A stretch of 64,000 bases of DNA, from the NCBI RefSeq assembly GCF_032464895.1, contig NZ_JAWDIC010000001.1:1240001-1304000 (forward strand), written 5' to 3'. Numbering within the stretch: the first letter of the stretch is position 1; every line of letters begins with the position of its first letter. Origin of the DNA: Phycicoccus sp. M110.8 (GTDB taxonomy: Bacteria > Actinomycetota > Actinomycetes > Actinomycetales > Dermatophilaceae). The notes beneath the pieces are model-generated. The model saw only the letters and a list, made by a program, of their open reading frames with translations, searched no databases and had not been told where the DNA came from. Below, one piece after another: positions 1 to 64,000 of this stretch. The translations under genes were made by a program, and so were the position numbers.

Positions 1-405
1 CGCGACCGCAAGGTCTCCGAGGCCCTGCGCGAGCTCGCCCCCGACGGCATCGACGTCTACTTCGACAACGTCGGCGGCGACCACCTCGAGGCCGCGATCG
101 GCTCGCTGCGCCTCGGCGGCCGCATCGCCGTCTGCGGGATGATCTCGGCGTACAACAACACCGAGCCCGCCCCCGGTCCGCGCAACCTCGTGCGCCTCAT
201 CCAGACCCGCGGCCGGATCGAGGGCTTCCTGGTGGGCGACCACTACGACCTCGCGGGCGAGTATGCCGAGCAGGCCGCCGCGTGGCTGGCCGACGGTTCG
301 CTGTCGCTGCGGGAGACCGCGGTCGACGGGTTCGAGAACACGGTCGACGCGTTCCTCGGCGTCCTGCGCGGTGACAACACCGGGAAGATGGTCGTCCGCG
401 TCTGA
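1..405 (+). CDS. NADP-dependent oxidoreductase, MDR superfamily (3' part only)
   Basis: The open frame runs in from the left edge of the window, so the N-terminus is missing and 134 residues are visible. The visible part holds the end of the nucleotide-binding fold (GIDVYFDNVGGDHLEAAI, then GGRIAVCGMISAYN) and a C-terminal segment ending GKMVVRV. This pattern is typical of the leukotriene B4 dehydrogenase / CurA-like quinone-reductase branch of medium-chain reductases, which reduce enones or quinones with NADPH and need no zinc. The substrate cannot be told from the sequence. A hairpin with a T run follows 90 bases downstream. The family call is firm; the precise function is open. Confidence 0.85.
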   Translation, partial: RDRKVSEALRELAPDGIDVYFDNVGGDHLEAAIGSLRLGGRIAVCGMISAYNNTEPAPGPRNLVRLIQTRGRIEGFLVGDHYDLAGEYAEQAAAWLADGSLSLRETAVDGFENTVDAFLGVLRGDNTGKMVVRV

Positions 406-475
406 CGTCGCCCGGTGGCGGCCCCGCGCGAGCAGCTCGTGCTGCCGGGCGCGGGGCCGCCACCCACCGGACTGC

Positions 476-533
476 TATCCTGCAACCGCAGCCCAGCCTC
501 CCGTCCGCACGTGCCGGACGCGGAGGCTTTTTT
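476..533 (+). promoter_or_regulatory. Leader hairpin with T run that overlaps the Shine-Dalgarno of the GNAT gene
   Basis: A hairpin (496-527) pairs GCCTCC-CGTCC with GGACGCGGAGGC, with one bulged base, and is followed at once by six T residues (528-533). It looks like an intrinsic terminator for the upstream reductase. However, GGAGG at 522-526, inside its 3' arm, is also the only Shine-Dalgarno for the ATG at 535. A possible -10 (TATCCT, 475-480) would start a transcript whose 5' UTR is little more than this hairpin. It may therefore be a terminator, an attenuator or a ribosome-site sequestering leader. The structure is seen; control is inferred. Confidence 0.5.
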
Positions 534-534
534 C

Positions 535-1074
535 ATGCCCTCCTCCACCACGCCCGCCGCCCCTGGTCCCCCTCTCCCCCTCGTGGTCCGCCGGGCCACG
601 GCCGACGACCGACCGCTGCTCGAGCGCCTGTGGCTGCTGTTCCGCCACGACATGTCCCGGTTCACCGCTGACCTCCCCCGGCCGGACGGCTCGTTCCGCA
701 GCGAACGGCTGGAGTCGGCCCTGACGAACCCGGGGTGGGCGGCGTTCACGGCCTTCCTCGGGGAGGCGCCCGTCGGTTTCGCGTTCGTGCGCGGGCTCGA
801 GGGCTCGCCCCGGGTGCTCAACAGCTTCTTCGTCGTGGCCGGTGCCCGGCGTTCCGGCCTCGGTTCGGCCCTGGCGCACGAGGTGCTGCAGGCCTTCCCG
901 GGGCGGTGGGAGGTGGCCTTCCAACAGGCGAACGCGGGCGCGGTCCGGTTCTGGCGGGCAGTCGGGGCCGCCCACGACACCGGCTGGACCGAGGAGCTGC
1001 GCGCGGTGCCCGGCTCCCCTGACACGCCGCCCGACTCCTGGATCTCGTTCCGGGTGAGGGTCCCGCCTCAGTAG
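535..1074 (+). CDS. GNAT family N-acetyltransferase
   Basis: Predicted protein of 179 residues. It has the GNAT layout: LVVRRATADDRPLLERLW at the N-terminus, a central beta strand (VGFAFVRG), the acyl-CoA-binding region ARRSGLGSALAHEVLQAF (R/Q-x-x-G-x-G/A type), and a C-terminal segment NAGAVRFWRAVGAAHD. It should transfer an acetyl group from acetyl-CoA to an amine; the substrate cannot be predicted. The ATG at 535 is chosen because GGAGG lies eight bases upstream; the longer reading frame would run back through a hairpin. The 3' end overlaps the convergent ATPase gene by 7 bases. Confidence 0.85.
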   Translation: MPSSTTPAAPGPPLPLVVRRATADDRPLLERLWLLFRHDMSRFTADLPRPDGSFRSERLESALTNPGWAAFTAFLGEAPVGFAFVRGLEGSPRVLNSFFVVAGARRSGLGSALAHEVLQAFPGRWEVAFQQANAGAVRFWRAVGAAHDTGWTEELRAVPGSPDTPPDSWISFRVRVPPQ

Positions 1075-1577
1075 TGGCACCACGGCGGCAGGTCCCCATC
1101 GGGACCCTCGCCCGACGGGCCGCCGTCCTCGCCACGCCCTTCGCCCTCGGCCGCGCCGCCGCCTGCGCCGGCCCTGCCCCCGTCCTGCGGGTCGAGGTTG
1201 AAGGCCGCCCAGACCGACTTGCCGTCACGCCTGGGCCACACGCCCCACGCCTGGCTCAGGGCCTGCACGATCTCCAGGCCCCGGCCGTGCAGCTCCACCC
1301 CGTCCGACGGCGGGGGCACGGCCACCCGGCCGGCGACGTGGTCACGCACCTCGAGCACGAGCCAGGAGTCGCGACGGGCCAGGGTGACGGTGAACGGCGT
1401 GTTGGCGTGGAGCACGACGTTGGTCGCCAGCTCGCTCACGACGAGCGCGACGGCGTGCGCCTGACGCTCCAGCTCCGTCTCGGCCAGGCAGTCCAGCACG
1501 AAGGTCCTGGCGTCGCTGACGTGCAGCGGATGGGCAGGCCAACGTGCCTCGCGACTCCACGCGAGCTGCGTGTCCAT
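1068..1577 (-). CDS. ATP-binding (HATPase_c) protein, anti-sigma factor / RsbW-like
   Basis: Predicted protein of 169 residues with a GHKL ATPase fold: the N-box ELATNVVLHANTPF (about residues 50-63), a D-containing G1 region (LEVRDHVAG) and the G2 loop HGRGLEIVQAL. Short stand-alone proteins of this kind in actinobacteria are RsbW/SpoIIAB-like kinases that hold sigma factors or phosphorylate anti-anti-sigma partners. The last 40 residues are a low-complexity Gly/Glu-rich tail. No sigma factor or STAS gene is nearby. It is divergent from two GAF-ANTAR genes, so a shared signalling role is possible but unproven. Confidence 0.82.
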   Translation of the reverse strand: MDTQLAWSREARWPAHPLHVSDARTFVLDCLAETELERQAHAVALVVSELATNVVLHANTPFTVTLARRDSWLVLEVRDHVAGRVAVPPPSDGVELHGRGLEIVQALSQAWGVWPRRDGKSVWAAFNLDPQDGGRAGAGGGAAEGEGRGEDGGPSGEGPDGDLPPWCHY

Positions 1578-1770
1578 CCCTCACCCCACGTCGACGACGT
1601 GCGCCACGAGGCGAGGTCCGGGCTCTCTGCGCGTTCCACCAGCCACTGTGCCCCCGAGTGGTCCCGGCTCGCAACCGGTTCAGCCCGGTCCGACCGTTTC
1701 GGCCGGGGGTAGGGTGGAACCGACGGCCGTGGCCCACTGGTCGCTGGCGCACGGCGGATCCAGGTGAGAC

Positions 1771-2448
1771 ATGGCGACGGACAACGGGCTCACGGCCCCG
1801 GGCTTCGAGATCGAGGCCGACCTCAGCGAGATGTGCCTGGACTGTGTCGACAAGGCCGGCGTCGACGGGGTCGGCCTCGCGGTCTTCGCCAATGACGGCA
1901 CCCCCGGGACCGTGCACGCCACCAACGAGCTGGCCGCCCGGATCGAGGACCTGCAGTTCACCACCGGCGAGGGACCGTGCGTCGACGCGGCCCGCACCGG
2001 GTACCCGGTCCTCGTGCCGAGCCTTTCTGCGACCCACCAGGAACGCTGGCCCGCCATGGCCCGGGAGCTCACCACGGCGGGTGTGCGGGCCATCTTCGCG
2101 CTGCCCATCCGGGTGGGCGCGGTGTCGTTCGGGTCGCTGGACCTGCACCGCCTCGAGCCCGGGCCGCTGTCGACCCGGCAGATGACCGAGACGCTGCGCA
2201 CCGTCGACCGGGCCAGCGAGCTGCTGCTCTCCGCCGCAGGGGAGCACCTCGAGGAGCTGTTGCCGGCCACGACCTACCGCATGGTGGTCCACCAGGCGGT
2301 GGGCATGGTCATGGTGCAGCTCGACGTCGGCGTCGAGGACGCCATGTTGCGCCTGCGCGCCGCGGCATACGCGGAGGGGCAGTCGATCACGGAACTGGCC
2401 GCCGACATCGTCGCTCGGCGACGCCGGCTCGCCGAGGAGGGGTCATGA
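1771..2448 (+). CDS. GAF and ANTAR domain-containing regulator
   Basis: Predicted protein of 225 residues. The N-terminal 150 residues form a GAF-type sensor domain (DGVGLAVFANDGTPGTVHAT, EGPCVDAARTGYPVLV). The C-terminus is an ANTAR domain (about 160-220: YRMVVHQAVGMVMVQLDVGVEDAMLRLR, then SITELAADIV). ANTAR domains bind paired RNA hairpins and prevent transcription termination. A similar gene follows 67 bases downstream, so two such proteins are probably expressed together. The ligand of the GAF domain is unknown. The ATG at 1771 has AGGTGAG just upstream. Confidence 0.88.
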   Translation: MATDNGLTAPGFEIEADLSEMCLDCVDKAGVDGVGLAVFANDGTPGTVHATNELAARIEDLQFTTGEGPCVDAARTGYPVLVPSLSATHQERWPAMARELTTAGVRAIFALPIRVGAVSFGSLDLHRLEPGPLSTRQMTETLRTVDRASELLLSAAGEHLEELLPATTYRMVVHQAVGMVMVQLDVGVEDAMLRLRAAAYAEGQSITELAADIVARRRRLAEEGS

Positions 2449-2515
2449 GGAGCGTGCCTAGGGGCGGGTTCCTCCGGGTAGGACCCACGGGGACGGGACT
2501 CTGCGAGGAGGCACG

Positions 2516-3292
2516 ATGACGACGGAACAGGCACGACCGCCGAGCCATGACGAGACCGAGCGGTACGTGCTGCTCGCCCAGCGCTTCGTGTCGCTGGCAG
2601 ACACGCTGGTGGACGACTACGACGTCGTCGACCTGCTCGACCAGCTGGTGCAGTCGTGCGTGGAGCTGCTCGACGTGAGCCAGGTGGGTCTGATGCTGGT
2701 CGACCAGGACGGCAACCTCAGCCTGGTCGCCTCCTCCAGCGAGAAGACCCGGCTGCTGGAGCTCCTGCAGATCCAGACCGAGGAGGGTCCCTGCCCCCAG
2801 TGCGTCCGCGAGCGCCGGGCCATCACCGTCCCCGACATCGCGGCCTCGCGGGACGAGTGGCCCCAGTTCGCGCGGGCAGCCGACGAGGCCGGGTTCACGT
2901 CCGTGCAGGCGCTGCCGCTGCGGCTGCGCAACGAGACGATCGGCGGGCTCAACCTCTTCAACACCGGCGACCGGGCCCCGCTCAGCAGTTCCGAACAGCG
3001 CATCGCACAGTCCCTCGCCGACGTCGCGACGATCGGCATCCTGCAGCAGCGCGCGTCCCAGCGGGCGTCCCTGCTCGCCGACCAGCTGCAGAGCGCGCTG
3101 ACCAGCCGCATCGTCGTCGAGCAGGCCAAGGGCGTGATCGCCGAGCGTGGCAACCTCGACATGGACGCCGCCTTCGCGCACTTGCGCAACTGGAGCCGGT
3201 CCCACCGGCGCAAGCTCGTCGAGGTGGCCGACGACGTCGTGCAGCGACGGCTCGACCCCACCGAGGTGCTCGCCGCCCGCCCCCACCACTAG
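2516..3292 (+). CDS. GAF and ANTAR domain-containing regulator (second copy)
   Basis: Predicted protein of 258 residues with the same layout as its upstream neighbour: a GAF domain (LDVSQVGLMLVDQDGNLSLV, EGPCPQCVRERRAITVPDI) and a C-terminal ANTAR three-helix domain (SRIVVEQAKGVIAERGNLDM, AFAHLRNWSRSHRRKLVEV). The two proteins share the domain order and the EGPC motif but are clearly diverged, which suggests an old duplication. It likely acts as an RNA-binding antiterminator. GAGGAGG lies seven bases before the ATG. Its stop codon shares a CTAG with the stop of a small convergent gene. Confidence 0.88.
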   Translation: MTTEQARPPSHDETERYVLLAQRFVSLADTLVDDYDVVDLLDQLVQSCVELLDVSQVGLMLVDQDGNLSLVASSSEKTRLLELLQIQTEEGPCPQCVRERRAITVPDIAASRDEWPQFARAADEAGFTSVQALPLRLRNETIGGLNLFNTGDRAPLSSSEQRIAQSLADVATIGILQQRASQRASLLADQLQSALTSRIVVEQAKGVIAERGNLDMDAAFAHLRNWSRSHRRKLVEVADDVVQRRLDPTEVLAARPHH

Positions 3293-3465
3293 GACGCCGG
3301 CGCCCCCTCGTCCGTCGGCGGCGGGTGGATGACCCCGAGCAGCTCGTCGACCCGCGCGTCGGACAGGTGCTCCACCTGGCCCGCGGCAGCAGCCATCAGC
3401 TCACCCAGCAGGACGATCTCCTCGGCGAGCGCCCGGTCCTCGACCCCGTCCGGCCCCGACCCCAC
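3289..3465 (-). CDS. Small hypothetical protein (58 aa)
   Basis: A short minus-strand frame, GTG to TAG, with strongly GC-rich third codon positions and an in-frame TGA directly before the GTG, so no longer start exists. The product is acidic and helix-prone (EDRALAEEIVLLGELMAAAA, HLSDARVDELLGVI). It fills the gap between the second ANTAR gene and the GH32 gene. The TAG stops of this gene and of the convergent ANTAR gene share a single CTAG. I recognise no family. The coding call rests on codon bias and fit. Confidence 0.45.
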   Translation of the reverse strand: MGSGPDGVEDRALAEEIVLLGELMAAAAGQVEHLSDARVDELLGVIHPPPTDEGAPAS

Positions 3466-3513
3466 ATCTCACGGTAGGACGGCGGCCGGACCAGCCGTCA
3501 CCCCCCAGCCGAG

Positions 3514-4845
3514 TCATCTGGGGATGGCCCGCAGGGCCATGGGCCCGTCCGGGAACACCAGGGCCGTGAGCACCGCCTCACCGTCCGCCGCGAACACCTC
3601 GACGCTGCAGCTGTCGACGGCCACCTCGAGGCGCACCACCCCGTCGCCGACCGGGACGGCGACCGACGAGACGCAGGGGTATGCCGGGTGGAACGGCCGG
3701 GCGTCGCCGGCCACCGGTCCGCGCGCCAGGGACAGCAGTCCTGTGCCGCGGTCGTACCCGACACGGGCCACGTCACCACGGTCACCGCCGGCGAGCTCCA
3801 CCACCGCCGAGGGGCGGTCGCGGACGTCGAGCTCGACCTCGTGCCACTGCAGTCCCGGCGCCGACCGGGCCTGCGCCACCGGCCGCTGCACGAGCGCGAG
3901 CTCGCCACCGGCCCGGCGCCGGAGCGAGAGGTCGCGGGGCAGGGTCATCGCTCCCCGCCACGGGGTCGTCGGCAGGTCCCGGGCGTAGGCCCAGTTGGCC
4001 ATCCAGCCGACGAGCACCCGCCGCCCGTCGGGGGCGTCGTTCCACGTCACCGCCGCGTAGTCGTCCGGGCCGTGGTCGAGGCGGCGGAAGCCGCGGGCGT
4101 CGGGGGTGAAGCGGACCCCGTCGAAGGCGCCCACGGCATACCAGGTGCCGCAGCCGGCCACCGTCGTGTCGTTGCCGCTCAGCACCAGCACGTGCCCCTC
4201 TGCCCCCGGCTCACCCTCCACGGGCAGCCGCACGAGGTCGGGGCACTCCCAGATCCCGGCCGGCTCGGACAGCGGGCCCAGCTCGCTGAGCAGCTCCCAG
4301 TGCCACAGGTCGCTCGAGCGGTAGAACACGACGAGCCGCTCGACCGCCTCCACGGCCACCATCAGCCAGAAGCCGGTGGAGCCGTCGCCCGGCTCCCACC
4401 ACGAGACCTTGGGGTCGCGGAAGTCCGCCGAGGCGCGGTCGAGCACCAGGCCGGCGCACCGCTCCCACGTCGCGCCGGCGTCCCGGGAGCAGGCAAGCGA
4501 CTGCGCCTGGTGGCCCTCGCGGGCACTGGTCCACACCGCGACGAACGGCGGGTACGGGTCGCCCTCGCGACGCAGCCCGGAGGTGTCGTCGTGGTCGACG
4601 ACGACCGAGCCGGAGAAGACCTGCTCCCCCGACTCGAGGTCGTGCGTCAGGGCCACCGGGTGCTCGGTCCAGTGCACGAGGTCGGTGCTGGTGGCGTGGC
4701 CCCAGCTCATGTTCCCCCAGTCGGGACCCTCGGGGTTGTGCTGGAAGAACAGGTGCCAGGTGCCCTCGTGGTGGACGAGGCCGTTGGGGTCGTTCATCCA
4801 GTGCCGGGCGGGCGTGAAGTGGGCGCGTGGCCGCCAGTCCGGCAC
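3514..4845 (-). CDS. Glycoside hydrolase family 32 (beta-fructofuranosidase / sucrose hydrolase type)
   Basis: Predicted protein of 443 residues. GH32 marks are clear: the nucleophile motif HWMNDPNG near the N-terminus, FFQHNPEGPDWGNMSWGHA, FSGSVVVD, the RDPK motif (DFRDPKVSWW) and the acid/base motif WECPDL. A C-terminal beta-sandwich follows. It hydrolyses terminal beta-fructosides such as sucrose or sucrose-6-phosphate. No signal peptide is seen, so it probably acts in the cytoplasm. GTG at 4845 is preferred because GGAGGT lies five bases upstream and the conserved domain begins a few residues later; the frame stays open to an ATG at 4929. Confidence 0.9.
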   Translation of the reverse strand: MPDWRPRAHFTPARHWMNDPNGLVHHEGTWHLFFQHNPEGPDWGNMSWGHATSTDLVHWTEHPVALTHDLESGEQVFSGSVVVDHDDTSGLRREGDPYPPFVAVWTSAREGHQAQSLACSRDAGATWERCAGLVLDRASADFRDPKVSWWEPGDGSTGFWLMVAVEAVERLVVFYRSSDLWHWELLSELGPLSEPAGIWECPDLVRLPVEGEPGAEGHVLVLSGNDTTVAGCGTWYAVGAFDGVRFTPDARGFRRLDHGPDDYAAVTWNDAPDGRRVLVGWMANWAYARDLPTTPWRGAMTLPRDLSLRRRAGGELALVQRPVAQARSAPGLQWHEVELDVRDRPSAVVELAGGDRGDVARVGYDRGTGLLSLARGPVAGDARPFHPAYPCVSSVAVPVGDGVVRLEVAVDSCSVEVFAADGEAVLTALVFPDGPMALRAIPR

Positions 4846-4995
4846 CGTCCACCTCCACGTCTCCGGGCCGCGCCCATTGCCTCGGCCGATCGGGCCGATC
4901 ATCCTGTGAATACCCGCCCAAACGGCCACAACCGGGCGCGTCCGGGGTTACCTTCCGTGCGTCACCCACCCAGTCTCCCCTCCGAGGACCGCGCC

Positions 4996-6318
4996 ATGAC
5001 CGACCGCCACGCCCGGGTCAGCGCCACCACCCGCAGCCGCCGCAGGGCCCTGCGCCTCACCGTCGCGGGTGTCGCCGCGGTGGCGGTAGGCGCGCTCGTG
5101 CCGGCTGCCGCCGGCGCGGCTCCCATCGACACCACCCACGCCTCCACGCCGGCACGCACCTTCACCAAGGCGCCCAACGCCGACCCCCGGATCTCCCAGC
5201 TGCTCACCGCCCGCGCGACCACCAGCCGGTTCGGCAGCGCCTTCAGCGGCGCGGTGGTCGACGCCGCGAGCGGCCGTGTCGTGTGGAGCCGCAACGGCAA
5301 CACCGGCCTGATGCCGGCCTCCACGACCAAGCTCGTGACGGCGACCGACGCGCTCGCCGTCTTCGGCTCGGGCCACCGCTTCACCACCCGCGTCAAGCGC
5401 GGCACCGCGGCCGACCAGGTCTACCTCGTGGGCTCCGGCGACCCGGCGTTCTCCTCCGGCCAGCTCACCGCGCTGGCCAAGACCACCGCGGCCGCGATGA
5501 AGGCCGCCGGGCGCACGACCGTGCGCGTGTATGCCGACGACTCGCTCTTCCCCGCCCCGAGCCTGGCGACCGGGTGGCGGTCGACCTACATCCCCGCCGA
5601 CACCACGTGGCTGCGAGCCCTGGACGTCGACGGCCGCCAGAACTCCGACACGAGCATCGACGCGGCGAAGCTGTTCGCCGGCAAGCTCAAGACCTACGGG
5701 CTCACGGTCAGCTCGGTCGCCCGCGGCAAGGCCGCCTCGAACGCACCGGTCCTCGCCTCCTCGGCCGGCCAGACGGTCGGACAGATCATCTCGACGATGA
5801 TGCTGAACTCCGACAACGAGCACGCCGAGTCGCTGCACCGGCTCGTCGGCATCCAGCTCGGCTACGGCAACACCTGGTCAGCGGCCCGCAGCGCCCAGGC
5901 CTACCGGATGGCGCAGGAGGGCCTGAGCGTCTCGGCGCTCTACGACGGCTCCGGCCTGTCCCGCAGCGACCGGCTCACGAGCCTGCAGCTCGCGCGCATC
6001 GTCAGCAACGTCTTCGAGCCGGCGAACGCCACCCGCCTCGGCCTCCTGCGGTCCGACGCCGGGCTGCCCATCGCGGGGCGCACCGGGACGCTGCAGGCGG
6101 CATACGGCCGATTCACAGCGCCGACATCGAGCTGCGCGGCCGGACTCGTCCACGCCAAGACCGGCACGCTCACCGACGCGGCCGCCCTGGCCGGGTGGGT
6201 GGTCGGGACCGACGGGCGGGTCAAGACGTTCGCCTTCGTGGTCAACGGGCGCACGGTCACGACGACCCTCAAGCAGGACATCGACATGCTCGCCGCGACG
6301 GTCGCCGGGTGCTACTGA
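4996..6318 (+). CDS. dacB: D-alanyl-D-alanine carboxypeptidase/endopeptidase, PBP4 (DacB) family
   Basis: Predicted protein of 440 residues. The N-terminus has a basic stretch (RSRRRALRL) and a hydrophobic segment ending AAAGAAP, a Sec- or Tat-type export signal. The catalytic motifs of class C/S13 penicillin-binding proteins are present: STTK (PASTTKLVTA), SDN (MLNSDNEHAESLHRL) and KTG (VHAKTGTLTDAAALAGWV). It trims or cleaves peptidoglycan cross-links outside the membrane. It is divergent from the GH32 gene and followed 69 bases later by the GH13 gene, with no clear functional link. Confidence 0.92.
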   Translation: MTDRHARVSATTRSRRRALRLTVAGVAAVAVGALVPAAAGAAPIDTTHASTPARTFTKAPNADPRISQLLTARATTSRFGSAFSGAVVDAASGRVVWSRNGNTGLMPASTTKLVTATDALAVFGSGHRFTTRVKRGTAADQVYLVGSGDPAFSSGQLTALAKTTAAAMKAAGRTTVRVYADDSLFPAPSLATGWRSTYIPADTTWLRALDVDGRQNSDTSIDAAKLFAGKLKTYGLTVSSVARGKAASNAPVLASSAGQTVGQIISTMMLNSDNEHAESLHRLVGIQLGYGNTWSAARSAQAYRMAQEGLSVSALYDGSGLSRSDRLTSLQLARIVSNVFEPANATRLGLLRSDAGLPIAGRTGTLQAAYGRFTAPTSSCAAGLVHAKTGTLTDAAALAGWVVGTDGRVKTFAFVVNGRTVTTTLKQDIDMLAATVAGCY

Positions 6319-6387
6319 CCGGGGGCTGCTGACCATCGGCTGACCCACTGTTGCCGCTGGGGTGCACGGGCCCGAGACTTGCGACCC

Positions 6388-8115
6388 ATGACCGATGACC
6401 AGTGGTTCCGCGAGGCAGTCGTCTACCAGATCTACCCGCGCAGCTTCCAGGACACCGACGGCGACGGCATCGGTGACGTCCCGGGCATCATCGACCGGCT
6501 CGACTACCTGCACACGCTCGGCATCGACGTGCTGTGGCTGTCGCCGATCTACCGCAGCCCGCAGGACGACAACGGCTACGACATCAGCGACTACGAGGAC
6601 GTCGACCCCACCTTCGGCAGCCTCGCCGACGTGGACCGGCTGATCGAGCAGGCGCACGCCCGCGGCATACGCATCGTCATGGACCTGGTGGTCAACCACA
6701 CCTCGGACGAGCACCCGTGGTTCGTCGAGTCGCGGTCGTCCAAGGACAACCCCAAGCGCGACTGGTACTGGTGGCGGCCTCCGCGCCACGGCCACGAGGC
6801 CGGCGCCCCGGGGGCCGAGCCGACCAACTGGCAGTCCTTCTTCAGCGGGCCGGCCTGGGAGCTGGACGAGGCGACGGGTGAGTACTACCTGCACCTGTTC
6901 ACCCGCAAGCAGCCCGACCTCAACTGGGAGAACCCGGACGTCCGCGCGGCCGTCTACGCGATGATGCGCTGGTGGCTCGACCGCGGCGTCGACGGCTTCC
7001 GCATGGACGTCATCAACATGATCTCCAAGCGCGTCGGGCCGGACGGCTCGCTCGCCGACGGGCGGCCCATCGCGGGCACCGTGCTCGGCGACGGGACACC
7101 TCAGTTCATCTGCGGCCCGCTGATCCACGAGTTCCTGCAGGAGATGCACCGCGAGGTGTTCGAGGGGCGGCCGCAGAAGTACCTCACCGTGGGCGAGATG
7201 CCGATGGTCACGGTCGACGAGGCGGTGCTGTTCACCGACCCGGCGCGGCACGAGGTCGACATGGTGTTCCAGTTCGAGCACGTCGACCTCGACCACGGCG
7301 AGCACAAGTGGGACCGCAAGCCGCTCGACCTGCGCGACCTCAAGGCGTCGTTCGCGCGCTGGCAGGAGGGCCTGGCCGACGTCGGGTGGAACTCGCTCTA
7401 CTGGAACAACCACGACCAGCCGCGGGCGGTCTCCCGCTTCGGGTCGGACGCGCCGGAGCACCGGGTCGCCTCGGCCAAGCTGCTGGGGACGGTGCTGCAC
7501 CTGCACCGCGGGACGCCGTACGTCTACCAGGGCGAGGAGCTCGGCATGACGAACATGCCCTTCGCCGGGCCCGAGGACTTCCAGGACGTCGAGTCGGTCA
7601 ACTACTACCGGACCGCGGTCGAGGCGGGGGCCGACCCGGAGTGGGTGCTGCACAACCTGCGCCTCGGCAGCCGCGACAACGCCCGGTCGCCGATGCAGTG
7701 GGACGCCTCGAACCAGGCGGGGTTCACCACCGGCACGCCGTGGGCGCGGGTCAACCCCAACTACCCGGAGATCAACGCCGAGGCCGCCGTCGCCGACGAC
7801 GGGTCGGTGTTCCACCACTACCGGCGCCTCATCGCGCTGCGCCGGTCCGAGCCCGCAGTCGCCCACGGCCACTTCACGATGCTGGCGCCCGAGCACCCGA
7901 CGCTGTACGCCTTCACGCGCACCTTCGAGGGCACCGAGCTGCTGGTGCTGGCCAACTTCTCCGCCGACGACCTCACGGTGACGGGCGAGGACGTGCCCGG
8001 GCTCGACGGCTGGTCGGCCGCCGACCTGGTGCTGGGCAACCTCGCCGACGACCCGTCCTCCGTCGTGGCACCCCTGCGCGCCTGGGAGGCCCGCATCCTG
8101 CGCCGCACCACCTGA
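6388..8115 (+). CDS. Alpha-glucosidase / oligo-1,6-glucosidase, GH13 family
   Basis: Predicted protein of 575 residues, a usual length for alpha-glucosidases. GH13 conserved regions are visible: WLSPIYRSPQDDNGYDI, MDLVVNHTSDEHPWF, the nucleophile in GFRMDVINMISK, the acid/base in LTVGEMPM and NNHDQPR, followed by YQGEELGMTN. The alpha-amylase core is followed by a short C-terminal beta domain. It cleaves non-reducing alpha-1,4 or alpha-1,6 glucose units from short oligosaccharides in the cytoplasm. ATG at 6388 is favoured over an in-frame TTG nine bases upstream. A long perfect palindrome follows the stop. Confidence 0.92.
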   Translation: MTDDQWFREAVVYQIYPRSFQDTDGDGIGDVPGIIDRLDYLHTLGIDVLWLSPIYRSPQDDNGYDISDYEDVDPTFGSLADVDRLIEQAHARGIRIVMDLVVNHTSDEHPWFVESRSSKDNPKRDWYWWRPPRHGHEAGAPGAEPTNWQSFFSGPAWELDEATGEYYLHLFTRKQPDLNWENPDVRAAVYAMMRWWLDRGVDGFRMDVINMISKRVGPDGSLADGRPIAGTVLGDGTPQFICGPLIHEFLQEMHREVFEGRPQKYLTVGEMPMVTVDEAVLFTDPARHEVDMVFQFEHVDLDHGEHKWDRKPLDLRDLKASFARWQEGLADVGWNSLYWNNHDQPRAVSRFGSDAPEHRVASAKLLGTVLHLHRGTPYVYQGEELGMTNMPFAGPEDFQDVESVNYYRTAVEAGADPEWVLHNLRLGSRDNARSPMQWDASNQAGFTTGTPWARVNPNYPEINAEAAVADDGSVFHHYRRLIALRRSEPAVAHGHFTMLAPEHPTLYAFTRTFEGTELLVLANFSADDLTVTGEDVPGLDGWSAADLVLGNLADDPSSVVAPLRAWEARILRRTT

Positions 8116-8166
8116 CCACTGATGGGCGGTCCCGGGGCGCCCGGCATTCCTCGGTGTGCTCGAGAA

Positions 8167-8204
8167 GCGAACCTGGGTTTCGGACTTCCGAAACCCAGGT
8201 TCGC
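8167..8204. repeat. Near-perfect 38-bp palindrome downstream of the GH13 gene
   Basis: Two perfect 18-base arms, GCGAACCTGGGTTTCGGA and its complement, are separated by only two bases (CT). No T run follows, so it would act as a U-less terminator or extrude as a cruciform. It lies in the 252-base gap between the GH13 gene and the next gene; the rest of that gap shows nothing I can name except one GTATGCCG motif at 8342. Confidence 0.85.
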
Positions 8205-8367
8205 AGTTCACGCACACACCTCTGCCCCACGGCCCCACTGCCGCACGGCCCCTGCCCCGCCCGCGCAGGATGGAGGTGGGTGACGCGTCTCCGTCGTTCG
8301 GGTGGGGGTGTGCGCCAGATGTCCGGTTTCGCCTCCGGGCGGTATGCCGGTGTGCCACCATCGCGGC

Positions 8368-8868
8368 GTGATTCGCGCTGAACTGGGGTTGGGGATCCTG
8401 GGCACGGCACTGTGGGTGTACTGCCTGCTGGACGTGATCATGACCGACGAGAGCCGCATCAGGAACCTGAACAAGGGCACCTGGATCTTCGTCGTGCTCA
8501 TCACGTCGGTCGTCGGGGCCGTCGCCTGGCTCGTGGCCGGTCGGCCGGAGTCGTCGCCGCGCGGCGGTGGCCTGCCCTACAAGGGGAACCGCGGCACGGC
8601 ATACCCGGAGTACGACCGGCCGGGACGCGCGGTGGCGACGAACCCGGACGACGACGCCGAGTTCCTGCGCAAGGTCCGCGAGCGCGCCGAGGCGCAGATG
8701 GCCGAGGCCAAGCGGCAGCGGGCCGAGCGCGAACGGGCCGAGCGTGAGGCGGTCGAGCGCGAGCGGGCCGCCCGCCGAGCGCGCGAGGAGGAACTGCAGC
8801 GCAAGCGCGACGAGGCCGCTCGCACCGACCCGACGACCGGGCCGGACGCCCCGCTGCCCGAGGCCTGA
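8368..8868 (+). CDS. PLD nuclease N-terminal domain (PLDc_N) membrane protein
   Basis: Predicted protein of 166 residues from the GTG at 8368. Two membrane segments span residues 1-55 (LGLGILGTALWVYCLLDVIM and WIFVVLITSVVGAVAWLVAG), the PLDc_N pattern seen in small actinobacterial membrane proteins. The second half is a highly charged helix rich in Arg, Glu and Ala (about 100-150), likely a coiled coil, and it ends acidic. No catalytic phospholipase motif is present. The role is unknown. The upstream frame is open but would add a non-conserved Cys/Pro-rich leader. Confidence 0.75.
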   Translation: MIRAELGLGILGTALWVYCLLDVIMTDESRIRNLNKGTWIFVVLITSVVGAVAWLVAGRPESSPRGGGLPYKGNRGTAYPEYDRPGRAVATNPDDDAEFLRKVRERAEAQMAEAKRQRAERERAEREAVERERAARRAREEELQRKRDEAARTDPTTGPDAPLPEA

Positions 8869-8882
8869 GCGCCCCGGTCGGG

Positions 8883-9782
8883 CTACTCCTCCTCGTCGAG
8901 GTGGTCCTCGGCCTCGTCCTCGGCGTGCTCGTCGTCGCCGTATCCCTCGAGCCGGTCCTCGTCCGTGGCCGCGCGCAGGGCACCGAGCACCTTGGCATCG
9001 ATGCCGTCGGCGCTGAGCCGGGTCTCGTAGTTCTCCTCCGACGCCCACGCCGCCAGCGCCTCCGCCGCGGAGCTGCCGCTGAACCCGATCGACTCCAGCC
9101 GGGCCAGCACCTCGTCGGCGAGCGCACCCTCGAGCGGCTGCACGTCCTCCGGCGACCCGAACAGCAGGTCGTTCAGCCCCACCAGCCGGGCCAGCTCGCG
9201 CGGCGCGTCGGGGTGGTCGTCGACCCGGACGTCGGCGAGCAGCCCGTACTGGTCGTACCCGGCACCCGGCCGCACGGCATACAGGGCCGCGCCCTGGCGT
9301 CCACGTGAGTCGCCGCCGGCGTCGTCACCGGCGAGCAGCGCGGCGACGAGCCGGTCGGTGAACGGCCGCCCCGCCGACGCCAGCCACGCGCGCTCCATCG
9401 CCTCGACGACCTCGGGACCGACGAGGATGTTGCCCTGGATCGCGTAGGCACCGGACTCGTCGCGCCCGCTCACCCCGCCGGCCCACGGCAGGCACGAGGG
9501 GCCCGTCCAGGTCGCCTGCGAGTCGCGACCGACGACGCCGAGCTGGCGGTGGTCGCGCTCGTCGTCCGGCCCGGTGCAGGCCTCGATGGCGGCTGTTGCG
9601 TCCGCGCCGGACGACAGCGCCTCCAGGGCGGTGTCGCGGTAGGACACCCGCGCCATCGCCTGGGTCGCCACGGCACCGAGGCCGAGCCGCGCGTCGGGCA
9701 CGACCGCGCCGACGAAAGGGAACTTGCTGGCGACGGCGACCCCGAAGGAGTCACCGTCCTGGGCCACGATCGAGAACGTCAC
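8883..9782 (-). CDS. DUF1028 domain-containing protein
   Basis: Predicted protein of 299 residues starting VTFSIVAQDGDSFGVAVASK, the characteristic N-terminus of DUF1028, a family related to Ntn-hydrolases. The motif ARLGLGAVATQAMARVSY and the later QGNILVGPEVVEAM are also typical. The C-terminal part after about residue 190 carries a putative peptidoglycan-binding-like region and ends in a strongly acidic tail (EDEAEDHLDEEE). The activity is not established for the family. The GTG start at 9782 is set by the conserved N-terminus. It is divergent from the antiporter gene 93 bases away. Confidence 0.85.
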   Translation of the reverse strand: MTFSIVAQDGDSFGVAVASKFPFVGAVVPDARLGLGAVATQAMARVSYRDTALEALSSGADATAAIEACTGPDDERDHRQLGVVGRDSQATWTGPSCLPWAGGVSGRDESGAYAIQGNILVGPEVVEAMERAWLASAGRPFTDRLVAALLAGDDAGGDSRGRQGAALYAVRPGAGYDQYGLLADVRVDDHPDAPRELARLVGLNDLLFGSPEDVQPLEGALADEVLARLESIGFSGSSAAEALAAWASEENYETRLSADGIDAKVLGALRAATDEDRLEGYGDDEHAEDEAEDHLDEEE

Positions 9783-9875
9783 CCCCCGGACGCTAGCCGG
9801 GCTGCGAGGTTCTGGCAGGCCGTCCGGCGACCGGTTGCTGGCCGGGCACGTGTCCGAAACCTGCGAGAATGCGGC

Positions 9876-10973
9876 ATGGCCGCGCGAACGACCAGTCCCC
9901 TGCTCACCTGGACCAGTCTGGCGCCGCCCCTGGCGCTCGTGGCGCTGGTCCTCACCTGGGGACGCCACCTCAGCGCGGTCCCGGTCGTCATCGTGGCCGT
10001 CGTGCTCGGCCTTGCGGTCCTCGCCGCCGTCCACCACGCGGAGGTCGTGGCGCACCGGGTCGGCGAACCGTTCGGGTCCCTCGTGCTGGCCGTGGCCGTG
10101 ACGATCATCGAGGTGGCGCTCATCGTCACGCTGATGGTCAGCGGCGGCAAGGACACCGACACGCTCGCGCGCGACACCGTGTTCGCCGCCGTGATGATCA
10201 CCTGCAACGGCATCGTCGGCCTCGCCCTGTTCATGGGCGCGCTGAAGTACCGGCTCATCGCGTTCAACGCGGAGGGCGCGGGCGCTGCGCTCGCCACGGT
10301 CACGACCCTCGCGGTGATGACGATGGTGGTCCCGACGTTCACGACCAGCCAGCCGGGGCCGGAGTTCACCAGCAGCCAGCTCGCATTCGCCGCGGTCGTC
10401 TCGCTCGCGCTCTACGGCATGTTCGTGTCGACCCAGACCCGGCGGCACCGCGACTTCTTCCTGCCCGTCGGCAAGGACGGCGAGCCGCTCGACGACGAGC
10501 ACGCCGACCCGCCGACCAACCGCGCGACCTACGCCTCGCTCGGGCTGCTGCTCGTCTCGCTCGTCGCCGTCGTCGGCCTGGCCAAGGTCGAGTCCCCCGC
10601 CATCGAGTCGGGCGTGGCGGCCGCGGGCTTCCCCCAGTCGTTCGTCGGCGTCGTCATTGCGCTGCTCGTGCTGCTGCCCGAGACGCTGGCCGCCGTCCGG
10701 GCCGCCCGCCGCAACCGGATCCAGATCAGCCTCAACCTCGCACTCGGCTCGGCCATGGCGAGCATCGGCCTGACCATCCCGGCCATCGCGGTCGCGTCGA
10801 TCTGGCTCGAGGGCCCGCTGGTGCTCGGCCTCGGCGCGACGCAGATGGTGCTGCTCGCGCTGACCGTCGTGGTGAGCGTGCTGACCGTGGTGCCCGGCCG
10901 GGCGACGCGGCTCCAGGGCGGCGTGCACCTCGTGCTGCTGGCGGCGTTCGTGTTCCTCGCCGTCAACCCCTGA
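9876..10973 (+). CDS. chaA: Ca2+/H+ antiporter, ChaA-like (CaCA family)
   Basis: Predicted protein of 365 residues with about eleven hydrophobic segments. It carries the two alpha-repeats of cation/Ca2+ exchangers: VAVTIIEVALIVTLMVSGGK with ITCNGIVGLALFMGALKY in the first half, and VVIALLVLLPETLAAVRAAR with SLNLALGSAMASIGLTIPAI in the second, each with an acidic residue in the membrane. A short cytoplasmic loop (KDGEPLDDEHADPP) lies between. It should export Ca2+ or Na+/K+ in exchange for protons. The ATG at 9876 is the first that gives a membrane-ready start. Confidence 0.88.
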   Translation: MAARTTSPLLTWTSLAPPLALVALVLTWGRHLSAVPVVIVAVVLGLAVLAAVHHAEVVAHRVGEPFGSLVLAVAVTIIEVALIVTLMVSGGKDTDTLARDTVFAAVMITCNGIVGLALFMGALKYRLIAFNAEGAGAALATVTTLAVMTMVVPTFTTSQPGPEFTSSQLAFAAVVSLALYGMFVSTQTRRHRDFFLPVGKDGEPLDDEHADPPTNRATYASLGLLLVSLVAVVGLAKVESPAIESGVAAAGFPQSFVGVVIALLVLLPETLAAVRAARRNRIQISLNLALGSAMASIGLTIPAIAVASIWLEGPLVLGLGATQMVLLALTVVVSVLTVVPGRATRLQGGVHLVLLAAFVFLAVNP

Positions 10974-10989
10974 GCCGGGCGCTGGGCGC

Positions 10990-11667
10990 TCAGGCGCCCT
11001 GGGTCATGGCCTCCGTCGAGCCGTCGGTCGCGGCCTCGATCAGCTGGCCGATGACCTCGACCGAGTGCGCGCCCGAGAGCGCCACCTTGCGGTTCGCCAT
11101 GAAGAACGGGACGCCGGTGATGCCGATCTCCGTGGCCGCGCGCTCGTCCTGGCGCACGTGGTCGGCATACTCACGGCTCGCCAGCACCGCCGACAGGCGA
11201 CGCCCGTCGAGCCCCGCCTCCGCGCCCAGCCGCTGGAGCGTCTCGATGTCGTCGATCTGCCTGCCCTCGGTGAAGTGCGCGCTGTACAGCCGCTCGAGCA
11301 CCGCGGCCTGCAGCGCGTGGCCACCCTGGGCCAGGCCGAGCGCGATGATCCGGTGCGCGTCGAAGGAGTTGGCGCGGCGCTGCTCGTCGACGTTGATCTC
11401 GAGCCCGTCCGGACGCCCGAGCACCGCCGGGCGCTCGGCCATCTCGCGGGCGCCCTCGAGGTCGGTGCCGTAGCGCTCGGCCAGCCAGGACAGCACGAGG
11501 CTCCCGTCACCGACCGGTGCACCGGGGTCGAGCTCGTACGCGTGGTAGGTCACCGTCACGTCCGCGGGGTGGGCGCACTCGGCGATCGCCTGCTCGAGGC
11601 GGCGCTTGCCGATGTAGCACCAGGGGCAGACCACATCGGCCCAGACGTCGATCTCCACAGCAGTCAT
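10990..11667 (-). CDS. DsbA family oxidoreductase (FrnE-like)
   Basis: Predicted protein of 225 residues with a thioredoxin fold starting VEIDVWADVVCPWCYIGKRRLE: the redox site is CPWC and the cis-proline loop is TGVPFFMA. A helical insert lies between, as in the FrnE/polyketide isomerase type of DsbA protein. There is no signal peptide, so it is a cytoplasmic disulfide or glutathione-S-transferase-like enzyme. Its stop is 16 bases from the stop of the convergent antiporter gene, and a strong terminator belonging to the next gene lies just upstream of its start. Confidence 0.88.
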   Translation of the reverse strand: MTAVEIDVWADVVCPWCYIGKRRLEQAIAECAHPADVTVTYHAYELDPGAPVGDGSLVLSWLAERYGTDLEGAREMAERPAVLGRPDGLEINVDEQRRANSFDAHRIIALGLAQGGHALQAAVLERLYSAHFTEGRQIDDIETLQRLGAEAGLDGRRLSAVLASREYADHVRQDERAATEIGITGVPFFMANRKVALSGAHSVEVIGQLIEAATDGSTEAMTQGA

Positions 11668-11690
11668 GCCTCCATGTAAACACGGCGGAA

Positions 11691-11732
11691 CGGCGAAGGC
11701 CCCGGCCGCAGCTGCGGTCGGGGCCTTCGCCG
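11691..11732 (-). terminator. Strong terminator hairpin after the NlpC/P60 gene
   Basis: Twenty-base arms (11691-11710 and 11713-11732) pair completely apart from one G-U, with a two-base loop. No T run follows. It lies 23 bases past the NlpC/P60 stop and before the DsbA-like gene, so it most likely ends the riboswitch-controlled transcript. Confidence 0.7.
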
Positions 11733-11754
11733 AGGTGGCTTCGAGAGCCTCAGG

Positions 11755-12501
11755 TCACGGGCGGCCGTAGGACACGTTGCCGGACCAGATGGAGCGCTTC
11801 TGCACGGTCTCGCCGGTGCGCGGGCTGTCCCACATCATGCCGTTCCCGGCGTAGATGCCCACGTGGTACGCGGGCGAGCCGAAGAACACGAGGTCGCCGG
11901 GCTGCGGGGACGACACGGGGGTCGCGGCCTGCCGCTGCTCCTCCGCGGTGCGCGGCAGCGAGATGCCGACCTGGCGGAACACCCACTGGGTGAAGCCCGA
12001 GCAGTCGAAGCCGGTCGACGGGCTCGTGCCGCCGTACTTGTAGGGCAGGCCCTGGTACTGCGCGGCGATGGCGAGGACGCCACCGGCAGCCGGCTTGAGG
12101 TTGGTGTAGTCCTTCGTCGCCAGCGGCGCGCGCTGGGTCGACCGGCTCGCGGTCTGCGTGTCGGTCGCACGGACGACCGGCTTCGGCGCCGGCTTGGGCT
12201 TCGGCTTGGCCGTGGCCTGGAAGCCGATGACACCGAAGGCGTCGGTGGCCTCGGGGGCAGCCACCTCGGGAGCCTTGACGGCGACGGGGGCCACGGAGGT
12301 GGCCTGGCCGGCAGCCTTGGTCGCAGCGGCCGGGGCGGCCGAGGCGGGGAGGGCGAACGACGCGACGAGACCACCGGAGGCCGCGATCACGGCAGAGGTC
12401 TTGACGGCCGGCTGGGCGGCGGTGGCCACGATGCCGGACAGCTCGCTGACGGGGTTGAAACGACCGGGCGCGCGGTGGCGGCCAGAAGTGGGAGAAGCCA
12501 C
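11755..12501 (-). CDS. Secreted NlpC/P60 family cell-wall hydrolase
   Basis: Predicted protein of 248 residues. A signal-like hydrophobic segment (SAVIAASGGLVASFALPASA) is followed by an Ala/Pro/Lys-rich linker with repeated KPKPKPAPKP, and a C-terminal NlpC/P60 domain (about 140-248). The catalytic Cys is in GFDCSGFTQWVF and the His in AYHVGIYAGNGMMWDS. It should cut stem peptides of peptidoglycan outside the cell. GTG at 12501 has GGAGG nine bases upstream, which fixes the start. The 5' UTR carries a c-di-AMP riboswitch, so expression should fall when c-di-AMP is high. Confidence 0.93.
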   Translation of the reverse strand: MASPTSGRHRAPGRFNPVSELSGIVATAAQPAVKTSAVIAASGGLVASFALPASAAPAAATKAAGQATSVAPVAVKAPEVAAPEATDAFGVIGFQATAKPKPKPAPKPVVRATDTQTASRSTQRAPLATKDYTNLKPAAGGVLAIAAQYQGLPYKYGGTSPSTGFDCSGFTQWVFRQVGISLPRTAEEQRQAATPVSSPQPGDLVFFGSPAYHVGIYAGNGMMWDSPRTGETVQKRSIWSGNVSYGRP

Positions 12502-12517
12502 GATGAATAACCTCCGG

Positions 12518-12702
12518 CGCCTACGAGGTGAGCTGTCGGGTTCGGGTGGAGGTAGATCACCCGGCCCTCGTTCGTCCGACCTCGCGGTCGCACTCCCGAG
12601 GGCTTCACCCCAAGGACCGTCCGGAGACGGCCCACAAGTGGGTCCCCCGCTCCTGCCAAGCGGTGTTCGTTGCTGACCCGGGCGTGGCGGCAGGACTAGG
12701 CG
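12518..12702 (-). promoter_or_regulatory. c-di-AMP riboswitch (ydaO/yuaA class)
   Basis: Read on the minus strand, the leader of the NlpC/P60 gene contains the conserved blocks of the actinobacterial ydaO/yuaA class: a closing helix CGCCTA/TAGGCG, CAGGAGCGGGGGACCC, TTGGGGTGAAGCC, GGACGAACGAGGG, and near the 3' end CCCGAACCCGACAGCTCACC. The aptamer ends a few bases before the Shine-Dalgarno (GGAGG at 12511-12515), so ligand binding can affect translation as well as transcription. In actinobacteria this riboswitch is known to control NlpC/P60 and Rpf-type cell-wall enzymes, which fits the gene here. Confidence 0.9.
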
Positions 12703-12748
12703 TGTCCACATCGGGCCGGATCCTCGGGGGGCTGAGGAACCTCGGGAA

Positions 12749-12777
12749 ACCGTACACAACGCTCCCGGGAAAGTCAC
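12749..12777 (-). promoter_or_regulatory. Possible promoter of the riboswitch transcript
   Basis: On the minus strand GTGACT and TACGGT are separated by 17 bases, and a transcript from here would start about 40 bases upstream of the aptamer. The match to a housekeeping promoter is weak. The remaining DNA between 12778 and 12884 shows no gene. Confidence 0.3.
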
Positions 12778-12884
12778 GCTGCGGTCACGGTCGGTCCAAG
12801 AAAGTTCCACACGATGCCAACCGCAGGTCCCGATCCGTGCTCAGCGGACCCTCGGCGGCCGCCCGGCGGACGTCCAGCCGACGC

Positions 12885-13583
12885 TCAGATGAGCGCGCCG
12901 AAGACGTGCTGTGCCACGTCGTCCGGCAGCGAGACGCCCGTGGACTCCGGAGCCCCCTCGCGCACCGCCACGACCCGCCCGTCGGCGCGGTGCACACGCA
13001 CCCGCTCCCCCGGGAGCAGCCGGGCCACCGTCAGCAGGCTCAGGGCCTCGTGGTCGACCTGCACCGGCTCGCCGATCCGGCGGACGAGCACCGTCTCGGG
13101 CTCGGCGCCGGCCAGCTCGGTGAGGGTGTGCAGCCCCGAGCGGAAGTCCTCCGTGGGCTCGGCCTCGCCCAGCTCGTCCAGTCCCGGGATCGGGTTGCCG
13201 TACGGCGAGTCGTGGTGGTCCTTGAGCAGGGCCAGGATCTTGCGCTCGACCCGCTCGGACATGACGTGCTCCCACCGGCAGGCCTCGTCGTGGACGTACT
13301 CCCACTCCAGGCCGATGACGTCGATGAGCAGGCGCTCGGCCAGCCGGTGCTTGCGCATGACCCGCGTGGCGAGGCGACGACCCTCCTCGGTGAGCTGGAG
13401 GTGACGGTCGCCGGCCAGGGTCAGCAGGCCGTCGCGCTGCATCCGTGCGACGGTCTGGGACACGGTCGGACCCGAGTGCGCGAGCCGCTCGGCGATGCGG
13501 GCGCGCAGCGGGGGGATGCCCTCTTCCTCGAGCTCGAAGATCGTCTTGAGGTACATCTCGGTGGTGTCGATCAGGTCCGTCAC
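12885..13583 (-). CDS. ideR: Iron-dependent repressor, DtxR/IdeR family
   Basis: Predicted protein of 232 residues that matches DtxR/IdeR closely: LIDTTEMYLKTIFELEEEGI, a winged helix with SGPTVSQTVARMQRDGLL as recognition helix, MRKHRLAERLLIDVIGLEW, and the metal site CRWEHVMS followed by GNPIPGLDELG. A C-terminal SH3-like domain (about 150-232) is present, as in full IdeR proteins. It binds DNA when loaded with Fe2+ and represses iron uptake. Paralogues that sense manganese usually lack the CxxEH form, so iron is the better call. GTG at 13583 gives the family's normal N-terminus. Confidence 0.93.
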   Translation of the reverse strand: MTDLIDTTEMYLKTIFELEEEGIPPLRARIAERLAHSGPTVSQTVARMQRDGLLTLAGDRHLQLTEEGRRLATRVMRKHRLAERLLIDVIGLEWEYVHDEACRWEHVMSERVERKILALLKDHHDSPYGNPIPGLDELGEAEPTEDFRSGLHTLTELAGAEPETVLVRRIGEPVQVDHEALSLLTVARLLPGERVRVHRADGRVVAVREGAPESTGVSLPDDVAQHVFGALI

Positions 13584-13609
13584 GGGCCCAAGCCTGCCAC
13601 CTGCGGGCG

Positions 13610-14830
13610 TCACCGTGCCCCGGCGTCGCCCCGGCCCGGCTCGAACCGCCTCACCCAGTACCCCAGCCAGCCCGTCCCGAGCAGGGTCAGGCTCCCGATC
13701 CCGACGCACGCCGCGGCGAGACCGACCTGCGCCGTCACGGCGCTGATGAGCAGCGGGGCGCCGCTGCCGCCGATGACCGACATGAACCGCCAGCCGCCCA
13801 GGAACTGCGAGCGCCCCACGTTCGGCGCCGTGTCGGCACCCAGGGTCATGACGATGCCGGAGCCCAGCCCGTTGCCGACCGCGGCCAGCAGCGAGGCGCC
13901 CAGGACGGTGTATGCCGTGTGGGTCAGGGGCAGCAGCAGCGCCCCCACCCCGAGCAGCACCGCACACGGGACGGCGACCCAGAACCGGCCGAACCGGTCC
14001 ATCACCGAGCCCGCCGGGTAGAACAGCAGCATCTCGATGCCCCCGGTGACGCCGAAGATGACGGCCGTCGCCGACGCCGACAGCCCGACGTGCGCCGCCC
14101 ACAGGGGCACGAGCACGACCCGGGCCGACCGCGCGGCGCCGATGACGAGGATCCCGAGGCCGAGCGTGGCATACGTGCGGCGGTGGGCCCACAGCAATCG
14201 GCGGGTGCTCGTCTGCGCCTGCGCTCGCTGCGCCTCCTCGTGGTGGGCCGTGATGTCCGGCGCGCGCCACACGAGCAGGCTCGCGGCCAGCCCCGAGACC
14301 ACCGCCACCCCGAACGCCGCCTGCGCGCCCCACGCCGCGATGACCGGCGCCCCGACGAACGGCCCCACGAACAGGCCGATTCGGTTCACCCCGCCGAGGG
14401 TCGACATGGCCCGGGCGCGCATCGAGTACGGCACCGCGTCGATGAGGTACGCCTGCCGCGCCACGAGGAACATCGAGGAGGTGAAGCCCATCGCGAAGAC
14501 GGCCGCGAAGAGGACCACGACGTTCGGCGCGAGCAGCGCGACGGCCGAGGCGACGGCGTCGACGGCTCCGGCGGACAGCAGCGCCCGCCGCTCCCCGATC
14601 CGGTGCACCATCGCCCCGGCCGGCACGGCGAAGAACAGCTCGGCCACGAGCGCGGCCCCGGCCGTCAGCGCGGCCACCGACGGGCTGGCGCCCAGCTCCA
14701 GGGCGGTGAGCGCCACGACGGGCAGCGTCGCACCCGCACCGACCGCGGCGACGACGGTCGGCCCGTAGGCCGGCACGGCGATGCTGCGCAGCCGGAAGCC
14801 GGCCTCGGTGCCCGTCGGCGGCGTCGCCAT
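13610..14830 (-). CDS. MFS transporter
   Basis: Predicted protein of 406 residues with twelve hydrophobic segments and the MFS loop motif after segment 2 (VHRIGERRALL). A second such loop, DRFGRFWVAVP, follows segment 8. The domain layout resembles drug/metabolite exporters of actinobacteria. The substrate is unknown. It is transcribed in the same direction as the iron repressor and could be an iron- or siderophore-related exporter, but nothing in the sequence proves that. It is divergent from the next gene by 45 bases. Confidence 0.85.
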   Translation of the reverse strand: MATPPTGTEAGFRLRSIAVPAYGPTVVAAVGAGATLPVVALTALELGASPSVAALTAGAALVAELFFAVPAGAMVHRIGERRALLSAGAVDAVASAVALLAPNVVVLFAAVFAMGFTSSMFLVARQAYLIDAVPYSMRARAMSTLGGVNRIGLFVGPFVGAPVIAAWGAQAAFGVAVVSGLAASLLVWRAPDITAHHEEAQRAQAQTSTRRLLWAHRRTYATLGLGILVIGAARSARVVLVPLWAAHVGLSASATAVIFGVTGGIEMLLFYPAGSVMDRFGRFWVAVPCAVLLGVGALLLPLTHTAYTVLGASLLAAVGNGLGSGIVMTLGADTAPNVGRSQFLGGWRFMSVIGGSGAPLLISAVTAQVGLAAACVGIGSLTLLGTGWLGYWVRRFEPGRGDAGAR

Positions 14831-14875
14831 TCCACCCCTCGTTCCCACCCGCTCCCCGGCGGGTACGTTCGGCCC

Positions 14876-15601
14876 ATGGACTTCGTCATCCCCGCCCGGT
14901 TCTGCGGGCCACCCGAGTCGGGCAACGGCGGCTGGACGAGCGGTCACGCCGCGCGCCTCGTCGCGACGACCAGTGACCATCCTGCCGTGACGGTCCGACT
15001 GCGCACGCCTCCCCCGCTGGACCGCCCCCTCGTCGTGACCCGCGAGGACGGCCTCGTCCGCGTGAGCGACGGGGACCACCTGGTCCTCGAGGCCTTCGCC
15101 GCCGCCCGGCCGAGCGCCGAGGGCGCCCCGGCACCGGTGGCGTACGACGTCGCAGTGGCCGCCGGCGACCGGTACGAGGGCGACGTCGACCACCCGTTCC
15201 CCACCTGCTTCGCGTGCGGGACCGGGCGCGAGCCCGGGGACGGCCTGCGGCTGCGGCCGGGTCGCGTCGAGGGCGGTGACGGCGCGTATGCCGCCGCGTG
15301 GACGCCCGGCCCGGACGTGGACCAGGAGACGGTGTGGGCGGCGCTGGACTGCCCGGGCGGCTGGTCGTCCGGGTTCGCCGGGCGTCCCATGGTCCTCGGC
15401 ACGGTGACGGCGGTCGTCGACGAGCTGCCGGAGCCCGGCGTCCCGCACGTCGTCATGGCGTGGCAGCGTGGCGCCGAGGGCCGCAAGACCTTCAGCGGCA
15501 CCTCCCTGCACGCGCCGGACGGGCGCGTCCTGGGCCGGGCCGAGGCGACGTGGATCTCGGTCGACCCCACGGCCGTGCGGCCGGCGGGAGCACTGACGTG
15601 A
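14876..15601 (+). CDS. Conserved hypothetical protein (hotdog-fold-like)
   Basis: Predicted protein of 241 residues. It opens with FVIPARFCGPPESGNGGWTSGH and has a central FPTCFACGTGREPGDGLRL, a combination I know from conserved actinobacterial proteins with a thioesterase-like hotdog fold. The Cys-x-x-Cys (CFAC) is notable. WAALDCPGGWSS and VVDELPEPGVPHVVMAW support the fold. The function is not established. The stop overlaps the start of the downstream SDR gene by four bases (GTGA), so the two are probably translated together. Confidence 0.75.
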   Translation: MDFVIPARFCGPPESGNGGWTSGHAARLVATTSDHPAVTVRLRTPPPLDRPLVVTREDGLVRVSDGDHLVLEAFAAARPSAEGAPAPVAYDVAVAAGDRYEGDVDHPFPTCFACGTGREPGDGLRLRPGRVEGGDGAYAAAWTPGPDVDQETVWAALDCPGGWSSGFAGRPMVLGTVTAVVDELPEPGVPHVVMAWQRGAEGRKTFSGTSLHAPDGRVLGRAEATWISVDPTAVRPAGALT

Positions 15602-16398
15602 GCACCGAGGAGAGGAACGACGTGACGAGCGACAGCAGGGACGACGTGGCGAGGAGCGACCGGCGGCTGGCCGTGGTCACCGGCGCCTCGAGCGGCATCG
15701 GCGCCGAGACCGCGCGCCAGCTGGCCGCCGCGGGCTTCGACGTCGTGGTGGCCGCGCGCCGTGCCGACCGCATCGAGGCCCTGGCGCAGGAGATCGGCGG
15801 CCGGGCGGTTGCCTGTGACGTCTCCTCGGCCGACGACGTGGCCCGGCTCGCCGAGGCCGTCGGCCCGCGGCTGGACGTGCTGGTCAACAACGCCGGTGGC
15901 GCGCTGGGGCTGGCTCCCGCCGCGCAGACCGACGTCTCGGACTGGCGCGGCATGTACGAGTCGAACGTCATCGGCACGCTGCAGGTCACCCAGGCCCTGC
16001 TGCCCGCCCTCGTCGCCTCGGGCGCCGGGACGATCGTCAACGTCGGGTCGATCGCCGGCCGGACCGTCTACGAGGGCGGCTCGGGCTACACCGCCGCCAA
16101 GCACGCGGTCGCCGCCCTCACCGAGACCCTGCGCCTCGAGCTCGTCGACCAGCCGGTCCGGGTCACCGAGATCGCGCCGGGGATGGTGCGCACCGAGGAG
16201 TTCTCGCTCACCCGGTTCGGGGGCGACCAGGAGCGCGCCGACGCCGTGTATGCCGGGGTGCCCGACCCACTCGTCGCCGCCGACGTCGCGGAGGCGATCG
16301 TGTGGATGGTCGACCGGCCCGCGCACGTGAACATCGACCTGCTGGTGATCAAGCCCCGCCGGCAGGCCGCGTCGTACAAGGTCGCCCGCGAGTCCTGA
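15598..16398 (+). CDS. Short-chain dehydrogenase/reductase (SDR family)
   Basis: Predicted protein of 266 residues. The cofactor motif TGASSGIG (about residue 29), the NNAGG motif, the catalytic Ser in VNVGSIAGR and the YTAAK catalytic pair are all present. Basic residues after the second strand (AARRADR) point to NADP(H). It oxidises or reduces a small alcohol or carbonyl; the substrate is unknown. GTG at 15598 overlaps the upstream stop, indicating translational coupling; a second GTG lies eight codons in. Confidence 0.88.
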   Translation: MSTEERNDVTSDSRDDVARSDRRLAVVTGASSGIGAETARQLAAAGFDVVVAARRADRIEALAQEIGGRAVACDVSSADDVARLAEAVGPRLDVLVNNAGGALGLAPAAQTDVSDWRGMYESNVIGTLQVTQALLPALVASGAGTIVNVGSIAGRTVYEGGSGYTAAKHAVAALTETLRLELVDQPVRVTEIAPGMVRTEEFSLTRFGGDQERADAVYAGVPDPLVAADVAEAIVWMVDRPAHVNIDLLVIKPRRQAASYKVARES

Positions 16399-16488
16399 CC
16401 CGGGGCCACCCCCGGGGGCACCCACGACCGCCGACCGGCACCTCCCCGGACCCGGGTTTGTTCCCGTGTTCGCCCAGCGGGAAAACCG

Positions 16489-16517
16489 TTGCAGGACGCG
16501 ACCACCCGGCATAGCGT
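16489..16517 (+). promoter_or_regulatory. Promoter upstream of the structured leader
   Basis: TTGCAG (16489-16494) and TAGCGT (16512-16517) are spaced by exactly 17 bases, a good fit to a housekeeping actinobacterial promoter. Transcription would begin near 16524, just before an extended Shine-Dalgarno. It would drive the 12-codon ORF and the DUF4232 gene. Confidence 0.55.
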
Positions 16518-16549
16518 TCTGAGCACACGGAAAGGAGGTGGTCCAGGAA

Positions 16550-16588
16550 GTGATTTCCCATAGGACGCGTGAGGTGGCTGCGCGCTAG
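16550..16588 (+). CDS. Leader ORF of 12 codons
   Basis: GTG-initiated frame encoding V-I-S-H-R-T-R-E-V-A-A-R, preceded by AAAGGAGGTG (16531-16540), a match to the 16S rRNA anti-Shine-Dalgarno that is far stronger than that of any other gene here. A TAG stop sits at the foot of a GC-rich hairpin. Similar very short ORFs with the same strong ribosome site occur in other actinobacteria as I recall, but I cannot name a function. It could be a regulatory uORF or part of a structured RNA. Confidence 0.45.
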   Translation: MISHRTREVAAR

Positions 16589-16641
16589 CGCACCCTCGAC
16601 TGCTTCGAGGGCGCGAGAGCGCAATCCCAGCAGTACCACCG

Positions 16642-16719
16642 CAGCCCGTGGGCCGCGCAGGTCGTCCCCTGCGCACGCCTCGCCGCTCGTCTCGGCAGGC
16701 AGGGCCCACGGGCTGTTTC
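16642..16719 (+). ncRNA. Structured leader RNA / terminator (three-way junction)
   Basis: A perfect 13-base outer stem (16642-16654 with 16703-16715) encloses a hairpin GCGCAGG/CCTGCGC (655-674) and a second smaller one, then TGTTTCC follows. This predicts a compact three-way junction that could terminate or attenuate transcription before the DUF4232 gene. Together with the strong leader ORF it fills the 401-base gap between 16399 and 16799. No Rfam family can be assigned by eye. Confidence 0.5.
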
Positions 16720-16799
16720 CTGCCCGGGCTCCCGGTCGGACCAACCCAGAGGCGCCCTCGGACGTCTCCAGGACAAGGGGAACCGACAGGAGGATCGTC

Positions 16800-17471
16800 A
16801 TGGCAGGAACGGGACACCAGGGCCGACGGCACCTTGCGGGGCTCACGCTCGTCGCGACGGCGGGACTGGCCCTGGGGGCATGCGGCGGCGGGGGCACCTC
16901 GGGCGGATCGGGCAGCTCCAGCAGCTCCAGCAGCGCGACGCCCTCGAGCGCCACCGGCACATCCTCGAGCTCCACCACCAGCAGCAGCTCCTCGAGCGCC
17001 ACGTCGAGCGGGTCGGCCGGCTCCAGCAGCGGCACGGCCACGACGGCCGCCGCCCGGTGCACGGCTGTCACCACCCGCACCCGAGCGGTCACCGAGCCGG
17101 GTGGAGGAGCGGCAGGCAGCTACGGCGTGGAGCTCGTCACGACCAACACCGGCCGGACACCCTGCACCCTCAAGGGCTTTCCCGGCGTCTCCCTCACGGC
17201 ACCGGGCACGGGGGCCCAGCTCGGCGCGGCCGCGGACCGTGAGCCGGGGCAGACGACCCCGCTCGTGCGCCTGGCACCCGGCGCCTCGGCGACCGCGCTG
17301 GCCCGGGTGACGCAGGCCGGCAACTACGGCTCCCGCTGCCAGCTGGCGAAGGCCTCAGGGTTCCGCGTGTACCTGCCCGGCGAGAAGGCCGCGCAGTACG
17401 CGCCGTACCCGGCCCAGGCGTGCAGCAACAGCGACATCCACCTGCTGACGGTGCGGCCCTTCCACACCTGA
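16800..17471 (+). CDS. DUF4232 domain-containing lipoprotein
   Basis: Predicted protein of 223 residues. A signal peptide ends in the lipobox LGAC (LVATAGLALGAC), so the Cys is likely lipidated. A Ser/Thr-rich linker of about 60 residues follows, then the DUF4232 domain, which starts ARCTAVTTRTRAVTEP and contains paired Cys (TPCTLKGFPGVSL, RCQLAKASGF, QACSN). The family is common on actinobacterial cell surfaces; its function is unknown. AGGAGG lies just upstream of the ATG. Confidence 0.88.
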   Translation: MAGTGHQGRRHLAGLTLVATAGLALGACGGGGTSGGSGSSSSSSSATPSSATGTSSSSTTSSSSSSATSSGSAGSSSGTATTAAARCTAVTTRTRAVTEPGGGAAGSYGVELVTTNTGRTPCTLKGFPGVSLTAPGTGAQLGAAADREPGQTTPLVRLAPGASATALARVTQAGNYGSRCQLAKASGFRVYLPGEKAAQYAPYPAQACSNSDIHLLTVRPFHT

Positions 17472-17514
17472 TTGGGGCGTCCCCCGGCGCCCGCCAGGGG
17501 CTCCCCCCAGCGGC

Positions 17515-17560
17515 TTTGGGTGCCCAGAGGGTCGGATATCCGACCCTCTGGGCACCCAAA
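17515..17560. terminator. Perfect 46-bp palindrome, likely bidirectional terminator
   Basis: Positions 17515-17537 are the exact reverse complement of 17538-17560, with no spacer; the centre is GGATATCC and the ends are TTTGGG/CCCAAA. It lies between the convergent DUF4232 and eda genes, so either strand would form a 20-plus base-pair hairpin ending in A/T-rich flanks. This is one of the most perfect palindromes in the window. Confidence 0.75.
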
Positions 17561-17583
17561 CGCCGGCGAGAGCGCGAGGGACC

Positions 17584-18233
17584 TCAGCGGGGCAGGGCGG
17601 CGGCCTCCCGCGCGAGCTGCTCGATGCGGGCCCAGTCGCCCTGCGCCACGGCGTCCTTGGGCGTCAGCCACGAGCCGCCGACGCAGCCGACGTTGGGCAG
17701 CGCCAGCCAGTCGGCTGCGGTCTGCGGCGTGATGCCGCCGGTGGGGCAGAACCGCAGCTGCGGGCAGGGACCGGCCACCGCGGACAGGTAGGGCCGCCCG
17801 CCACTGGCCTCGGCGGGGAAGAACTTCTGCACCTCCAGCCCGGCCTCGGCCAGCGTCAGCATCTCGGTGAGCGTGCCGGCACCGGCCAGCAGCGGCAGCC
17901 CCGAACCGAGCGCCGCCTCGACCAGCCGCGGCGGGGAGCCGGGGGTCACGAGGAACTGCGCGCCGGCGTCGACCACCTGCTGCACCTGGGTGGGCGTGAC
18001 GACCGTGCCGGCACCGACGACGATGCCCTCCACCTCGGACGCCACGGCCTCGATGGCGCCGAGCCCGGCCTCGCTGCGCAGGGTGAGCTCGATGACGGGG
18101 ATGCCGCCGCGGAGCAGGGCGCGCGCCAGCGGCACCGCCTGCTCGACCGAGTCGACGACGACCACCGGGATGACGGGCGCGAGTCCGAGGATGTCGGCCT
18201 CCCCCGAGATGACGGGCTTGGTCGTGACGGCGG

Positions 18234-18237
<4 letters not shown>
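17584..18237 (-). CDS. eda: KDPG/KHG aldolase (2-dehydro-3-deoxy-phosphogluconate aldolase)
   Basis: Predicted protein of 217 residues. It has the Eda pattern: [20 protein letters not shown], the Glu site in [26 protein letters not shown], the Schiff-base Lys in [13 protein letters not shown] and [12 protein letters not shown]. It splits 2-keto-3-deoxy-6-phosphogluconate to pyruvate and glyceraldehyde-3-phosphate, the last step of the Entner-Doudoroff pathway. Its start overlaps the edd stop by four bases (ATGA), so it is coupled to edd. Perfect palindrome 17515-17560 lies after its stop. Confidence 0.95.
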
Positions 18238-20114
<1,877 letters not shown>

Positions 20115-20173
20115 GGGTCTCCTGGCGGTCGACGGTCGGGACGGACCGCGGACGACGACTCTGGCGCCTGCGT

Positions 20174-20189
20174 TGTGACGTGCGTCACC
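20174..20189 (-). promoter_or_regulatory. CRP/GlxR-like operator upstream of edd-eda
   Basis: TGTGA-N6-TCACC matches the TGTGA-N6-TCACA consensus of cAMP-receptor-protein type regulators except for the last base, and its inner part GTGACG-TG-CGTCAC is a perfect dyad. It sits 60-75 bases before the edd start, a sensible place for control of a sugar-catabolic operon. The rest of the 240-base gap (20115-20354) holds two degenerate 21-base repeats and nothing else I recognise. Confidence 0.5.
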
Positions 20190-20354
20190 AGTGTGGGGAC
20201 GCCGTCCCGTCACGGGCAGGGGCGTCCCGGCATACGGACGGGTAGGGCCGCAGGGTGGACAGCGCGTGCGTGGCAGCACACGGCGGTGCGGGCGGCACCC
20301 GAGGCGACGCGAGGGGCACCTGCGGCGATGCGAGTGGGGCCTGCGGTGGCAGGC

Positions 20355-21035
20355 TCAGGGCTGGCGGCGCCAGAGCCGCCACGCGCCGGCGTCGTCGAGG
20401 TCGCCCTCGGCGACCCGGGTGAAGACGAGCCGGTCGTGCAGCCGGTTGCGGCGGCCACCCCAGAACTCGACCTCGTCGCAGGCGACCCGGTAGCCGCCCC
20501 AGAAGTCGGGGACGGGCACGTCGTCGGGGTTCCCGCGGTCGGGCCACTGCGCGGCATACCGCTCGTAGGTCTCCTCGAGCTGCGCCCGGCCCTCGACCGG
20601 CCGCGACTGCTGCGAGGCCCAGGCGGAGATCCGCGAGGCCCACGGGCGCGAGCCGAAGTACCCGGCGACCTCGTCGCGGTCGAGCAGCTGGGCGCGGCCG
20701 CGGAAGCGGATCGCGCGGTACATCGCCGGCCAGGTCAGGGCTGCCGCGATCCCACCCGAGGCGGCGATCTCGATGCCCTTGGACGACTCGGTGTTGGTGA
20801 CGAAGCCCGGCCCGCGCTCGTCGAAGAACCGCATGAGGACGGTCCGGACGTTCGGCAGGCCGTCGGCGTCGACGGTGGCGACGGAGATGGCGAGGGGCTC
20901 CGGGACGTCGGCCTGCGCGTCGGCCCGGGTGAGCGCGTCGTCGACCCAGCGGCGGGCCTGCTGCCACGGTGTCGGTGCGACCTCGTCCTCCGAGATGCCC
21001 GTCCCGACGTAGTCCACGCGCCGCACATCGTCCAT
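20355..21035 (-). CDS. pdxH: Pyridoxamine 5'-phosphate oxidase
   Basis: Predicted protein of 226 residues. PdxH marks: EPLAISVATVDADGLPNVRTVLMRFF, FVTNTESSKGIEIA, FRGRAQLLDRDEVAGYFGSRP, SQQSRPVE, the signature PDFWGGYRVACDEVEFWGGR and a C-terminus ending WRLWRRQP. It uses FMN to oxidise pyridoxamine- or pyridoxine-5'-phosphate to pyridoxal-5'-phosphate. Length is normal for the family. It is divergent from the 152-residue gene at 21168. Confidence 0.95.
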   Translation of the reverse strand: MDDVRRVDYVGTGISEDEVAPTPWQQARRWVDDALTRADAQADVPEPLAISVATVDADGLPNVRTVLMRFFDERGPGFVTNTESSKGIEIAASGGIAAALTWPAMYRAIRFRGRAQLLDRDEVAGYFGSRPWASRISAWASQQSRPVEGRAQLEETYERYAAQWPDRGNPDDVPVPDFWGGYRVACDEVEFWGGRRNRLHDRLVFTRVAEGDLDDAGAWRLWRRQP

Positions 21036-21167
21036 GGCGGCAGCGTATTGCCCGGCCGCCACCGCCACCGGCGCACCCGTCGGCACCGGCTTACGCTTGG
21101 AGACAGGAGAGCGGGCGACCGGTGCCGGACGCCGCTCACGAGGACGCGAGGGCGTCGGGGAGGCAGC

Positions 21168-21626
21168 ATGCCGGACAGGGGTCGGGCCGTCGGCCGGGTC
21201 GTGAAGTGGGGCGTCAAGTACGGCCCCCACGTCGTCGTCCTGGCCCAGCAGGCCAAGGAGCCGGCGATGAAGGCTGCCCAGACCGTCCTCGACCGCCAGC
21301 GGGCGAAGCGGCGGGCGCTCGAGCACGCCGCGACCCTGCGCGAGGGCACGGTGCTCAAGACCTTCGACCCCGCCGCCGACCACGGCGAGCCCGTCTGGGT
21401 GGTCTTCACCGGGGACGAGCCGGTCGCCGCGCACCCTGCCACGACGACGCCGCTGGCCCAGCTCGTCGCGCACAGCGACCTCTCGACGCGGGTCCGGCCG
21501 GCGGACCTCCCGACGCCCGTCGAGCGGGTCAAGGCCCTGCCGCGGTCCGTCCGCGGGCGGGGACCGGGCGCGGCCCGCCGGGCGCCGGGCGGGGCGGCCG
21601 GCCAGGACGCGGGGCGCCGCTCATGA
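21168..21626 (+). CDS. Hypothetical basic protein, coupled to MpaB-like oxygenase
   Basis: Predicted protein of 152 residues, strongly basic, with an N-terminal half predicted as helix (VVKWGVKYGPHVVVLAQQ, then AAQTVLDRQRAKRRALEHA) and a middle part VWVVFTGDEPVAAHP. The C-terminus is Arg/Gly/Ala-rich and looks disordered. The stop overlaps the next start by four bases (ATGA), which ties its expression to the MpaB-like gene. I do not recognise a family with confidence. Confidence 0.7.
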   Translation: MPDRGRAVGRVVKWGVKYGPHVVVLAQQAKEPAMKAAQTVLDRQRAKRRALEHAATLREGTVLKTFDPAADHGEPVWVVFTGDEPVAAHPATTTPLAQLVAHSDLSTRVRPADLPTPVERVKALPRSVRGRGPGAARRAPGGAAGQDAGRRS

Positions 21627-22498
21627 CGCTCCTCGAGCCGATCACCTCCGGGGCGCGGCGTGAGCTCGGCCGCGCGTTGCGCTCGCGCGTGGCGGGCGAG
21701 GACGCGCAGACCAAGGCCGCCCGCATCTGGCAGTCCGAGGGCGAGCGCTGGTTCGGCCCGGACGACCCGGTGTGGCGGGTGCACGCCGACGCGGCCATGT
21801 TCCCCGGCGGCATCCGGGCCCTGCTGCTGCAGTCCCTCCACCCGCTGGCGATGGCGGGCGTCGCGGCCCACTCCGGCTACAAGGGCGACCCGTGGGGCCG
21901 GCTCCAGCGCACCAGCGAGTTCCTGGCGACGACGACCTTCGGCACGGTCGAGCACGCCCAGGAGGCGATCACCCGGGTCCGCTCCATCCACGAGCGCGTG
22001 AAGGGCACCGCCCCCGACGGCCGGCCGTATGCCGCGAGCGACCCCCACCTGCTGCTGTGGGTGCACGTGACCGAGGCCGAGTCCTTCCTCACCTCCTTCC
22101 AGCGCTACGCCCGCGAGCCGTTGAGCGACGCCGAGGCCGACACCTACGTCGAGCAGGCCGCCGTCGTGGCCCGGCTGCTCGGGGTGCTCGACCCGCCCAC
22201 CACCGTGGCGGGGCTGCGCGCCACGATCGAGGGGTTCCGCCCCGAGCTGGCCGGCACGCCCGCGGCCCGGGAGGCTGCGCGCTTCCTGCTCGTGAACCCG
22301 CCGCTGCCGCCGGCCGCCCGCCCCGGGTATGCCGCGCTGGCCGCCGGTGCCGTGGCGATGCTGCCGCGCTGGGCACGCCGACCGCTGCGGCTGCCCTGGC
22401 TGCCGGTGACCGAGCGCGTCGTCGGACGGCCGCTGGGCGGTGCGGCGACCGCCGTGGTGCGCTGGGCCATGCACGCCGAGGACCCGCGCCTGTCGTAG
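21623..22498 (+). CDS. Oxygenase MpaB family (DUF2236) protein
   Basis: Predicted protein of 291 residues. DUF2236 features are clear: the N-terminal W-x-E-x-E stretch, MFPGGIRALLLQSLHPLAMAGV, HSGYKGDPWGRLQRTSEFLA, HERVKG, and LLLWVHVTEAESFL with conserved His residues that should bind haem b. Family members include the rubber oxygenase Lcp and fungal MpaB, which cleave C=C bonds with O2. Here it lies between a small basic protein and a phytoene-desaturase-like flavoprotein, so an isoprenoid or lipid substrate is plausible but inferred. Confidence 0.88.
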   Translation: MTLLEPITSGARRELGRALRSRVAGEDAQTKAARIWQSEGERWFGPDDPVWRVHADAAMFPGGIRALLLQSLHPLAMAGVAAHSGYKGDPWGRLQRTSEFLATTTFGTVEHAQEAITRVRSIHERVKGTAPDGRPYAASDPHLLLWVHVTEAESFLTSFQRYAREPLSDAEADTYVEQAAVVARLLGVLDPPTTVAGLRATIEGFRPELAGTPAAREAARFLLVNPPLPPAARPGYAALAAGAVAMLPRWARRPLRLPWLPVTERVVGRPLGGAATAVVRWAMHAEDPRLS

Positions 22499-22545
22499 GG
22501 CCGGCTCGGCTGGTCCCCCCGGCCGGACGCTGGAAGGGTGGCGCC

Positions 22546-24129
22546 GTGGAGAGCGTCGACGCAGTCGTCATCGGAGCGGGACACCACGGCCTCGTCGCCG
22601 CGTCGGTGCTCGCCGACGCCGGGTGGGACGTCCTCGTGCTCGAGCGGCGCGACACCGTGGGGGGCGCGGTCGCCTCGGTCGAGCGCGACGGCTGGGTGAT
22701 GGACGAGTTCAGCTCGTGCCACCCGCTCGCGGCGATCTCCCCCGTCATCCGGAACCTCGACCTGGAGGCGCACGGCCTGCGCTGGAGCCGGGTCGACCGG
22801 GTCGTGGCCCACGCCGGCACGCCCGACGACCCGCGGGGCGCACTGATCCACCGCGACCCGGCCGTCACCGCCCGCGGCGTGGCGGTCGACCACCCCGGTG
22901 ACGAGCAGGCGTGGCACGACCTGGTCGGCTTCTGGCACGACATCCGGGACCCGCTCATCGACGCGCTGCTGACCCGGTGGCCGCCGGTGCGCGCCGGCGG
23001 GAGGCTCGTGCGGTCCGTGGGGGCCCGCGACGTCCTGCGGCTGGCGCGCGAGTTCCTGCTGCCGCTCAACCGGTTCGCGGTCGAGCGGTTCGAGGGCGAG
23101 CAGGCTCGCATGCTGCTCGCCGGCAACGCCGCCCACGCCGACATCCCCTCCGAGGCGCCCGGGAGCGGGCTCTTCGGCCTGATCATGGCGATGCTCGCGC
23201 AGGACGTGGGATTCCCGTCCCCCACCGGGGGCACCGGGCGGCTGGCGGAGGCCATGCGCAGCCGGGCCGAGTCGGCCGGTGCGCGGGTGGACACGGGGGT
23301 GACGGTCAGCCGCGTGGTGACGTCGGGGGGTCGGGCCGTCGGCGTCGAGACCGCGGACGGCCGTCGGGTCCGCGCACGGCGCGCCGTCATCGCGGACACC
23401 ACCGCGCCGGCGCTGTACGGGAGCCTCCTGCCGACGGGCAGCGTCCCGGCCCGGCTGCTGGAGGACCTCGAGCACTTCGAGTGGGACCTGCCCACGGTCA
23501 AGGTCAACCTGCGCCTGTCGGCACCGCTGCCGTGGACGGCGGAGTCGGCCCGCGGCGCCGGGGTCGTGCACGTCGGGCATGATCGGCAGGGCCTCATGCA
23601 CTGGGAGGCGGACCTCGCCGGGGGCACGGTGCCCGAGAAGCCGTTCGCCCTGCTCGGGCAGATGACGACGACAGACCAGACCCGGTCACCGGCGGGCACC
23701 GAGACGGTGTGGATGTACTCGCACCTGCCGCGTGGCGTCAGCGACGACACGAGCGGGGCCCTGCTCGCGGACCGCATGGACGAGATGCTCGACGCGTTCG
23801 CACCGGGGTGGCGCGAGCACCTCGTCGAGCGCTGGGTGCAGCTGCCGTCGGACCTGCAGGGCTCCGACCCGAACCTCGTGGGCGGCGCCGTGGCCGGTGG
23901 GACGAACCAGCTGTTCCAGCAGCTGGTGTTCCGGCCGGTTCCGGGCCTCGGCGGTCCCCGGACACCCGTGGACGGCCTCTACCTCGGCAGCGCGTCGGCC
24001 CACCCGGGCGGAGGCGTGCACGGCGCGTGCGGGTACCTCGCAGCGCGCGCAGCCCTCACCGACTCGGCCTGGTGGGGCAGGCCGCGGCACCGGCTCGAGC
24101 TCGCGGCGCTGCACTGGCTCTACCGCTGA
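22546..24129 (+). CDS. Phytoene-dehydrogenase-like NAD(P)/FAD-dependent oxidoreductase
   Basis: Predicted protein of 527 residues. It starts with a dinucleotide fold (VDAVVIGAGHHGLVAASVLADAGWDVLVLERRDTVGGA) and continues with DEFSSCHPLAA, a central FAD-binding region (GTGRLAEAMRSRAESAGARV, then RRAVIADTTAPALYGSLL) and a C-terminal motif YLGSASAHPGGGVHGACG. This is the COG1233 carotenoid-desaturase-like group, many members of which have unknown substrates. The GTG at 22546 is fixed by the FAD motif. It is probably co-transcribed with the MpaB-like gene 47 bases upstream. Confidence 0.88.
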   Translation: MESVDAVVIGAGHHGLVAASVLADAGWDVLVLERRDTVGGAVASVERDGWVMDEFSSCHPLAAISPVIRNLDLEAHGLRWSRVDRVVAHAGTPDDPRGALIHRDPAVTARGVAVDHPGDEQAWHDLVGFWHDIRDPLIDALLTRWPPVRAGGRLVRSVGARDVLRLAREFLLPLNRFAVERFEGEQARMLLAGNAAHADIPSEAPGSGLFGLIMAMLAQDVGFPSPTGGTGRLAEAMRSRAESAGARVDTGVTVSRVVTSGGRAVGVETADGRRVRARRAVIADTTAPALYGSLLPTGSVPARLLEDLEHFEWDLPTVKVNLRLSAPLPWTAESARGAGVVHVGHDRQGLMHWEADLAGGTVPEKPFALLGQMTTTDQTRSPAGTETVWMYSHLPRGVSDDTSGALLADRMDEMLDAFAPGWREHLVERWVQLPSDLQGSDPNLVGGAVAGGTNQLFQQLVFRPVPGLGGPRTPVDGLYLGSASAHPGGGVHGACGYLAARAALTDSAWWGRPRHRLELAALHWLYR

Positions 24130-24154
24130 GGGCGTCGCGACACCGCCCACAGTG

Positions 24155-24213
24155 CCGAAGTCCCAGACTTCGGGCCCAACTCCCGCCCATGGTGCCGGAG
24201 TCCCAGACCTCGG
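24155..24213. repeat. Two 19-bp palindromes with 40-bp spacing
   Basis: CCGAAGTCCCAGACTTCGG (24155-24173) and CCGGAGTCCCAGACCTCGG (24195-24213) start exactly 40 bases apart; the 14 bases before each are also alike. The first is the reverse complement of the repeat unit at 57801-57978. They lie between two convergent genes and could act as terminators. Confidence 0.8.
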
Positions 24214-24227
24214 CGGCCAAGGAGTGG

Positions 24228-24671
24228 CTAGCGCTCGCCCGCGCGGCCCTCGGCGATGAGGCCGAGCCGGCGCAGCGCCTCGGTGTTCCGCCACGCGATG
24301 AACGGGTCGACGACGCTGTCGGGCAGCGTCGCGCCCGGGCCGCGGATGATGGTCTCGTCCATCGTGATGAGCGCCCCGTCGCCGTCGTCGTCGACGCGCA
24401 TCACCACGAGCGCCTCGCCGAGCGGGCGGCCCTTGGCCTGAAGCGTGAGCTCGGTCGGCGCGTGCGACTCGACGACCTCCGTGTGGTCGTTGAGCAGCAG
24501 CGGCCAGGCGCCCACCGAGTGGTGGATCCGCGCGCCCGCCTGGGGCCAGGAGCCCTCGACGTCACGCAGCCGCGAGGCGCCCACCACCCAGCTCGGGTAC
24601 ATCCACGGGTCGGCCAGCACCTGCCACACCACACTGCCGGGCGCCTTGCACCGTCGGCTCACCGTCGCCAC
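24228..24671 (-). CDS. SRPBCC family protein (polyketide cyclase/START-like)
   Basis: Predicted protein of 147 residues beginning ATVSRRCKAPGSVVWQVLADPWMYPSWV, a typical START-like opening. ASRLRDVEGSWPQAGARIHHSVG and the C-terminal helix WRNTEALRRLGLIAEGR complete the fold, which forms a deep hydrophobic pocket. Such proteins bind or modify lipids and aromatic compounds. It is convergent with the phytoene-desaturase-like gene and may belong to the same pathway, but this is guesswork. Confidence 0.85.
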   Translation of the reverse strand: MATVSRRCKAPGSVVWQVLADPWMYPSWVVGASRLRDVEGSWPQAGARIHHSVGAWPLLLNDHTEVVESHAPTELTLQAKGRPLGEALVVMRVDDDGDGALITMDETIIRGPGATLPDSVVDPFIAWRNTEALRRLGLIAEGRAGER

Positions 24672-24792
24672 GTCCCACTCCTGCCCTCGACTGCTCGGTC
24701 CTCCTCGAGCATGCCCCAGTGGCGGCATCCCGTCGCCCCGAGCTGAACCCCGGGCGCGGTCCGCACCCCGCCTGGGAGGCTCTCGGCGCGTG

Positions 24793-25020
24793 CTACGTCA
24801 CTGACCACCATCCGGATCAGTGACGTAGGACCGGCAACCCGCCCCCTTCCAGGGGCTACGTCACTGACCACAGTGCGGATCGATGACGCAGTAGCGGCGT
24901 CCCACACCTCGTACCGGCGCTACGTCACTGATCAGCGAACCCGATCAGAGACGTAGCACTACCGACCCCATCCCTGGCCGGCCCCACGTCACTGACCGGC
25001 GAACCCGATCAGAGACGTAG
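24793..25020. repeat. Four-unit palindrome array with a 63-64 bp period
   Basis: Four imperfect palindromes of 36-39 bp begin at 24793, 24856, 24920 and 24984, giving steps of 63, 64 and 64 bases. Each pairs CTACGTCACTGA (or a close form) with TCAGTGACGTAG or TCAGAGACGTAG; the 25-27 bases between units are unrelated to each other. The array fills the 356-base gap between the SRPBCC and MFS genes and ends 7 bases from the MFS stop. No cas gene is near and the sequence between units is not protospacer-like. Confidence 0.85.
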
Positions 25021-25027
25021 TACCGCG

Positions 25028-26305
25028 TCAGGGCGTCGGCCGGTGCGCGTCGTACCGGACGAACCCCGGCTGCAGCCGCGCCAGCACCCCCATCGCCAGC
25101 ACGCACGCGATCCCGCCGAAGAGCGCCATCCGCCCCTCCCCGATCCGCGACGCCACGACGCCACCGGCCAGCTCCCCCAGCCGCGGCCCGCCCGCCACGA
25201 CGACGATGAACACGCCCTGCAGCCGCCCGCGCAGGTGGTCCGGCGTCGCCGCCTGCAGGATCGTCGTGCGGAACACGGCGCTGACCGAGTCCGAGGCGCC
25301 GGCGACCGCCATGGCGACGAGCCCGGCATACAGGGCGTGCGAGCGGGACAGCGCACCACCGGCGGCGAGCATGGAGACACCGAACCCGGCGATCGCCGCA
25401 CCCCACCCGACGATGGCGACGAGGATGGCCGCCCCCTGGCGGCGCACGTGCCCGAGCCGCCCGGAGAAGAACATCGCGAGGATCCCGCCGACGGCCGCCG
25501 CGGCCGACAGCGCGCCCACCGTCTTGGCCCCGCCCCCGAAGATCACCGCTCCGGCGGCAGGGAACAGCACCCGCGGCTGGGCGAGGAACATCGCGGCGAT
25601 GTCCGCGATGAAGGTCATCCGCACGTTGGGCCGGGTCGCGAGGAAGGTGAACCCGTCGAGCACGGACCGCAGGCCCGGGCGCGTCGTCGGCGGCCCGTCC
25701 TCGCCGTGGTCCGGCGGCAGCGGCGGCAGCGTCGACAGGCCCCAGAGCGCGGCCGTCGTGATGACCGCGTCGACCGTGTACGCCGTCCGGAAGCCGCCCC
25801 AGTCGACGAGCACCCCGGCGAGCAGCGGCCCGACCGTGAGCGAGGCGTTCATCGCGAAGACCGACAGGGCGTTGGCGGCGGGGAGCAGGTCGCGGTCGAG
25901 GATGCGCGGGTAGATCGAGGTCCGCGCGGGCGACGTCACGGCGAACGCGCCGTTCCACACCGCGACCAGCGCGTAGAGCACGCCCACGTGCGTGTTGCCG
26001 AGCCAGGCCTGGACCGCGCAGGCCACGCTCGTGAGGAACGCGACGGACTGCGCCACGAGACCGACCCGGCGCCGGTCGAAGTGGTCGATGAGCGCACCGC
26101 CGTACAGCCCCATGACGACGAGCGGGACGAGCGCGCACAGCCCGACGACACCCACCGCGGCGGTCGAGCGGGTGAGGTCGTAGACCTGCAGCCCAACCGC
26201 GACGACTGCGAGCTGCGAGCCGACGTTCGAGAGCGTGAAGCCGGTGTAGAGCCGCCGGTATGCCGGGTTGGCCCGCAGCGGGGTCAGGTCCAGGAGCAAC
26301 GGCAC
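25028..26305 (-). CDS. MFS transporter (EntS-like)
   Basis: Predicted protein of 425 residues with twelve hydrophobic segments. The start VPLLLDLTPLRANPAYRRLYTGFTL, the loop GALIDHFDRRRVGLV and the segment SPARTSIYPRILDRDLLPAANAL are typical of the MFS_3 / enterobactin-exporter-like branch. ATPDHLRGRLQGVFIV is the second-half loop motif. The exported substrate cannot be told. The GTG at 26305 is chosen because the first membrane segment starts soon after. The palindrome array 24793-25020 follows its stop. Confidence 0.87.
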   Translation of the reverse strand: MPLLLDLTPLRANPAYRRLYTGFTLSNVGSQLAVVAVGLQVYDLTRSTAAVGVVGLCALVPLVVMGLYGGALIDHFDRRRVGLVAQSVAFLTSVACAVQAWLGNTHVGVLYALVAVWNGAFAVTSPARTSIYPRILDRDLLPAANALSVFAMNASLTVGPLLAGVLVDWGGFRTAYTVDAVITTAALWGLSTLPPLPPDHGEDGPPTTRPGLRSVLDGFTFLATRPNVRMTFIADIAAMFLAQPRVLFPAAGAVIFGGGAKTVGALSAAAAVGGILAMFFSGRLGHVRRQGAAILVAIVGWGAAIAGFGVSMLAAGGALSRSHALYAGLVAMAVAGASDSVSAVFRTTILQAATPDHLRGRLQGVFIVVVAGGPRLGELAGGVVASRIGEGRMALFGGIACVLAMGVLARLQPGFVRYDAHRPTP

Positions 26306-26381
26306 GGGATGGAGCGTATGCCGCCGCGCCGGTACCGCCGTTGCCGGGCGCCGACCGCACGAAGTCCGTACGGTGACCTGC

Positions 26382-27149
26382 GTGGACGCCAAGCCCCGCA
26401 TCGCCCTGCTCATCGACGCCGACAACGCCTCGGCCAAGCGGATCGACCTGATCCTCAACGAGCTGTCGAACTTCGGCGAGACCAACATCCGCCGCGCGTA
26501 CGGCAACTGGACCAAGCCCGAGCTCGCCGGGTGGACGGCCGTCCTCAGCGACAACGCGATCCGGCCCGTGCAGCAGTTCGACCAGACCAAGGGCAAGAAC
26601 GCCAGCGACATGGCCCTGGTCATCGACGCCATGACGCTGCTGTACACCGACGCCCCCGACGCCTTCGCCATCGCCTCGTCCGACGCCGACTTCACCCCGC
26701 TCGTCATGCACCTGCGCGAGAAGGGCGCCGCGGTCTACGGGTTCGGCGACCGCAAGACGCCGATGCCGTTCCAGAACGCGTGCACCCGGTTCCTCGTGCT
26801 CGACCAGCTCCGCGACGCGCAGGAGGAGCCGTACACCGAGGAGGCGCCGACGACCCGGCTCCGGGCGACGACCCAGGAGCTCAAGCAGGACACCAAGCTC
26901 GTCGCCCTGCTCCGGCGCGCCGTGCAGAACGCCGCCGACGACGACGGCTGGGCGAGCGTCGGCGCGGTCGGCAACCTCATCGCCAACCAGTCGTCGTTCG
27001 ACTCGCGCAACTACGGCTACGCCAAGCTCACCGCGCTCATCAAGGCGACCGAGCTGTTCGAGATGCGTGACGAGGGCAAGCCCACGCTCGCCGTCCGGGA
27101 CAAGCGCGTCGGCGGCGGCTCCGGCGGCGGCTCGAGCCGGAACCGCTAG
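26382..27149 (+). CDS. NYN domain protein with C-terminal LOTUS/OST-HTH domain
   Basis: Predicted protein of 255 residues. The NYN nuclease-like fold (residues 1-150) has its acidic residues in place: LLIDADNASAKRID, SDMALVIDAMTLL and FAIASSDADFTPLVMHLREKG. The C-terminal third (LVALLRRAVQNAADDDGWAS to KLTALIKATELFEM) is an OST-HTH/LOTUS RNA-binding module, followed by a Gly/Ser tail. Such proteins are thought to bind or cut RNA. Its last four bases overlap the convergent pentapeptide-repeat gene. Confidence 0.9.
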   Translation: MDAKPRIALLIDADNASAKRIDLILNELSNFGETNIRRAYGNWTKPELAGWTAVLSDNAIRPVQQFDQTKGKNASDMALVIDAMTLLYTDAPDAFAIASSDADFTPLVMHLREKGAAVYGFGDRKTPMPFQNACTRFLVLDQLRDAQEEPYTEEAPTTRLRATTQELKQDTKLVALLRRAVQNAADDDGWASVGAVGNLIANQSSFDSRNYGYAKLTALIKATELFEMRDEGKPTLAVRDKRVGGGSGGGSSRNR

Positions 27150-27745
27150 TCGGCCACCCGGATCCCCAGCTCCGCGGCGAGCGCGGGGGCCAGGTCGATC
27201 AGCTGCAGCCGCGACACGGTCGCGCCCCGCAGCCCGGCCAGCCCACGAGGACCGGCCAGGTCGGCCCCGGACAGGTCGACGTCCTTCATCCGCGCGCGCC
27301 CGAAGTCTGGCGACACCAGCCGCGACCCGGCGAAGTCCACCTTCTCCAGCGTCGCCTCGGCGAAGTCGGGCTCGAGGAGCTGGCAGTCCACGAAGGCGCA
27401 GTCGGCCAGCCTCGCACCCCTCAGGTTGAGGAACTCGATCTTGCAGCCCTCGAAACGCACCCGGCGCAGCTCCGCCCCGAACAGCTGCACGGCCCCCAGC
27501 CGCGCGCCCTGCACCACGCAGTCCAGCCACGTCGACTCGGCGAGGTCGACGCCCGCGCCGTGCACCGCATACAGGCCCGTGTCGCCGAACCGCGCCCGTG
27601 GTGCGGAGAGCTCGGTGAGGTCGCACCGCTGGAACGTGCACTCCAGGAACCGGGCGTTGCCCGCGGACGCGCCGGAGAGGTCGCCGGTCAGGACCTCCCC
27701 GTCGAGGTCGGCTTCGGGTCGCAGCATCCCGCCATGGTGGACCAT
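27146..27745 (-). CDS. Pentapeptide repeat protein
   Basis: Predicted protein of 199 residues built from A(D/N)LxX-type five-residue repeats, for example ARFLECTFQRCDLTEL, GARLGAVQLFGAELRRVRFEG and DVDLSGADLAGP. These form a right-handed beta-helix; some mimic DNA and shield gyrase (Qnr/MfpA), others have no known role. The start could be the ATG at 27745 or the one at 27727. It overlaps the NYN gene by four bases at the 3' end. Confidence 0.88.
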   Translation of the reverse strand: MVHHGGMLRPEADLDGEVLTGDLSGASAGNARFLECTFQRCDLTELSAPRARFGDTGLYAVHGAGVDLAESTWLDCVVQGARLGAVQLFGAELRRVRFEGCKIEFLNLRGARLADCAFVDCQLLEPDFAEATLEKVDFAGSRLVSPDFGRARMKDVDLSGADLAGPRGLAGLRGATVSRLQLIDLAPALAAELGIRVAD

Positions 27746-27818
27746 CCCTCGGACAGGGTGCAGCGGACGTCGCCGCCCCTGCCGCTACGGTGCAGAATGA
27801 ACCCGCCAGTAACGAGCA

Positions 27819-27876
27819 GGGCCGCCCGAACGAGTGGGCGGCCCCTCCAGCAACCGGCCAGCGCACCCGCTGGCCG
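27819..27876 (+). promoter_or_regulatory. Two tandem hairpins in the citrate synthase leader
   Basis: Hairpin 1 pairs GGGCCGCCC with GGGCGGCCC (27819-27844) around an 8-base loop, GAACGAGT; if the G-T closes, the hexaloop is AACGAG. Hairpin 2 pairs CGGCCAGCG with CGCTGGCCG (27855-27876) around CACC. They lie 21 bases upstream of the ATG. Hairpin 1 meets the A1/G4 hexaloop rule of ANTAR targets; hairpin 2 does not. Confidence 0.4.
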
Positions 27877-27897
27877 TCTCGAGCCGAGAGGACGCCG

Positions 27898-30292
<2,395 letters not shown>

Positions 30293-30327
30293 CCAGCCAC
30301 GACGCTCCCCCACACCTCCTCAGGACC

Positions 30328-30357
30328 CGTGCCCCGCGCCACCGTGCGCGGGGCACG
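30328..30357 (+). terminator. Terminator hairpin after serC
   Basis: Twelve-base perfect arms CGTGCCCCGCGC and its complement surround a 6-base loop, 36 bases after the serC stop. There is no clear T run (CGTCTGTCC follows), so it is a U-poor terminator as is usual in this genome. Confidence 0.65.
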
Positions 30358-30461
30358 CGTCTGTCCACCGGCGGGATCCCCCGAGCACGCGTAACCTCGG
30401 CGACTCGGGCTCGTTGAACCTCATGACACGGGGTGGGACGACGACGTCGAGGAGCCGAGAC

Positions 30462-31769
30462 ATGAGCCGCGCAGGGCATGGACCGCAGCGAACCTTCCAG
30501 CTGCCGTGGCGGGCGCTGGCCGGAGGGCTGCCCGCGGTGGCGCTCATCGGCAGCGGGATCGGGCTCACCCTGACCGGCGGCCACCCCCTCACCGAGATCG
30601 CGAGCGACTCCGGGCCGGTCGTCACCGTCCCGAAGGCCCCGGTCGAGCAGCCCGCGGCCCCGACCCTGCCGATCCTCCCCGCACCGCCGGAGCAGCAGGC
30701 CACGCCGCTGGGCGGTGAGGGAGGCGCCACCTCCCCGGCCGGAAGCCTGCCGCCGAGCCTCACGGTCAAGGGCATCCCGGCCGCCGCCCTCTCGGCATAC
30801 CAGCGCGCAGCCCGCATCGTCGACGCCGCGGACGCGCAGTGCCGCATCGACTGGGCCCTCATCGGGGCCATCGGCAAGGTCGAGTCCGACCACGGGCGCT
30901 ACGGCGGCAACGGCACCGACTCGACCGGCACCGTGCGCCCCGGCATCTACGGCATCCCGCTCAACGGGGCCAACGGCACCGCGGTCATCCACGACACCGA
31001 CGGCGGCGTCTTCGACCGCGACACCACCTGGGACCGCGCGGTGGGCCCCATGCAGTTCATCCCCGGCACCTGGCGGGTCGTCGGCGTCGACGCGAACCAG
31101 GACGGGCGCAAGGACCCGCAGAACCTCGACGACGCCGCCACCGCGACCGCCGTCTACCTGTGCTCCGGCCCCGGCGACCTCAGCACCGCGTCGGGCGCCC
31201 GCAGCGCGGTCCTGCGCTACAACCACAGCGACGCCTACGCGAACGAGGTCCTCGCGATCGCCGACGCCTACCGCAACGGGTACACCGTCGTGCCGGACTC
31301 CGGCCTGGCGCCCGGGCAGGCGGACGCCGCGCCATACCTCCCGTCGGGCGACCCGCAGACCATGGCGCAGTACGACCCAGCCGCGGTGCGCGAGCCGGCG
31401 CCGACGCGGGCGTCCGGCGGCAAGCCGGCGAAGGGCTCCGCGGGCGGCTCGGGCTCGTCCGGCGGCACCGGCGGCACGAGCGCGGGCGGGGGCCCGGGGC
31501 CGACGCCCACCAGCACGAGCTCGGCGTCCGGCCCGGTCGGCCAGGTCGTGGGCGGGGTGACGGGTGTCGTCGGCGGCGTGGTCGGTGGCCTCACCGGCAG
31601 CACGCCCAGCTCGACCACGAGCTCCCCGAGCCCCTCGCCGTCCCCGTCGCCCACCTCGACGACCTCCCTGCCGCTGCAGGTCCTGCCGACCAACGGGAAG
31701 TGCCCGACCGGCTACGACCCGGTGCTCAGCACGCTCGGCATCACCGTCCTGTGCGTCCTGCACCAGTGA
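30462..31769 (+). CDS. Secreted lytic transglycosylase domain protein
   Basis: Predicted protein of 435 residues. An N-terminal membrane anchor or signal (LAGGLPAVALIGSGIGLTL) is followed by a Pro-rich linker and a transglycosylase domain (about 105-290): WALIGAIGKVESDHGRYGG holds the catalytic Glu, with AVGPMQFIPGTWRVVGVD and RSAVLRYNHSDAYANEVLAIADAY after it. A long Gly/Ser/Thr/Pro-rich low-complexity tail precedes a short conserved-looking end with two Cys (GKCPTGYDPVLS). It should cleave glycan strands of peptidoglycan. ATG at 30462 has GAGGAG upstream; an ATG at 30423 is also in frame. Confidence 0.88.
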   Translation: MSRAGHGPQRTFQLPWRALAGGLPAVALIGSGIGLTLTGGHPLTEIASDSGPVVTVPKAPVEQPAAPTLPILPAPPEQQATPLGGEGGATSPAGSLPPSLTVKGIPAAALSAYQRAARIVDAADAQCRIDWALIGAIGKVESDHGRYGGNGTDSTGTVRPGIYGIPLNGANGTAVIHDTDGGVFDRDTTWDRAVGPMQFIPGTWRVVGVDANQDGRKDPQNLDDAATATAVYLCSGPGDLSTASGARSAVLRYNHSDAYANEVLAIADAYRNGYTVVPDSGLAPGQADAAPYLPSGDPQTMAQYDPAAVREPAPTRASGGKPAKGSAGGSGSSGGTGGTSAGGGPGPTPTSTSSASGPVGQVVGGVTGVVGGVVGGLTGSTPSSTTSSPSPSPSPSPTSTTSLPLQVLPTNGKCPTGYDPVLSTLGITVLCVLHQ

Positions 31770-31856
31770 CGCCGTCGGCGAGCACGTGCGCGGGCGCCAC
31801 GACCTGACCGCCACCTGACCTCCTGGGGTGCGCCGACAACCCCCACGGCGCACCGG

Positions 31857-31893
31857 CGAAGGCCCACCACTCCTCGAGGGTGGTGGGCCTTCG
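31857..31893. terminator. Hairpin between transglycosylase and MFS operon
   Basis: Thirteen-base perfect arms, GAAGGCCCACCAC and its complement, with a loop of nine bases. It is symmetrical, so it could stop both the rightward transglycosylase transcript and the leftward MarR-MFS operon transcript whose last stop is at 31916. Confidence 0.7.
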
Positions 31894-31915
31894 TCGTGCC
31901 GGACAGCGCCGGCGG

Positions 31916-32002
31916 TCAGTGCAGGACGCTCGCGACGACCGCCACGGCCACCACGATGACGAGCACGGCGATGGTCATGCGCCGGCGGAACGTCGGGGTC
32001 AC
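31916..32002 (-). CDS. 28-residue single-span membrane microprotein
   Basis: GTG-initiated frame with product VTPTFRRRMTIAVLVIVV and a hydrophobic remainder ending VLH: a short basic N-terminus and one membrane helix. The GTG overlaps the TGA of the MFS gene (GTGA), the same arrangement as between MarR and the MFS gene, so three genes are coupled in one operon. It is too short for standard gene finders. By analogy with small transporter partners such as AcrZ it might bind the MFS protein, but this is inference. Confidence 0.55.
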   Translation of the reverse strand: MTPTFRRRMTIAVLVIVVAVAVVASVLH

Positions 32003-33291
32003 CGGACCGCCTCGGGCACCGGCTCGGAGACGGGCGCGGTGGTCCGGATGCGCAGCCGCGGGCGGGCCTTCGACTCGTAGGTCACCTGCACATTCTCGTG
32101 CTTCGCGAGCCAGTACGACACCGCCACGAGCGTGACGCCGACCGCGATGGTGCCGATCGCGATGGTCCACCGCGGGCCCCAGGCGTCGCCGATCCACCCG
32201 ATCAGCGGCGCGCCGAGCGGGGTCCCGCCCATGAAGATCGCCATGTACAACGCCATGACCCGGCCCCGCATGGCGGCGTCCACCCTCGTCTGCACCATCG
32301 CGTTCGCGGTGGTGAGCGCGGTCAGGGCGGCCAGCCCGGTGGGCACGAGGGCGATGGCGAAGAGCACGTAGGTGGGCGCCAACGAGGCGAATGCCGTGGC
32401 GGCGGTGAAGCCGACGAGGGCGACGAGCAGGGTCCGCAGCCGGGCCTGCGCCCGGCGGGCCGAGAGCAGGGCGGCCGTCAGCGAGCCGATGGCCATGATC
32501 GAGCCGAGCAGGCCGTACTCCTCCGGCCCCTTGCCGAACTCCTTGGTCGCCATGAGCGCGGTCGTCACCTGGAAGTTCATGCCGAACGTGCCCAGCACGA
32601 ACACGAGCAGCATGACCAGCTGGATGTCGGGGCGGTTGCGCACGTAGCGCACACCCTCCTTGATCGCTCCCTTGCCGCGCGCCAGCCGCGGCGCCGGCTT
32701 GAGCTCGCTGGTGCGCATGGCGGCCAGGGCCAGCAGCACGGCGACGAAGGTCAGGGTGTTCGTCAGCAGGGTCCAGCCGGTGCCGAACGCGGCGATGGTG
32801 AGACCGGCGAGGCCCGGGCCGATGAGCCGGCCGGCGTTGAACGAGGCGCTGTTGAGCGAGACCGCGTTGGTGAGCCGGTCGCGCGGGACCATCTCGGAGA
32901 CGAAGGTCTGGCGCGCCGGGTTGTCGAAGGCCGTGGCGACGCCGGTCCACAGGGCGGCGACGTACACCATCCACAGCTGGGCGTGGCCGGTCACGGTGAC
33001 CAGACCGAGTCCCAGCGACGACAGGGCGAGCGCCGTCTGGGTCACCGCGAGCAGCCGCCGCTTGGCGAAGCGGTCGGCCACGACGCCGGTCCACGGCGCG
33101 AGCAGCAGGAAGGGCAGGAACTGCAGCCCGGTGACGATGCCGAGGGCGGAGGAGGAGTGGCGGGTGAGCTCGGTGAGCACCAGCCAGTCCTGGGCGACCC
33201 GGCCCATCCAGGTGCCGATGTTCGACACGAAGGCGCCGGTGGCGTAGATCCGGTAGTTCCGGACGCTGAGGGAGGCGAAGGTCGGACTCAC
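31999..33291 (-). CDS. MFS transporter in a MarR-controlled operon
   Basis: Predicted protein of 430 residues with twelve hydrophobic segments. It opens FASLSVRNYRIYATGAFVSNIGTWMGRVAQDWLV and has the loop GVVADRFAKRRLLAVTQ and ATAFDNPARQTFVSEMVP, all typical of the MFS_3 family of exporters. The C-terminal 40 residues are basic and cytoplasmic. The GTG start overlaps the MarR stop (GTGA). MarR-linked MFS pumps usually export toxic organic molecules, so a drug or metabolite efflux role is likely. Confidence 0.88.
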   Translation of the reverse strand: MSPTFASLSVRNYRIYATGAFVSNIGTWMGRVAQDWLVLTELTRHSSSALGIVTGLQFLPFLLLAPWTGVVADRFAKRRLLAVTQTALALSSLGLGLVTVTGHAQLWMVYVAALWTGVATAFDNPARQTFVSEMVPRDRLTNAVSLNSASFNAGRLIGPGLAGLTIAAFGTGWTLLTNTLTFVAVLLALAAMRTSELKPAPRLARGKGAIKEGVRYVRNRPDIQLVMLLVFVLGTFGMNFQVTTALMATKEFGKGPEEYGLLGSIMAIGSLTAALLSARRAQARLRTLLVALVGFTAATAFASLAPTYVLFAIALVPTGLAALTALTTANAMVQTRVDAAMRGRVMALYMAIFMGGTPLGAPLIGWIGDAWGPRWTIAIGTIAVGVTLVAVSYWLAKHENVQVTYESKARPRLRIRTTAPVSEPVPEAVR

Positions 33292-33752
33292 TCGCTCGCC
33301 ACCCTCGTGAGGATCGCGGCGGCCCGCTGCAGGACCTCCTGCTCCTCGGCGCTCAGGTGGCTGACCCGCACGGACATCCACGCGTCGCGCCGGCGACGGA
33401 TCTCCTTGAGCAGGGTGGTCCCCTCGCGCGTCAGCGACAGGATCACCTGGCGGCGGTCGGCGGGGTCGGCGGTGCGCTCGACGAGCCCGCGCTCGACGAG
33501 GCCGCCGACGGTACGGGTCATGCTCGGCGCGCTCACGCGCTCGATCTCCGCGAGCTCCCCCGGCGTGCGGGGGGTGTCCTCGAGGCGGCACAGCACCGAG
33601 AACTGGTGCGGTGCGACCAGGTCGGTGCTCTCGAACCGGACCCGGCGCGAGATGCGCATGCAGGCGAGCCGGAGCTCACCGGCGAGGGCGGAGACGGCGG
33701 AGGGCGACAGGCCGGTGGCGGCGCGGCTCCTGCGCGCAGGCGGTGGCGTCAT
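33288..33752 (-). CDS. MarR family transcriptional regulator
   Basis: Predicted protein of 154 residues with the MarR winged helix: VAPHQFSVLCRLEDTPRTPGELAEIERVSAPSMTRTVGGLVERGLVERTADPADRRQVILSLTREG, where the DPADRRQ wing is diagnostic. It probably represses the downstream MFS gene and itself, released by a small ligand. An AT-rich inverted repeat right upstream (33773-33804) is the likely operator. Its last codons overlap the MFS start. Confidence 0.93.
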   Translation of the reverse strand: MTPPPARRSRAATGLSPSAVSALAGELRLACMRISRRVRFESTDLVAPHQFSVLCRLEDTPRTPGELAEIERVSAPSMTRTVGGLVERGLVERTADPADRRQVILSLTREGTTLLKEIRRRRDAWMSVRVSHLSAEEQEVLQRAAAILTRVASE

Positions 33753-33772
33753 GCTTCTACTCCTCGGTCAGG

Positions 33773-33804
33773 TACTTAGCATAACTCATTACCTCTGCTA
33801 AGTA
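33773..33804 (-). promoter_or_regulatory. MarR operator and promoter
   Basis: Perfect inverted 9-mers TACTTAGCA and TGCTAAGTA lie 14 bases apart in an unusually AT-rich stretch directly upstream of the MarR gene. On the minus strand TTAGCA and TAAGTA, parts of the two arms, are exactly 17 bases apart, so the operator arms cover a plausible -35 and -10. Repressor binding would block the promoter. Confidence 0.65.
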
Positions 33805-33856
33805 TTTCCGGCGTCGACCGCACGCCGGCCGCGGTGCCTCACAGTGCCCGGACGCA

Positions 33857-33897
33857 CGTATGCCGCGCGGCCCCGAGCGGGGGCCACGCGGCATACG
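33857..33897 (-). terminator. Terminator of the purine permease made of inverted GTATGCCG motifs
   Basis: Eighteen-base arms starting CGTATGCCGCG and ending in its complement pair with one mismatch around a loop of five bases. The hairpin lies 26 bases past the permease stop. Like 29042-29078 it uses two inverted copies of the GTATGCCG 8-mer. Confidence 0.7.
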
Positions 33898-33922
33898 CGG
33901 GTGTCGCGGAGGTGCTGGGCGC

Positions 33923-35434
33923 TCAGCCCACGCCGAGCAGGGACTTCACCGGGTCGATCGCGAAGTACACGACGAACAGGGCCGACACCGCCCACAGCAG
34001 CGGGTGGATCACGCCGGCCTTGCCCCGGACGACCTTGATGATCGTGTACATGACGAAGCCGGCACCGATCCCGGCCGTGATCGAGTAGGTGAACGGCATG
34101 AGGACGATCGTGAGGAACGCCGGGATCGCGATCTCGAGGTCCTCCCAGTTGATGCCGCGGACCTGCTGCATCATCAGGAAGCCGACGACGACCAGGGCCG
34201 GGGTGGCCGCCTCGTAGGGGACGATCTTGACCAGCGGGGCCAGGAACGTCGCGAGCAGGAACAGCACGCCGGTGACGACCGACGCCAGGCCGGTGCGCGC
34301 GCCCTCGCCGACGCCGGAGGCCGACTCGATGTAGGACGTGTTCGACGAGACCGAGCCCGCGCCACCGGCGACGGCGGCGAGGCTGTCGACGAGCAGGATC
34401 TTGTCCGAGTTCGGCGGGTTGCCGTTCTTGTCGAGCAGCTTGGCCTCGGCGCCGATGGCGACCATCGTGCCCATCGTGTCGAAGAAGTCGGCCAGCAGCA
34501 GGGTGAAGACGAGCAGGATCGCCGAGACGAAGCCGATCTTGCCGAACGAGCCCAGCAGGTTGAAGTGGCCGAGCAGGGAGAAGTCGGGGACGTCGACGAC
34601 CTGGTCGGGCAGCTTCGGGACGTTGAGGCCCCAGCCGGCCGGGTTGACCACCTTGCCGGTCGCGTCGGTCTGGCCGCCGATCGAGCCGATCGCCTCGACG
34701 ATGACGGCCAGCACGGTGGCGCCGACGATGCCGAAGAGGATCGCGCCCTTCACGTGCTTGACCATCATGATGACGATGGCGATCAGGCCGATGACGAAGA
34801 CGAGCAGCGGCCAGCCGTTGAGGAAGCCGCCGATGCCGAGCTCGACCGGCACGGGGCCGGTGGCCGGGCGGCGGATGAAGCCGGCGTCGACCAGGCCGAT
34901 GATCGTGATGAACAGGCCGATGCCGACGGAGATCGCGGTCTTGAGCTCGCCGGGGATCGCCTTGAAGACGGCCTGCCGGAAGCCGGTCAGCACCAGGATC
35001 GTGATGATGACACCCTCGATGACGATCAGGCCCATCGCGTCGGCCCAGGTCATCTCGGGCAGCTTGGCGATGCCGAACGTGACGAAGGCGTTGAGGCCGA
35101 GCCCGGTGGCGAGCGCGAGCGGGAAGTTCGCGACCACGCCCATGAGGATCGTCATCACGCCGGCGACCAGCGCGGTGCCCGCGGCGACGAGCTGGATCGC
35201 GTGCGGGACGCCCTGGCCCCCGAGGAACTTGCCGGTCCCGTCGGCCTGCGTGCCGATGATGAGCGGGTTCAGCACGACGATGTACGCCATGGTGAAGAAG
35301 GTCACGAGTCCACCGCGGACCTCCCGACCGACGGTCGACCCGCGCTCGGTGATCCGGAAGAACCCGTCGATGCCGCCGGTCTTCGCCGGGGCGGGGCGTT
35401 GCGCCGTCGTGGGCGCCGATGAGGGGTTGGCCAT
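33923..35434 (-). CDS. NCS2 family purine permease (AzgA-like)
   Basis: Predicted protein of 503 residues with about twelve to fourteen membrane segments. AzgA features: GGLVTFFTMAYIVVLNPLII, MGVVANFPLALATGLGLNAFV, FDTMGTMVAIGAEAKL, SSNTSYIESASGVGEGARTG and WEDLEIAIPAFLTIVLMPFTYSI. Members take up hypoxanthine, guanine or adenine with protons. The ATG at 35434 precedes a Pro/Ala-rich cytoplasmic tail and the conserved GGIDGFFRITERGSTVGREVRGG opening. It is a single-gene unit, divergent from the DUF2530 gene. Confidence 0.93.
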   Translation of the reverse strand: MANPSSAPTTAQRPAPAKTGGIDGFFRITERGSTVGREVRGGLVTFFTMAYIVVLNPLIIGTQADGTGKFLGGQGVPHAIQLVAAGTALVAGVMTILMGVVANFPLALATGLGLNAFVTFGIAKLPEMTWADAMGLIVIEGVIITILVLTGFRQAVFKAIPGELKTAISVGIGLFITIIGLVDAGFIRRPATGPVPVELGIGGFLNGWPLLVFVIGLIAIVIMMVKHVKGAILFGIVGATVLAVIVEAIGSIGGQTDATGKVVNPAGWGLNVPKLPDQVVDVPDFSLLGHFNLLGSFGKIGFVSAILLVFTLLLADFFDTMGTMVAIGAEAKLLDKNGNPPNSDKILLVDSLAAVAGGAGSVSSNTSYIESASGVGEGARTGLASVVTGVLFLLATFLAPLVKIVPYEAATPALVVVGFLMMQQVRGINWEDLEIAIPAFLTIVLMPFTYSITAGIGAGFVMYTIIKVVRGKAGVIHPLLWAVSALFVVYFAIDPVKSLLGVG

Positions 35435-35488
35435 GGCGCACAGGGTAGGGCCTGCGTGTTTCCGAGATGTGAAGGCTACGCTGACCGC

Positions 35489-35818
35489 GTGACCGAGTCG
35501 CAGCGCACGGGCGGTGAGCCCGCCCCCGACGAGGTCCTCGCGGGGGTCGCGGAGGCGGTGCCGGCACCGGAGCCGGCACCGGCACTGGAGCCGCTCGGGG
35601 CACCGGGGCTGGAGCCGCTGGCCTGGAGCTCGGCCCGGATCGTCCTGGGCGGCCTCGTGCTGTGGGCGCTGGCCCTGGTCGTCACCCTGGCCGTGCCCGC
35701 GCTGCACACCGGCGAACGCGACTGGTGGCCGTGGTGCTGCGTCGCGGGTCTCGCGCTGGGCTCGCTCGGCTACGCCTACATGCGCCGCGGCCGCGGCAAC
35801 GCCGCCGGCGCCCTCTGA
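35489..35818 (+). CDS. DUF2530 domain-containing membrane protein
   Basis: Predicted protein of 109 residues. A Pro/Glu/Ala-rich N-terminus (repeated PAPE/PALEP) is followed by two membrane helices (RIVLGGLVLWALALVVTLAVP and WPWCCVAGLALGSLGYAYM) and a short basic end, the pattern of DUF2530. In mycobacteria, from memory, the equivalent gene lies next to the DUF3027 gene; here a nuclease cassette stands between them. The role is unknown. Confidence 0.82.
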   Translation: MTESQRTGGEPAPDEVLAGVAEAVPAPEPAPALEPLGAPGLEPLAWSSARIVLGGLVLWALALVVTLAVPALHTGERDWWPWCCVAGLALGSLGYAYMRRGRGNAAGAL

Positions 35819-35857
35819 CCCACCTACGCCCGGGCAGCCTCCCAACAGACCCTTCCC

Positions 35858-35928
35858 CGCAAAACGGCAGTTGCTCGACGTCCCGCGGGACAGCAACCCG
35901 CGGTATGCCGCGAAACCGCCGTTTTGCG
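35858..35928. repeat. 71-bp hairpin element, copy 1 (left of AbiEi-DUF559 gene)
   Basis: The ends CGCAAAACGGCAGTT and AACCGCCGTTTTGCG pair with one mismatch. Inside are two smaller hairpins, GTCCCGCGGGAC and CGCGG-TATG-CCGCG. It has the same length and the same central block (CCCGCGGGACAGCA) as the elements at 36985-37055 and 48809-48879. Confidence 0.85.
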
Positions 35929-35973
35929 AGCGGAAAGGCAGGGGCGCCGGACACCCCGGGAGACCTTGCCGGC

Positions 35974-36894
35974 TCAGACCGCGGCTCGGGCGAGGGCTGC
36001 AAGCACGTGCGCCCGCACCAGCTCGGGGCGCTTCAGGTCGTCCCACGTCAGGCGGACGACGGCGTAGCCGAGCGCGCGGAGGCGGTCCTCGCGCCGCTTC
36101 TCGGCGACCAGCGCCTCGCGGCCGTCGGCGCCGCCGTACTTGAGCGCCCCGTCGAACTCGACCACCACACGACCCGCCACCAAGAAGTCCACCCTTCCCA
36201 CCAGCGATCCCGCGCGGTCACGGACCTCGACCTGTGATCGGACCGGCACACCGAGGGCAGTGAGCAGGAGGCGGCTGATGCTCTCACCGGGAGACTCCGC
36301 TACCGGGTCGAGGTTGCTCAGCATCGTCCGCACCCGCCGTCGTCCGCGGAGCCCGGGCGTCAGCCGGTCCGCCGCCTCGGCGATGTCCTCCAGCGTGCAC
36401 AGACGCCGATGCAGGGCTGCGTCGGCGGCCACCACCGCTGGCGTCACCCCGAAGGACGCCGTGGTCACGAGGGAGTCCGGCAGGGCGTCGCACGGCAGAC
36501 CGTCCACATCGTCCGGGGCGCTCAACCCCCTCAGCGGCGCGACCCGGACACCCGACCGCGTCGTCGTCTCCTCGACGTCGCCACTCAGCACCACCACCCG
36601 CCAGTCGACGTCCCACAGGGGAAGCCGGCGCAGGGCCAGCGCGCTGTGCCGGCTCGCCGACTCGACCGAACCGCGCGACAGCACGACACCCCGGACCGTG
36701 AGCCGGTAGCGCTCGTCACGGTCGGCGGCATCCCAGAGGTCGGCCACGGCATACGCCCCTCGGCGCACGCGGACGACCTCCCCCGTCCTGACCCACCGCG
36801 ACACGTCATCGGCGCTGACCCCGAGCCGACCGATCTGGCACCACCCAGCCACGCCACCCTGGGCCGCGAACACGGCCGCCACCTGAGCATCCAT
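35974..36894 (-). CDS. AbiEi-like N-terminal domain fused to DUF559 (Vsr-like) endonuclease
   Basis: Predicted protein of 306 residues. The N-terminus (GVAGWCQIGRLGVSADDVSRWVRTGEVVRVRRGAYAV) is the winged-helix domain of AbiEi-type antitoxins. The C-terminus holds a PD-(D/E)xK-type core: GRVDFLVAGRVVVEFDGALKYGG with a Lys-rich helix (EKRREDRLRALGYAVVRLTWDDL), as in DUF559/Vsr-like nucleases. Such lone fusions are common and often multicopy in actinobacteria; their targets are unknown. No AbiEii toxin lies beside it. Homologous 71-bp hairpins flank it on both sides. ATG at 36894 is preferred to 36930. Confidence 0.85.
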   Translation of the reverse strand: MDAQVAAVFAAQGGVAGWCQIGRLGVSADDVSRWVRTGEVVRVRRGAYAVADLWDAADRDERYRLTVRGVVLSRGSVESASRHSALALRRLPLWDVDWRVVVLSGDVEETTTRSGVRVAPLRGLSAPDDVDGLPCDALPDSLVTTASFGVTPAVVAADAALHRRLCTLEDIAEAADRLTPGLRGRRRVRTMLSNLDPVAESPGESISRLLLTALGVPVRSQVEVRDRAGSLVGRVDFLVAGRVVVEFDGALKYGGADGREALVAEKRREDRLRALGYAVVRLTWDDLKRPELVRAHVLAALARAAV

Positions 36895-36984
36895 CCGGTC
36901 AGGGTCGAGGGGGCCGCTCCCGAGGCACACCCCGGCCGCCCGGGGTTGTGGACGGACGATCCGCGATCACCGCACCTGTGGACA

Positions 36985-37055
36985 CGCAAAACGGCGGTTT
37001 CTCGACGACCCGCGGGTCAGCATGCCGCGGGTCGTCGAGCAACCGCCGTTTTGCG
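36985..37055. repeat. 71-bp hairpin element, copy 2 (right of AbiEi-DUF559 gene)
   Basis: Arms of 31 bases pair at 30 positions: CGCAAAACGGCGGTT plus CTCGACGACCCGCGG on the left, their complements on the right, with a 9-base loop GTCAGCATG. The length (71) equals that of copy 1, and the outer flanks of the two copies (CTTCCC on the left of copy 1, GGAAG on the right of copy 2) mirror each other. Confidence 0.88.
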
Positions 37056-37069
37056 GGAAGCACCCGGGG

Positions 37070-37810
37070 TCAGACGAGGTCGAAGGCCTCTTCGTCGACG
37101 ATGGGCTCGGGAGCGGCCGCCAGGGACTCGGCGGGCTCGACGTCGACCTCGGAGTGGGCGCCGCAGCCGTGGTCAAGGCTCACGACGCGACCGTCGGAGG
37201 GCGACCAGGCGTTGGCGCACACGCCGAAAAAAGAGCGGAGTGCACCTGCCATCGGGAGGAAGTAGCCGCAGCTCGAGCACGGCGCCGGCGCCTTCTCGGC
37301 GACGGGCGAGTGCGGCCCGTTCTCGCCGTCGTACCAGCGCTGGGCAGCCGCCTCGCGCCCCTCGGCCGACAGCACCCGCTTGCGGCCCAGGCCGAGCTCG
37401 TACTGCGCCAGCTCGTCGACGTCCTCGTCGCCCGTCGCCTCGAAGCCGGGCTCGAGCAGCGGGTCGTCCTCCTTGTACGGCAGCACGTCGCCCGCGCCGA
37501 GGTCCCCCGGTGCCAGCCGGTCGGCATACGGGAGCCACTCGGGGGACAGCAGCGCACCGTCACCCGGCACGAGGTTGGTCTCGCACACCGTCGCGACCTT
37601 GCCGCGCGGCACGCGGGCGACGGTGATCGCCCAGCGCCAGCCCGGGTACGCCTTGGCGGTGCAGGCGAAGTAGTGGGTGGCCAGCCGCTCGTCGTCCATC
37701 TCCATGCCGAGGTGGTCGCCGACCGTGCCCGACTCGGCGATCGACTCGGCGGCCTCACGGGCCTGGTCGACGGCGGCGGCGAGCACGGCGTCCTGCTTGG
37801 GTGCCGGCAT
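37070..37810 (-). CDS. DUF3027 domain-containing protein
   Basis: Predicted protein of 246 residues. DUF3027 features: HYFACTAKAYPGWRWAITVARVPRGKVATVCETNLVPGDGAL, LLSPEWLPYADRL, the line GRKRVLSAEGREAAAQRWYDGENGP and a Cys cluster (CSSCGYFLPMAGALRSFFGVCANAWSPSDG, then HGCGAHSE) that probably binds a metal. Its function is unknown, but the gene is conserved beside cspB-like and serC genes in actinobacteria. The start overlaps the cold-shock stop by one base in ATGA form, so the two are coupled. Confidence 0.9.
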   Translation of the reverse strand: MPAPKQDAVLAAAVDQAREAAESIAESGTVGDHLGMEMDDERLATHYFACTAKAYPGWRWAITVARVPRGKVATVCETNLVPGDGALLSPEWLPYADRLAPGDLGAGDVLPYKEDDPLLEPGFEATGDEDVDELAQYELGLGRKRVLSAEGREAAAQRWYDGENGPHSPVAEKAPAPCSSCGYFLPMAGALRSFFGVCANAWSPSDGRVVSLDHGCGAHSEVDVEPAESLAAAPEPIVDEEAFDLV

Positions 37811-38205
37811 CAGGGCTCGATCTGGTCGGCGAGGAAGCGCAGCACCTGGGCCAGCTTGGTGGCGTGGTCCTTCTCGGGGCGGCGGCCGCGGCGGAAGGTG
37901 TTCGAGGCGCTGTCGAGCAGCTTGATCGCGTCCTCGACGAGCGGGGCGAGGTCCTCGGGCGACTTGCGGCCGGCCTCGCGCTTGCCCGCGGACACGGTCG
38001 GTGCGGGCTCGAGCAGGGTCACCTGGAGCGCCTGCGTGCCGCGCCGCCCCTCGGCCACGCTGAACTCGACGCGCGTGCCGCCCTTGAGCGTCTGCACGCC
38101 CTGCGGCAGCGCGTTGGCGTGCAGGAACACGTCCGCACCGTTGTCCTCGGAGATGAAGCCGAAGCCCTTCTCCGCGTCGTACCACTTGACCTTGCCAGTG
38201 GGCAC
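37810..38205 (-). CDS. Cold-shock domain protein with C-terminal extension
   Basis: Predicted protein of 131 residues. Residues 1-65 are a cold-shock domain with both RNA-binding motifs: KGFGFI and VFLHANAL, starting PTGKVKWYDAEKG. Unlike the 67-residue CspA type it has a 65-residue extension (KSPEDLAPLVEDAIKLLDSASNTFRRGRRPEKDHATKLAQ) that is helical and basic. It likely binds single-stranded RNA or DNA. The start is GTG at 38205. This extended form next to DUF3027 is an actinobacterial arrangement. Confidence 0.92.
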   Translation of the reverse strand: MPTGKVKWYDAEKGFGFISEDNGADVFLHANALPQGVQTLKGGTRVEFSVAEGRRGTQALQVTLLEPAPTVSAGKREAGRKSPEDLAPLVEDAIKLLDSASNTFRRGRRPEKDHATKLAQVLRFLADQIEP

Positions 38206-38300
38206 CGTTCGTCCCTTTACCTCGAAGTTCGCGAGCGCGCGTCACGCGCACCTGCAAGCCTAACGGCCGCGTCCAAATCCATTTGTCGTATGCCGGGTGC

Positions 38301-38420
38301 GCCCGGCGCAGGGGCCGTCGCCTGCCCGGCTCGCCCGGTGCAGGGGCTCTCGCCTGTCCGGCTCGCCCGGTGCAGGGGCCGTCGCCTGCCCGGCTCCCCC
38401 GGTGCAGGGGTCCCGCCGCC
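38301..38420. repeat. 32-bp tandem repeat, about 3.7 copies
   Basis: Units start at 38301, 38333, 38365 and 38397 with consensus GCCCGGTGCAGGGGCCGTCG followed by CCTGCCCGGCTC. Copies 1 and 3 differ at one base, copy 2 at three, and copy 4 decays after about 18 bases. It lies in the 299-base intergenic region between the cold-shock gene and a divergent MFS gene, with a GTATGCCG motif just before it (38288). Confidence 0.85.
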
Positions 38421-38504
38421 TGCGGCGGACACCCGGGCCGTGCTCACCGCAACCGGGACGAAAACCGTTTCGGCGTTGTCGGTGGGGTGCGGGAGACTCG
38501 TCCG

Positions 38505-39875
38505 GTGAGTGGGACGACGACCTCGGGGCACGGCATCCGCGACTTCTGGGCGGCGCTGCCGAGCGCCGGGAGGTGGCTGCTGTCCACCGTCGCGGTGCAG
38601 ACGCTCGGGCGCGGCCTGACCCTGCCGTTCACCGTCATCTACCTGCACGAGGTCCGCGGCATCTCCCTCGACCTCGCCGGCGTGCTCATGGCGTTCATCG
38701 CGGTCGTGGCGCTGGCCGTCACCGGGCCGGCGGGAGCCCTGACCGACCGCCTCGGCGCCCGGACCGTGCTCCTGTGGGGCACGACGGCGCAGGTCGTCGG
38801 CTGCGTCGTGCTGGCGTTCGCGACGACACCGCTGGTCGTCGCCGTGGCGTTCCTGTTCCTCGGGTTCAACTTCGGCGTCTCGTGGCCGGCGTTCAACGCC
38901 CTCGTGGCGGCCATCGTCAGCGGCAAGGCGCGCCAGCAGTACTTCGGCATCAACTTCGCGCTGGTCAACCTCGGCATCGGACTCGGCGGCGTCATCGGCG
39001 GCCTCTACGCCGACGTGCACAAGCCGACGACGTTCACCGTGATCTTCCTGGCCGACGCCGTCTGCATGCTCATCCCGATCGCGCTGCTGCTCGGCCCGCT
39101 GCGCCACGTGCACGGCCGGGCTGAGAAGCCGGAGGGCGACGACGCCGAGGGCGGCTCGTACCTCGCGATCCTGCGCCAGCCCGCGACCCTGTGGCTGACC
39201 GGGCTGACCTTCCTCGGGGTGTTCATCGGCTACGGCCAGATGGAGGCCGGCTTCCCGGCGTTCGCCCGCCAGGTGAGCGGGGTGTCGACCGACGTCATCG
39301 GGTTCGCGTTCGCGGTCAACACCGCGGTGATCGTGGGCCTGCAGTTCTGGGTGCTGCGCCGCATCAGCGGGCACCGGCGCACCCGCGTGCTCATCGTCAT
39401 GGTCGCCCTGTGGGCAGCAGCCTGGACGGTGCTCGGGTTCACCGGGGCGGTGGCCGGGACGATGGCCGCGGCGGCCGGGGTGCTGCTCTTCCACGCGATG
39501 TTCGCGCTCGGCGAGACGTTGCTGCAGCCGACCGTGCCGGCGATCACCAACGACATGGCCCCCGACCACCTGCGCGGGCGCTACAACGCGGTCAACGCCG
39601 GGGCGTTCCAGACCGGGACGATCCTCGGGCCGGTCGTGGCGGGCTTCATGCTGAGCCGGCACTGGTCGACGGCGTTCGTGGTGATGATCGTCATCGGCTG
39701 CGGGCTCATGGTCGTGCTGTCGCTCGCCCTCGAGCGCCGGATCACGCCCGCGGTCAACGGGCTCGGTGACGGCGGCGACGGGGCGTCGGCCGGTCAGCCT
39801 GCCGACGCGGTGGACGGGCTGATGCCCCAGGTGCCGCTCCACGACTCGCCCAGGGTGAGCACGACCAGCCCCTGA
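38505..39875 (+). CDS. MFS transporter
   Basis: Predicted protein of 456 residues with twelve hydrophobic segments. The first-half loop GALTDRLGARTVLLWG and the QTLGRGLTLPFTVIYLHEVRGIS opening are typical of MFS exporters of the MdtH/YajR type. The C-terminal 40 residues are soluble. The last 82 bases overlap the 3' end of the convergent aldose-epimerase gene, unusually long for this window. The substrate is unknown. Confidence 0.86.
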   Translation: MSGTTTSGHGIRDFWAALPSAGRWLLSTVAVQTLGRGLTLPFTVIYLHEVRGISLDLAGVLMAFIAVVALAVTGPAGALTDRLGARTVLLWGTTAQVVGCVVLAFATTPLVVAVAFLFLGFNFGVSWPAFNALVAAIVSGKARQQYFGINFALVNLGIGLGGVIGGLYADVHKPTTFTVIFLADAVCMLIPIALLLGPLRHVHGRAEKPEGDDAEGGSYLAILRQPATLWLTGLTFLGVFIGYGQMEAGFPAFARQVSGVSTDVIGFAFAVNTAVIVGLQFWVLRRISGHRRTRVLIVMVALWAAAWTVLGFTGAVAGTMAAAAGVLLFHAMFALGETLLQPTVPAITNDMAPDHLRGRYNAVNAGAFQTGTILGPVVAGFMLSRHWSTAFVVMIVIGCGLMVVLSLALERRITPAVNGLGDGGDGASAGQPADAVDGLMPQVPLHDSPRVSTTSP

Positions 39876-40723
39876 CCGGAGTTGAAGGCCTCGGCCGGGC
39901 AGCTCATCGGCTCGACCGCGATCCCGCGGACGCCCGGGGCGTCGTCGGCTCCCTTGACGGTGAAGACCTGCAGCCAGCCGAAGGACTCGTCCGCCCACAG
40001 GCGCACGTCGCCGCGGTCCTGCAGGCCGGACACGGTCACGACCCACCGCCCGGTGCCGGGGTCGCGCTCGAGCCCGGTGAATGCGGTGTCGAGGCTGGTC
40101 GACCCCAGCGGCCGCGCGCTGCGGAAGTCGGTCTCCGGGCGGACCGGCTGCGTGCCGGTCGGCAGCATCCGGTCGTCGACGAGGACCTCCTGGCTCGCCG
40201 GCAGCTGCAGCACCACCTCGGCCAGGGGCGTGCCACCGATCGCGACGTAGGGGTGAGCGCCGTACCCGAAGGGCACGGTCGCTTCCCCGACGTTCGTCGC
40301 CCGGTTCGTGACGGTGAGGCCGGACGCGTCGAGCGCGTAGGTGACCGACAGGTCGAGCACGCCGTCCCACCCGGGCTGGGCGTGCAACCGCGTGCCGACG
40401 GTGAGGGCGTCCTCGGTCTGCTCGACGACGTGCCAGGGGACCCACCGGACGAGCCCGTGGCTGGCGTTGTGGAAGGCCGGCTCGGTCAGGGCCAGCTGCT
40501 GGTCCTTGCCCTCGAAGGTGTAGCGCCCGTCCCGGATCCGGTTCGGCCACGGCATGAGCAGCTGGCCACGGCCCGACGACGCCGGCTCGTCCACGGCATA
40601 CCCGGCCATGACGTCCACGCCCTCCAGCGTGTACGTCCGCACGCCGCCGCCCACCTCGACGACGGTGACCTCGTGACCGCCGGAACGGATCGTCCACTGC
40701 TCGCCCGAGGGGTGCACGCTCAT
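39794..40723 (-). CDS. Aldose 1-epimerase family protein
   Basis: Predicted protein of 309 residues. Epimerase features: LLMPWPNRIRDGRYTFEGKDQQL, FHNASHGLVRWVPW (first catalytic His), VPFGYGAHPYVAIGG (second His) and IAVEPMSCPAEAFNSGQGLVVLTLGES (Glu and C-terminal motif). It interconverts alpha and beta anomers of sugars. The conserved C-terminal motif shows that this frame is real to near its end, so the overlap with the MFS gene is genuine or the MFS tail is mis-ended. A 15-base tandem repeat stands upstream. Confidence 0.9.
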   Translation of the reverse strand: MSVHPSGEQWTIRSGGHEVTVVEVGGGVRTYTLEGVDVMAGYAVDEPASSGRGQLLMPWPNRIRDGRYTFEGKDQQLALTEPAFHNASHGLVRWVPWHVVEQTEDALTVGTRLHAQPGWDGVLDLSVTYALDASGLTVTNRATNVGEATVPFGYGAHPYVAIGGTPLAEVVLQLPASQEVLVDDRMLPTGTQPVRPETDFRSARPLGSTSLDTAFTGLERDPGTGRWVVTVSGLQDRGDVRLWADESFGWLQVFTVKGADDAPGVRGIAVEPMSCPAEAFNSGQGLVVLTLGESWSGTWGISPSTASAG

Positions 40724-40750
40724 GGCGCCACCGTAGTCCCGCGCCGCCAG

Positions 40751-40780
40751 CCGGACCGATACCGGCCGGACCGATACCGG
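40751..40780 (-). promoter_or_regulatory. Two exact tandem copies of a 15-mer upstream of the epimerase
   Basis: CCGGACCGATACCGG occurs twice without a gap, 28 bases upstream of the epimerase start. Each copy is itself a partial dyad (CCGG...CCGG), so this could be an operator for a dimeric regulator. No regulator gene is adjacent. Confidence 0.4.
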
Positions 40781-40821
40781 TGGGCGTCGCGTGGGCCCCG
40801 GGCCTCCGAGCCAGCCGCTGG

Positions 40822-41763
40822 TCAGCGGGTGAGCCTGACGAGCACGGCCTTGCTGCCCTGCTTCTGCGCGACGACCAGCACGGAGTCGCCGTTCGCCACG
40901 GTGCGTGCCGGGGTGCGGGTCGAGGAGTCTAGGGCGTAGGTCGCGGTGAAGCCGTCGGTGCTGCGCACCGAGAGCGACGTGGCGCTGGCCGCGGTCACCG
41001 TCCCGCGCTGCAGCGTCATGGTCGTCGGCGTTCCACCGGAGCCGGTGACCGTGAACTCACCGTGTTCGACGGAGCCCAGCCCCGCCGCGCCGCCCAGCAG
41101 CGAGCCGCCGCCGTTGCCGCCCATGCCGTTGCCGCGCTGCTGGGGACCCAGCTGGCGCTGCTCACCCAGCCCCCGCTCACCGGGGCCGCGCATCCCCGGG
41201 CCCATGCCGTTCCCTCGGCCGGGGTGCACCAGTCCCACGCGGGCCTCACCGTGATGGTTCAGCCCCCGGCCGACCGCGAACGCTGCCGCCCCCGCCACGG
41301 CGACCAGGAGCAGGACGACGAGGACCCCCGCCACCACGAGGGCCACGAGCCCACCGGTGGTCGAGGTCGCGCGCCGGAAGACGTTCGGGCGGCCACCGCC
41401 CGACGGCGCGGCCTGCGCCGGCCCGAGAGGTCCGGGCGGGCCGCCTGCCGAGCCCCAGCCCCCACCCGTCGCGTATGCCGGCGGTGCCGGCTGCCCGGGA
41501 CCCGCCGTCCCGGCAGCTGTGGGGCCACCGGTCGCCGAGGGGCCACCGGTCGCCGAGGGACCGCCGGCGGCCGAGGCGCCGGCAGCCGAGGCGCCAGGAG
41601 CCGACGGCGCGGGAGGCGAGACGTGGGGCCCCGACGAACCACCCGCGGGCGGACCGGCGGACTGCGCGGCCGGCTGCACGGGCAGCTCGGAGGTGGGCGC
41701 GGACGCCCAGGACTCGGTCGGGTCCTGGGGTGTGGCGGGACCGTTCGGTTCGCGGGTGGTCAT
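40822..41763 (-). CDS. Membrane-anchored hypothetical protein (DUF5666-like C-terminus)
   Basis: Predicted protein of 313 residues: a Pro/Ala/Gly-rich cytoplasmic half with an internal repeat (GPSATGGPSATGG), one membrane helix (GGLVALVVAGVLVVLLLVAVAGAAAFAVG, about 145-175), then a Gly/Asn/Arg-rich outer segment and a small beta domain (HGEFTVTGSGGTPTTMTLQRGTVTAASATSLSVRSTDGFTATY). The last part resembles DUF5666-type domains. The function is unknown; codon bias supports coding throughout. Confidence 0.78.
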   Translation of the reverse strand: MTTREPNGPATPQDPTESWASAPTSELPVQPAAQSAGPPAGGSSGPHVSPPAPSAPGASAAGASAAGGPSATGGPSATGGPTAAGTAGPGQPAPPAYATGGGWGSAGGPPGPLGPAQAAPSGGGRPNVFRRATSTTGGLVALVVAGVLVVLLLVAVAGAAAFAVGRGLNHHGEARVGLVHPGRGNGMGPGMRGPGERGLGEQRQLGPQQRGNGMGGNGGGSLLGGAAGLGSVEHGEFTVTGSGGTPTTMTLQRGTVTAASATSLSVRSTDGFTATYALDSSTRTPARTVANGDSVLVVAQKQGSKAVLVRLTR

Positions 41764-41864
41764 GGCTCCTCCTGTCGAGCTCCCCACCAGTGTGTAGGTC
41801 CGTGCTGGGCCGGCAATGGGAATTCGCTGTGAAGGCGCAGGACCGCGCGGACTACCGTGGGTGG

Positions 41865-44138
41865 GTGCCCCCGACCTCCCCCACGCCCGCTGCCGGCGCC
41901 CGGTCGATGGCCGACGACATCCGCGCGCGCAGCGACGAGCAGCTCGGGGAGCTCCTGCACCTGCGCCACGACCTCGCCCGCCCCGCCCCTGCCGACCTCG
42001 CCGCCCTCGCGGCGCGCGCCAGCACCCGGGCCAGCGTCCAGCGCGCCGTGGACAACCTCGACCTGGCGCACCTGCAGGTGCTCGAGGCCGTGACCGCCGG
42101 GCCGAGTCCCGTCGACCCGGCCGAGCTCGCCGGCTTCCTCTCGCTCCCCGACTCCGAGGCGGTCGATCCCCTCCTGCAGGACCTGTGGGCCCTCGCCCTG
42201 CTGTGGCGCAGCCCCGAGGGCCTGCGCGTCGTCCGCACCGTGGGCGAGGTGCTGGGCCACCCCGCGGGCCTCGGTCCGCGCGCCGAGGACCTGTCCGCCG
42301 ACGTCCCGGACGTGGACTCGGTCGTCGAGGCGGCCGCCTCCGCCCCCGCACCGGCCCGCGCCATCCTCGACCGGCTCACCTGGGGACCCGCCGTCGCCGT
42401 CCTGCCGCCGGGAGCCCCCGACCGCGTTGCCGAGGGGGCCCGCTGGCTCCTCGAGCACCGCCTGGTGCACGCCCCCACGCCCGACCAGCTGGTCCTCCCG
42501 AGGGAGGTCGCCCTCGCCCTGCGGGGCGACCGGACGCACCGCGACCCGGCCCCCACCGCACCGGCCCTCGACGGCCGGCAGGTCCCGCCGCAGGACGCAG
42601 ACTTCGCCGCCGGCCAGCAGGTCACCGACCTGCTGGCGCTGCTCGACGAGCTCGCGGCGGAGTGGGGGCTGCGGCCGCCGCGGGTCCTGCGGTCCGGCGG
42701 GCTCGCCGTCCGCGACCTCAAGCGGCTGGCGAGCGTCCTCGACGTGGACCAGGAGCGTGCCGCCTTCGTCGCCGAGACGGCGTATGCCGCGGGGCTGGTC
42801 GCCGACGACGGTTCCCTGGACCCCTCGTGGGCACCGACACCGGCATACGACGAGTGGCAACAGCAGCCCGCGGAGGTGCGCTGGGCCACGCTCGCCCGTG
42901 CCTGGCTCGCCACCACCCGCGCGCCACACCTCGTGGGCACCACCCCGCCCGGCGGGTCGGGCACGGTCAACGCCCTCGGACCCGAGGCCCACTGGCCGCC
43001 GGCCCGCAGCCTGCGTCGCGACCTGCTCGACCTCGCCGCGTCCGCGGAGCCGGGCCTGGCCCCCACCGCTGGGTCCTGGGCGGCGCTGCTGCGGTGGCAC
43101 CGTCCGCGACGGGTGCCCGCCCGCCTCGACACGGTCGTGGCCGCCGTGGCCCGCGAGGCCGAGTGGCTCGGGGTCACCGGCCGCGGCGCGGTCTCCAGCG
43201 CGGGACGGGTCCTGCTCACCGACGCCGGGGACGAGCAGCTGGCCGACGCGGTGCGCCCCCACCTGCCCGAGCCGGTGGAGCACGTCCTGCTGCAGGCCGA
43301 CCTCACCGCCGTGGCCCCGGGGCCCCTCGCCGGAGGCCTGGCGACGTTCATGCGGCTCGTCGCCGACGTCGAGAGCCGCGGTGGCGCGACGGTCTACCGG
43401 TTCACGCCCGACTCCGTGCGCCGCTGCCTGGACGCCGGCTGGTCGGTCGACCAGCTGCTCGGCACACTGACCGACGCCAGCCACACGCCGGTGCCGCAGC
43501 CGCTGGAGTACCTCGTGCGCGACGTCGCCCGGCGGCACGGGCAGGCCCGCGTCGGCTCGGTCCGGGCCTACGTGCGGTGCGACGACGAGACGACGCTGGG
43601 GGCGATGGTCGCCGACCGCGAGCTGTCGCCGCTGCAGCTGCGCAGCGTCGCCCCCACGGTGCTCGTCTCCCCCGTGGCCGCCGAGACGGTCCTGGACTTC
43701 CTGCGCGACAACGGTTACGCCCCGGCGGCCGAGAGCCCCGACGGCGGGGTGGTCGTCCCGACGGCGGGGCGCCACCGCACCCCGGTGCACCGCCGCCCGA
43801 ACCAGGTCAGCGCGCAGGTCGTCGACGACGACCTCGTGACCCGGCTGGTCGGTGCCCTGCGCGCCGGCGAGGAGGCCGCGGCATACCAGCGCGAGCAGCT
43901 CGCCCGCCGCGAGGGACCGGCGCTGCCGAGCACCGACCCCAACACGACCCTCGCCGTGCTGCGGGACGCGGCGGCGGACCGCCAGGCGGTGTGGCTCGGG
44001 TACTCCGACGCCGACGGGCGGGTGCGGCGCCTGCTGTTCTACCCCGACCGGGTCGAGGGCGGTCGGGTGCACGGCACCGCCGACGGCGCGCTGCGGACCC
44101 TGTCGATCCACCGGGTCACCGGCGCGGCCCCCGGCTGA
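41865..44138 (+). CDS. Helicase-associated (XPB/Ssl2-like N-terminal) domain protein
   Basis: Predicted protein of 757 residues, rich in Ala, Leu and Arg, mostly helical. It lacks Walker motifs. The C-terminal half (HVLLQADLTAVAPGPLAGGL, then GGATVYRFTPDSVRRCLDAGWSVDQLLGTL) matches the helicase-associated domain usually named XPB/Ssl2-like or Helicase_C_3. In mycobacteria the homologue sits beside the XPB helicase gene; here the helicase is two genes away. A role as XPB partner is plausible. Start candidates are GTG 41865 and ATG 41907. Confidence 0.82.
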   Translation: MPPTSPTPAAGARSMADDIRARSDEQLGELLHLRHDLARPAPADLAALAARASTRASVQRAVDNLDLAHLQVLEAVTAGPSPVDPAELAGFLSLPDSEAVDPLLQDLWALALLWRSPEGLRVVRTVGEVLGHPAGLGPRAEDLSADVPDVDSVVEAAASAPAPARAILDRLTWGPAVAVLPPGAPDRVAEGARWLLEHRLVHAPTPDQLVLPREVALALRGDRTHRDPAPTAPALDGRQVPPQDADFAAGQQVTDLLALLDELAAEWGLRPPRVLRSGGLAVRDLKRLASVLDVDQERAAFVAETAYAAGLVADDGSLDPSWAPTPAYDEWQQQPAEVRWATLARAWLATTRAPHLVGTTPPGGSGTVNALGPEAHWPPARSLRRDLLDLAASAEPGLAPTAGSWAALLRWHRPRRVPARLDTVVAAVAREAEWLGVTGRGAVSSAGRVLLTDAGDEQLADAVRPHLPEPVEHVLLQADLTAVAPGPLAGGLATFMRLVADVESRGGATVYRFTPDSVRRCLDAGWSVDQLLGTLTDASHTPVPQPLEYLVRDVARRHGQARVGSVRAYVRCDDETTLGAMVADRELSPLQLRSVAPTVLVSPVAAETVLDFLRDNGYAPAAESPDGGVVVPTAGRHRTPVHRRPNQVSAQVVDDDLVTRLVGALRAGEEAAAYQREQLARREGPALPSTDPNTTLAVLRDAAADRQAVWLGYSDADGRVRRLLFYPDRVEGGRVHGTADGALRTLSIHRVTGAAPG

Positions 44139-44201
44139 CCAGCCCGGACCCCTGACCAGCCCGGACCACTGACCGGTCCGGCCCGGGGTGAAGGGACGGG
44201 C

Positions 44202-45152
44202 TCAGTCGCCGCCGGCGAGCGCCTTGACGACGCGCGACGGCGACGGACGGCCGAGCCGCTCGGCCATCCAGACGCTGGTGTCCACGAGGGCGGCGAGGTC
44301 GACGCCCGTAGCCACGCCCGCGCCGTCGAGGGCCCAGACGAGGTCCTCGGTGGCGAGGTTGCCGGTCGCGCTCTTGGCGTAGGGGCAGCCGCCGAGACCG
44401 CCGGTCGACGCGTCGACCACCCGGACGCCGTGCCGCAGCGCCGTCATGGTGTTCGCGAGGGCCTGGCCGTAGGTGTCGTGGAAGTGCACGCCGATCCGGT
44501 CGGCGCCGATGCCGCGGGCGTCCAGCTCGTCGAGCAGCCGGCTGACGTGGCCGGTCGTGCCGGTGCCGATGGTGTCGCCGAGCGACAGCTGGTCGGCGCC
44601 TAGCTCCATGAGCCGCACCGCCACGTCGGCGACCTGCTCGACGGGCACCGGTCCCTCCCACGGGTCGCCGAAGCACATGGACACGTAGGCGCGCACCCAC
44701 AGCCCCGAGTCCTTGGCGCGGCGGACGACCGGCCGGAACATCTCCACCGACTCGGCGACCGTGCGGTTGAGGTTCTTGCGGGCGAACGTCTCGGTGGCGC
44801 TGCCGAAGACCGCCACCGCCCCGACACCGGCGGCGAGCGCGTCGTCGAGCCCGCGCTCGTTGGGGACGAGCACCGGCCGCCGGGCGCCCCTGCCGACGTC
44901 GCCGAGGTCGGCGAGGAGCTCGCGCGCGTCGGCCAGCTGCGGCACCCACGACGGCGGCACGAACGAGGTCGTCTCGATCGTCTCGAGGCCCGCGGCCGCC
45001 AGCCTGCGGACGAACTCCGCCTTCACCTCGACCGGGACGACCGTCTTCTCGTTCTGCAGTCCGTCGCGCGGGCCGACCTCGTAGATCGTGACGCTCTGCG
45101 GCAGGTCGGTCGCGGGCTCGCGCTGGGGCAGGGCGGGACGGTCTGTGCTCAC
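44202..45152 (-). CDS. mvaB: Hydroxymethylglutaryl-CoA lyase
   Basis: Predicted protein of 316 residues of the HMGL/DRE-TIM family: VTIYEVGPRDGLQNEK, IETTSFVPPSWVPQLADA, LVPNERGLDDALAAGV, the metal site IGVHFHDTYGQALANT and the signature VDASTGGLGGCPYAKSATGN with the catalytic Cys. It cleaves HMG-CoA into acetyl-CoA and acetoacetate, the last step of leucine breakdown. No other leucine genes are nearby. A short 22-base direct repeat containing TGACCAGCCCGGACC precedes its stop (44139-44180) in the convergent gap. Confidence 0.92.
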   Translation of the reverse strand: MSTDRPALPQREPATDLPQSVTIYEVGPRDGLQNEKTVVPVEVKAEFVRRLAAAGLETIETTSFVPPSWVPQLADARELLADLGDVGRGARRPVLVPNERGLDDALAAGVGAVAVFGSATETFARKNLNRTVAESVEMFRPVVRRAKDSGLWVRAYVSMCFGDPWEGPVPVEQVADVAVRLMELGADQLSLGDTIGTGTTGHVSRLLDELDARGIGADRIGVHFHDTYGQALANTMTALRHGVRVVDASTGGLGGCPYAKSATGNLATEDLVWALDGAGVATGVDLAALVDTSVWMAERLGRPSPSRVVKALAGGD

Positions 45153-45261
45153 GCGTCGATCCTGCCATTCCGGCGGACCTGCGACCCCGGCCCCGCACGA
45201 GCGGGTTAGATTTGGGCACAGGTGACAGGCCACCGGAGCCAGGCCACGACGAAGGACGACC

Positions 45262-46059
45262 ATGAGCGACACCCCTCGGAACGACGAGAGTCCCGAGTTC
45301 CGCGACCCCACCGCGCCGAGCGACCCCTGGTCCGACTCCACGGGTGGGACGGACGAGTCCGCCTCGTCGCCCGAGTCCGCGTCGCCCGAGCACACCCGGC
45401 CGGTCGAGACCTCGCAGACCCAGCAGGTGCCGCAGGCGCCCGGGTCCGATGAGGGCACAGCCGCGTCGGTGCCGCCGGTCCCCCCTGCGCCTGGTTCCGA
45501 GTCGCCGTGGGCCTCCTCGTCGGCGACCCCCGAGAACCCGTACGCCAGCCCGGCGCCCGGCTCGACGCCCCCTCCTCCCCCGCAGAACCCGTACGCCAGC
45601 CCCGCCCCGGGCTCGACGCCCCCTGCGCCGCCCCAGAACCCCTACGCCGCACCGCAGAGCCCGTATGCCGCGCATCCCCCGGCCGCGCCGCAGAACCCGT
45701 ACGCCAGCCCCGCTCCCGGCGGAGGCTACGGCCCCCCGCCCGGCTACGGCACCGCCGCCACCCCCGGGTACGGCGCGAACCCGTACGCCTCAGCCCCCCG
45801 CTCGATGAGCGGCAACACCATCGCGCTGCTGGTCGTCTCCGGCCTGCTGACCCTCGGCGGCTGCGGCGTCGGCATCGTCGCCCTCGTCTTCGGCATCCTC
45901 GCGGCCACCAAGAACAACGAGCCGCAGGAGCAGGCGAAGTTCACCCGCTGGGGCTGGTGGGCGCTGGGCATCACGATCCTGCTGGCGATCATCGCGATCG
46001 TCGCCGTCGTCGTCCTGGCCGCGGTCGGCAGCAGCACCAGCACCGGCGGAGGGTACTGA
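45262..46059 (+). CDS. DUF4190 domain membrane protein with NPYASPAPG repeats
   Basis: Predicted protein of 265 residues. The first 180 are low-complexity, Pro/Ser-rich, with repeated NPYASPAPGSTPP-like units. Two membrane helices follow (TIALLVVSGLLTLGGCGVGIVALVFGILA and WALGITILLAIIAIVAVVVLAAVG) with a short loop KNNEPQEQAKFTRWG, the DUF4190 pattern. Its Pro-rich part probably faces the cytoplasm and may bind other proteins. XPB begins four bases after its stop. Confidence 0.85.
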   Translation: MSDTPRNDESPEFRDPTAPSDPWSDSTGGTDESASSPESASPEHTRPVETSQTQQVPQAPGSDEGTAASVPPVPPAPGSESPWASSSATPENPYASPAPGSTPPPPPQNPYASPAPGSTPPAPPQNPYAAPQSPYAAHPPAAPQNPYASPAPGGGYGPPPGYGTAATPGYGANPYASAPRSMSGNTIALLVVSGLLTLGGCGVGIVALVFGILAATKNNEPQEQAKFTRWGWWALGITILLAIIAIVAVVVLAAVGSSTSTGGGY

Positions 46060-46063
46060 CCGC

Positions 46064-47713
46064 GTGCCTGACGGCCCCCTGATCGTCCAGAGCGACAAGA
46101 CCCTCCTGCTGGAGGTCGACCACCCCAGGGCCGAGGAGGCCCGGCGGGCGATCGCACCCTTCGCCGAGCTCGAGCGCGCGCCCGAGCACATGCACACCTA
46201 CCGGGTCACCCCGCTGGGCCTGTGGAACGCGCGTGCTGCCGGGCACGACGCGGAGCAGGTGGTCGACGCGCTCGTCACGCACAGCCGGTACGCCGTGCCG
46301 CACGCCCTGCTCGTCGACGTCGCCGACACGATGGACCGGTACGGCCGGCTCACCCTGCTCAAGGACGACGAGCACGGCCTGGTGCTGCGCACGACCGACC
46401 GGCCGGTGCTCGAGGAAGTGTTGCGGCACAAGAAGATCAAGCCGCTCGTCGGTTCCCGGGTCGACGACGACACCGTGCTGGTGCACCCCTCCGAGCGCGG
46501 CCACCTCAAGCAGGAGCTGCTGAAGGTCGGCTGGCCCGCCGAGGACGAGGCCGGTTACGTCGACGGCGAGGCGCACCGCATCGACCTCGACAACGCCGAC
46601 TGGTCCCTGCGGCCCTACCAGCAGCAGGCGGTCGACGGGTTCTGGCACGGCGGCTCGGGCGTCGTCGTCCTGCCGTGTGGGGCCGGCAAGACCCTCGTCG
46701 GGGCGGGTGCCATGGCGCAGGCCAAGGCGACCACGCTGATCCTCGTCACGAACACGGTGTCGGCGCGGCAGTGGCGCGACGAGCTGCTGCACCGCACCTC
46801 CCTCACCGAGGAGGAGATCGGCGAGTACTCCGGTGCCCGCAAGGAGATCCGGCCGGTCACCATCGCGACCTACCAGGTGCTGACGACGAGGCGGAAGGGC
46901 GTCTACACGCACCTCGACCTGCTCGACGCCCGCGACTGGGGCCTCATCGTCTACGACGAGGTCCACCTGCTCCCCGCGCCGATCTTCCGGATGACCGCCG
47001 ACCTGCAGGCTCGCCGGCGCCTCGGCCTCACCGCCACCCTCGTGCGCGAGGACGGCCGCGAGGCGGACGTGTTCTCCCTCATCGGCCCCAAGCGCTTCGA
47101 CGCGCCGTGGAAGGACATCGAGGCGCAGGGCTACATCGCGCCTGCCGACTGCGTCGAGGTGCGGGTCACGCTCGGCGACAGCGAGCGCATGGCGTATGCC
47201 GTGGCCGAGCCGGAGGACCGCTACCGCCTGTCGTCGTGCAGCCCGACCAAGCTGCCGGTCGTCGAGCGGATCGTCGAGCGCCACAAGGGTGAGCCGACCC
47301 TCGTCATCGGCCAGTACCTCGACCAGCTCGACGAGGTGGCCACGCGGCTCGGGGCCGACGTCATCACCGGCGAGACCCCGGTCGGCCAGCGGCAGAAGCT
47401 GTTCCAGGCGTTCCGGGACGGCGACATCGACCTGCTGGTCGTGTCCAAGGTCGCGAACTTCTCGGTCGACCTGCCCGAGGCCACGGTCGCCATCCAGGTG
47501 TCGGGGACGTTCGGCTCCCGGCAGGAGGAGGCCCAGCGGCTCGGTCGGGTGCTGCGCCCCAAGGGCGACGGCCGCACCGCGCACTTCTACACGGTCGTCG
47601 CGCGCGACACCGTCGACGCCGAGTTCGCCGCGCATCGGCAGCGGTTCCTCGCCGAGCAGGGGTACGCCTACCGCATCGTCGACGCCGACGACCTGCCCGC
47701 CGGTCGCGCCTGA
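46064..47713 (+). CDS. DNA repair helicase XPB (superfamily 2)
   Basis: Predicted protein of 549 residues. SF2 helicase motifs: LRPYQQQAVDGFW (Q-like), Walker A LPCGAGKTLVGAG, DEVH (IVYDEVHLLPAP), LGLTATLVREDG (motif III), VSKVANFSVDLPEATVAIQVSG and RQEEAQRLGRVLRP (motif VI). The N-terminal damage-recognition-like region and length fit bacterial XPB. It unwinds DNA 3'-5', possibly in repair or transcription-linked tasks. A 26-bp perfect palindrome lies 70 bases after the stop. Confidence 0.95.
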   Translation: MPDGPLIVQSDKTLLLEVDHPRAEEARRAIAPFAELERAPEHMHTYRVTPLGLWNARAAGHDAEQVVDALVTHSRYAVPHALLVDVADTMDRYGRLTLLKDDEHGLVLRTTDRPVLEEVLRHKKIKPLVGSRVDDDTVLVHPSERGHLKQELLKVGWPAEDEAGYVDGEAHRIDLDNADWSLRPYQQQAVDGFWHGGSGVVVLPCGAGKTLVGAGAMAQAKATTLILVTNTVSARQWRDELLHRTSLTEEEIGEYSGARKEIRPVTIATYQVLTTRRKGVYTHLDLLDARDWGLIVYDEVHLLPAPIFRMTADLQARRRLGLTATLVREDGREADVFSLIGPKRFDAPWKDIEAQGYIAPADCVEVRVTLGDSERMAYAVAEPEDRYRLSSCSPTKLPVVERIVERHKGEPTLVIGQYLDQLDEVATRLGADVITGETPVGQRQKLFQAFRDGDIDLLVVSKVANFSVDLPEATVAIQVSGTFGSRQEEAQRLGRVLRPKGDGRTAHFYTVVARDTVDAEFAAHRQRFLAEQGYAYRIVDADDLPAGRA

Positions 47714-47783
47714 CGCCGCTGACGCGGTTGCCGCCCCGTGGCTCCCTGACGCCGCTGCCGCGAGGGCACACCAGCGCAACCCC

Positions 47784-47809
47784 CGGGGAGGGGAGCGCTC
47801 CCCTCCCCG
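47784..47809. terminator. 26-bp perfect palindrome after XPB
   Basis: CGGGGAGGGGAGC is followed directly by its complement GCTCCCCTCCCCG. It has no loop and no T run. It probably ends the XPB transcript. The remaining 185 bases before the CHAP gene show no gene and no riboswitch I can recognise; one CGGCATAC motif lies at 47818. Confidence 0.65.
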
Positions 47810-47994
47810 TCGGCACACGGCATACCAGGTGCGCCAAAGTGGTTGTGCCGCAATGGATTTCACCAGAACGACCCGCACAGCCGAGCGTATCCACGGGTAG
47901 CTCTCCCCATCGCCAGCGGGTGTCCGACGCTCCTACGTTCCTGCCAGCAGCCGGAACCACAGGGGGGCCGGCCGACACCCAGGAGCGAACAGAC

Positions 47995-48768
47995 ATGGGC
48001 ATCACCACCATCGCCACCAAGCCGGTCCGCGTGGCCGTCGCCTCCCTCGCCGGACTCGGCATCGCCGGCGGGATCGCGGTCGCGGCCAACGCCGCCACCG
48101 GGACGATCAAGACCTCCGGCGCCAACCTCACCGTCCGCAAGGGCCCCGGCACCGGCTACGCGGCCGTCGGGACCGTCGCCAAGGGCACCAAGGTCAACAT
48201 CATCTGCCAGACGACCGGCTCGAGCGTCAAGGGCACCTACGGCACCTCGAACATCTGGGACAAGATCGGCACCGGTCGGTTCGTCTCCGACGCCTACGTC
48301 TACACCGGCTCCGACGGCCGCGTCGCACCGGCGTGCGGCAGCACGGGCGGCAGCACCACCCCGAGCGGCATCATCGGGAACAACTACCCGTACAGCGGCC
48401 AGACCTCCGGCGTCGACCCCTGGAACTTCTACAAGGGCCAGTGCACCTCCTTCGCCGCCTGGCGCGCCCGGAGCGTCAAGCACGTCAGCTTCACCAACTC
48501 CTACAAGGGCCAGCACTGGGGCAACGCCAACCACTGGGACGACGCGGCCCGCGCGGCCGGCGTGACCACGAGCGGCCGCCCGCACGTCGGTGACATCGCC
48601 CAGAGCGACGCCGGCTCGTACGGCCACGTCGCCTACGTCGCGAAGGTCAACGCCAACGGGAGCTTCGTCGTCGAGGAGTACAACTGGGCCAACCCGGAGC
48701 ACTACGGCACCCGCACCACCACGGTCGGCGGCGCGCACGGCCAGTTCGACACCTTCATCCGCTTCTGA
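47995..48768 (+). CDS. Secreted SH3b and CHAP domain cell-wall protein
   Basis: Predicted protein of 257 residues. A signal peptide (VAVASLAGLGIAGGIAVAANA) is followed by an SH3b domain (ANLTVRKGPGTGYAAVGTVAKGTKVNIICQ, to about 110), a short Gly/Ser/Thr linker and a CHAP domain (about 130-257): FYKGQCTSFAAWRA holds the catalytic Cys and GYGHVAYVAKVN-type sequence (SYGHVAYVAKV) the His, with VEEYNW after. It should bind and cleave peptidoglycan peptides or amides. The SD is AGGAG upstream of the ATG at 47995. Confidence 0.92.
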   Translation: MGITTIATKPVRVAVASLAGLGIAGGIAVAANAATGTIKTSGANLTVRKGPGTGYAAVGTVAKGTKVNIICQTTGSSVKGTYGTSNIWDKIGTGRFVSDAYVYTGSDGRVAPACGSTGGSTTPSGIIGNNYPYSGQTSGVDPWNFYKGQCTSFAAWRARSVKHVSFTNSYKGQHWGNANHWDDAARAAGVTTSGRPHVGDIAQSDAGSYGHVAYVAKVNANGSFVVEEYNWANPEHYGTRTTTVGGAHGQFDTFIRF

Positions 48769-48808
48769 GGGATCGGCCACCGGCCGCCTTCCGGCCAGCC
48801 GCGCCCTC

Positions 48809-48879
48809 TGCAAAACAACGGTTGCGCGGCAACCCGCGGGACAACAACCCGTGGGAAGCCGCGCAACCGTTGTCTTGTT
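48809..48879. repeat. 71-bp hairpin element, copy 3 (solo)
   Basis: The same 71-base frame as the elements that flank the nuclease gene: start GCAAAAC, CGGTT at the same offset, central ACCCGCGGG-ACAACAA-CCCGTGGG, and an end matching AACCGTTGTCTTG. Arms CAAAACAACGGTTGCGCGGC and the complement (48811-48830, 48858-48877) pair with one mismatch. No nuclease gene accompanies it. Confidence 0.8.
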
Positions 48880-48962
48880 CAGCCGGTGACACCTCCGAGT
48901 GCTGGCGACCGGCGCCGGCGACCACGGCCCGGCGAACCGGCGAGGACGCGCCCAGACGGCAT

Positions 48963-48977
48963 ACAGGAAACTCCCAG
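48963..48977 (+). promoter_or_regulatory. Response-regulator box 1, upstream of the regulator gene
   Basis: ACAGGAAACTCCCAG, 22 bases before the GTG of the response-regulator gene. The identical 15-mer occurs at 51309-51323 before the HtrA gene. An exact 15-base match in the two control regions of one regulon suggests a binding site for the encoded regulator. Confidence 0.6.
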
Positions 48978-48999
48978 AGAGCGGGCAGACACTGGTGCC

Positions 49000-49710
49000 G
49001 TGAGCACCACGACCCAGCCCGAGGCCCGGCTCCTCGTCGTCGAGGACGAGCCGAACATCCGCGAGCTCCTGGCCACCTCCCTGCGCTTCGCGGGGTTCGA
49101 GGTCCACGTCGCCGGCGACGGCGCGACCGCCCTCAACCTCGCCACCGCGCACGACCCCGACCTGGTCGTGCTCGACGTGATGCTCCCGGACATGGACGGG
49201 TTCTCGGTGACCCGCAAGCTGCGCGACACCGGCCGCCAGCTCCCGATCGTCTTCGTCACCGCCCGCGACTCGGTCGACGACAAGATCAAGGGCCTCACGG
49301 TCGGCGGCGACGACTACGTCACCAAGCCGTTCAGCCTCGAGGAGGTCGTCGCCCGGATCCGCGCCGTCCTGCGCCGCACGCGCGGTGAGGTCGACGACGG
49401 CGCGTCGATGCGGTTCGAGGACCTCGAGCTCGACGAGGACTCCCATGAGGTGCGCCGCGCCGGCCGCGTCATCGACGTGTCCCCCACCGAGTTCAAGCTG
49501 CTGCGCTACCTCATGCTCAACCCCAACCGCGTGCTGTCCAAGGCGCAGATCCTCGACCACGTGTGGGACTACGACTTCCGCGGCGAGAGCGGGATCGTCG
49601 AGTCCTACATCTCCTACCTCCGGCGCAAGATCGACACCGAGGGCCTCGCGCCGCTCATCCACACCAAGCGCGGCGTCGGCTACGTGCTGCGCAAGCCGCC
49701 GGAGGCGTAG
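49000..49710 (+). CDS. OmpR-family response regulator (MprA/TcrA-like)
   Basis: Predicted protein of 236 residues. Receiver domain with acidic pocket VVEDEPN, phospho-acceptor Asp in LVVLDVMLPDMDGF, Thr in FVTARDS and Lys in YVTKPFSLEE. Winged-helix OmpR domain (about 135-232): VDVSPTEFKLLRYLMLNPNRVLSKAQIL, YISYLRRKID, TKRGVGYVL. The histidine kinase begins on the last base of its stop codon. The order regulator-kinase-HtrA copies mycobacterial mprA-mprB-pepD, an envelope-stress system. It probably autoregulates through the box at 48963. Confidence 0.93.
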   Translation: MSTTTQPEARLLVVEDEPNIRELLATSLRFAGFEVHVAGDGATALNLATAHDPDLVVLDVMLPDMDGFSVTRKLRDTGRQLPIVFVTARDSVDDKIKGLTVGGDDYVTKPFSLEEVVARIRAVLRRTRGEVDDGASMRFEDLELDEDSHEVRRAGRVIDVSPTEFKLLRYLMLNPNRVLSKAQILDHVWDYDFRGESGIVESYISYLRRKIDTEGLAPLIHTKRGVGYVLRKPPEA

Positions 49711-51344
49711 TGACGACGCCTCCCGCCGCGACCCCCGCCACTTCTGCGACGGCGGCGACACCGCCGCCCGTGCCTCCTGCGCAGGCGGGTGGGGGTGCAA
49801 CGCCGGGCGGTCCTGCGGTGCCGGGCGATCCCGCCACCACGGGAGGACCCACGGGTTCCCTCGGACCGCGCCTGGGCCGGCCGCACCTGCCCGACCGGGT
49901 GCACCAGCGCCTCGAGGAGCTCCCGCTGCGGGTGCGGCTCGTCAGCGTGCTGCTCGTCCTGCTGCTGCTCGCCCTGACCCTGACGGCCGGCGCGACGGCG
50001 GCGCTGATGCGTCGCGACCTCATGGGCCGGGTCGACCAGGACCTGCAGCGGGCCTACCCCAGCGTGGCGCAGCAGGCGCTCGACACGCTGCGGGCGCCGA
50101 CGCGCAACCGGCTGCCCAGCGGCTACGCCGTCGTCTTCTACCCCACCGACGGCTCGAACGCGGTCGAGATCGACCCCACCGGGCTCGACGCGCGTCCCGG
50201 CGTGCCCGACACCCTGCCCCTCAACGACCGGCGGGTCACGGGGACCGACGCGTTCACCATCACCTCCCGCGACGGGAACGGCGAGTGGCGCGCCGTGGCC
50301 GGCAAGCTGCGCGACAACTCCGCGACGTTCATCGTCGCCGTGCCCCTGACGTCCGTCAGCCACACCGTCCGCCGGCTCATCCTCGTCGAGCTGCTCATCG
50401 GCCTGGGCGTGCTCGTCGCGATGGGCTGCGTCGGCTGGTATGCCGTGAACCGTGCCTTCCGGCCGCTGCGCCAGATCGAGGACACCGCCGCCGCCATCGC
50501 CGACGGCGACCTGACCAGGCGCGTGCCCACGCGGACGGCCAAGGACGAGGTCACCTCGCTCTCGCGCTCGCTCAACGCGATGCTCGCGCAGATCGAGCAG
50601 TCGTTCGCCGCCCGCGAGGCCTCCGAGGAGAAGATGCGGCAGTTCGTGGCGGACGCCTCGCACGAGCTGCGCACACCCCTGGCCGCCGTCCGGGGCTACG
50701 CCGAGCTGTACCGCCAGGGCGCCGTGCGCGAGCCCGAGGACGTGGCCAGCGCGATGAGCCGGATCGAGGGCGAGGCCGGCCGGATGAGCGGGCTGGTCGA
50801 GGACCTCCTGGTGCTCGCGCGGCTCGACGACCAGCGGCCCCTCGCCATCGCCCCCGTCGACCTCACCGTGGTGGCCGCCGACGCGGCCCAGGACGCCCGG
50901 GCCATCGACCCCGGCCGCCGCATCGAGGTCGTCGGCCTCGAGGGACCGCTCGGTCCCACGGTGGCCCAGGGCGAGGACGCCAAGCTCCGGCAGGTGGTGG
51001 CGAACCTGCTCTCCAACGCGCTCAACCACACGCCGGCCGGCACGCCCATCGAGGTCGCCGTCGGCCCCCGCGCGCAGGACGGCATGGCCGTCGTCGAGGT
51101 CCGGGACCACGGGCCCGGCGTCGACCCCGACAAGGCCCGGCGCGTCTTCGAGCGCTTCTACCGCGCCGACCCGTCCCGCGCCCGCACCGGGGGTGGCGGC
51201 AACGGCCTCGGGCTGGCGATCGCCGCAGCCATCGTCGCCGCGCACCGGGGCCGGATCGGCGTCGCGCAGACGCCTGGTGGAGGCGCGACATTCGTGATGG
51301 AGCTGCCCACAGGAAACTCCCAGCAGGCGCCCAGTAGCCGTTGA
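49710..51344 (+). CDS. Sensor histidine kinase (MprB-like)
   Basis: Predicted protein of 544 residues. Pro/Ala-rich cytoplasmic N-terminus, membrane segment VRLVSVLLVLLLLALTLTAGATAAL, an outer sensor domain of about 150 residues, second membrane segment LILVELLIGLGVLVAMGCVGWYAV, a HAMP region (RAFRPLRQIEDTAAAIADGDLTRRV), the H-box FVADASHELRTPLAAVRGYAELY, N-box NLLSNALNHTPAG, G1 VRDHGPGVD and G2 GGNGLGLAI. It phosphorylates the adjacent regulator. The GTG start shares one base with the regulator's TAG. Confidence 0.93.
   Translation: MTTPPAATPATSATAATPPPVPPAQAGGGATPGGPAVPGDPATTGGPTGSLGPRLGRPHLPDRVHQRLEELPLRVRLVSVLLVLLLLALTLTAGATAALMRRDLMGRVDQDLQRAYPSVAQQALDTLRAPTRNRLPSGYAVVFYPTDGSNAVEIDPTGLDARPGVPDTLPLNDRRVTGTDAFTITSRDGNGEWRAVAGKLRDNSATFIVAVPLTSVSHTVRRLILVELLIGLGVLVAMGCVGWYAVNRAFRPLRQIEDTAAAIADGDLTRRVPTRTAKDEVTSLSRSLNAMLAQIEQSFAAREASEEKMRQFVADASHELRTPLAAVRGYAELYRQGAVREPEDVASAMSRIEGEAGRMSGLVEDLLVLARLDDQRPLAIAPVDLTVVAADAAQDARAIDPGRRIEVVGLEGPLGPTVAQGEDAKLRQVVANLLSNALNHTPAGTPIEVAVGPRAQDGMAVVEVRDHGPGVDPDKARRVFERFYRADPSRARTGGGGNGLGLAIAAAIVAAHRGRIGVAQTPGGGATFVMELPTGNSQQAPSSR
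51309..51323 (+). promoter_or_regulatory. Response-regulator box 2, upstream of the HtrA protease gene
   Basis: Exact copy of ACAGGAAACTCCCAG, located inside the last codons of the kinase gene, 16 bases before a TTGACA hexamer (51340-51345) and 70 bases before the protease ATG. This is where an activator would sit to drive a separate protease promoter. Confidence 0.6.
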
Positions 51345-51393
51345 CATCGACGGGGTTGACTCGGGTCATCAGCCACACCGAGGAGATCGAGAG

Positions 51394-52983
51394 ATGACCC
51401 AGACCCCGCACGACACCCGGTTCCCGACCAGCGGCAGCGCGGGCACGGACCCCGGGCGCGAGCCGGGGTCGGCGGCCGAGCAGCCCGGCACCCAGGCCCC
51501 CCAGCAGGAGCCGTGGGCGGCCCCGCAGCCGCCGCATGCCGCGCCGCACGGGTCCCAGCCCACCGCCCCGCAGCCCGGTGTGGACGCCCCTGCCGCGCCG
51601 CAGTCCGACGTCACGGGACCGGTCTGGTACGGCCAGACGCGTGAGCTCCCGCGCACGTCCGCCTTCGGCCCCGGCGCGTCCGGCTACGACGCATCCGGCT
51701 ACGGCGCGTCCGGCTACGGCGCGTCCGGCTACCCGGGCCAGCACCCCTCCTCACAGACCCCGGCTGGGCCGCCCCCTTCCTTCCCCACTCGGGACGGGGC
51801 AGAGCCTGCCCAGCCGGCCAAGCGGCGTCGCCTGGCGGAGCTCACCACCGTCGCGGCGCTGGCCGCCCTGCTCGCCAGCGGCGGCACCGTGGCCGCGACC
51901 CAGCTGGTCGACGGCTCGCAGCCCTCCTCCACTGCGAGCTCGACGACCCTGGGTCGCGGCACGGACAAGGGCCCGGTCGTCCAGGCCGACGCGAGCAACC
52001 CGAACTGGACCGCCACCGCCGCTGCGGTCTCCCCCAGCGTCGTGGCCATCACGGTGGCCTCCAGCCAGGGCGAGGCCGAGGGCAGCGGTGTCATCATCGA
52101 CGCCAAGGGCCACATCCTCACGAACAACCACGTGGTCAGCGGCGCCGGATCGGGCGCCAGCCTGACCGTGACGCTGAACGACGGGCGGTCCTACAAGGCG
52201 AGCGTGGCCGGCACCGACCCCAGCACCGACCTGGCCGTCATCACGCTGTCCAACGCGCCGAGCGACCTCAAGCCGGTCGCCGTCGGCGACTCCGGCGCTC
52301 TCAAGGTGGGCGACCCCGTGATGGCAGTCGGGAACCCGCTCGGCCTCGCGGGCACGGTGACGACCGGCATCGTCAGCGCCCTCAACCGCCCGGTGACCAC
52401 CCAGGCCGAGGACAACAACCAGAACCAGAACCCGTTCGGGCAGCAGCAGGGTGGCAGCGACAGCACGGAGGTCGTGACCAACGCGATCCAGACGTCGGCC
52501 GCCATCAACCCCGGCAACTCCGGTGGCGCGCTGGTCAACGCCTCGGGCCAGCTCGTCGGCATCAACTCCTCGATCGCCAGCCTCGGCGGCTCGAGCAGCG
52601 GCAGCCAGAGCGGCAGCATCGGCATCGGCTTCGCCATCCCGGTCAACGAGGCGAAGATGATCGCGACGCAGCTCATCGACTCCGGGAAGGCCCAGCACTC
52701 GTTCCTCGGGGTCACCACCCGTGACGGCACGGCCTCCGACGGCACCAGCCAGCGCACCGGCGCCCAGGTCGTCGACGTCTCGGCCGGCACGCCGGCCGCC
52801 AAGGCCGGCCTGCGGTCCGGCGACGTGGTCATCAAGGTCGACGGCCAGTCCACCGGCTCGTCGGAGTCGCTCGTGGCGAGCATCCGCGAGCGAGCCGTGG
52901 GCGACAAGGTCACCCTGACCGTGATCCGCGACGGCAAGCAGATGACCCTCTCGGCCACCCTCGCCGCCAAGCCGGCGCAGTAA
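51394..52983 (+). CDS. Membrane-anchored S1C serine protease with PDZ domain (HtrA/PepD-like)
   Basis: Predicted protein of 529 residues. A long Pro/Gln/Ala-rich cytoplasmic N-terminus with repeats of GYGASGY is followed by one membrane helix (LTTVAALAALLASGGTVAATQL, about 150-172), a trypsin-like domain with the triad His (ILTNNHVVSG), Asp (TDLAVITL) and Ser (NPGNSGGALV), and a C-terminal PDZ domain (VVDVSAGTPAAKAGLRSGDVVIKVDG). It degrades or chaperones misfolded exported proteins. It follows a two-component pair and carries that regulator's box upstream. Confidence 0.94.
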   Translation: MTQTPHDTRFPTSGSAGTDPGREPGSAAEQPGTQAPQQEPWAAPQPPHAAPHGSQPTAPQPGVDAPAAPQSDVTGPVWYGQTRELPRTSAFGPGASGYDASGYGASGYGASGYPGQHPSSQTPAGPPPSFPTRDGAEPAQPAKRRRLAELTTVAALAALLASGGTVAATQLVDGSQPSSTASSTTLGRGTDKGPVVQADASNPNWTATAAAVSPSVVAITVASSQGEAEGSGVIIDAKGHILTNNHVVSGAGSGASLTVTLNDGRSYKASVAGTDPSTDLAVITLSNAPSDLKPVAVGDSGALKVGDPVMAVGNPLGLAGTVTTGIVSALNRPVTTQAEDNNQNQNPFGQQQGGSDSTEVVTNAIQTSAAINPGNSGGALVNASGQLVGINSSIASLGGSSSGSQSGSIGIGFAIPVNEAKMIATQLIDSGKAQHSFLGVTTRDGTASDGTSQRTGAQVVDVSAGTPAAKAGLRSGDVVIKVDGQSTGSSESLVASIRERAVGDKVTLTVIRDGKQMTLSATLAAKPAQ

Positions 52984-53046
52984 CCCTCCCGGCGCCGGGC
53001 GTCCTCCCCCGGCTGCCGGTGGCCGCCCCTTGTGTGCGGGGCACGT

Positions 53047-53083
53047 GCCGCGCCCCTCGGATCCCCTTCCCGAGGGGCGCGGC
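53047..53083 (+). terminator. Terminator hairpin after the HtrA gene
   Basis: Fourteen-base perfect arms beginning GCCGCGCCCCTCGG pair with their complement around a 9-base loop. It lies 64 bases past the protease stop. The 119 bases between it and the next gene show no rifamycin-associated element that I can recognise. Confidence 0.65.
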
Positions 53084-53202
53084 CTCGTCTGCGCCACCCT
53101 GGGCGCTCGGGGTCGGCATCGCGACCGGCCCCCTCCGGGGTCGGGTGAGCACCGGTGAAACCCGGTTGGCCGAGTCCGCCTCCGGTGGCAGAATCGCCCC
53201 TC

Positions 53203-55236
53203 GTGCCTGACGCCTCCGCCCTCGACGAGCTCGAGCGGGAGAGGGAGCACCTCGAGCGCGCACGGGCAGCGCTCGCCCGGATGCGCGAGCAGACGCTGTC
53301 GCTGAAGGTCCAGGCCCACGACCCGATCTCGGCCGAGCACCTGGCCCGCACCCTGCACCTGCGCGCGGCCTCGCTCGAGGACGACCCCTCGACCACCCTG
53401 TTCTTCGGCCGGGTCGACACCGACGGCTCGCACTCCGACCAGGGCCCCGAGAGCTGGCACATCGGCCGGCGCCACGTGGCCGACGAGCACGGCGACCCCA
53501 TGGTCATCGACTGGCGCGCCCAGATGTCGACCGCCTTCTACCGGGCCTCGCGCACCGACCCGATGGGCGTGGTCCTGCGCCGCCGCTTCGGCCTCGACCA
53601 CGGGCGCATCACGGCATACGAGGACGAGCACCTCCAGGACGTCCGCGAGCACGAGGTCCGCAGCCAGATCCTCGCCGAGGAGATCGAACGACCGCGTGTC
53701 GGCCCGATGCGCGACATCGTGGCCACCATCCAGCCCGAGCAGGACGAGATCGTGCGCGCGGGCGCGGACCGGACCATCTGCGTCCAGGGGGCGCCGGGCA
53801 CCGGCAAGACCGCCGTCGGCCTGCACCGCGCGGCGTGGCTGCTGTACGCGTTCCGCGACAAGCTCGCCCGGTCCGGGGTGCTCGTCATCGGCCCCAACCG
53901 CGCGTTCCTCGAGCACATCGGCGCCGTCCTGCCGGCCCTCGGCGAGGTCGCCGTCGGCCACACCACCATCGAGGAGCTCGTGGCCTCCGTGCCGGTCCGC
54001 GGCACCGACCCCACCGACACAGCCGTGCTCAAGGGCGACGCCCGGCTCGCCGAGGTCCTGCGTCGTGCCGTGTGGTCGGCCGTCCGTACCGCGACCGAGC
54101 CCCTCGTGGTGCCGCGCGGGGTGCGCAAGTGGCGCGTCCCGGCATACGAGGTCGCGGAGATCGTCGAGGAGCTCCGCGCGCGGGGCGTGCGGTACGACGC
54201 CGCCCGGCAGATGCTCCCCCAGCGCCTTGCCCACACCGTCCTGCTCAAGATGGAGGCCGCCGGGGACTCGCCCGACGACCGCGTGCAGGACTCCGTGGCG
54301 CGCTCGGCAGTGGTGAAGAAGTACGTGGGCACGCTCTGGCCGGCCCTCGACGCCAAGGCGGTCCTCTTCGACCTGCTCTCCGACGCCGAGGCGCTCGCCC
54401 GCCACGCCGACGGCCTGCTGACCGAGGACGAGCAGCGGGTCCTGTTGTGGGACAAGCCTGCTCGCACCAAGGGCTCAGCCCGCTGGTCCCACGCCGACAC
54501 CGTCCTGCTCGACGAGCTGGCCGACCACATCAGCCGCACGCCCTCGCTCGGCCACGTCGTGCTCGACGAGGCGCAGGACCTGTCACCGATGCAGCTGCGC
54601 GCGGTGGGCCGCCGCTGCTCCACCGGCGCGGCGACGGTGCTCGGTGACATCGCGCAGGGCACCACCCCGTGGGCGACCGACTCGTGGGAGTCCTCGCTGG
54701 AGCACCTGGGCAAGCCGGGCAGCCACGTGGAGGTGCTCGACCGCGGCTTCCGGGTGCCCGCGTCGGTCATCGAGTATGCCGCGCGCCTGCTGCCGCACAT
54801 GGCGCAGGGACTGGGGGCGCCGGTCTCCGTGCGTGACAACCCGGGCCGGCTCGACCTCGTCCCGGTGAGCGGCGACGTGGCCGCCCGCGTGGCCGAGGTG
54901 GTGGCGACGGAGTCGGCGGAGCCCGGTTCGGTCGGGGTCATCGCTCCGGACGCCTCCGTGCCCGTGATCTCGAAGGCGTTGCAGGACAACGGCATCGAGC
55001 ACGGCGTGCTCGGCCAGGACCACGGCGACATCGACCACCAGGTCGACGTCGTCCCGGCCAGCGTCGCCAAGGGCCTCGAGTTCGACCGGGTCGTCGTGGT
55101 CGAGCCTGCGGAGATCGCCGCCGCCGAGCCCGACGCGCGCACGGGGCTGCGCCGGCTCTACGTGGTCCTGACCCGTGCCGTCTCGGCGCTCACCGTGGTG
55201 CACGCCCTACCCCTGCCGGCCGAGCTGTCCGACTGA
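53203..55236 (+). CDS. HelD/HelR-like RNA polymerase recycling ATPase (UvrD/Rep-related)
   Basis: Predicted protein of 677 residues. N-terminal coiled coil (DELEREREHLERARAALARMREQTLSLKVQAHDP), then FFGRVDTDG and HIGRRHVADEHGDPMVIDWRAQMSTAFYRA, Walker A CVQGAPGTGKTAVGLHRAAWL, Walker B VVLDEAQDLSPMQLRAVGRR, DRGFRVPASV, and a C-terminal SF1 motif SVAKGLEFDRVVVVEP with LYVVLTRAVSAL. HelR/HelD-type proteins push stalled or rifamycin-bound RNA polymerase off DNA. GTG at 53203 fits the family start. The 3' end overlaps the convergent MFS gene by 47 bases. Confidence 0.92.
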   Translation: MPDASALDELEREREHLERARAALARMREQTLSLKVQAHDPISAEHLARTLHLRAASLEDDPSTTLFFGRVDTDGSHSDQGPESWHIGRRHVADEHGDPMVIDWRAQMSTAFYRASRTDPMGVVLRRRFGLDHGRITAYEDEHLQDVREHEVRSQILAEEIERPRVGPMRDIVATIQPEQDEIVRAGADRTICVQGAPGTGKTAVGLHRAAWLLYAFRDKLARSGVLVIGPNRAFLEHIGAVLPALGEVAVGHTTIEELVASVPVRGTDPTDTAVLKGDARLAEVLRRAVWSAVRTATEPLVVPRGVRKWRVPAYEVAEIVEELRARGVRYDAARQMLPQRLAHTVLLKMEAAGDSPDDRVQDSVARSAVVKKYVGTLWPALDAKAVLFDLLSDAEALARHADGLLTEDEQRVLLWDKPARTKGSARWSHADTVLLDELADHISRTPSLGHVVLDEAQDLSPMQLRAVGRRCSTGAATVLGDIAQGTTPWATDSWESSLEHLGKPGSHVEVLDRGFRVPASVIEYAARLLPHMAQGLGAPVSVRDNPGRLDLVPVSGDVAARVAEVVATESAEPGSVGVIAPDASVPVISKALQDNGIEHGVLGQDHGDIDHQVDVVPASVAKGLEFDRVVVVEPAEIAAAEPDARTGLRRLYVVLTRAVSALTVVHALPLPAELSD

Positions 55237-56410
55237 GCTCCGCACGGCGCCGGACCCCCGGCGCGGTTCCGAGGGCGGACAGCACCGTCACGGCGCCCAG
55301 CACGGCGAGCACCCGCTGGCCGCCCCACGCCGCAGCGAAGCCGGCGAGCGCGGTCCCGGCCGAGGAGAACGCGACCTTGGCCCCGCCGACAGTCACGAAC
55401 ACCGCCCCGGCGAGGTGGGGCGGCGAGAGCTCCCCGCGTGCCGACAGGCTGAGCAGGGTGTGGACCGCGAGCACTCCTCCCAGGGCGCCGAACCCGGCGG
55501 CGAGGAGCCGGGGGTCGGCACCCACGACGGCGCAGCCGGCCAGGACGGTGCCGAGCGCCCCTGTCGCCAGGACCATCCCCGTGTCGAGCTGCACCCGCAG
55601 GGGCCGGACCGCCAGGCACAGGCCGCCCGCCACCCCGCCCAGCCCGAAGGCCGAGACGACCCACCCGGCCTCGGCGCTGCCCTGCCCGCGGGCGAGTGCG
55701 GTGCCGGTGAGCAGGGCTGCCGAGACCGTGAGGGCGCCCACCCACGTCAGGGCGACGACCCTGCGAGGCCCGGGTTCCCGCCACAGGTGCCTGGCTACGT
55801 CCCGGGCCGTCACGCGCCCCTGTACGGACGATGCGGCGGCGACGCGGGGCAGGGCCAGGACGCCCAGGGAGCCGGCGAGGCCGCTGGCGGCCAGGGCCAA
55901 CAGGGCGGCGCCGGAGGACCAGGTCGTGGCGAGCAGGGCCACCAGGGCAGGGGCGATCGTCGCCGATGCGCCGTAGGTCAGGGCGTCGAGGGCCCTGGCC
56001 CGCCGGGCGTCCCCGGACTCCCCGCAGTCCCCGGAGGCTGTGGGGAGCAGGCTGCTCAGGCCGCCGGTGAGCATCGGGCCGCCCGCCCCTGCGAGTGCCC
56101 ACGGCACGAGGGCAGCAGCCAGCGGCCACGAGCCCACCACGGGGGTCCCGACCGCCACGCCCGCGGACGCGAGCACCCCCGCCGCCGACACCACCCACCT
56201 GCGGTCCCGCGCCCGTCCGAGCAGGGGAGCGCTCAGCGGTCCGGTGACGTGCAGCGCCGTGAGCGCGGCGGCAAGCATCCCGGCGACCCGGACGGGTTGG
56301 TGCGCCACCCGGTCCGTGCAGAGCAGGACGAGGCCCACGCCGGCGCCGGCGTCCATCGACCGCACCAGGACCGCACTGACCAGGAACAGGACCACACCGC
56401 GCCATCCCAT
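55190..56410 (-). CDS. MFS transporter
   Basis: Predicted protein of 406 residues, very hydrophobic, with about twelve segments: the opening MGWRGVVLFLVSAVLVRSMDAGAGVGLVLL, the loop GRARDRRWVVSAAGV, and GGPMLTGGLSSLLPTAS. A two-Cys insertion (GDCGESGDARRAR) lies in the central loop. The conserved acidic MFS loop is weak. Its gene is divergent from the CGNR regulator 63 bases away, which may control it. The substrate is unknown. Confidence 0.8.
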   Translation of the reverse strand: MGWRGVVLFLVSAVLVRSMDAGAGVGLVLLCTDRVAHQPVRVAGMLAAALTALHVTGPLSAPLLGRARDRRWVVSAAGVLASAGVAVGTPVVGSWPLAAALVPWALAGAGGPMLTGGLSSLLPTASGDCGESGDARRARALDALTYGASATIAPALVALLATTWSSGAALLALAASGLAGSLGVLALPRVAAASSVQGRVTARDVARHLWREPGPRRVVALTWVGALTVSAALLTGTALARGQGSAEAGWVVSAFGLGGVAGGLCLAVRPLRVQLDTGMVLATGALGTVLAGCAVVGADPRLLAAGFGALGGVLAVHTLLSLSARGELSPPHLAGAVFVTVGGAKVAFSSAGTALAGFAAAWGGQRVLAVLGAVTVLSALGTAPGVRRRAELSRTARPAGVGRAPR

Positions 56411-56473
56411 GACACCCCTTTGACCGGTTACGACGACCTTGCTCGCCCTCGTGACACCTGTCAAACTGGTGAC

Positions 56474-57010
56474 ATGTCCCTGGTCCACGTGGCCGGCAAC
56501 CCGGCCCTCGACCTCGTCGGCACCGTCGCGGAGCGCGGCACGACCGACCTCGACGAGCTCACCGACCCCGCGACGCTGGCGCGGTGGTTCGTCGACGCCG
56601 GGATCGTCGACCGGGCGCCGAGGGCGACGAGCGAGGACCTGCGGGCAGCCGTGCGACTGCGCGAGCACCTGCACGCCCTGGTCACCGCCCTGGTCGACGG
56701 CACGGCACCGCCATCGGCCAGCCGGGCGGCAGTGAACCGGCTCGCGCGCCTGCCGGGCCCCGTCCCGCAGCTGGGTCCGGACGGCTCGGTCGTCCGCCGG
56801 GGTCCCGCGGCAGCCTGCCTGGCTGCCGTGGCGCGAGCTGCGACCGAGCTCTACGACCGCGACGACGGCGCCGTCGTCCGCTGGTGTGCCGACGACCGGT
56901 GCACCCACCCCTTCCTGGACCGGTCGCGCAGCAAGCAGCGTCGCTGGTGCGACATGGCCACGTGCGGCGACCGGGCCAAGGTGCGCCGCTACCGCGGTCG
57001 CACGGGCTGA
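56474..57010 (+). CDS. CGNR-type zinc-finger transcriptional regulator
   Basis: Predicted protein of 178 residues. N-terminal ABATE-like region (AGNPALDLVGTVAERGTTDLDELTDPATLARWFVDAGI) and a C-terminal treble-clef motif: WCADDRCTHPFLDRSRSKQRRWCDMATCGDRAKVRRYR. The four Cys are in place; the motif reads CGDR rather than CGNR, a mild variant. These proteins act as repressors or activators of nearby genes. It is divergent from an MFS gene, its probable target. The shared region holds TTGACC/TTGACA hexamers on the two strands. Confidence 0.88.
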   Translation: MSLVHVAGNPALDLVGTVAERGTTDLDELTDPATLARWFVDAGIVDRAPRATSEDLRAAVRLREHLHALVTALVDGTAPPSASRAAVNRLARLPGPVPQLGPDGSVVRRGPAAACLAAVARAATELYDRDDGAVVRWCADDRCTHPFLDRSRSKQRRWCDMATCGDRAKVRRYRGRTG

Positions 57011-57133
57011 TCCCCCCCAGGGCAACCTGCCGCCTCCGTGCCGCAGCCCTGCCGCCTCCTGCCGTGGTCAGCACCCCGGGCACGGTCCGCCGCCTCCGTG
57101 CCCGGCACCGCGACCCGTGCCAGACTGCCCGCC

Positions 57134-57781
57134 GTGCCGGCCCTCATCACCTGGTGGAAGCTCGACCTCGCCGACCTCGCTCCCGGGGCCCACTCCGACG
57201 CGGTCCAGGCGATCGGCGCCGACCTGCTGGGCCGCTGGACCGAGCCGCACCGCAGTTACCACACCACCCGCCACCTCGTGGAAGTGTTCTGGGCGCTGGA
57301 GGACCTCGAGCAGGCCGGCGCCCTGAGCGCCCGCGAGGGCACGCTGGGGCGCCTCGTGGGCTGGTTCCACGACGCCGTCTACGACCCGTCGGCCACGGGC
57401 GGCGACAACGAACAGGCCAGTGCCGACCTCGCCGCCCGGGACCTGCACGCCCTCGGCCTCCCGGAGGACGACGTCGCCACCGTGCGCGACCTCGTCGTCG
57501 CCACGACGTCCCACGACCTGCCCGACAGCGGCCTCGCAGCCGCCTTCCACGACGCCGACCTGTGGATCCTGTCCGCCCCGCCCGACCGGTACACCCAGTA
57601 CACCGGGCAGGTGCGCGAGGAGTATGCCGCCGTGCCCGACGAGGCGTTCCGCTCCGGCCGGGCCGCCGTGCTGCGACCGTTCCTCGAGCGGGACTCCGTC
57701 TACGCGACCTCGTTCGCCCGCGAGGCCTGGGAGGAACGCGCTCGGCAGAACCTCGCCGAGGAGCTGCGCGCGCTCGGCTGA
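57134..57781 (+). CDS. HD-domain-like metal-dependent hydrolase
   Basis: Predicted protein of 215 residues with pattern YHTTRHLVEVFWALED, LVGWFHDAVYDPSA and FHDADLWILSAPPDRYTQYTGQVREEY. The His and Asp spacing fits the predicted metal-dependent HD phosphohydrolase family (COG4339), whose substrates are unknown. The conserved N-terminus KLDLADLAPGAHSDAVQAIGADLLGRWTEPHRSYHTTRHL supports the start at GTG 57134. A five-unit palindrome array begins 19 bases after its stop. Confidence 0.85.
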   Translation: MPALITWWKLDLADLAPGAHSDAVQAIGADLLGRWTEPHRSYHTTRHLVEVFWALEDLEQAGALSAREGTLGRLVGWFHDAVYDPSATGGDNEQASADLAARDLHALGLPEDDVATVRDLVVATTSHDLPDSGLAAAFHDADLWILSAPPDRYTQYTGQVREEYAAVPDEAFRSGRAAVLRPFLERDSVYATSFAREAWEERARQNLAEELRALG

Positions 57782-57800
57782 GTGGCCCGCCCCGCGACCG

Positions 57801-57978
57801 CCGAAGTCTGGGACTTCGGCGCAACACCCCGCGCTGATCCCCGAAGTCGGGGACTTCGGGGCATTCCGACGCACCGACCACGAGGTCTGGGACTTCGGGG
57901 CATTCCGACGCCCTGATCCCCGAAGTCTGGGACTTTGGCGCAACACCCCTCGCTCATCCCCGAAGTCTGGGACTTCGG
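57801..57978. repeat. Five-unit palindrome array with a 39-40 bp period
   Basis: Units begin at 57801, 57841, 57880, 57920 and 57960 (steps 40, 39, 40, 40). The unit is CCGAAGTCTGGGACTTCGG, with variants CGGGG in the loop (unit 2), GAGGTC in the left arm (unit 3) and TTTGG at the right end (unit 4). The interleaving sequences form an A-B-B'-A' pattern: A is CGCAACACCCC-like and B is GCATTCCGACGC-like. It lies between two convergent genes and the last unit touches the stop of the Nudix gene. Unlike CRISPR, the sequence between units is itself repeated. Confidence 0.85.
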
Positions 57979-57979
57979 G

Positions 57980-58489
57980 TCAGCCGGCCAGGACGCCGGC
58001 CACCATCGGCCACCAGAACTGGCCGCCCGAGCGCGCCTCCAGCTCCTCGGGCTCCAGCCACTGCGGGTCGACAGCGTCCGGCTCGCCCGCCACGAGGGGT
58101 GGCCCTGCGACCCCGAGCCGCGCGGCATACAGCTGCATGCTGCCGCCGTCGACGGGCCAGCGACCGCGGACGCCGATGGGGTGGAAGTCCTCGTGCCCGA
58201 CCGGCACGAGGTCGGCCGCGCGCAGCCGCACGCCGGTCTCCTCCCACACCTCGCGCACGGCGCACTCGGGCACGGACTCGCCGTCCTCGCGCCAGCCTCC
58301 CGGGATCCCCCACTCCTGCCTGCGCGGGCTCCACGCGGCCGCGCACCGGCCGTCACCGTCGCGCAGCACCACCATGGCCGCGAACACGCGGTCGGGCGGG
58401 ACGGGCGCCGGGTCGAGCCAGAGCTCGACGTCGCACGAGCTGCCGTCGGCGAAGCGGGCACCCGGGACGCGGCCGACGAGACCCCTCAC
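57980..58489 (-). CDS. Nudix hydrolase
   Basis: Predicted protein of 169 residues with a complete Nudix box: GGWREDGESVPECAVREVWEETGVRL. It should cleave a nucleoside diphosphate linked to another moiety, with Mg2+; the substrate is unknown. The C-terminus (DPQWLEPEELEARSGGQFWWPMV) contacts the base in relatives. The GTG overlaps the stop of the DUF4031 gene (GTGA), so the two are translated together. The palindrome array ends 1 base after its stop. Confidence 0.9.
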   Translation of the reverse strand: MRGLVGRVPGARFADGSSCDVELWLDPAPVPPDRVFAAMVVLRDGDGRCAAAWSPRRQEWGIPGGWREDGESVPECAVREVWEETGVRLRAADLVPVGHEDFHPIGVRGRWPVDGGSMQLYAARLGVAGPPLVAGEPDAVDPQWLEPEELEARSGGQFWWPMVAGVLAG

Positions 58490-59223
58490 CGGCGCGGCCC
58501 TCCCGACACCAGCGGCCACCAGTGGCGCGTGGACAGCTCGTCCTCGACGTCCCCCGGCAGGACCCAGCGCCCGGCGAGGGCCCGCGTGCCCGCCCCGACC
58601 TCGTCTGTCCAGACCGCGAAGGCCGCCGTCGGCACCGGCCACGGGTAGTCGGGGTCCGGATGGGGCACGGTGTTGCGCACGTAGCCGAGCAGGGTCGCCG
58701 TCGCCGGCACCGGGCCGCCCATGACGACCGTGTGCAGGTGGTCCAGCACCGCCCCGGTGTCCAGCGCCCCCACCGGCGCCGACGGCAGGTCCGGCCCGCC
58801 GCCTCCCAGGCGGTCCACGACGAGCAGCTCCTCGCCCCGCCAGAGCGCGAGCCGGACGACCACGGTCGTCGCGGGCGGTTGCGCCTGGCGCGAAACGATG
58901 ACGTCGGCCCGAGACCCCGGGGGCAGCCACGCTGCGTCCGGCACCGAGGCGACGACCCGCTCGAGCCGGCGCTTCTGCACCCGCAACCCGCTCGCGCGCA
59001 GGATGCGCACGAGGTCGCGACCGGCCACCGGCTGTGCCCCGGCGCCGACCAGCGCGGCATACCGCTCCTCGGGCACGTCGTAGTGGTCGCCCTCGAACGC
59101 CCGGCGCGGGATGCCCGCCGCCGCAGCGAACTCGTGCAGCTCGTCGTACGAGCGGTCGCTCACGAGGTGGGACCACAGGCGTCCGTGCGCGGGCCAGGCC
59201 GGCGGGTCGATCCAGATGGTCAC
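58486..59223 (-). CDS. DUF4031 domain protein with degenerate Nudix-like C-terminus
   Basis: Predicted protein of 245 residues. The N-terminal 80 residues (MTIWIDPPAWPAHGRLWSHLVSDRSYDELHEFAAAAGIPRRAFEGDHYDVPEERY) are DUF4031. The second half (VVVRLALWRGEELLVVDRLGGGGPDLPSAPV, to the WWPLV near the end) has the outline of a Nudix fold but no REx2EE motif, so it is probably non-catalytic. It precedes and is coupled to an intact Nudix gene, which suggests a complex of the two. Confidence 0.85.
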   Translation of the reverse strand: MTIWIDPPAWPAHGRLWSHLVSDRSYDELHEFAAAAGIPRRAFEGDHYDVPEERYAALVGAGAQPVAGRDLVRILRASGLRVQKRRLERVVASVPDAAWLPPGSRADVIVSRQAQPPATTVVVRLALWRGEELLVVDRLGGGGPDLPSAPVGALDTGAVLDHLHTVVMGGPVPATATLLGYVRNTVPHPDPDYPWPVPTAAFAVWTDEVGAGTRALAGRWVLPGDVEDELSTRHWWPLVSGGPRR

Positions 59224-59399
59224 GGGGCGACGCTACCCCGGCCGTCGCGGGCCGACCCGTGCGCGCGACCGGCTGGGGCCCCACCAGGTCCCACCAGCCC
59301 CTCACCACGGGGCTGTGGACAACCGGCTGCCGACCCCGGCGGCGCGCCTACCGTGCTGGGAGTCGGCGCCACCGGGGTGCCGGGACGACAGGAGGGGTC

Positions 59400-59690
59400 A
59401 TGTCCGCACAGTTCCAGGTCGACACCGAGCGGATCTCGGCCGCGTCGGGCGACGTTGCCCGGATCTCGGGTGAGATCGACGGGCAGGTGACGGCGATGAT
59501 GAGCCGGCTCACCTCCCTGCAGGACGCGTGGACCGGCACCGCCTCCGCGCGGTTCCAGTCGCTCGTGGGCGAGTGGCAGTCCACGCAGAAGCAGGTCCGG
59601 GCCTCGCTCGACTCGATCGGCGGTGTGCTGGCGGCGGCCGGCGCGCAATACGCCGAGACGGAGGCCCAGACCGTGCGCATGTTCCAGTGA
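59400..59690 (+). CDS. WXG100 family (ESX type VII) protein
   Basis: Predicted protein of 96 residues, the normal length, all helical with a central W-T-G (LQDAWTGTASARFQSLV) between two helices. SGDVARISGEIDGQVTAMMSRL and GAQYAETEAQTVRMFQ complete the hairpin. It ends without an obvious YxxxD/E signal. Such proteins are secreted as dimers by ESX systems. No partner or secretion gene lies nearby, so it may be exported by a system encoded elsewhere. Confidence 0.9.
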   Translation: MSAQFQVDTERISAASGDVARISGEIDGQVTAMMSRLTSLQDAWTGTASARFQSLVGEWQSTQKQVRASLDSIGGVLAAAGAQYAETEAQTVRMFQ

Positions 59691-59717
59691 CGGTCCGGGC
59701 CTGCGCCCCCGCGGGCT

Positions 59718-59755
59718 GACTCCGGCAGCCCACCACCTGGGTGGGCTGCCGAGTC
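59718..59755 (+). terminator. Terminator hairpin after the WXG100 gene
   Basis: Sixteen base pairs with one bulge: the arms contain GGCAGCCCACC and its complement, with a loop of five bases, 28 bases past the stop. The gap then holds a GTATGCCG motif (59764) and GC-rich DNA up to the ABC permease stop at 59821. Confidence 0.65.
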
Positions 59756-59820
59756 GGACTGCGTATGCCGCGGGGCCGCCGGGCACGGCCGCCGGGCACA
59801 GGCGCCGGGCGGCCGTCGGG

Positions 59821-62361
59821 CTACTCGGTGGTGATCGCGCGCAGCACGTCGAGGCGGGCGGCTCGCCGTCCCGGCCACAGGGCGGCCAGCACCCCGACCA
59901 GCCCGGAGAGCACCACGAACACCGCCAGCTGCGCAGCCGGGATCGACAGCACGTCGATGCCCTGGTCGGCGAGGCTGCGCTGGAGCACCCAGCCGGCGCC
60001 GAGGCCCAGCAGGACGCCGAGCACCGCACCCAGCAGGGCGATGGCGACCGACTCCAGCCGCAGCATGCTGCGCAGCTGGCGCCGGCTCAGGCCGACCGCC
60101 CGCAGGAGGCCGATCTCGCGGGTCCGCTCGATCACCGACAGCGCCAGGGTGTTGACGATGCCCAGCACCGCGATGACCACGGCCAGGCCGAGCAGGGCGT
60201 AGATGATGTAGAGCATCTGGTCGATCGGCTTGCGCTGCTCGGCGGCGAAGGCGCCCTGGTCCTTGAGGGTCACCGACGGCTGGGCGTCGACGACCTTTGC
60301 GAGGGCCGACTCGACCGTGGCTGCCGAGGCGCCGGGCTTGCGCAGGATGTACGTCGCCGTGTCCTGCACCGGAACCCCGGCGGCAGTCGCGGCCGCCTGC
60401 GTGACGAGCACGGGCGGTGTGATGGCCTGCTTGGCGAAGATGCCCGCCACCGTGAGGGGCTGCGGCTTGCCGCCCGCGATCGCCACGTCGACCCGGGAGC
60501 CCACGCGGGCGTCGAGCGCCGCCGCCTTGTCCTCGTCGAGGAACACGCTGCGGTCGCCGGCGCCCCCGAAGGAACCCGACTTCATCTGCAGCGGCACGAC
60601 CTCGGCGAACTGGTCGGGGACCACCGCTCCGGTCCACGAGCGGTCACCCTCGATGGTGGAGCCCGTGTAGCGCATGGAGGCTGCGGCCTCGACACCCGGG
60701 ACGGCGGCGAGCTCGCGGGTGATCGTGGCCGAGAACGGCTGCCCGATGGCGTTGGACACCACGTAGTCGGCGACGAAGTTCTCGCCGATCGACCGGTCGA
60801 CGCTGGCCTTGGCCGAGGCCCCGAACACCGACATCATCGACACGAGGGTCAGGCCGATCATCAGGGCCGACGCGGTGGCCGCCGTGCGCCGCGGGTTGCG
60901 GACGGCGTTCTGCTCGGCCATGAGGCCCACGGCCCCGAACACGCTGCGGTACAGCGCGCCGAGCAGCGCGATCACCGGACGGCCGATCACCGGGCTGGTG
61001 AGGATGGCCGCCATGACCAGGCCGAACACACCGGACCCCACCCAGTAGGAGCCGTGGTCGGCGCTGGTGAACGCACCGAGCCAGGTGGCCCACAGCCCGA
61101 ACAGGAACAGCACCAGGCCCACCATGAGCCGCCAGCGCATCGTCGACTCCGGCAGTGTGACGTCGTCGCGCATGGCGGCGACCGGCGGCATCTTGCCGGC
61201 GCGGCGAGCGGGCAGGTAGGCGGCGAGCATCGTGACGACGAGCCCCACGGCATACGCGATGAGGGCGGTGGTCGGGCGGAAGACGAGCGGCGAGCCCGTG
61301 AGGTCCAGCCCGAACTGCCCGAACAGCTTCGTGATCCCGATGGCCAGGACGAACCCCAGGCCGAGGCCGAGGGTCGACCCGACCAGCCCGACGACGAACG
61401 CCTCGAACAGCACCGACCGCGTCACCTGGCGCCGTCCCGCCCCGAGCGCCCGCAGCAGGGCCAGCTCGCGGCTGCGCTGGGCGACCAGGATCGAGAACGT
61501 GTTGATGATGAGGAACGACCCGACGAACAGGGCGATCCCGGCGAAGATCAGCAGGAACACGTTGATGAACGACAGCGCCTTGGTGACGGAGTCCTGCGAC
61601 TCCTTGGCGACGGCGTCACCCGTGACCGCCTGGTAGCCGGACGGCAGCTTGGCCTGCACGGCACGGGCAAGGTCCGCGGGCGAGACGCCGGGCTTGGCGG
61701 TCACCCAGGCGTCGCTGTACTGGTCCTTGCCGCCGTAGTAGATCTGCTGGGCGGACTTGGTGTCGAAGAACGCCAGCGTGGCGCCGACCGTGCCGCCCTT
61801 GAACTGGGCGATGCCGACGAGCTTCGCCGACAGCTTCGGCGTCGCGCTGCTGGTGACCAGCTGGACCGTGTCGCCGAGCTTGTACCCCGCCCGGTCGGCG
61901 GTCGAGGAGTCGAGCACGACCTCGTCCTTCCCCTGCGGCCAGCGGCCGCTGGAGAGGGTCGCCGGCGGGTCGCCGGCCGACGTCGGGGCGTCGTTGTGGC
62001 TCAGTCCGAGCCCGGGTGGGCCCCCGCCGCCGATGAGCTTGCCCTCGGTGGACACGACGAACGTGGTCGGGTCGCTGACATTGCCGTCGGCGCGGGCGAC
62101 CCCGGGGACGTCGGCGAGCGAGCGCACGAGCGAGCCGGGCACGGTCCTGGCCGTCGGCCCCTGCTCGAAGCTGCTCCCCGTCACCTCGGGGCGCACGACG
62201 ACGTCGCCGACGGTGTTGACGATGCCGTCGAACGCCTTGCCGAGCGTGTCGGTGAAGATGAACGACCCCGACACGAACGAGACGCCGAGGATGATCGCGA
62301 ACGCGCTCATGAACAGCCGCAGCTTGCGGCCGAGCAGGCTCTTCCAGCTGGCCCTCAGCAC
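59821..62361 (-). CDS. ABC transporter permease, FtsX/MacB type (duplicated)
   Basis: Predicted protein of 846 residues with two FtsX units: an N-terminal membrane segment (LRLFMSAFAIILGVSFVSGSFIF), a large outer domain, three segments around 265-400, then a second N-segment, outer domain and three final segments (residues 720-840). The repeat of RSRELALLRALGAGRRQVTRSVLFEAFVVGLVGS and RTREIGLLRAVGLSRRQLRSMLRLESVAIALLGA shows the duplication. Such proteins export peptides or lipids, or work in envelope stress. It follows its ATPase by three bases. Confidence 0.92.
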   Translation of the reverse strand: MLRASWKSLLGRKLRLFMSAFAIILGVSFVSGSFIFTDTLGKAFDGIVNTVGDVVVRPEVTGSSFEQGPTARTVPGSLVRSLADVPGVARADGNVSDPTTFVVSTEGKLIGGGGPPGLGLSHNDAPTSAGDPPATLSSGRWPQGKDEVVLDSSTADRAGYKLGDTVQLVTSSATPKLSAKLVGIAQFKGGTVGATLAFFDTKSAQQIYYGGKDQYSDAWVTAKPGVSPADLARAVQAKLPSGYQAVTGDAVAKESQDSVTKALSFINVFLLIFAGIALFVGSFLIINTFSILVAQRSRELALLRALGAGRRQVTRSVLFEAFVVGLVGSTLGLGLGFVLAIGITKLFGQFGLDLTGSPLVFRPTTALIAYAVGLVVTMLAAYLPARRAGKMPPVAAMRDDVTLPESTMRWRLMVGLVLFLFGLWATWLGAFTSADHGSYWVGSGVFGLVMAAILTSPVIGRPVIALLGALYRSVFGAVGLMAEQNAVRNPRRTAATASALMIGLTLVSMMSVFGASAKASVDRSIGENFVADYVVSNAIGQPFSATITRELAAVPGVEAAASMRYTGSTIEGDRSWTGAVVPDQFAEVVPLQMKSGSFGGAGDRSVFLDEDKAAALDARVGSRVDVAIAGGKPQPLTVAGIFAKQAITPPVLVTQAAATAAGVPVQDTATYILRKPGASAATVESALAKVVDAQPSVTLKDQGAFAAEQRKPIDQMLYIIYALLGLAVVIAVLGIVNTLALSVIERTREIGLLRAVGLSRRQLRSMLRLESVAIALLGAVLGVLLGLGAGWVLQRSLADQGIDVLSIPAAQLAVFVVLSGLVGVLAALWPGRRAARLDVLRAITTE

Positions 62362-62364
62362 GGC

Positions 62365-63180
62365 TCAGCCCTCCGCGGGGGCGCTGGCAGCCACCGGGTG
62401 GTGCGCCGACAGCTCGGCCATCCGCTCGAGGATCCGCTCGGCGGTGGGGTCGCGCATCTCGTCGACGAAGCGGCCGTCGGCGAGGAAGACGACGCGGTCG
62501 GTGTGCGACGCGGCGACCGGGTCGTGCGTCACCATGACGATCGTCTGGCCGAACTCGTCGACGCTGCGGCGCAGGAAGGACAGCACCTCGGCGCCCGAGG
62601 TGGAGTCCAGGTTGCCGGTCGGCTCGTCGGCGAAGACGATCTCGGGACGGCTGACCAGGGCGCGGGCGCAGGCCACGCGCTGCTGCTGGCCACCGGAGAG
62701 CTCGCTCGGCCGGTGCGTGAGCCGGTCACGCAGCCCGACGGTGTCGATGACGAGGTCGAACCACTCGCGGTCCGGGCGGCGGCCGGCGATGGCCATGGGC
62801 AGCAGGATGTTCTCCTGCGCGGTCAGGGTCGGGACCAGGTTGAACGCCTGGAAGACGAAGCCGATCCGGTCCCGTCGCAGCGCCGTGAGCGCCTTGTCCT
62901 TGAGCGTCGTGATGTCGACGTCGCCGATGAGGACCTGGCCGCTCGTCACGGCGTCCAGACCGGCCGCGCAGTGCATCATCGTGGACTTGCCCGACCCGGA
63001 CGGCCCCATGATGGCGGTGAACTCGCCGCGGCGGATGTCGAGGCTCACGCCGTCGAGGGCGCGGACCGCCGTCTCCCCCTTCCCGTACACCTTGGTCAGG
63101 TCGACGACCCGTGCCGCGGGCGGCTGGACGTCCCGGCGGCTCGGTGCCGCGGTCGTCCCGGTCGTGGTGGTGGATGTCAT
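62365..63180 (-). CDS. ABC transporter ATP-binding protein (MacB/LolD type)
   Basis: Predicted protein of 271 residues. Walker A GPSGSGKSTMM, Q-loop FVFQAFNLVPTLTAQENILLP, signature LSGGQQQRVACARALV, Walker B EIVFADEPTGNLDS and H-loop MVTHDPVA. It has the MacB/LolD pattern with a Thr-rich N-terminal tail. It powers the FtsX-like permease encoded immediately downstream. Its start could be the ATG at 63180 or a GTG 18 bases earlier. The 233-base gap upstream holds an AGGAAAC sequence (CTGAGGAAACCCC) that resembles the response-regulator box only in part. Confidence 0.93.
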   Translation of the reverse strand: MTSTTTTGTTAAPSRRDVQPPAARVVDLTKVYGKGETAVRALDGVSLDIRRGEFTAIMGPSGSGKSTMMHCAAGLDAVTSGQVLIGDVDITTLKDKALTALRRDRIGFVFQAFNLVPTLTAQENILLPMAIAGRRPDREWFDLVIDTVGLRDRLTHRPSELSGGQQQRVACARALVSRPEIVFADEPTGNLDSTSGAEVLSFLRRSVDEFGQTIVMVTHDPVAASHTDRVVFLADGRFVDEMRDPTAERILERMAELSAHHPVAASAPAEG

Positions 63181-63413
63181 CTCAGGCTCCCGGCTCACAG
63201 TGGTTTCCCCTTCTCCTCCACGGTAGGGACGACGCCGTCCCGGGACCCTCGGGTTCGACCCTGACCTCACCCTGAGGAAACCCCGAACGTCCCGGCTTCG
63301 TTCCCGGGGGTCGGGTGTCGCCCGCTCTGCCCGGTCTGCACCGTCTGCTCGGGTATGCCGGGTCTGAAGCGGGTGCGCCACGGGGGTGCACCGGGGGGTT
63401 CGTCGCAGCGGCG

Positions 63414-64000
63414 TCAGGAGATGGCGACCCGGGCGACCTGGCGCGTGTCCGGCTGGTCGTAGCGCTCGCCGTGCACCTCGCCGGCGTCCCAGCGCACGAC
63501 CAGCCCGCGACCGCGGACCTCGAGCGTGGCCAGCGTGTTGTCGAACCACGGGCCGTGCGTGACGGTCCACGGGTACGGCGCGGTCGGCACCTTGTCGGTG
63601 TGCCGGACGACGAGCTCCATGGGCCTGGCCAGCCGCTTGCCGAGGAAGGCCTGGGCGATGCGGACCTTGCGCGGCAATGGGTTCCGGATCGGCGAGCAGA
63701 CGAGCTGGACGACCTTGCTGCTGCCCGGCTCCAGGCTCGACGGGGTGATCTCGGTGACGTAGGAGTTGTGCACGTCCCCGGACAGGAAGGTGATGGTGCC
63801 GGGCCGCTTGCCCCGGCGGCCGCCGGCCACCTCGGTCACCATGCCCATGACGCGCTGGAAGCCCTCCTGGAAGGCCGCCCAGTGCTCGAGGTCGATGGCG
63901 CGGCGCATCTTCTCGCCCCACACCGCGACACGGTGACCCCAGGCGCCATTGGCCATCGCCTCGTTGATGGCCTCGAGGTCGTGGATGCCCTGCGCCATGA
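63414..64000 (-). CDS. PhoD-like alkaline phosphatase family protein (3' part only)
   Basis: The frame reaches the right edge, so the N-terminus is cut off and 195 residues remain. GTITFLSGDVHNSYVTEITPSSLE is the PhoD/metallophosphatase metal motif (GDVHNSY), followed by VQLVCSPIRNPLPRKVRIAQ, DNTLATLEVRGRGLVVRWDAGEVHG and a C-terminus. It likely hydrolyses phosphodi- or monoesters, perhaps outside the cell. The ATG at 63998 is probably internal because PhoD proteins are much longer. Confidence is lower because most of the protein is unseen. Confidence 0.8.
   Translation of the reverse strand, partial: MAQGIHDLEAINEAMANGAWGHRVAVWGEKMRRAIDLEHWAAFQEGFQRVMGMVTEVAGGRRGKRPGTITFLSGDVHNSYVTEITPSSLEPGSSKVVQLVCSPIRNPLPRKVRIAQAFLGKRLARPMELVVRHTDKVPTAPYPWTVTHGPWFDNTLATLEVRGRGLVVRWDAGEVHGERYDQPDTRQVARVAIS

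Follow-up and report, generated by a model that had tools for sequence, protein, structure and literature searches.

A nuclease gene between cognate palindromes in Phycicoccus and a proposed REP-like family of such units in Actinobacteria

The window analyzed here is a stretch of 64,000 nucleotides from Phycicoccus sp. M110.8 (contig NZ_JAWDIC010000001.1, positions 1,240,001 to 1,304,000), the 4.1-Mb source genome of which is referred to as G000. Within the window, two palindromic elements enclose a nuclease gene, and the resulting cassette lies between two host genes that Pfam identifies as DUF2530 and DUF3027, in agreement with an earlier reading made from the sequence alone:

35456..35818, + strand: DUF2530 host gene (Pfam), with coordinates from the first possible start codon, although translation may begin further inside
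35858..35928, no strand: palindromic element 1, 71 bp, in the gap where DUF2530 and the nuclease gene converge, 3' of the latter
35974..36894, - strand: nuclease gene, predicted AbiEi_4-type plus Vsr/DUF559-like PD-(D/E)xK, 306 aa from the ATG at 36894
36985..37055, no strand: palindromic element 2, 71 bp, on the 5' side of the nuclease gene, adjoining the DUF3027 stop
37070..37810, - strand: DUF3027 host gene (Pfam), start taken from the reading of the ORF

The cassette is bounded by the stop codons of DUF2530, at 35818, and of DUF3027, at 37070. The nuclease reading frame, on the minus strand, has its stop at 35974 and is open as far as a GTG at 36930, which would give an alternative protein of 318 aa; judging from the alignment, the ATG at 36894 is the likelier start. 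The two elements are 83% identical in register, and DNA folding gives -25.5 kcal/mol (z -4.9) for element 1 and -42.6 kcal/mol (z -11.2) for element 2, with none of 200 shuffles equally stable, which bears out the two hairpins of shared sequence that had been read at this place. The half-site motif of the elements occurs five times in the window, versus 0.17 expected. The sequence-only reading had also taken the outermost bases, CTTCC/GGAAG, for a terminal inverted repeat around the whole unit; they are present with an offset of one base, and the other copies read do not share them, so that this feature is abandoned here. Rfam gives no match between window positions 30000 and 45000.

The gene had originally been named AbiEi-DUF559 (Vsr-like). 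The first part of this name stands by Pfam, which calls AbiEi_4 (PF13338) in the window protein with an E-value of 5.7e-9 and in 39 of 53 aligned homologues, and the last part stands by the predicted fold. The middle part has no such call here: the DUF559 and MTES_1575 models each match 11 of the 53 homologues, and neither of the two matches the window protein. Proteins of these two Pfam groups are linked to the present family by the matches of their models, and differ from it in that the models carry no palindrome association. NCBIfam gives nothing for the window protein and one stray match among the 53 homologues.

The AlphaFold2 model of the protein has a pLDDT of 96. Compared with the PDB by Foldseek, it finds AbiEi at ranks 1 and 2 (6y8q, E 7.6e-5, TM 0.27/0.38) and, at rank 3, the catalytic domain of I-Bth0305I (3r3p, E 0.013, probability 1.00, TM 0.74 by target length, 3.2 Å), followed by R2 retrotransposon proteins, all of these within a set of weak matches in which one of 246 has E<=0.001. 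Among predicted viral proteins, 23 match with E<=0.001, and their names include DUF559, DNA mismatch endonuclease, and homing endonuclease. The nuclease is accordingly modeled, as a prediction, as an AbiEi-like part joined to a Vsr-like homing-endonuclease domain. The residues invariant in the 53 sequences include D158, E204, Q221, D236, E246, D248, K252, E265, and K266, of which D236, E246, D248, and K252 are those we take to be catalytic from what is known of PD-(D/E)xK families. Pairs among seven close homologues have a dN/dS of 0.17-0.44, with dS often above 1. In G001, G006, G007, and G010, identity to G000 is 56-63% for the nuclease versus 86-90% for DUF3027; on this comparison with a single neighbor, the nuclease appears to evolve faster than the adjoining gene.

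With the Vsr-like (EDxHD) homing endonucleases such as I-Bth0305I, the cassette shares the predicted Vsr-like PD-(D/E)xK domain and a selfish-gene-like distribution, and the available text of PMC9403480 describes DUF559 as an EDxHD homing family found in inteins. Unlike them, the gene here is situated between host genes, with no intron or intein as far as its neighbors show, and it comes with its own dispersed palindromes and with a predicted DNA-binding half of the AbiEi type. The likeness to the AbiEi antitoxin of type IV toxin-antitoxin systems lies in the N-terminal AbiEi_4 region and in the binding of inverted repeats by its relatives: AbiEi and Rv2827c bind 23-bp inverted repeats that are 3 or 13 bp apart, according to the available text of PMC7319586. 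AbiE systems differ from the cassette, which holds a nuclease domain, has repeats flanking the gene and further ones genome-wide, and has no AbiEii nucleotidyltransferase toxin beside the nuclease, the immediate neighbors being DUF2530 and DUF3027 by Pfam. The absence of this toxin from the immediate neighbors also weighs against a defense or addiction module in which palindromic decoys would hold the nuclease harmless and DNA would be attacked once the decoys were lost. Such a module would fit the matches of the PADLOC AbiEi models to the nuclease and the chromosomal location of the gene (no nuclease match among phage records and one, weak, among plasmid records), and is considered here very improbable.

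The association of gene and palindrome was followed in a sample of loci that combined 30 from a search of 58 related genomes (locus L048 being dropped at a contig end), 40 further loci that were the next best-scoring places in the same search (four that were partial or near a contig end being passed over), and the best 80 of 313 relatives from one scan of genome contigs. Removal of 18 duplicates from these 149 loci left 131, and removal of nine more with incomplete flanks left 122 distinct AbiEi-DUF559 loci. Hairpins were called by a criterion of our own choosing, an arm score of 14 and a span below 110 bp, in windows of 400 bp upstream and 250 bp downstream. At least one long palindrome flanks the nuclease gene in 89 of the 122 loci: 69 have one upstream, 61 have one downstream, and 41 have both. 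Flanking elements at the nuclease genes of relatives, which the sequence-only reading had proposed to look for, are therefore present at most of these loci; nuclease genes without elements, which it had held to count against the unit, also exist, since 33 of the 122 have a palindrome on neither side at the chosen threshold. The background, taken as windows of 430 bp from the same loci, is 30 palindromes in 929 windows. Earlier passes gave a palindrome at 51 of 69 loci with a 300-bp window and at 55 of 80 loci in another, where 18 of 22 two-sided pairs were alike. The association extends to five of the eight loci from Kribbella, Jiangella, Propioniciclava, and Pseudonocardiales (L182, L186, L193, L199, and L200), a palindrome not being found in the remaining three (L184, L187, and L197). 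The sizes go from about 30 bp up to 110 bp, the upper limit of the scan.

At the two-sided loci, the upstream and downstream palindromes belong together: the own pair has a median score of 41 versus 7 against other loci, and 37 of the 41 pairs are above the 99th percentile, with four not standing out. All p-values obtained from such loci overstate independence, because the loci are related.

Hairpins at gene ends could also serve a foreign gene as insulators or as terminators that work in both directions. Most of the palindromes do occupy gene ends, arms in the G000 family terminate in TTTT, and control genes from related genomes (DUF3027, ppa, and maf) have a downstream hairpin in 10 of 44 cases. 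However, the same control genes have an upstream palindrome in 0 of 44, while upstream copies at the nuclease genes are as frequent as downstream ones; over the 10 nt that follow the stem, 138 hairpins have a mean T fraction of 0.15, equal to the background of 0.149, with six or more T in one of the 138; and the palindrome sequences are lineage-specific. Terminators are thus a very weak candidate. One control hairpin, downstream of its gene in G017 (L080:2317-2412), contains copies of the type-2 palindrome described below, so that some of the control hairpins are themselves palindromes of the nuclease type.

Outside the cassette, copies of the palindrome are dispersed over the genome. Searched for in G000 with up to one mismatch, the half-site CAAAACSGCNGTTNC gives 62 matches versus one for the reversed control, and outside the genus a pattern of this type with one mismatch matches at about the level of the reversed control. 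In G001, at least 40 half-site matches are present, which were not used as a palindrome count. From G000, 29 distinct palindromes were extracted, a few single half-sites being excluded. Of these, 18 belong to subfamily A, which includes the cassette palindromes, and 11 to subfamily B (e.g., L010, L017, and L030), which has the outer arms of the cassette palindromes with another middle, and which flanks no nuclease in this genome. G000 holds one nuclease gene of the cassette type at E<=1e-3, and two of the 29 palindromes adjoin it. The sequence-only reading had held that elements scattered with no preference for nuclease genes would speak against the unit, and such scatter is what G000 displays; a REP-like system also predicts it.

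Sites without the insertion, for which the sequence-only reading had suggested looking, are found in relatives. In four of the 11 genomes compared within the genus (G002, G003, G004, and G009), DUF2530 comes immediately after DUF3027 and no palindrome separates them, and the two genes are also directly adjacent at three loci from other genera (L073-L075), confirming that they are neighbors elsewhere. The cassette lies between them in G000, G001, G006, G007, and G010, and a different sequence, read as a regulator gene, follows DUF3027 in G005 and G008. Two of the genomes with the empty site, G002 and G003, carry the cassette elsewhere, with a nuclease that is 59% and 57% identical, respectively, between two palindromes; the neighbors at this second site read from their translations as heme-synthesis genes and a MarR-type regulator. 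Solo copies behave similarly. Two were tested in G000, one in the gap that separates ppa from an NlpC-type gene and the other in the gap that separates maf from an accD-type gene (gene names from reading), and for each of them the same gene pair lacks the half-site, with at least four mismatches, in six of eight congeners, the partner gene not being found alongside in the other two. Insertion at the sites tested is, as judged from these gene pairs, lineage-specific.

The position of the copies relative to genes was determined with a simple ORF caller at 48 copy loci of G000 and G034, of which 47 were classified: 21 lie between convergent, 18 between tandem, and one between divergent gene pairs, three were called inside ORFs that are taken for false, and four are undecided. 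This distribution bears on the proposal that an AbiEi-type regulator uses the palindromes as operators, with autoregulation through the upstream copy and a regulon made up of the dispersed ones. The proposal draws on the autoregulation of AbiEi and Rv2827c through the 23-bp inverted repeats in their own promoters, as the available text of PMC7319586 describes it, on the fit of the N-terminal region to AbiEi models, and on AbiEi being the top Foldseek match. Against it stand the single divergent pair among the 47 copies, the near equality of downstream and upstream copies at the nuclease loci, and the absence of both solo copies from the same gene pairs in most congeners. Operators are for these reasons an unlikely explanation of the palindromes as a whole, and autoregulation could be a side function.

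In G034, all 21 copies caught by the pattern are exactly 70 bp long, and none of them has a target-site duplication (mean 1.10 versus 1.23 for permuted flanks). Insertion into terminator hairpins was considered and rejected: the flank pairing of 22 G034 copies is 6.2 versus 6.7 for permuted flanks, 485 of 500 permutations being equal or higher. The flanks are biased in composition, with a C-rich left side and a G-rich right side in 13 of 21 G034 copies and 20 of 29 G000 copies.

Each lineage has palindromes of its own. The 20-mer CATGAAACCGGGTTACGTGC, with two mismatches allowed, matches 67 times in G034 and not at all in the remaining 57 genomes, and the G034 nuclease locus, L054, has this palindrome on both sides. 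Similarly, GCGGGTGTCGTTCGGCAA, with one mismatch, is found among the 58 genomes 11 times in G007, eight in G010, twice in G008, and once in G039; in G007 and G010, the nuclease orthologue has this palindrome immediately upstream, and G010 has in addition a half-site on the other side. The type-2 palindrome, AACCTCTGCTNGCAGAGGTT with one mismatch, is present in eight of the 58 genomes, and the type-2 nuclease is likewise present in eight, at a cut-off of E<=4.8e-80 that was set after seeing the list (the next match being at 4.2e-48). Both occur together in seven genomes (G003, G004, G006, G007, G010, G017, and G032) and neither occurs in 49, the exceptions being G021, with palindromes only and no nuclease at E<=1e-25, and G002, with the nuclease only (Fisher p 2e-7 over the 58 genomes). 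The motif is found on both sides of the type-2 gene in G003, G004, G006, G007, and G010. The type-2 nuclease of G002 is more diverged, and it is flanked by different palindromes that match each other.

Gene and palindromes diverge together. Over 93 loci (of 94, L172 being left out as frame-broken), palindrome likeness drops with protein identity, with a Mantel r of 0.43 reached in none of 999 permutations. A palindrome score of at least 16 is found in both of the two pairs of loci with proteins more than 80% identical, in 46% of 48 pairs at 60-80%, in 11% of 177 pairs at 50-60%, and in less than 1% at lower identity. In five cassettes, the left and right palindromes of one cassette are 81-93% identical, with a mean of 86%, versus a mean of 67% between genomes. 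A case within the genus illustrates how this may come about. Across 1887 nt from three genes, G006 and G007 share 93% identity, and they are grouped with 98% support in a genus tree that is otherwise poorly supported and places G010 by DUF3027 alone. Their nucleases are nevertheless 68% identical and their palindromes of different families, whereas G007 and G010 have a palindrome family in common and nucleases that are 83% identical. Joint exchange or joint change of gene and palindromes is the simplest reading.

The pairing of many palindrome families, each with its own nuclease lineage, argues against MITE-like repeats that would be moved by an unrelated transposase, with the nuclease as a passenger or inserted between two of them. 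This explanation would account for the solo copies of G000, which far exceed its single nuclease gene. However, a target-site duplication is missing from the 21 G034 copies, and a Y1 transposase (Y1_Tnp, PF01797, the family searched) was found in none of 12 genomes, a control having matched in 5 of 14. MITE-like repeats are therefore improbable, somewhat more so than operators.

REP repeats have so far been tied, to our knowledge, to one enzyme type, the HUH Y1 transposases (RAYTs). For RAYTs, the available texts of PMC2817692 and PMC8266576 describe flanking palindromes, co-evolution of gene and palindrome, fast evolution of the gene, and an abundance of palindromes that tracks the gene. The resemblance to these systems, also known as TnpA-REP or REPtron, is extensive as far as those texts go: the gene lies between two palindromes, in the window and at the two-sided loci; palindromes are dispersed outside genes with an abundance that tracks the cognate gene, G021, G002, and subfamily B of G000 being the exceptions; and gene and palindrome co-evolve, with the gene faster-evolving than its neighbor. 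The differences lie in the enzyme, which is by its predicted fold an AbiEi plus PD-(D/E)xK Vsr-like protein and not a HUH Y1 one, in the length of the palindromes, and in their ends. REP palindromes are 20-40 bp long with a GTAG/CGTC tag at one end, according to the available text of PMC3733652, whereas those described here reach the limit of the scan and the element ends of G000 and G034, read directly, have no such tag. As the enzyme is unrelated, the cassette is not a RAYT system, despite the likeness.

The best reading is that of a REP/RAYT-like unit, as yet undescribed, with a PD-(D/E)xK nuclease at its core. This is close to the mobile or homing-type unit, analogous to REP/TnpA-REP pairs, that the sequence-only reading had put forward, and the matching flanks, empty sites, cognate palindromes, and predicted fold, as well as the lack of Y1 transposases in the 12 genomes, lend it support. 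More broadly, the cassette would be one member of a large actinobacterial nuclease-palindrome family that works through palindrome binding, cutting, and copying by host repair, to which we assign a probability of about 0.62. That the dozens of pairs in Actinobacteria represent an unrecognized class of selfish nuclease-palindrome partnerships, in which an AbiEi-Vsr fusion spreads its own palindrome, is considered somewhat better than an even bet. In the literature searched, which included few subscription papers and no bioRxiv preprints, no description of a nuclease-palindrome association was found, and it may be described elsewhere.

As for the mechanism, we infer that the enzyme acts on the palindromes. 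The AbiEi half probably binds them, because its relatives bind 23-bp repeats and the palindromes consist of two arms of about 15-45 bp with a short center. The AbiEi-type winged-helix N-terminal part would bind both arms and bring the Vsr-like nuclease to the palindrome, where it would nick or cut the palindrome, perhaps as an extruded hairpin or cruciform, or a target. Host repair would then copy the palindrome into a new site at a gene end and, now and then, the whole palindrome-gene-palindrome unit.

If true, this would be a second, independently evolved answer to the question of how bacterial REP-like repeats arise and persist, with repeats of REP anatomy tied to an unrelated nuclease. The many cognate pairs would allow side-by-side tests of protein-palindrome co-evolution, and the system would lend itself to the study of repeat spread without target duplication. 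The reading also bears on the role of the widespread actinobacterial AbiEi-DUF559 genes, could explain lineage-specific intergenic palindromes, and may yield palindrome-specific nucleases.

Besides the cassette, several other repeats were observed. In G034 (C2), two near-identical palindromes 0.8 kb apart (L251:1349-1418 and L251:2146-2215) lie on either side of an ORF that could be read as a thiopurine methyltransferase, possibly another captured gene. In the window itself, a 32-bp tandem repeat in 3.8 copies lies at 38300-38423, between genes read as cold-shock-like and transporter genes, and positions 57801-57978 hold about 4.5 copies, with a period of about 40 bp, of the 19-bp palindrome CCGAAGTCNGGGACTTCGG, in a BIME-like array.
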